A program made the translations under genes and the position numbers. The notes under the pieces were generated by a model. The model saw only the letters and a program-made list of their open reading frames with translations, was not told the origin of the DNA and searched no databases. A stretch of DNA of 11,837 nucleotides, taken from the NCBI GenBank assembly GCA_007135435.1, contig SLIW01000112.1, forward strand, positions 1 to 11,837. The letters are read 5' to 3'. Source of the stretch: Natronomonas sp. Lineage in GTDB: Archaea; Halobacteriota; Halobacteria; Halobacteriales; Haloarculaceae. Below are positions 1 through 11,837 of this stretch, piece after piece; the stretch's first letter is position 1; each line of letters starts with the position of its first letter.

Positions 1-5
1 CCTCG

Positions 6-60
6 CACTCGGACGCTCCAACACTCGGACGCTCCAACGCTCGGACGCTCCAACGCTCGA
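6..60. repeat. 16-bp tandem repeat, about 3.4 copies
   Basis: Three full units of CACTCGGACGCTCCAA (the third with CG in place of CA at its start) run from 6 to 53, and a partial fourth reaches about 60. The array may continue left of the window. It lies 50 bp downstream of the stop codon of the minus-strand SnoaL-like gene, so it would be in that transcript's 3' region. It is not CRISPR, because there are no spacers. Confidence 0.9.
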
Positions 61-109
61 ATACCCCTATGCGCTCGAACGGGCCGGGCACTCCGCCGTC
101 GCTCGGTCG

Positions 110-544
110 TCAATCGGTCTCGAACGGGTCCAGACCGAGCGCCTGGCAGAGCTCCAGGGTGTTCCACTCTGCCCACATCTCCGCGAACCTGCCGTCCTCG
201 ATCCGGCCGATGTTGATGCCACTGACGTCGACCTCCGCGTGAGTCGGCGCCACCGATGCCAGCGGTTCCGGTCCCCCCTGGCCGGCGTGGGTTCCCACGA
301 ACCGCCAGCGGAACACGACGTGGTCGCCGTCGACGAGGATCCTGTCGAGGTCGTAGGTGAGGTCGGGGAACGCCTCGTAGTAGCTGAACTCGGCCTCGGC
401 GTAGCCCTCGACGTCCAGGCCGACCGGCGAGAACTCGAAGTCGTCGGTGAAGAGCTTGGAGAACGCGTCGCGGTCCCGTTCCTCGAGGACCTCGAAGAGG
501 CGACGAACGAGCGACTCCGCGTCCTCCCTCGTGGTCGTCGGCAT
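110..544 (-). CDS. SnoaL-like / ester cyclase family protein (NTF2-like fold)
   Basis: This 144-residue acidic protein has the layout of SnoaL-like polyketide-cyclase relatives. An N-terminal helix (about residues 5-30, ending in the pattern of LFTDDFEF) is followed by a helical part with YYEAFPDL near 55-62, then beta strands with DGDHVVFRWRFVGTH at 72-86 and a C-terminal strand with GRIEDGRFAEMWAEWNT near 113-129. The DGD...RWRF...GTH and DG+...EMW signatures are typical of the uncharacterised 'ester cyclase' group, which is 130-150 residues long. Substrate and reaction are unknown; most relatives are annotated by fold only. A TATA-like box 27 bp before the ATG supports this start and a leaderless mRNA. 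The neighbouring flavoprotein lies upstream on the same strand with a 105-bp gap, so the two are probably transcribed separately. Confidence 0.85.
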   Translation of the reverse strand: MPTTTREDAESLVRRLFEVLEERDRDAFSKLFTDDFEFSPVGLDVEGYAEAEFSYYEAFPDLTYDLDRILVDGDHVVFRWRFVGTHAGQGGPEPLASVAPTHAEVDVSGINIGRIEDGRFAEMWAEWNTLELCQALGLDPFETD

Positions 545-567
545 GGTCCCGCAACTCGGGGTCCGAG

Positions 568-575
568 GTTAACTA
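568..575 (-). promoter_or_regulatory. Probable TATA box of the SnoaL-like gene
   Basis: On the minus strand this reads TAGTTAAC, centred about 27 bp before the ATG at 544. That is the spacing expected of a leaderless haloarchaeal promoter. No Shine-Dalgarno sequence is visible before the ATG, which fits. Confidence 0.5.
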
Positions 576-649
576 TTCCCATGTGGCGAGACTGACAGCC
601 CGCATCCACCGTCCGCTCTGTGACGAGATGGACACCGGGGATCGCCCAC

Positions 650-1846
650 TCAGTCGTCGTCGGACGTCGCCTGGGCCCGTCCAGGGTGTCCCTCGTGATC
701 GCGTGCGCGCTCGCGCAGCCGATCGGAGATGGCGGGGACGTCCGCCTCGGTGACCGGTCCGCGGGCCTCGATGTCCGAGAGCGAACGGGGGAACTCGCGG
801 AGGTCGTAGTGGTTGCCGATGCCGCAGCGGGCGCCCTCGCCCATCGCGACCGGGATCTGGTTGTGGCCCGGCGTGACGTCGCCGACGGCGTAGACGCCGT
901 CGACGGTCGTCCGGCCGTGGTCGTCGACGGCGATGGTCCCGTCGTCGTTCAGCGCGACGCCGAGCGACTCGGCGAGGTCTGTGTGGTAGTCGGCGCCGTA
1001 CATGGGGAAGCCGCCGCGGTACTCCCGTCGGATTCCGTCCTCGAACTCGAAGGCCGCGAGCCAGCCGTCCTCGTCCTTCTCGAGGCCGACCACGTCCTCT
1101 TGGACGACGTCGATCGGGTGGTTCTCGAGCTGTCGGGCGGTCTCCTCGGACCACGTGGGCTCCTCCCCCCGGGTCAGGATGTCGACGTCGGGGGTGAAGT
1201 TGAGCATGATCATCGCGACCTGGGCAGCCCCCTCGCCCGCCCCCATCACGTACACCGGCTGGTCGACGAACATGTAGGCGTCGCAGTGCAGGCAGTAGTG
1301 GAGCCCGCGGCCGGTCCGCGGCAAGGGCGGGTCGGGGTGGCCGTCGGTGAATCCCGTCGCGAGCACCACGTGGTCGGTGGTCACCTCCACGTCGCCGGCG
1401 ACGACGCGGAAGCCCGTCCGGCGTCCGTCCCCGCCGTCGTGGCCGTCCCCCTCGCCGGCGGCGTGATCCCGGCCATCGCCGGCGGCACGGTCCTCGCCAT
1501 CGCCATCGGCACGGTCCTCGCCGTCGCCATCGGCACGGTCCTCGCCATCGCCATCGGCACGGTCCTCGCCGTCGCCGCCCACGGCCAGCGGCTCGATCTC
1601 GGTGACGTAGTCCCGGAAGTAGTCCGCCCCGTAGGCACGGACCTGCTCGGTGGCGGTCTGGAGGAACTCGTTGCCGGAGACCTCCTCGGGGACCCCGATG
1701 ACGTTGTGGGTGTCGAGCATCATCGCCGCCCGGCCGCCGCCGCGGTTGATCACCGCGGTGTCGTGGCCGAGCCGCGTGGTGTACAGCGCCGTCGTCAGCC
1801 CGGCAGGACCGCCACCCACGACCGTCACCTGGTAGTGCTCCGTCAT
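650..1846 (-). CDS. Thioredoxin-reductase-like NAD(P)/FAD-dependent oxidoreductase with an internal acidic repeat
   Basis: This 398-residue flavoprotein resembles the thioredoxin reductase class. It has an N-terminal FAD-binding motif VVGGGPAG (residues 9-16), an ATGF segment near 163-166, the redox-active pair C185-L-H-C188 in a YCLHCDAYMF context, a second Rossmann motif near GAGEGA (202-207), and the C-terminal FAD motif GVYAVGDV. CxxC position and domain order match the family, but the protein is longer than a usual TrxR (about 310-340). The excess comes from a low-complexity insert at about 90-141, built from GDGEDRAD octapeptides, plus a C-terminal tail. The start at 1846 is chosen because a TATA-like element lies 28 bp upstream and VTVVGGGPAG follows at once; a longer reading to 1954 adds non-acidic residues. 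It is divergent from a VOC gene. The electron donor and protein substrate are unknown. It could equally be called a generic NAD(P)/FAD-dependent oxidoreductase. Confidence 0.9.
   Translation of the reverse strand: MTEHYQVTVVGGGPAGLTTALYTTRLGHDTAVINRGGGRAAMMLDTHNVIGVPEEVSGNEFLQTATEQVRAYGADYFRDYVTEIEPLAVGGDGEDRADGDGEDRADGDGEDRADGDGEDRAAGDGRDHAAGEGDGHDGGDGRRTGFRVVAGDVEVTTDHVVLATGFTDGHPDPPLPRTGRGLHYCLHCDAYMFVDQPVYVMGAGEGAAQVAMIMLNFTPDVDILTRGEEPTWSEETARQLENHPIDVVQEDVVGLEKDEDGWLAAFEFEDGIRREYRGGFPMYGADYHTDLAESLGVALNDDGTIAVDDHGRTTVDGVYAVGDVTPGHNQIPVAMGEGARCGIGNHYDLREFPRSLSDIEARGPVTEADVPAISDRLRERARDHEGHPGRAQATSDDD
1457..1579 (-). repeat. In-frame 24-bp tandem repeat coding for GDGEDRAD octapeptides
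   Basis: Four 24-bp units occupy 1484-1507, 1508-1531, 1532-1555 and 1556-1579. Decayed relatives (GDGRDHAA and similar) extend to about 1457. Units 1 and 3 are identical, while units 2 and 4 share a C-to-G change, which suggests duplication of a two-unit 48-bp block. The length is a multiple of three, so the array changes the protein's length without breaking the frame. It lies between the N-terminal FAD domain part and the strand leading to the CxxC domain, probably in a surface loop. Confidence 0.9.
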
Positions 1847-1870
1847 CGACTCGTCGTAACCCGCGGAGTG

Positions 1871-1877
1871 GCTTAAC
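1871..1877 (-). promoter_or_regulatory. Probable TATA box of the flavoprotein gene
   Basis: The minus strand reads GAAGTTAAGCC here, with the core 28 bp before the ATG at 1846. This fits a leaderless haloarchaeal promoter. The divergent spacer 1847-2084 also holds the promoter of the plus-strand VOC gene, for which I see no clear TATA box. Confidence 0.45.
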
Positions 1878-2084
1878 TTCCCGGCCGCTGTGCCCTCCGG
1901 ACGCACGCTTTGGGGGCCATTGACAGACGGAGGCCTCCAGACGGAGCCAGGCATCTACATCGGAATCGACGTTCTTCGACGTACATCGTCAGTGGCGACC
2001 GTGGAGACCCCAGTTCGTCGATGTCCCTCGTTGCGCTCGCTCGACCTGCAAAATCGCTATGCCGTCTGGGGCCGAAGAGTCGCT

Positions 2085-2552
2085 ATGAGCGAGACGTATC
2101 GCGTCGGTGGCATCGACCACGTGGAGATGGTGGTCTCCGACCGGGAGGCCGCGATCGACTGGTATCGAACCGTCCTGGGTCTCGAGACCCGTGACGAGTT
2201 CGACGCCTGGATCGAGACGGGCGGGCCCGTCCTGTGTTCGAGCGACGGTGGGGCGACCAATCTCGCGTTGTTCGAGGGCGAGCGCCGAGCGGACGACGAC
2301 CCGACCGGGTTCCGTCGGGTCGCGTTTCGGGTGGACGCCGAGGACTTCCTCGCGTTCGTCGAGCGGGCCGACGAGCTCCCGCTGTACGACCCGGACGCCG
2401 GCGAGCTCGACGACCTCGAGATCGTCGATCACGAGCGCTCCTACTCGACGTACTTCTGCGATCCAGACGGGAACCGCCTGGAGATCACGACCTACGACTA
2501 CGACGCGGTCTCCGATCACGTCGATCCGACCGCCGATGCGGCCGCTCGGTGA
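2085..2552 (+). CDS. VOC superfamily (glyoxalase / bleomycin-resistance / dioxygenase fold) protein
   Basis: This 155-residue protein has two beta-alpha-beta-beta-beta modules. The first opens with GIDHVEMVVSD (H12 as candidate metal ligand) followed by AIDWYRTVLGLETR, the classic 'fixed-length helix then VLGL' pattern. The second ends in YFCDPDGNRLEITTY, with E133 as the second candidate metal ligand. These are hallmarks of VOC metalloenzymes such as glyoxalase I and ring-cleaving dioxygenases, but the substrate cannot be inferred. The start at 2085 is chosen because GIDHVEMVV begins nine residues later, whereas the upstream in-frame extension is non-acidic. A nine-codon ORF at 2059-2088 ends in an ATGA overlap with this start. 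The stop codon lies inside a 37-bp tandem repeat. A second, clearly different VOC gene lies at 9744-10172. Confidence 0.88.
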   Translation: MSETYRVGGIDHVEMVVSDREAAIDWYRTVLGLETRDEFDAWIETGGPVLCSSDGGATNLALFEGERRADDDPTGFRRVAFRVDAEDFLAFVERADELPLYDPDAGELDDLEIVDHERSYSTYFCDPDGNRLEITTYDYDAVSDHVDPTADAAAR

Positions 2553-2622
2553 CCGTGCCGGCCTCCGCAGCGGTGCGGCTGCTCGCTGACCGTGCCGACC
2601 GCCGCAGCGATGCGGGCCGAGA
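2536..2622. repeat. 37-bp tandem repeat spanning the VOC stop codon, about 2.3 copies
   Basis: Unit 1 is 2536-2572, unit 2 is 2573-2609 with 32 of 37 bases matching, and a third copy begins at 2610 (ATGCGGGCCGAG). The TGA stop at 2550-2552 lies within unit 1, and unit 2 repeats a TGA at the equivalent place. The duplication therefore copied the end of the gene into the downstream region. Confidence 0.8.
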
Positions 2623-2748
2623 GGACCCGTGATCCGCGTGGGGCGGACGCCGAGGTGGTCATCTGCGCACGGCAACCGGTTCACCGACCTCGTGCGATAC
2701 CGTTACCAGATGGCGAGGCTTTCCGCACGCACCCGCTCCGGTAGGCTC

Positions 2749-2788
2749 ACCCTGGGATTACACCCGAGATTCCTCGGTCGCTCAGGGT
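2749..2788. repeat. Nested inverted repeat
   Basis: An outer 6-bp stem (2749-2754 with 2783-2788) encloses a 5-bp stem (2764-2768 with 2773-2777) around the loop ATTC. It could fold in RNA or be a degraded element. It has no T-run after it and no tRNA hallmarks, so I do not call a terminator or tRNA. Confidence 0.35.
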
Positions 2789-2801
2789 AGCCCCCGGAAA
2801 C

Positions 2802-2831
2802 CTTCCACAGCTGGCACTTCCACAGCTGGCA
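2802..2831. repeat. Perfect 15-bp tandem duplication
   Basis: The sequence CTTCCACAGCTGGCA occurs twice head to tail, at 2802-2816 and 2817-2831, without mismatch. The unit contains the palindrome CAGCTG, so two such sites lie 15 bp apart. It is about 100 bp upstream of the glutaredoxin start. It could be a recent slippage product or a paired regulator site. Confidence 0.8.
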
Positions 2832-2891
2832 GAAGGCCTTGCGGACTGACCGCAGGGAACCGCCGGCGACGCGAGACCGTCGGCGGTACGT

Positions 2892-2926
2892 CGCAAACGT
2901 CTTTGCGGGTCGGGGCCCTAGCCCCG
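2892..2926 (+). promoter_or_regulatory. Twin palindromes before the glutaredoxin start (candidate operator / leader hairpin)
   Basis: Two palindromes of the same size follow each other: CGCAAA-CGTC-TTTGCG at 2892-2907 and CGGGGC-CCTA-GCCCCG at 2911-2926. Each has perfect 6-bp arms and a 4-base centre. The first is centred about 30 bp before the ATG, where the promoter should lie. The second ends three bases before the ATG at 2930 and, if transcribed, would form a GC-rich hairpin against the start codon. No good TATA box is seen otherwise. Confidence 0.5.
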
Positions 2927-2929
2927 GAC

Positions 2930-3268
2930 ATGTCGATAGACACCGAGAGCCCAGCGCCGGAGGAGGTACCCGAACTGGTCGACGAGACGATCGCCGACAA
3001 CGAGGTCGTCCTGTTCATGAAGGGGACGGAGCTGATGCCCCAGTGCGGCTACTCCCAGAAGGCCCTCAACTACGTCAAGCACCACCGCGAGGACGCCGTC
3101 TGCGTCGACGTCCTCCAGGCCACCGACGCCTTCCGGTCGGCCCTGGAGCGCCACAGCGGCTGGACGACCATCCCGCAGGTGTACGTCGACGGGGAGTTCG
3201 TCGGCGGCAGCGACATCCTCGAGGAGCTCCACCAGCGCGGCGAGCTCGCCGAGACGCTCGACGCGTAG
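2930..3268 (+). CDS. Monothiol glutaredoxin (CGYS, Grx4/GrxD-like)
   Basis: This 112-residue thioredoxin-fold protein belongs to the CGFS-type monothiol glutaredoxins, which bind and transfer [2Fe-2S] clusters with glutathione or another small thiol. Diagnostic features in order are VVLFMKGT (K31 before the active site), PQCGYS with C39-G40-Y41-S42 (Y replaces the usual F), the cis-proline segment WTTIPQVYVDGEFVGG (P82, GG 92-93) and the DI.EEL helix near 95-100. Its length matches single-domain family members. Haloarchaea generally use gamma-glutamylcysteine rather than glutathione, so the physiological thiol is probably different. The start at 2930 is preferred over a TTG at 2903 because the ATG begins the acidic sequence. 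It is a lone gene, possibly controlled by the twin palindromes just upstream. An 11-bp repeat array begins inside its stop codon. Confidence 0.92.
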   Translation: MSIDTESPAPEEVPELVDETIADNEVVLFMKGTELMPQCGYSQKALNYVKHHREDAVCVDVLQATDAFRSALERHSGWTTIPQVYVDGEFVGGSDILEELHQRGELAETLDA

Positions 3269-3325
3269 CCGGAATGCAGCCGGAGTGCAGCCGGAGCGTA
3301 GCCGGAGCGTAGCCGGAGCGTAGCC
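3267..3325. repeat. 11-bp tandem repeat starting in the glutaredoxin stop codon, about 5.4 copies
   Basis: The units are AGCCGGAATGC (3267-3277), AGCCGGAGTGC (3278-3288) and AGCCGGAGCGT three times (3289-3321), followed by AGCC to 3325. The first two bases of the first unit are the AG of the TAG stop codon at 3266-3268. Units drift gradually from left to right, with the rightmost three identical, as expected from slippage growth at one end. Confidence 0.92.
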
Positions 3326-3423
3326 ACGTGCACCGGTGCCGTCGCCGTCGGTACTTGCGGGCTACCGGCCGCTCGGAACCGACGGACGTGGTGTGGTACA
3401 GAGGCGCACAGTGAAGGACAGGT

Positions 3424-3431
3424 GATATAAG
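3424..3431 (+). promoter_or_regulatory. Probable TATA box of the conserved hypothetical gene at 3503
   Basis: GATATAAG is a good haloarchaeal TATA match. Initiation about 25 bp downstream would give a 5' leader of about 50 bases containing the hairpin at 3467-3487, unlike the leaderless genes nearby. Confidence 0.5.
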
Positions 3432-3466
3432 TGAGGAACCCGTACAATTAGCTGGACCACTCGCGG

Positions 3467-3487
3467 CAGAGGGACGCGGACCCTCTG
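3467..3487 (+). repeat. 7-bp inverted repeat in the leader of the gene at 3503
   Basis: CAGAGGG (3467-3473) and CCCTCTG (3481-3487) are perfect inverted copies with a 7-base centre. The repeat ends 15 bases before the ATG. If transcription starts near 3453 it would form a hairpin in the 5' untranslated leader; alternatively it is a DNA operator. Confidence 0.55.
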
Positions 3488-3502
3488 TGGGACAGGGATA
3501 CC

Positions 3503-4138
3503 ATGACCAGTCGCGTTTACAGACTTCACTCGACGCTGGAACTGCAACTCGACGACGTCCACGAGTTCTTCGACGGGTACGAGTTGCCCGTCGAGATCGC
3601 GGACGTCGAAGTAACGCGGCGGAACAACACGCTGATCGTCAGCGCCGTTGCCGCCGAGGACAACATCTCCAAGTACACGCCGACGGCCCAGCTGAAGGCG
3701 AGCATCACGGAGAACCGGCTCTACGAGACCGAGGACGGCTGGCAGGAGACGCCACCCGACCCGCAGAACGGCGCCGGAGGTGGCGGGGACGGCGACGAAC
3801 CCCAGTGGAGCAACTTCGGCGAGGCCGGCCAGATGCAGGAGGCCGAGGTCGAGGTGAACTCGAAGCTCGTCGAGTACGCCTGCTTCAAGGGCGACCGCGA
3901 GACCGTACTCCAGAACACCGCCCTCCAGTACCCGATGTTCGAGGTACTGCGCGACCTCGCGATCTTCGCCGAGAAGGGCACCCTGACCGCCATCGCCGGC
4001 GTCGAGGACGAGCTCGAGGCGACCCGCATCGTCGACGGCGAGGAACGAGCGGCCAACATCGAGGTCATCGACGACCCCCGCGAGCGCGACTCCGCCAACG
4101 CCGTCAACTGGCGCGATAACAAGTTCATCAGCGAGTGA
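3503..4138 (+). CDS. Conserved haloarchaeal protein of unknown function
   Basis: This 211-residue acidic protein has no signal peptide or membrane segment. The N-terminal part (1-75) reads as a compact alpha/beta unit with a conserved-looking VEVTRRNNTLIVSAVA stretch near 35-50 and SKYTPTAQLKASI near 56-68. A Gly/Asp-rich linker at about 85-110 separates it from a second unit (115-185) with LVEYACFKGDRETVLQNTALQYPMF, which holds a single cysteine (C127). I recognise this pattern as a widespread haloarchaeal protein with no assigned function, but I cannot name a mechanism. The start is an ATG after a leader with a hairpin and a TATA box at 3424. Its stop codon (4136-4138) lies within the left copy of the repeat that flanks the LeuRS gene, so the inserted segment abuts this gene without damaging it. 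Confidence 0.85.
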   Translation: MTSRVYRLHSTLELQLDDVHEFFDGYELPVEIADVEVTRRNNTLIVSAVAAEDNISKYTPTAQLKASITENRLYETEDGWQETPPDPQNGAGGGGDGDEPQWSNFGEAGQMQEAEVEVNSKLVEYACFKGDRETVLQNTALQYPMFEVLRDLAIFAEKGTLTAIAGVEDELEATRIVDGEERAANIEVIDDPRERDSANAVNWRDNKFISE

Positions 4139-4187
4139 CGGGGCGGCGCGGCGCGGTACCTGTCGGCGTTCTGCGTCTGTTAGAAGG
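4132..4187. repeat. Left copy of the direct repeat flanking the LeuRS gene
   Basis: This 56-bp segment matches 7486-7543 in the same orientation. By hand alignment 52 of 58 columns agree, with four mismatches and two single-base gaps. The conserved blocks are a 16-bp start (CGAGTGACGGGGCGGC), TACCTGTCGGCG in the middle and GTCTGTTAGAAGG at the end. It contains the stop codon of the upstream gene, which suggests that the repeat unit came from this gene's 3' end. Confidence 0.88.
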
Positions 4188-4196
4188 TATTACGTT

Positions 4197-4270
4197 TCAG
4201 TAGTCGGCCACGGCCCCTTCCACCAACTCGATCTCCTCGACCGTCTCGCCGACGCATCTACACGAGAGGG
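4197..4270 (-). pseudogene. Possible 3' remnant of a protein gene (about 24 codons)
   Basis: On the minus strand this encodes the acidic tail CVGETVEEIELVEGAVADY followed by TGA. It looks like a genuine haloarchaeal protein C-terminus, with GC-rich third positions. Reading further upstream the frame becomes basic and serine-rich and runs antisense-like into the end of the LeuRS gene, so no complete gene exists. It may be the surviving end of a gene cut when the LeuRS segment arrived, or a scrap carried in with it. The parent protein is not recognised. Confidence 0.3.
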
Positions 4271-4341
4271 AACGACCGACTTTCGAATCCCGAGACTCCG
4301 TAACGCGAGGAGATCGAATCCCCCCATGCGACAGAGCGTGA

Positions 4342-7266
4342 TCACTCCAGTCTGATCGCGGGTCGAAGCGGGATCGCGTCGGTCGCTTTCTCGTCGTCCG
4401 TCTCCGTCTCCGGGACGCAGACGACTTCGGCGTCGAACTCGCGAGAGAGGAACGCGCTCGCGTCATCGTAGACGTCGAGTTCGTCGATCTCGTCGAGGTG
4501 TTCGACTTCACCGGCACCTCGATCTCGAACGGTCTCGATCAGCCGGGCGACCACGGTGTTCACCTCCTCTCCGCGCTCTCGGAGCGCGTCGTTCTCCATC
4601 ACCGACGCCATCACCGTCCCGACTTGGGGCACCCCGTCGGTGCCGGACGCCTGTTCGACGACGGCACGGAGCACCTGCCGTTTCCAGCCTTCGGCGACGT
4701 AGATCCGGACCGTCGAGGGGTCCGTGCCGGTGACCGATGCGACCTCCGCGATGTCGTCGTACAACGCGCTGACGAGTCGCTCCTCGGCGCTGACCTGTGG
4801 CGCCTCGAGCGCGTGGTCGGGGTCGGGCCACGGAGCGTCGTCAGCGGGGAGGCCGGTGAGCTGTTCGTGAAGCTCGTTCGTCACGAAGGGGATCAGGGGT
4901 GCCAGCAGTCGCAATCGCGTCTCCAGTACCGCGCGCAGTGTCGACTGGGCCCCTGGGCGATCGAGGTCGGTCCGGCGGCGATACCATCGAAGCCGCTCCT
5001 CGAACCGGTAGAACACGACCTGACTCGCCGTCCTTGTTTCGAACCGCTCCAACGCGTCGGTCACCTCGCGGATCGTGTCCTGCAGGTTGGCAAGGAGCCA
5101 CCGATCGATCCGTTCCAGTTGGGATCTACCGCCATCGGGTTCCGTCGACGGAAGCTCGGACGACGAGCGGGAGCGATCGGCCTCGATGATCGTCTGCGCG
5201 TGGTGCCAGAACCGTTCGAGTTGGTCGCGGGTCGTACCGACCTCCTCGGCCTGCCAGTCGTAATCCTGCCAGGGTTCCGCGGCGTTCAACAGGAAGAACC
5301 GGACGGTGTCGGCCCCGTATCGGTCGATGGCGTCGCCGGGTAGCACCACGTGGCCCTTCGAGGAGCTCATCCGACGACCCTCGAGCAGACCCATTCCCAT
5401 GACGGTGATTCCTCGCGGCCAGTGCGGCTCCTCGAACAGTTCGGCGTGGTGGTAGAGGAAGAACGTCAGATGGTTTCGAATCAGATCGTTTCCAGAACAC
5501 CGGACGTCGACGGGGTACCAGAACTCCCACTCCTCGCGGAGCGCGATGGCGGTCTCGTTCGGATCGTCGACCGCCTCGGGCCCGGAGAACAGGGTGTCGA
5601 AGAACTCACGGTCCAGCTCCTCGACCGGGACGTCCTCCAGCCGGTGGGCGATGGCGTAGTAGGCCATGTAGATCGTGGAATCCGACAACGGCTCGATGAC
5701 GAATGTCGGATCCCAGGGAAGCCGCGTGCCGAGGCCATAGTTCCGGATACAGGGCCATCCGTTCAACCATTCGATGGTGTCCGCGTATTGCTCGCGGGTG
5801 TTCTCGGGGATGGCATCCAGGCGCGCGACGGCTCGATGCGCCTTCTCCTTCCACCCGGGATCGTCGTAGCGCAGGAACCAGGTGTCCTGATACGCCACCG
5901 CTACGGCTCCTCCACATCGACAGATGACCTCCTCGGTGAACTCGTAGAAGGTGTCGAAGTGGCCCCGGTCACGGTGGCGCTCCCGGAACGAGGACCGTGC
6001 GTCGCGGACCACGTCTCCCGCGAACGGGCCGTACGCCTCGGTCAGGCGACCATCGTTGAATTCGTCGCGGTACAACGCCGTCGTGACCTCATCGAGCCGT
6101 GGATCGTCGGAGGAGTCGATCCCCGCGTCCTCGACCGCCGTCCGTGCGGGAACGGTCCCGTATCCCTCGACCGTCAGGATCGGAATCGGCTCGATGGCGC
6201 GGATCGAGGCCTCCTCCAGGCCGTACGCACGGGCGAGCCGTTCCGCATCCGCCTGGACCTCCCGGAGGGCGACGTAATCGTCCGGACTGTGTGCGGGGAC
6301 GGACATGACAACGCCAGTCGCGTTGTCAGCGTCGACGAATCCGGCAGGGAACACCAGTACCGCCTCATCCGTGACCGGGTTCCGGACGCGTTCGCCGACC
6401 ACCCGTTCGCCCGCGAATCGCTCGACGACCTCGACCGATCGCTGTTGGAGGCGCAGTTTCTCGACCGCGGGTTCAGAGATCAACCACGACTCCCGGTCGA
6501 CGGTCGCGAGGACGTACTCGGCTGCGGGATCGACGTAGACGTTCGTGACGCCGCGGACGGTCTCCGGTCGCAACGTCGCCATGGGTGCGATCACCACGTC
6601 GTCGTCGCGTTCCCATTCGAACCGGATCAGGGTGTACTCCTGGAACTCCGCCTCCTCTCCCTCGAGGAGATCGTGTGTCGTGACGGGGTTCTCCTCCCTG
6701 GTGCAGTACTTCACGGGGTGTTTGCCCTTCTCCAGCAGCCTGCGCTCGCGGAGCGTCTCGTACTGCCACGTGACGAACCGCGAGTAGCGTTCGTCGTTCG
6801 TCGTGAACTCCCGGCGCCAATCGATCGACAGTCCGAGTCGGCGCATCCCCCGTTTGTAGCTCGAGGCTGCCTCCTCGATGAAGTACCGAGCATACCCCAT
6901 CGGCGTCTCCAGCTCCCGGAGGTCCGCTTCGGGAACACCGAAGGCGTTCTGGAGGCTATCGATCTGTCGCTGTTCACCGTTCCTCAGTCGTTCGACCGCG
7001 CCCACGATCGGCGTGCCGGTGACGTGCCACGCGATGGGGAAGAGGACCGCGTCGCCCCGTTGGCGGCGATACCGGGCGTATACGTCCGGGACGGTATACG
7101 TTCGTGCGTGGCCGATGTGCATGCCCCCGCTCGGATAGGGATAGGGGACGGTGACGAAGGTCTTCTCGATGGCCCCGTCGTCGGCGGTCGGCTCCGCCTC
7201 GTACCGGCCTTCGGAGGCCCATCGTTCCCGCCACCGCTCCTCGATGACCTGCGGGTCGTAGTCCAT
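4342..7266 (-). CDS. leuS: Leucyl-tRNA synthetase, archaeal/eukaryotic type
   Basis: This 974-residue class Ia synthetase charges tRNA-Leu. In order it has PYPSGGMHIGH (HIGH at 50-53) with ARTYTVPDVYARY; LFPIAWHVTGTPIVG at 75-89; a CP1 editing domain at about 185-490 containing TLRPETVRGVTNVYV and GVVMSVPAHSPDDYVAL (D329/D330 near the conserved editing aspartate); CRCGG at 449-453; PLSDSTIYMAYY at 526-537; the KMSKS-equivalent RMSSS at 632-636 followed by KG; an anticodon-binding helical region at about 715-830; and an archaeal C-terminal domain ending in IPLRPAIRLE. Length and order match the Pyrococcus-type enzyme from end to end, so it is intact. The start at 7266 has GGAGG five bases upstream; an extension to 7779 would read through the flanking repeat. 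Sampled G+C is 60-67%, mostly below its neighbours. It is probably a second LeuRS, because typical haloarchaeal LeuRS has a bacterial-type catalytic half. Confidence 0.95.
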   Translation of the reverse strand: MDYDPQVIEERWRERWASEGRYEAEPTADDGAIEKTFVTVPYPYPSGGMHIGHARTYTVPDVYARYRRQRGDAVLFPIAWHVTGTPIVGAVERLRNGEQRQIDSLQNAFGVPEADLRELETPMGYARYFIEEAASSYKRGMRRLGLSIDWRREFTTNDERYSRFVTWQYETLRERRLLEKGKHPVKYCTREENPVTTHDLLEGEEAEFQEYTLIRFEWERDDDVVIAPMATLRPETVRGVTNVYVDPAAEYVLATVDRESWLISEPAVEKLRLQQRSVEVVERFAGERVVGERVRNPVTDEAVLVFPAGFVDADNATGVVMSVPAHSPDDYVALREVQADAERLARAYGLEEASIRAIEPIPILTVEGYGTVPARTAVEDAGIDSSDDPRLDEVTTALYRDEFNDGRLTEAYGPFAGDVVRDARSSFRERHRDRGHFDTFYEFTEEVICRCGGAVAVAYQDTWFLRYDDPGWKEKAHRAVARLDAIPENTREQYADTIEWLNGWPCIRNYGLGTRLPWDPTFVIEPLSDSTIYMAYYAIAHRLEDVPVEELDREFFDTLFSGPEAVDDPNETAIALREEWEFWYPVDVRCSGNDLIRNHLTFFLYHHAELFEEPHWPRGITVMGMGLLEGRRMSSSKGHVVLPGDAIDRYGADTVRFFLLNAAEPWQDYDWQAEEVGTTRDQLERFWHHAQTIIEADRSRSSSELPSTEPDGGRSQLERIDRWLLANLQDTIREVTDALERFETRTASQVVFYRFEERLRWYRRRTDLDRPGAQSTLRAVLETRLRLLAPLIPFVTNELHEQLTGLPADDAPWPDPDHALEAPQVSAEERLVSALYDDIAEVASVTGTDPSTVRIYVAEGWKRQVLRAVVEQASGTDGVPQVGTVMASVMENDALRERGEEVNTVVARLIETVRDRGAGEVEHLDEIDELDVYDDASAFLSREFDAEVVCVPETETDDEKATDAIPLRPAIRLE

Positions 7267-7271
7267 ACTGC

Positions 7272-7276
7272 CCTCC
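7272..7276 (-). promoter_or_regulatory. Shine-Dalgarno site fixing the LeuRS start
   Basis: The minus strand reads GGAGG, then five bases, then the ATG at 7266. It is one of only two good Shine-Dalgarno sites I see in the window; most other genes here look leaderless. Confidence 0.7.
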
Positions 7277-7355
7277 AGACGCGCTCGACGAAGTACTCCC
7301 TTACTTGACTGGCGAGTGCTGTCTGATCGTGATCCCGCTCCGATGCATTCGGCGA

Positions 7356-7379
7356 GTGGATCAGTCGAGGGCGATCCAC
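7356..7379. repeat. Inverted repeat in the LeuRS upstream region
   Basis: GTGGATC (7356-7362) and GATCCAC (7373-7379) are perfect inverted copies with a 10-base centre, 90-113 bp upstream of the LeuRS ATG. It could be an operator or a leader hairpin. Because the LeuRS promoter is not located, which of the two cannot be decided. Confidence 0.4.
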
Positions 7380-7485
7380 CGAACGTCCGTCGCCTTGATC
7401 TCGGGTTACCCCCACGATCATGACACCGTCCTCGTAGGTCGCGTTCGTGGTCCCTTCGTCGCCGGCCTCGGGCGACCGGGTCGAT

Positions 7486-7543
7486 CGAGTGACGGGGCGG
7501 CCCTGCGCGATACCTGTCGGCGATTCTCCGGTCTGTTAGAAGG
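7486..7543. repeat. Right copy of the direct repeat flanking the LeuRS gene
   Basis: This is the partner of 4132-4187, in the same orientation, with 52 of 58 aligned columns identical. It is not attached to a protein gene here. Homology stops abruptly after GTTAGAAGG on the right, and just before CGAGTGACG on the left. The two copies enclose about 3.3 kb made up almost entirely of the LeuRS gene and its upstream region. Confidence 0.88.
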
Positions 7544-7675
7544 GAGTGGAGGGAGTGTTCTGTCGGGAGGGGGGACTGGCCGAATCTTCGGCCGTATTTC
7601 TTGCCCCAGGACGTGCCTCGAGATAGCCAACCCCTCGACGACGGCTTCCACGACCGACTCGACGATCGCGTCGAC

Positions 7676-7730
7676 AACCGCCGTCGACTCCTGACCGAAC
7701 CCCGAGAACCGCCCTCGACTCCTGACCGAA
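7676..7730. repeat. Near-duplicate 24-bp segment with 31-bp period
   Basis: Two copies beginning at 7676 and 7707 share 23 of 24 bases, including the core TCGACTCCTGACCGAA. The period is not a multiple of three, so it does not suggest coding selection on the minus-strand frames that cross it. Confidence 0.7.
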
Positions 7731-7777
7731 TCCGTAACGGACGCCACGACCGCGCCTCGGTGAGTCCGTCGATGAAC

Positions 7778-7796
7778 AATGTAAGTACATTTATGT
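7778..7796 (+). promoter_or_regulatory. Palindrome and TATA-like box upstream of the HalOD1 gene
   Basis: A perfect palindrome AATGTA-AG-TACATT (7778-7791) runs into a TATA-like CATTTATG, centred about 32 bp before the ATG at 7824. The overlap of palindrome and promoter is the arrangement expected of a repressor operator. The AT-rich patch stands out in GC-rich surroundings. Confidence 0.5.
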
Positions 7797-7823
7797 GCGT
7801 TCTTGTCTACAGTGGGGACATCG

Positions 7824-8060
7824 ATGAGCGGGCACGTACAAGCCACGTCAGCGTTCGAACCGATCGAGACGATACTCTACGAGGTCGCAGACCGGAAAGG
7901 TGTAGACCCCATCGACTTACCGGTGTTATCTGAGCACATCGATCCCGATGCGCTCGAAGCAATCCTGGAATCGGCATCGGACGTCCGCGTGACGTTCCAG
8001 TACGACACCCATCGTATCACGGTCTGTGGCGATGGGGACGTCGAGATAACCAGTTCCTGA
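7824..8060 (+). CDS. HalOD1 output-domain protein (stand-alone)
   Basis: This 78-residue protein is a single HalOD1 domain (halobacterial output domain 1) with little else. Matching features are the helix IETILYEVADRKGVDPIDLP (residues 14-33), the ID-PDALEAILES segment (39-50) and the terminal strands VRVTFQYDTHRITVCGDGDVEI (55-76). HalOD1 is restricted to halophilic archaea and often appears alone or attached to signalling proteins. Its molecular function is not established. The start at 7824 is favoured over TTG at 7803 because a palindrome-overlapped TATA box lies 32 bp upstream and the protein then fits the usual length. It is convergent with the winged-helix regulator, with only 10 bp between the stop codons. 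Confidence 0.85.
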   Translation: MSGHVQATSAFEPIETILYEVADRKGVDPIDLPVLSEHIDPDALEAILESASDVRVTFQYDTHRITVCGDGDVEITSS

Positions 8061-8070
8061 AGCCCTCTTC

Positions 8071-9009
8071 TCAGGATTCGACGGTGTCGGCGTCACCTTC
8101 GACGTCGAGACCGACGTCGAGGTCGACGACCTCGAGGTCCTCGTCCACGGTGAGGGTCAGTTCGTCTCCCGCCTCGGCGAAGGTGACGCTCGCTCGGAAC
8201 GGTTCGCGACTCCGGATCCGCTGGCGGTCGATGTGGATGCCGGCCAGCGCCCAGACGGAACGGTCGAACACGTCGACGCCGCGGTCGTGATGGAAGCAGA
8301 CCACGGCGGGATGGTAGAGCAACGAGAGGCGCAACCCGCCCGTCACCTCGACACCGCACCGCGTGCAATCGTAGTGGACGTTCGGTACCTCCGAGAGCCG
8401 CGTGGCGACCTCCTCCGGGACGTCCTCGGGGACCTCCGTGATGGTCTCCTCGAACGGGGTGACCGACGGCCGGACCGGGCCGTCGCAGAAGAGGCAGAAT
8501 CCGACGGTGAGCCGCTGATACGTCGTCAGCAGGTAGCGACCGGCCACCTCCGGGAGGTCGTCGCGGTCGCAGTCGACGACGACGCTCGGGGGCACGCCGA
8601 ACTGCGCGTGGGCGGGGCAGTCCTCGCAGTCGACGCGCACGAGATCGTCCCCGTACGAGAGCGTCCGGTCCCCGCCGCAGGTCGGACACGGGACGTCGAA
8701 CGGGAATGGCTCGATCGTCGTCTCCATCGTGTACGCGCCGGCGTGGATCGCGCCGTTGATCTGCCGTCCCGCCTGCGTGAGCTCGTAGCCGTCGGCCGTC
8801 TTGCCGACGAACCGACCCACCAGCTTGTCGAGGTGGTAGTTGAACTGCCCGGAGTCGCGCATCCCGACGGCCTCGCGGAGCTCCGAGAACGTCGCTCCCT
8901 CGCCCTCCGTCTCCCACAGCGCCTGGAGGATCGCCACGCGGGTGTCGTCGGCGAGGAGCGCGAACACCTCGTCGGGATCGGTCTCGTCGATGAGTGGAGG
9001 GTCGTCCAT
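8071..9009 (-). CDS. Winged-helix (ArsR-like) transcriptional regulator with four CxxC pairs
   Basis: This 312-residue protein opens with an ArsR-like winged helix (about 11-85): DPDEVFALLADDTRVAILQAL, then TFSELREAVGMRDSGQFNYHL as the helix-turn-helix core, and a wing ending DGYELTQAGRQI. The long remainder has four CxxC pairs, C108/C111, C128/C131, C172/C175 and C215/C218, enough for two zinc sites, and a beta-rich acidic tail. This architecture is common in haloarchaea; the C-terminal domain may bind a ligand or sense metal or redox state, but the effector is unknown. It lies 22 bp after an HTH/zinc-ribbon gene on the same strand, so the two are probably one operon. The ATG at 9009 starts the acidic sequence; the longer frame to 9075 overlaps the upstream gene. 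Confidence 0.85.
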   Translation of the reverse strand: MDDPPLIDETDPDEVFALLADDTRVAILQALWETEGEGATFSELREAVGMRDSGQFNYHLDKLVGRFVGKTADGYELTQAGRQINGAIHAGAYTMETTIEPFPFDVPCPTCGGDRTLSYGDDLVRVDCEDCPAHAQFGVPPSVVVDCDRDDLPEVAGRYLLTTYQRLTVGFCLFCDGPVRPSVTPFEETITEVPEDVPEEVATRLSEVPNVHYDCTRCGVEVTGGLRLSLLYHPAVVCFHHDRGVDVFDRSVWALAGIHIDRQRIRSREPFRASVTFAEAGDELTLTVDEDLEVVDLDVGLDVEGDADTVES

Positions 9010-9031
9010 GGGCTCGCTCGATCCGACGTGC

Positions 9032-9451
9032 TCAATCGCCTTCCATCCAGCCCGTCCGACCCGCGGCGCCGCCACCGCCGCCCATCACGAACTCCGCGCC
9101 GGCGCAGGTGAAACAGCGCACCGCCCCGTCGGTCTCGGTGTACGGCCTGGTCAGGACGCCGCCGCACTCGTCGCACTCGGTCGGCTGGGCGGCGCTCCGG
9201 AGGTCCGCGATCGCACTCCGGGTCGCGGCGGCGGCCTCCAGCTTGTTCGTCGCCTCCCGTAGTTGCTGGTCGACGGCGGCCGGAGGGATGCCCATCGACG
9301 CGGCGGCCTCGTCGGCGGACGTGCGCTCGATCTCCCGGAGGACGTACGCCGTGGCCTCCGGCTCCGTCAGCAGGCCCGCCTCGACGAGTCGGTCGATCGC
9401 GACGGCGCGGTGCGTCATCGGGACGCCCCCGTCGTCGAGCACCGCGTCCAT
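9032..9451 (-). CDS. Small HTH plus zinc-ribbon DNA-binding protein
   Basis: This 139-residue protein has a sigma-70-region-4/Tfx-like helix-turn-helix at about 28-72 (LLTEPEATAYVLREIERTSA, then DEAAASMGIPPAAVDQQL) followed by a C-terminal zinc ribbon with C93-xx-C96 and C113-xx-C116. Similar haloarchaeal proteins are annotated as transcriptional regulators with no known target. A Gly-rich tail follows the ribbon. The start at 9451 is bounded by an in-frame stop about 20 bp upstream; M12 (9418) is an alternative start that would remove the short N-terminal lead. It is the first gene of a probable two-gene operon with the winged-helix regulator. A TATA-like TTTAAG at about 9553-9558 lies about 105 bp upstream, and an ACCAC/GTGGT inverted repeat at 9505-9516 lies between. 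Confidence 0.75.
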   Translation of the reverse strand: MDAVLDDGGVPMTHRAVAIDRLVEAGLLTEPEATAYVLREIERTSADEAAASMGIPPAAVDQQLREATNKLEAAAATRSAIADLRSAAQPTECDECGGVLTRPYTETDGAVRCFTCAGAEFVMGGGGGAAGRTGWMEGD

Positions 9452-9743
9452 GCTGATCGGCGACGCGCTTCATCGACGCCGTCCGGTTCGCCATCAGCCC
9501 ACCCACCACGTGTGGTATTCACCATCAAGCTACCGTATCCCAAGAGCCGCCCTTAAATGATGCTTTCGAACACCCGGCGCTGGTGAACACCCGGCGCTGG
9601 TGAACACCCGGCGCTGTCGAACACCCGGCGCTGTCGAACACCCGGCGCTGTCGAACACCCGGCGCTGTCGAATGTCCCTGCTCGAGTCGACGCCTCCGTC
9701 CACTGCTCCCCTGTCGAACGGCATCCGCGGATACACGTCGAGG
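9452..9743. other. Intergenic region with promoter signals and a 17-bp array
   Basis: There is no supported gene in this 292-bp stretch. From right to left it holds the 3' flank of the VOC gene, a 17-bp tandem array (9568-9669), a minus-strand TATA-like TTTAAG near 9553-9558, and an inverted repeat ACCAC-GT-GTGGT at 9505-9516 that may serve the regulator operon. Confidence 0.55.
9568..9669. repeat. 17-bp tandem repeat, six copies
   Basis: Six head-to-tail units occupy exactly 102 bp. Units 1-2 read GAACACCCGGCGCTGGT and units 3-6 read GAACACCCGGCGCTGTC, with a decayed seventh (GAATGTCCCTG) after 9669. All units of each subtype are identical, so growth is recent. The array lies 74 bp downstream of the VOC stop codon and just upstream of the promoter region of the regulator operon. 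Confidence 0.95.
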
Positions 9744-10172
9744 TTACTCGGTCACGTCCACATCGGCCAGTGGCTCGTTGATCTCGACGAGCGTTCCAGC
9801 GGGGTCCCGGAAGTGGGCGACCCGGATCCCCCATCCGGGTTGGTCGTGCGGTTCGGTGATGAACGCCACGTCCGCGTTCAATCTTTCGTACGTCTCGTCC
9901 ACGCTCTCCACCCCGAATACGAGCGTGACGTCGTCACGCTGTGCGCCATCCAGTGGCTCGTCGCCGCCACCAACCACGTCGGCCATCGCCGCGCTGTCGA
10001 ACAGGGCGAGGGTCGTCGCGCCGGTCCGGAAGTCGGCGTACCCGCCATCTTCGTCCCCCCAGTCCACCTCGAATCCCAGCACGTCACGATAGAACTGGAA
10101 GCACTCCCGGTAGTTCGGGACGAGTAGCCTGGTATGGGTGAACGTGAGCGGCGGCGTGTGGCTTCCATCCAT
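9744..10172 (-). CDS. VOC superfamily (glyoxalase-fold) protein
   Basis: This 142-residue VOC protein opens with LTFTHTRLLVPNYRECFQFY (H13 as candidate metal ligand), followed by RDVLGFEVDWGDEDGGYADF. The second module has VTLVFGVESVDETYERL, AHFRDPAGTLVEINEPL and a candidate metal ligand at E130. This matches glyoxalase/bleomycin-resistance relatives acting on small molecules; the substrate is unknown. It is clearly different from the VOC protein at 2085-2552 and is not a recent duplicate. The start at 10172 is supported by a TATA-like GATATACTG 24 bp upstream; the longer frame to 10298 adds a basic extension. It is downstream of the aldo/keto reductase on the same strand, but the 151-bp gap and its own promoter argue for separate transcription. 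Confidence 0.9.
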   Translation of the reverse strand: MDGSHTPPLTFTHTRLLVPNYRECFQFYRDVLGFEVDWGDEDGGYADFRTGATTLALFDSAAMADVVGGGDEPLDGAQRDDVTLVFGVESVDETYERLNADVAFITEPHDQPGWGIRVAHFRDPAGTLVEINEPLADVDVTE

Positions 10173-10190
10173 ACCGGGCCGTTCGAGGCC

Positions 10191-10200
10191 CAGTATATCA
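10191..10200 (-). promoter_or_regulatory. Probable TATA box of the second VOC gene
   Basis: The minus strand reads TGATATACTG, centred about 24 bp before the ATG at 10172. There is no Shine-Dalgarno site, so a leaderless transcript is likely. Confidence 0.5.
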
Positions 10201-10323
10201 AGACGAGCCCGTTCGGTGAAACGGCGTCGCACTCCTGGAGGGCAGGACGCCATCGGGTCAGCAGAGAGGACGCGAGGGGCGGTTGTTCCATCAAACACAG
10301 ACGACCCGTGCGGGGGACCCGTC

Positions 10324-11139
10324 TCACCACTCCGGCGCGTAGTCGGGATCGAAGTGCCGCTCCCGCCGGTCGATGTCGTCGATCGCCGCGATCTCGTCCT
10401 CGGTGAGGTCCATGCCGCGCGACTCCCAGTTGTCCCAGATGTGATCCTCGCCCGTCGCCTTGGGGACGGCCGCGACGCCCTTCGCGCGGAGCCACGCCAG
10501 GGTCACCCGGGCGACGCTGACGCCGCGGTCGTCGGCCACCTGCTGGAGCTCGGGCACGTCGAAGACGGCGCCGTGGGCGAACGGGGTGTAGGCGACGACG
10601 TCGACGCCCACCTCGCGGCAGTACTCACGGAGGTCGGCCTGCGGGAGCAGCGGGTGGACCTCGATCTGGTTGGCGGCGACGGCCGGGTCGGTCGCCAGCG
10701 CCTCGTCGACGTGCGCGGGCAGGTAGTTGCTCACCCCGACGTCGGCGACGAGCCCCTCGTCGCGGAGCTCGGCGAGCGTCGCGTGGACGAGCTCGAGGTC
10801 GTAGTCGCTCGGCCAGTGGACGTACAGGAGGTCGACCGCCTCGACGCCCAGCCGGTCCAGACAGCCCTCGAGGGCCGACCGGATCGATCCCCGCGTGGGG
10901 TCGCCGGAGACGCTCCGCGGGTGGAGGATCTTCGTCGCGAGGCACACCTCCTCGCGCGGCACGTCTGCCACCTCGACGCCGGCACCGACCGGCCGCTCGT
11001 TGTCGTACTGCTCCGCCGTGTCGACGTGGCGGTAGCCCAGCTCCAGCGCGGTGCGGACGCTCTCGCGGCACTGCTCGAAATCGGTGTTCTGCCAGGTCCC
11101 GAGCCCCAGGCGGGGGATCGGCGAGTCGCGGTCGTCCAT
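10324..11139 (-). CDS. Aldo/keto reductase
   Basis: This 271-residue (alpha/beta)8-barrel NADP(H)-dependent carbonyl reductase has the full catalytic tetrad: D40 and Y45 in GYRHVDTAEQYDNE, K70 in LATKI and H108 in LLYVHWPSD. Other family signatures are PRLGLGTWQ at 9-17, GVSNYLPAHVDEAL near 135-148, NQIEVHPLLPQADL, VVAYTPFAHGAVFD, and the late KGVAAVPKATGEDHI cofactor-phosphate-binding segment. Length is normal for the 2,5-diketogluconate-reductase-like branch. It probably reduces aldehydes or ketones in the cytoplasm; the substrate is not defined. The start at 11139 is supported by a TATA-like CTTTACC 25 bp upstream. The upstream frame to 11391 runs through repeats and is not acidic. Confidence 0.93.
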   Translation of the reverse strand: MDDRDSPIPRLGLGTWQNTDFEQCRESVRTALELGYRHVDTAEQYDNERPVGAGVEVADVPREEVCLATKILHPRSVSGDPTRGSIRSALEGCLDRLGVEAVDLLYVHWPSDYDLELVHATLAELRDEGLVADVGVSNYLPAHVDEALATDPAVAANQIEVHPLLPQADLREYCREVGVDVVAYTPFAHGAVFDVPELQQVADDRGVSVARVTLAWLRAKGVAAVPKATGEDHIWDNWESRGMDLTEDEIAAIDDIDRRERHFDPDYAPEW

Positions 11140-11160
11140 AGTGGGATACGTCCCGAGCGC

Positions 11161-11167
11161 GGTAAAG
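11161..11167 (-). promoter_or_regulatory. Probable TATA box of the aldo/keto reductase
   Basis: The minus strand reads CTTTACC, centred about 25 bp before the ATG at 11139, fitting a leaderless haloarchaeal promoter. Confidence 0.4.
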
Positions 11168-11192
11168 AGTGTACTGGTGGGCGGGTCGCAAT

Positions 11193-11338
11193 CCAGGGAT
11201 ATGGGCAAAGAACGTGACTGGGAATAGAACATATCTGGGCAAAGGACGTTACTCGGCGAGGTAGGTGGCCATGAAGGTGGGTGGGCACGGAAGGTGGGTG
11301 CGCAAGGAAAGTGGATGGGCACGGAAGGTGGATGGACT
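11193..11338. repeat. Degenerate tandem repeats with 17-bp period
   Basis: Two related blocks are visible. At 11203-11219 and 11237-11253 the segments GGGCAAAGAACGTGACT and GGGCAAAGGACGTTACT agree at 15 of 17 bases and lie 34 bp (two periods) apart. At 11276-11338 units of the form GGTGGGTGGGCACGGAA recur at 11276, 11293, 11310 and 11327, preceded by a 16-bp relative at 11260. The block is G-rich on the plus strand. Confidence 0.75.
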
Positions 11339-11522
11339 ATGTGGGTACGATGACGGTCTTGCTCTCGAGGAACGGTCGTTCGAGGGTCCACCCGTCGCCA
11401 TCGTCGAACGAGCTAATACCGCTGTGTGCGTACCGTTCCCCTGTCATCGGCTCGCGACGAGGGCAGCCGACAGGCACGTTCGAGGAGCCGGTGCCACCGT
11501 AGGGGACGACGGCGATCTCCAT
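11337..11522 (-). CDS. Possible small hypothetical protein
   Basis: This is a 61-codon minus-strand frame starting MEIAVVPYGG and ending LESKTVIVPT. By hand count 47 of 61 codons end in G or C, which is compatible with coding but not much above background here. Composition is only mildly acidic and no family is recognised. Its TAG stop sits at the edge of the 17-bp array. It would be divergent from the methyltransferase, 45 bp away. It may equally be chance or a decayed gene end. Confidence 0.22.
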   Translation of the reverse strand: MEIAVVPYGGTGSSNVPVGCPRREPMTGERYAHSGISSFDDGDGWTLERPFLESKTVIVPT

Positions 11523-11558
11523 CGAGGCGCTGTCCGATGCAGCCGAGAACACACACGA

Positions 11559-11564
11559 GGGAGG
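11559..11564 (+). promoter_or_regulatory. Shine-Dalgarno site of the methyltransferase
   Basis: GGGAGG lies three bases before the ATG at 11568. It is close but strong, and it fixes this start. It also implies a leadered mRNA whose promoter lies in the spacer; no clear TATA box is seen. Confidence 0.6.
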
Positions 11565-11567
11565 ATC

Positions 11568-11837
11568 ATGAGCGAACACACACCATCGTACGAAAAATCA
11601 ATCGCGGAGAACTACGGGCGGGCGGACCTCGAGGCGGCGATCATGGCGGCGTTCGCGGAGGCGGGGATCGACCCCGACAGGCTCACTCGGGACGACATCG
11701 CCGCCCTCGACGAGTTCCACATTCAGGGGCGGGAGGCGACCAGGGCGCTCGCGACCCTCGCAATACTCCCCGAGGGCGCGGAGGTGCTCGACGTGGGCTG
11801 TGGGATCGGAGGACCGGCACGAACGCTCGCGGCCGAG
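11568..11837 (+). CDS. Class I SAM-dependent methyltransferase (N-terminal 90 residues, cut by window end)
   Basis: The gene runs off the right edge; 90 codons are present. A helical N-terminal part (YGRADLEAAIMAAFAEAGID at about 16-35, then LDEFHIQGREATRALATLA at 47-64) leads into SAM-binding motif I, VLDVGCGIGGPARTLA (73-88), with D75, G77, G79 and G81. The FHIQGREAT segment before motif I resembles small-molecule methyltransferases of the UbiE/sarcosine-dimethylglycine type. Assignment to an osmolyte pathway would need the missing C-terminal part. Start chosen from the GGGAGG site and the immediate acidic sequence. Confidence 0.9.
   Translation, partial: MSEHTPSYEKSIAENYGRADLEAAIMAAFAEAGIDPDRLTRDDIAALDEFHIQGREATRALATLAILPEGAEVLDVGCGIGGPARTLAAE

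Follow-up and report, generated by a model that had tools for sequence, protein, structure and literature searches.

Three forms of leucyl-tRNA synthetase (LeuRS) are described for haloarchaea, the archaeal form A and the forms B′ and B″ (Andam et al. 2012, PMC3436685). In that account, form A occurred in three of 14 genomes (Haloferax, Halogeometricum, and Haladaptatus), without a B form in Haloferax volcanii, and was favored as the ancestral haloarchaeal state, and the archaeal and bacterial LeuRS forms were only 21–26% identical. The leuS gene described here lies in the window, the stretch of 11,837 nucleotides that was analyzed as a whole. Like the form A genes of that account, it belongs to the LeuRS-A clade, encodes the full archaeal architecture, and can coexist with LeuRS-B′; unlike them as they are described there, it lacks a thermosome/alanine dehydrogenase neighborhood (neither was present among the 12 window proteins scanned), is not adjacent to LeuRS-B′, and has a composition unlike that of its own genome's LeuRS-B. 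Haladaptatus likewise has A and B′ in one genome; there, according to the same source, the two are adjacent and divergently transcribed, whereas in the window's genome the two lie on different contigs and LeuRS-A is bordered on each side by over 4 kb of other DNA. Two further second LeuRS enzymes of archaea are summarized in PMC9437257. One, LeuRS2 of the haloarchaeon Natrialba magadii (Fang 2014), is described as bacterial-type and weak in charging, whereas ours is archaeal-type; in the other, Sulfolobaceae LeuRS-I (Weitzel 2020), CP1 is reported as disrupted and the C-terminus as divergent, whereas both are intact in the window's protein. Literature searches on LeuRS in haloarchaea and Sulfolobus and on LeuRS duplication yielded no title on this particular genome. 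Haloarchaea with a fully archaeal LeuRS have, however, been known since LeuRS-A was described in 2012 (PMC3436685), and the locus, if acquired as seems probable, exemplifies a documented kind of gene swap; it does not represent a new kind of enzyme.

The gene, leuS-A, occupies positions 4342–7266 on the minus strand, with an ATG start at 7266 and a stop at 4342–4344, and has 974 codons. Its 974-aa product, labeled P0001 in trees and identity comparisons, scored in the family scan 943 bits against leuS_arch (TIGR00395; cut-off, 648.5) and 1038 bits against NCBIfam PRK12300 (cut-off, 677), and failed the bacterial leuS_bact model with 174 bits (cut-off, 548.4). The best solved relative was 1wz2, which we take to be the LeuRS of Pyrococcus horikoshii; residues 6–974 aligned with it. 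The HIGH signature (residues 50–53; 7108–7119, minus strand) was read in the sequence, and RMSSS (residues 632–636; 5359–5373, minus strand) aligned with the KMSKS of 1wz2. In the CP1 editing domain, the T-rich motif TLRPET (residues 231–236; 6559–6576, minus strand) was conserved relative to 1wz2 and Asp 330 (6277–6279, minus strand) aligned with an Asp there; the extreme C-terminal PAIxxE was also matched. HIGH and the KMSKS equivalent presumably have their usual roles, and TLRPET and Asp 330 are presumably elements of the CP1 editing site. As assayed by the 1wz2 alignment and by conserved columns, the catalytic, CP1 editing, and C-terminal motifs were all intact: the protein differed at six of the 322 columns that are at least 97% conserved among haloarchaeal LeuRS-A and its nearest kin, and at one (R672Q) of the 176 columns conserved to that degree over all aligned archaeal rows. 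A pseudogene was ruled out, as there were no internal stops and the conserved columns were retained. To judge from its sequence, the gene is an ordinary, complete LeuRS-A with no sign of decay, and the sequence-only reading of this DNA, which had recognized the archaeal LeuRS pattern throughout the full-length protein, was borne out; the motifs that it quoted, AWHVTGTPIVG among them, are present.

That reading had also supposed that the gene was a second copy. A search of the genome bin (G000; 3.11 Mb in 590 contigs, 75.9% complete, contamination estimate 0.9%) found, on a contig other than that of LeuRS-A, a full-length second LeuRS of 901 aa (P0121, at C400:4437–7139). It scored 865 bits against leuS_bact over residues 6–759 (cut-off, 548.4) and matched the archaeal LeuRS model over residues 520–900 only, under the cut-off; these profile matches identify it as the bacterial-type LeuRS already known from haloarchaea, whose C-terminal part is archaeal-like. 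Since the bin contains a full-length bacterial-type LeuRS, the supposition was correct. P0121 looks like the resident enzyme because it is 80–81% identical to the LeuRS-B copies of the nearest genus members. An AhpC/TSA-family gene adjoins it on C400, and a homologue lies about 4.5 kb from LeuRS-B in G018, the one relative compared. The other long synthetase matches in the bin were ValRS (C498) and IleRS (C122), as identified by family scan, with one additional short match on C187.

When 392 genomes of the order were surveyed at a threshold of E ≤ 1e-150, LeuRS-A was found in 151 and LeuRS-B in 288: 236 had B only, 99 had A only, 52 had both, and five had neither, absences being approximate because incomplete bins were counted in. 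By this threshold, the combination of archaeal and bacterial LeuRS is common in haloarchaea. The earlier argument, in which a haloarchaeal LeuRS of fully archaeal type is likely to be an additional enzyme, therefore holds for this bin but not generally, the archaeal form being the only LeuRS found in the 99 genomes with A only. With labels assigned by identity (B′-like, best LeuRS-B at least 63% identical to the bin's copy; B″-like, 52–59%), the 52 genomes with both forms divided into 25 B′-like, the window's genome counted, and 27 B″-like. In 16 of the 25 B′-like genomes (for example, G297, G338, and G317), no more than about 2.5 kb separated the A and B matches; the window's genome is among the nine in which they are farther apart.

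The base composition of leuS-A had been described as lower in G+C than that of other genes. Counted per 60-base line, the mean was 39.3 within leuS-A (48 lines; 10–90% range, 36–43) and 41.5 elsewhere in the window (102 lines from 100–4100, 8060–9450, and 10320–11140, some intergenic DNA among them; 10–90% range, 38–46); thus the direction held, but the ranges overlapped. The GC3 of leuS-A was 0.827. Among nine other window genes (the AKR gene was excluded), seven gave 0.87–0.97 and two were lower than leuS-A, the HalOD1 gene (0.684) and a glyoxalase-like gene at 9744–10250 (0.769). Compared with its host counterparts, leuS-A differed: LeuRS-B, ValRS, and IleRS of the bin had GC3 values of 0.97, 0.95, and 0.97, respectively, and LeuRS-A 0.83. 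The difference A minus B in GC3, calculated for 28 of the 52 genomes with both forms (all 25 B′-like and three of the 27 B″-like), was within ±0.05 in 25. The outliers were G186 (−0.255), G041 (−0.220), and the window's genome (−0.143), whose unlinked, compositionally mismatched copies are therefore one of three such cases among those 28. Divergent LeuRS-A proteins with 54–57% identity to P0001 were seen in G041 (L025), G186 (L268), G023 (L028), and G403 (L279). L025 and L028 differ at 25 and 17 of the 322 conserved columns, respectively, and in G041 and G186 the GC3 of LeuRS-A is far under that of their own LeuRS-B.

Within the genus, LeuRS-A was found in two of 20 genomes, the window's and G011 (87% complete), which gave no LeuRS-B match. 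To the left of leuS-A lie a DUF7110 gene (3503–4138, plus strand), matched in 19 of the 20 genus genomes, the window's included; a glutaredoxin-like gene (2930–3268, plus strand); and the gene of a thioredoxin-reductase-like FAD protein (650–1954, minus strand). In the DUF7110 loci of 18 relatives, compared over flanks of up to 1.5 kb, the glutaredoxin-like gene also adjoined DUF7110 in six and a reductase homologue was nearby in 15. Because the three co-occur in relatives, the left part of the window is true genus DNA. The right neighbor is a small ORF with a HalOD1 domain (7824–8060, plus strand), identified by family scan. In the 16 relatives compared, the DNA that follows DUF7110 had no ORF in common with the window, and some of these relatives shared ORFs there with each other; the comparison could therefore show no empty insertion site. 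Of 80 LeuRS-A loci on genome contigs (flanks up to 5 kb, some shorter), one, L168, held another window gene, a reductase-like match; six further LeuRS-A loci contained no other window gene. The scan of 12 window proteins detected no integrase, which speaks against an integrative element. RNA family models gave zero matches in the window at gathering thresholds, and a sigma-70-type promoter scan is inapplicable to archaea. The reductase ORF contains a tandem repeat (1480–1575) encoding GDGEDRAD units, and five genus relatives match its protein in two pieces, as though the repeat were an insert; a second, intergenic short tandem repeat, with units containing CACCCGGCGCTG, lies at about 9570–9670.

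The direct repeats reported to flank the gene were confirmed. A core of 37 nt with 92% identity, at 4132–4168 and 7486–7522, extends with small gaps into an imperfect repeat of about 57 bp, with the left copy at 4132–4187 and the right copy at 7486–7543 (both plus strand); the left copy begins inside the final codons of the DUF7110 gene. No exact match longer than 16 bases was seen between the two copies. When the 20 genus genomes were searched with the repeat, its second copy in the same genome gave E = 6.6e-14, against E = 1.4e-4 for the best of the remaining matches; no further copy was found in these genomes. The repeat may have arisen as a target duplication at insertion, by now about 10% diverged; the usual target duplications of transposons are shorter than this.

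For the phylogenetic analysis, 14 duplicates and four partial sequences were removed from the 151 loci and two partials were restored; the FastTree set held 113 ingroup rows and 23 further rows from the same phylum. P0001 fell inside the haloarchaeal LeuRS-A group, not with methanogens, and a non-haloarchaeal origin of leuS-A was therefore ruled out. The nearest kin varied with the tree: Halorientalis-type and unplaced rows in FastTree; Natronorarus (L044) in a quick IQ-TREE of 33 rows, which supported the haloarchaeal and Marine Group IV rows at 99; and the metagenomic protein P0003 (support, 100/99) in a careful tree of 44 rows with one Marine Group IV row as the sole outgroup, in which the LeuRS-A backbone was weakly supported. 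The end branch of P0001 (0.51) was about double that of its sister P0003 (0.26). Generally faster evolution of LeuRS-A in genomes with both forms was not supported in a comparison of 22 A-only and 19 A+B rows (Mann–Whitney p = 0.22), with G011, which is outside the 392-genome survey, placed in the A-only set and rows L026, L027, and L029 omitted. Constraining P0001 and the LeuRS-A of G011 to one clade, a group chosen after the tree was seen, was not rejected by the AU test (p = 0.449). Marine Group IV rows branched near the base of the haloarchaeal LeuRS-A clade, in line with LeuRS-A as the ancestral haloarchaeal form. LeuRS-A proteins with 53–54% identity also occur in Marine Group IV bins (L181 and L183) and in a Halobacteriales bin (L178). 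The sequence-only reading had named, as one outcome that would refute it, a tree joining this protein to the LeuRS that haloarchaea normally inherit by descent; this is partly the case, P0001 lying inside the haloarchaeal LeuRS-A group.

We consider it probable that leuS-A is a functional xenolog that coexists with the resident enzyme, LeuRS-B′, so that the genome is at the two-copy stage of a type of gene replacement already known. As we picture it, leuS-A would have come from another haloarchaeon and been inserted next to the DUF7110 gene of a genome that already had LeuRS-B′ elsewhere. From its motifs, LeuRS-A is predicted to activate leucine at the HIGH/KMSKS site, to use its archaeal C-terminal domain in charging tRNA-Leu, and to proofread with its CP1 domain, so that LeuRS-A and LeuRS-B′ would both charge the same tRNA-Leu pool. 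The stage would be that of the replacement kind proposed for haloarchaea in 2012 (PMC3436685). Transfer between haloarchaea is likely, if unproven, because of the rarity of LeuRS-A in the genus (two of 20 genomes), the neighbors, matched at only one of the LeuRS-A loci compared, the flanking repeat, and the GC3 gap to the genome's own LeuRS-B. The AU result and the low GC3 of the HalOD1 and glyoxalase-like neighbors count against transfer. The variation of the nearest kin between trees, the incompleteness of the bin, and the absence of a demonstrable empty site also weigh against the reading that we favor. The idea of a transferred copy in the sequence-only reading is favored by composition and context; the AU test does not reject a clade with the G011 copy, and the likely source is another haloarchaeon. 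If two such enzymes do serve one essential reaction here, the genome is a tractable case for asking why cells keep both at the 21–26% identity given for these forms (PMC3436685).

It is rather unlikely that the genome is mid-swap, with a recent LeuRS-A about to displace LeuRS-B′ or conditionally used in its place; were this true, the swap would be complete in G011, where LeuRS-A was the sole form detected, and the genus would be a natural experiment on the free interchangeability of two unrelated LeuRS forms. Similarly doubtful is vertical descent of LeuRS-A from a haloarchaeal ancestor, with loss in most of the genus and a move by local rearrangement. The near-basal Marine Group IV bins with LeuRS-A, the argument on other data for an ancestral LeuRS-A in the account of PMC3436685, and the AU test are consistent with such descent; however, it requires that most of the other 18 genomes of the genus, a few of which may lack the gene through incompleteness, have lost it, and does not fit the low GC3 relative to LeuRS-B, IleRS, and ValRS or the neighbors, which are unshared with other LeuRS-A loci save for the one reductase-like match.

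That the two synthetases come from two organisms pooled in one metagenome bin is improbable, although the bin is incomplete and fragmented and the genes lie on separate short contigs. The contamination estimate is low, LeuRS-B is closest to genus members, and the LeuRS-A contig carries the DUF7110, glutaredoxin, and reductase genes that occur together in genus members; we infer that the longest exact match of the repeat, 16 bases, is too short for a misjoin.

A specialized or noncanonical role, which would be compatible with the acquired copy that we favor, is more improbable still. Its precedents are Sulfolobaceae LeuRS-I and Natrialba LeuRS2, which are reported in PMC9437257 to have little or no aminoacylation and to retain tRNA binding, and the long end branch of P0001 is consistent with it; against it stand the intact CP1 and C-terminal motifs and retained conserved columns, whereas, according to the same source, the CP1 of LeuRS-I is disrupted and LeuRS2 duplicates another form. 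The least probable role, also compatible with an acquired copy, is resistance to an inhibitor that targets LeuRS, which would follow by analogy with duplicated SerRS, IleRS, and TrpRS (as described in PMC9437257), since the 12 window proteins scanned include no gene linked to aminoacyl-tRNA synthetase inhibitors, and the two glyoxalase/bleomycin-resistance superfamily proteins and one SnoaL-like protein in the window belong to broad superfamilies uninformative on LeuRS. We found nothing in support of either role, both of which had been suggested from the sequence. Neither viral contigs, searched with six exact peptide patterns that detect close relatives only, nor plasmids provided a close match to LeuRS-A, all 259 matching plasmid records being less than 60% identical to P0001. 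The 20 plasmid matches listed of the 259 were ValRS, unannotated stretches, and one leuS; this last, on a 607-kb plasmid of Haladaptatus caseinilyticus (NZ_CP111040.1:5002–7623), has 24% identity to P0001 and is probably bacterial-type.
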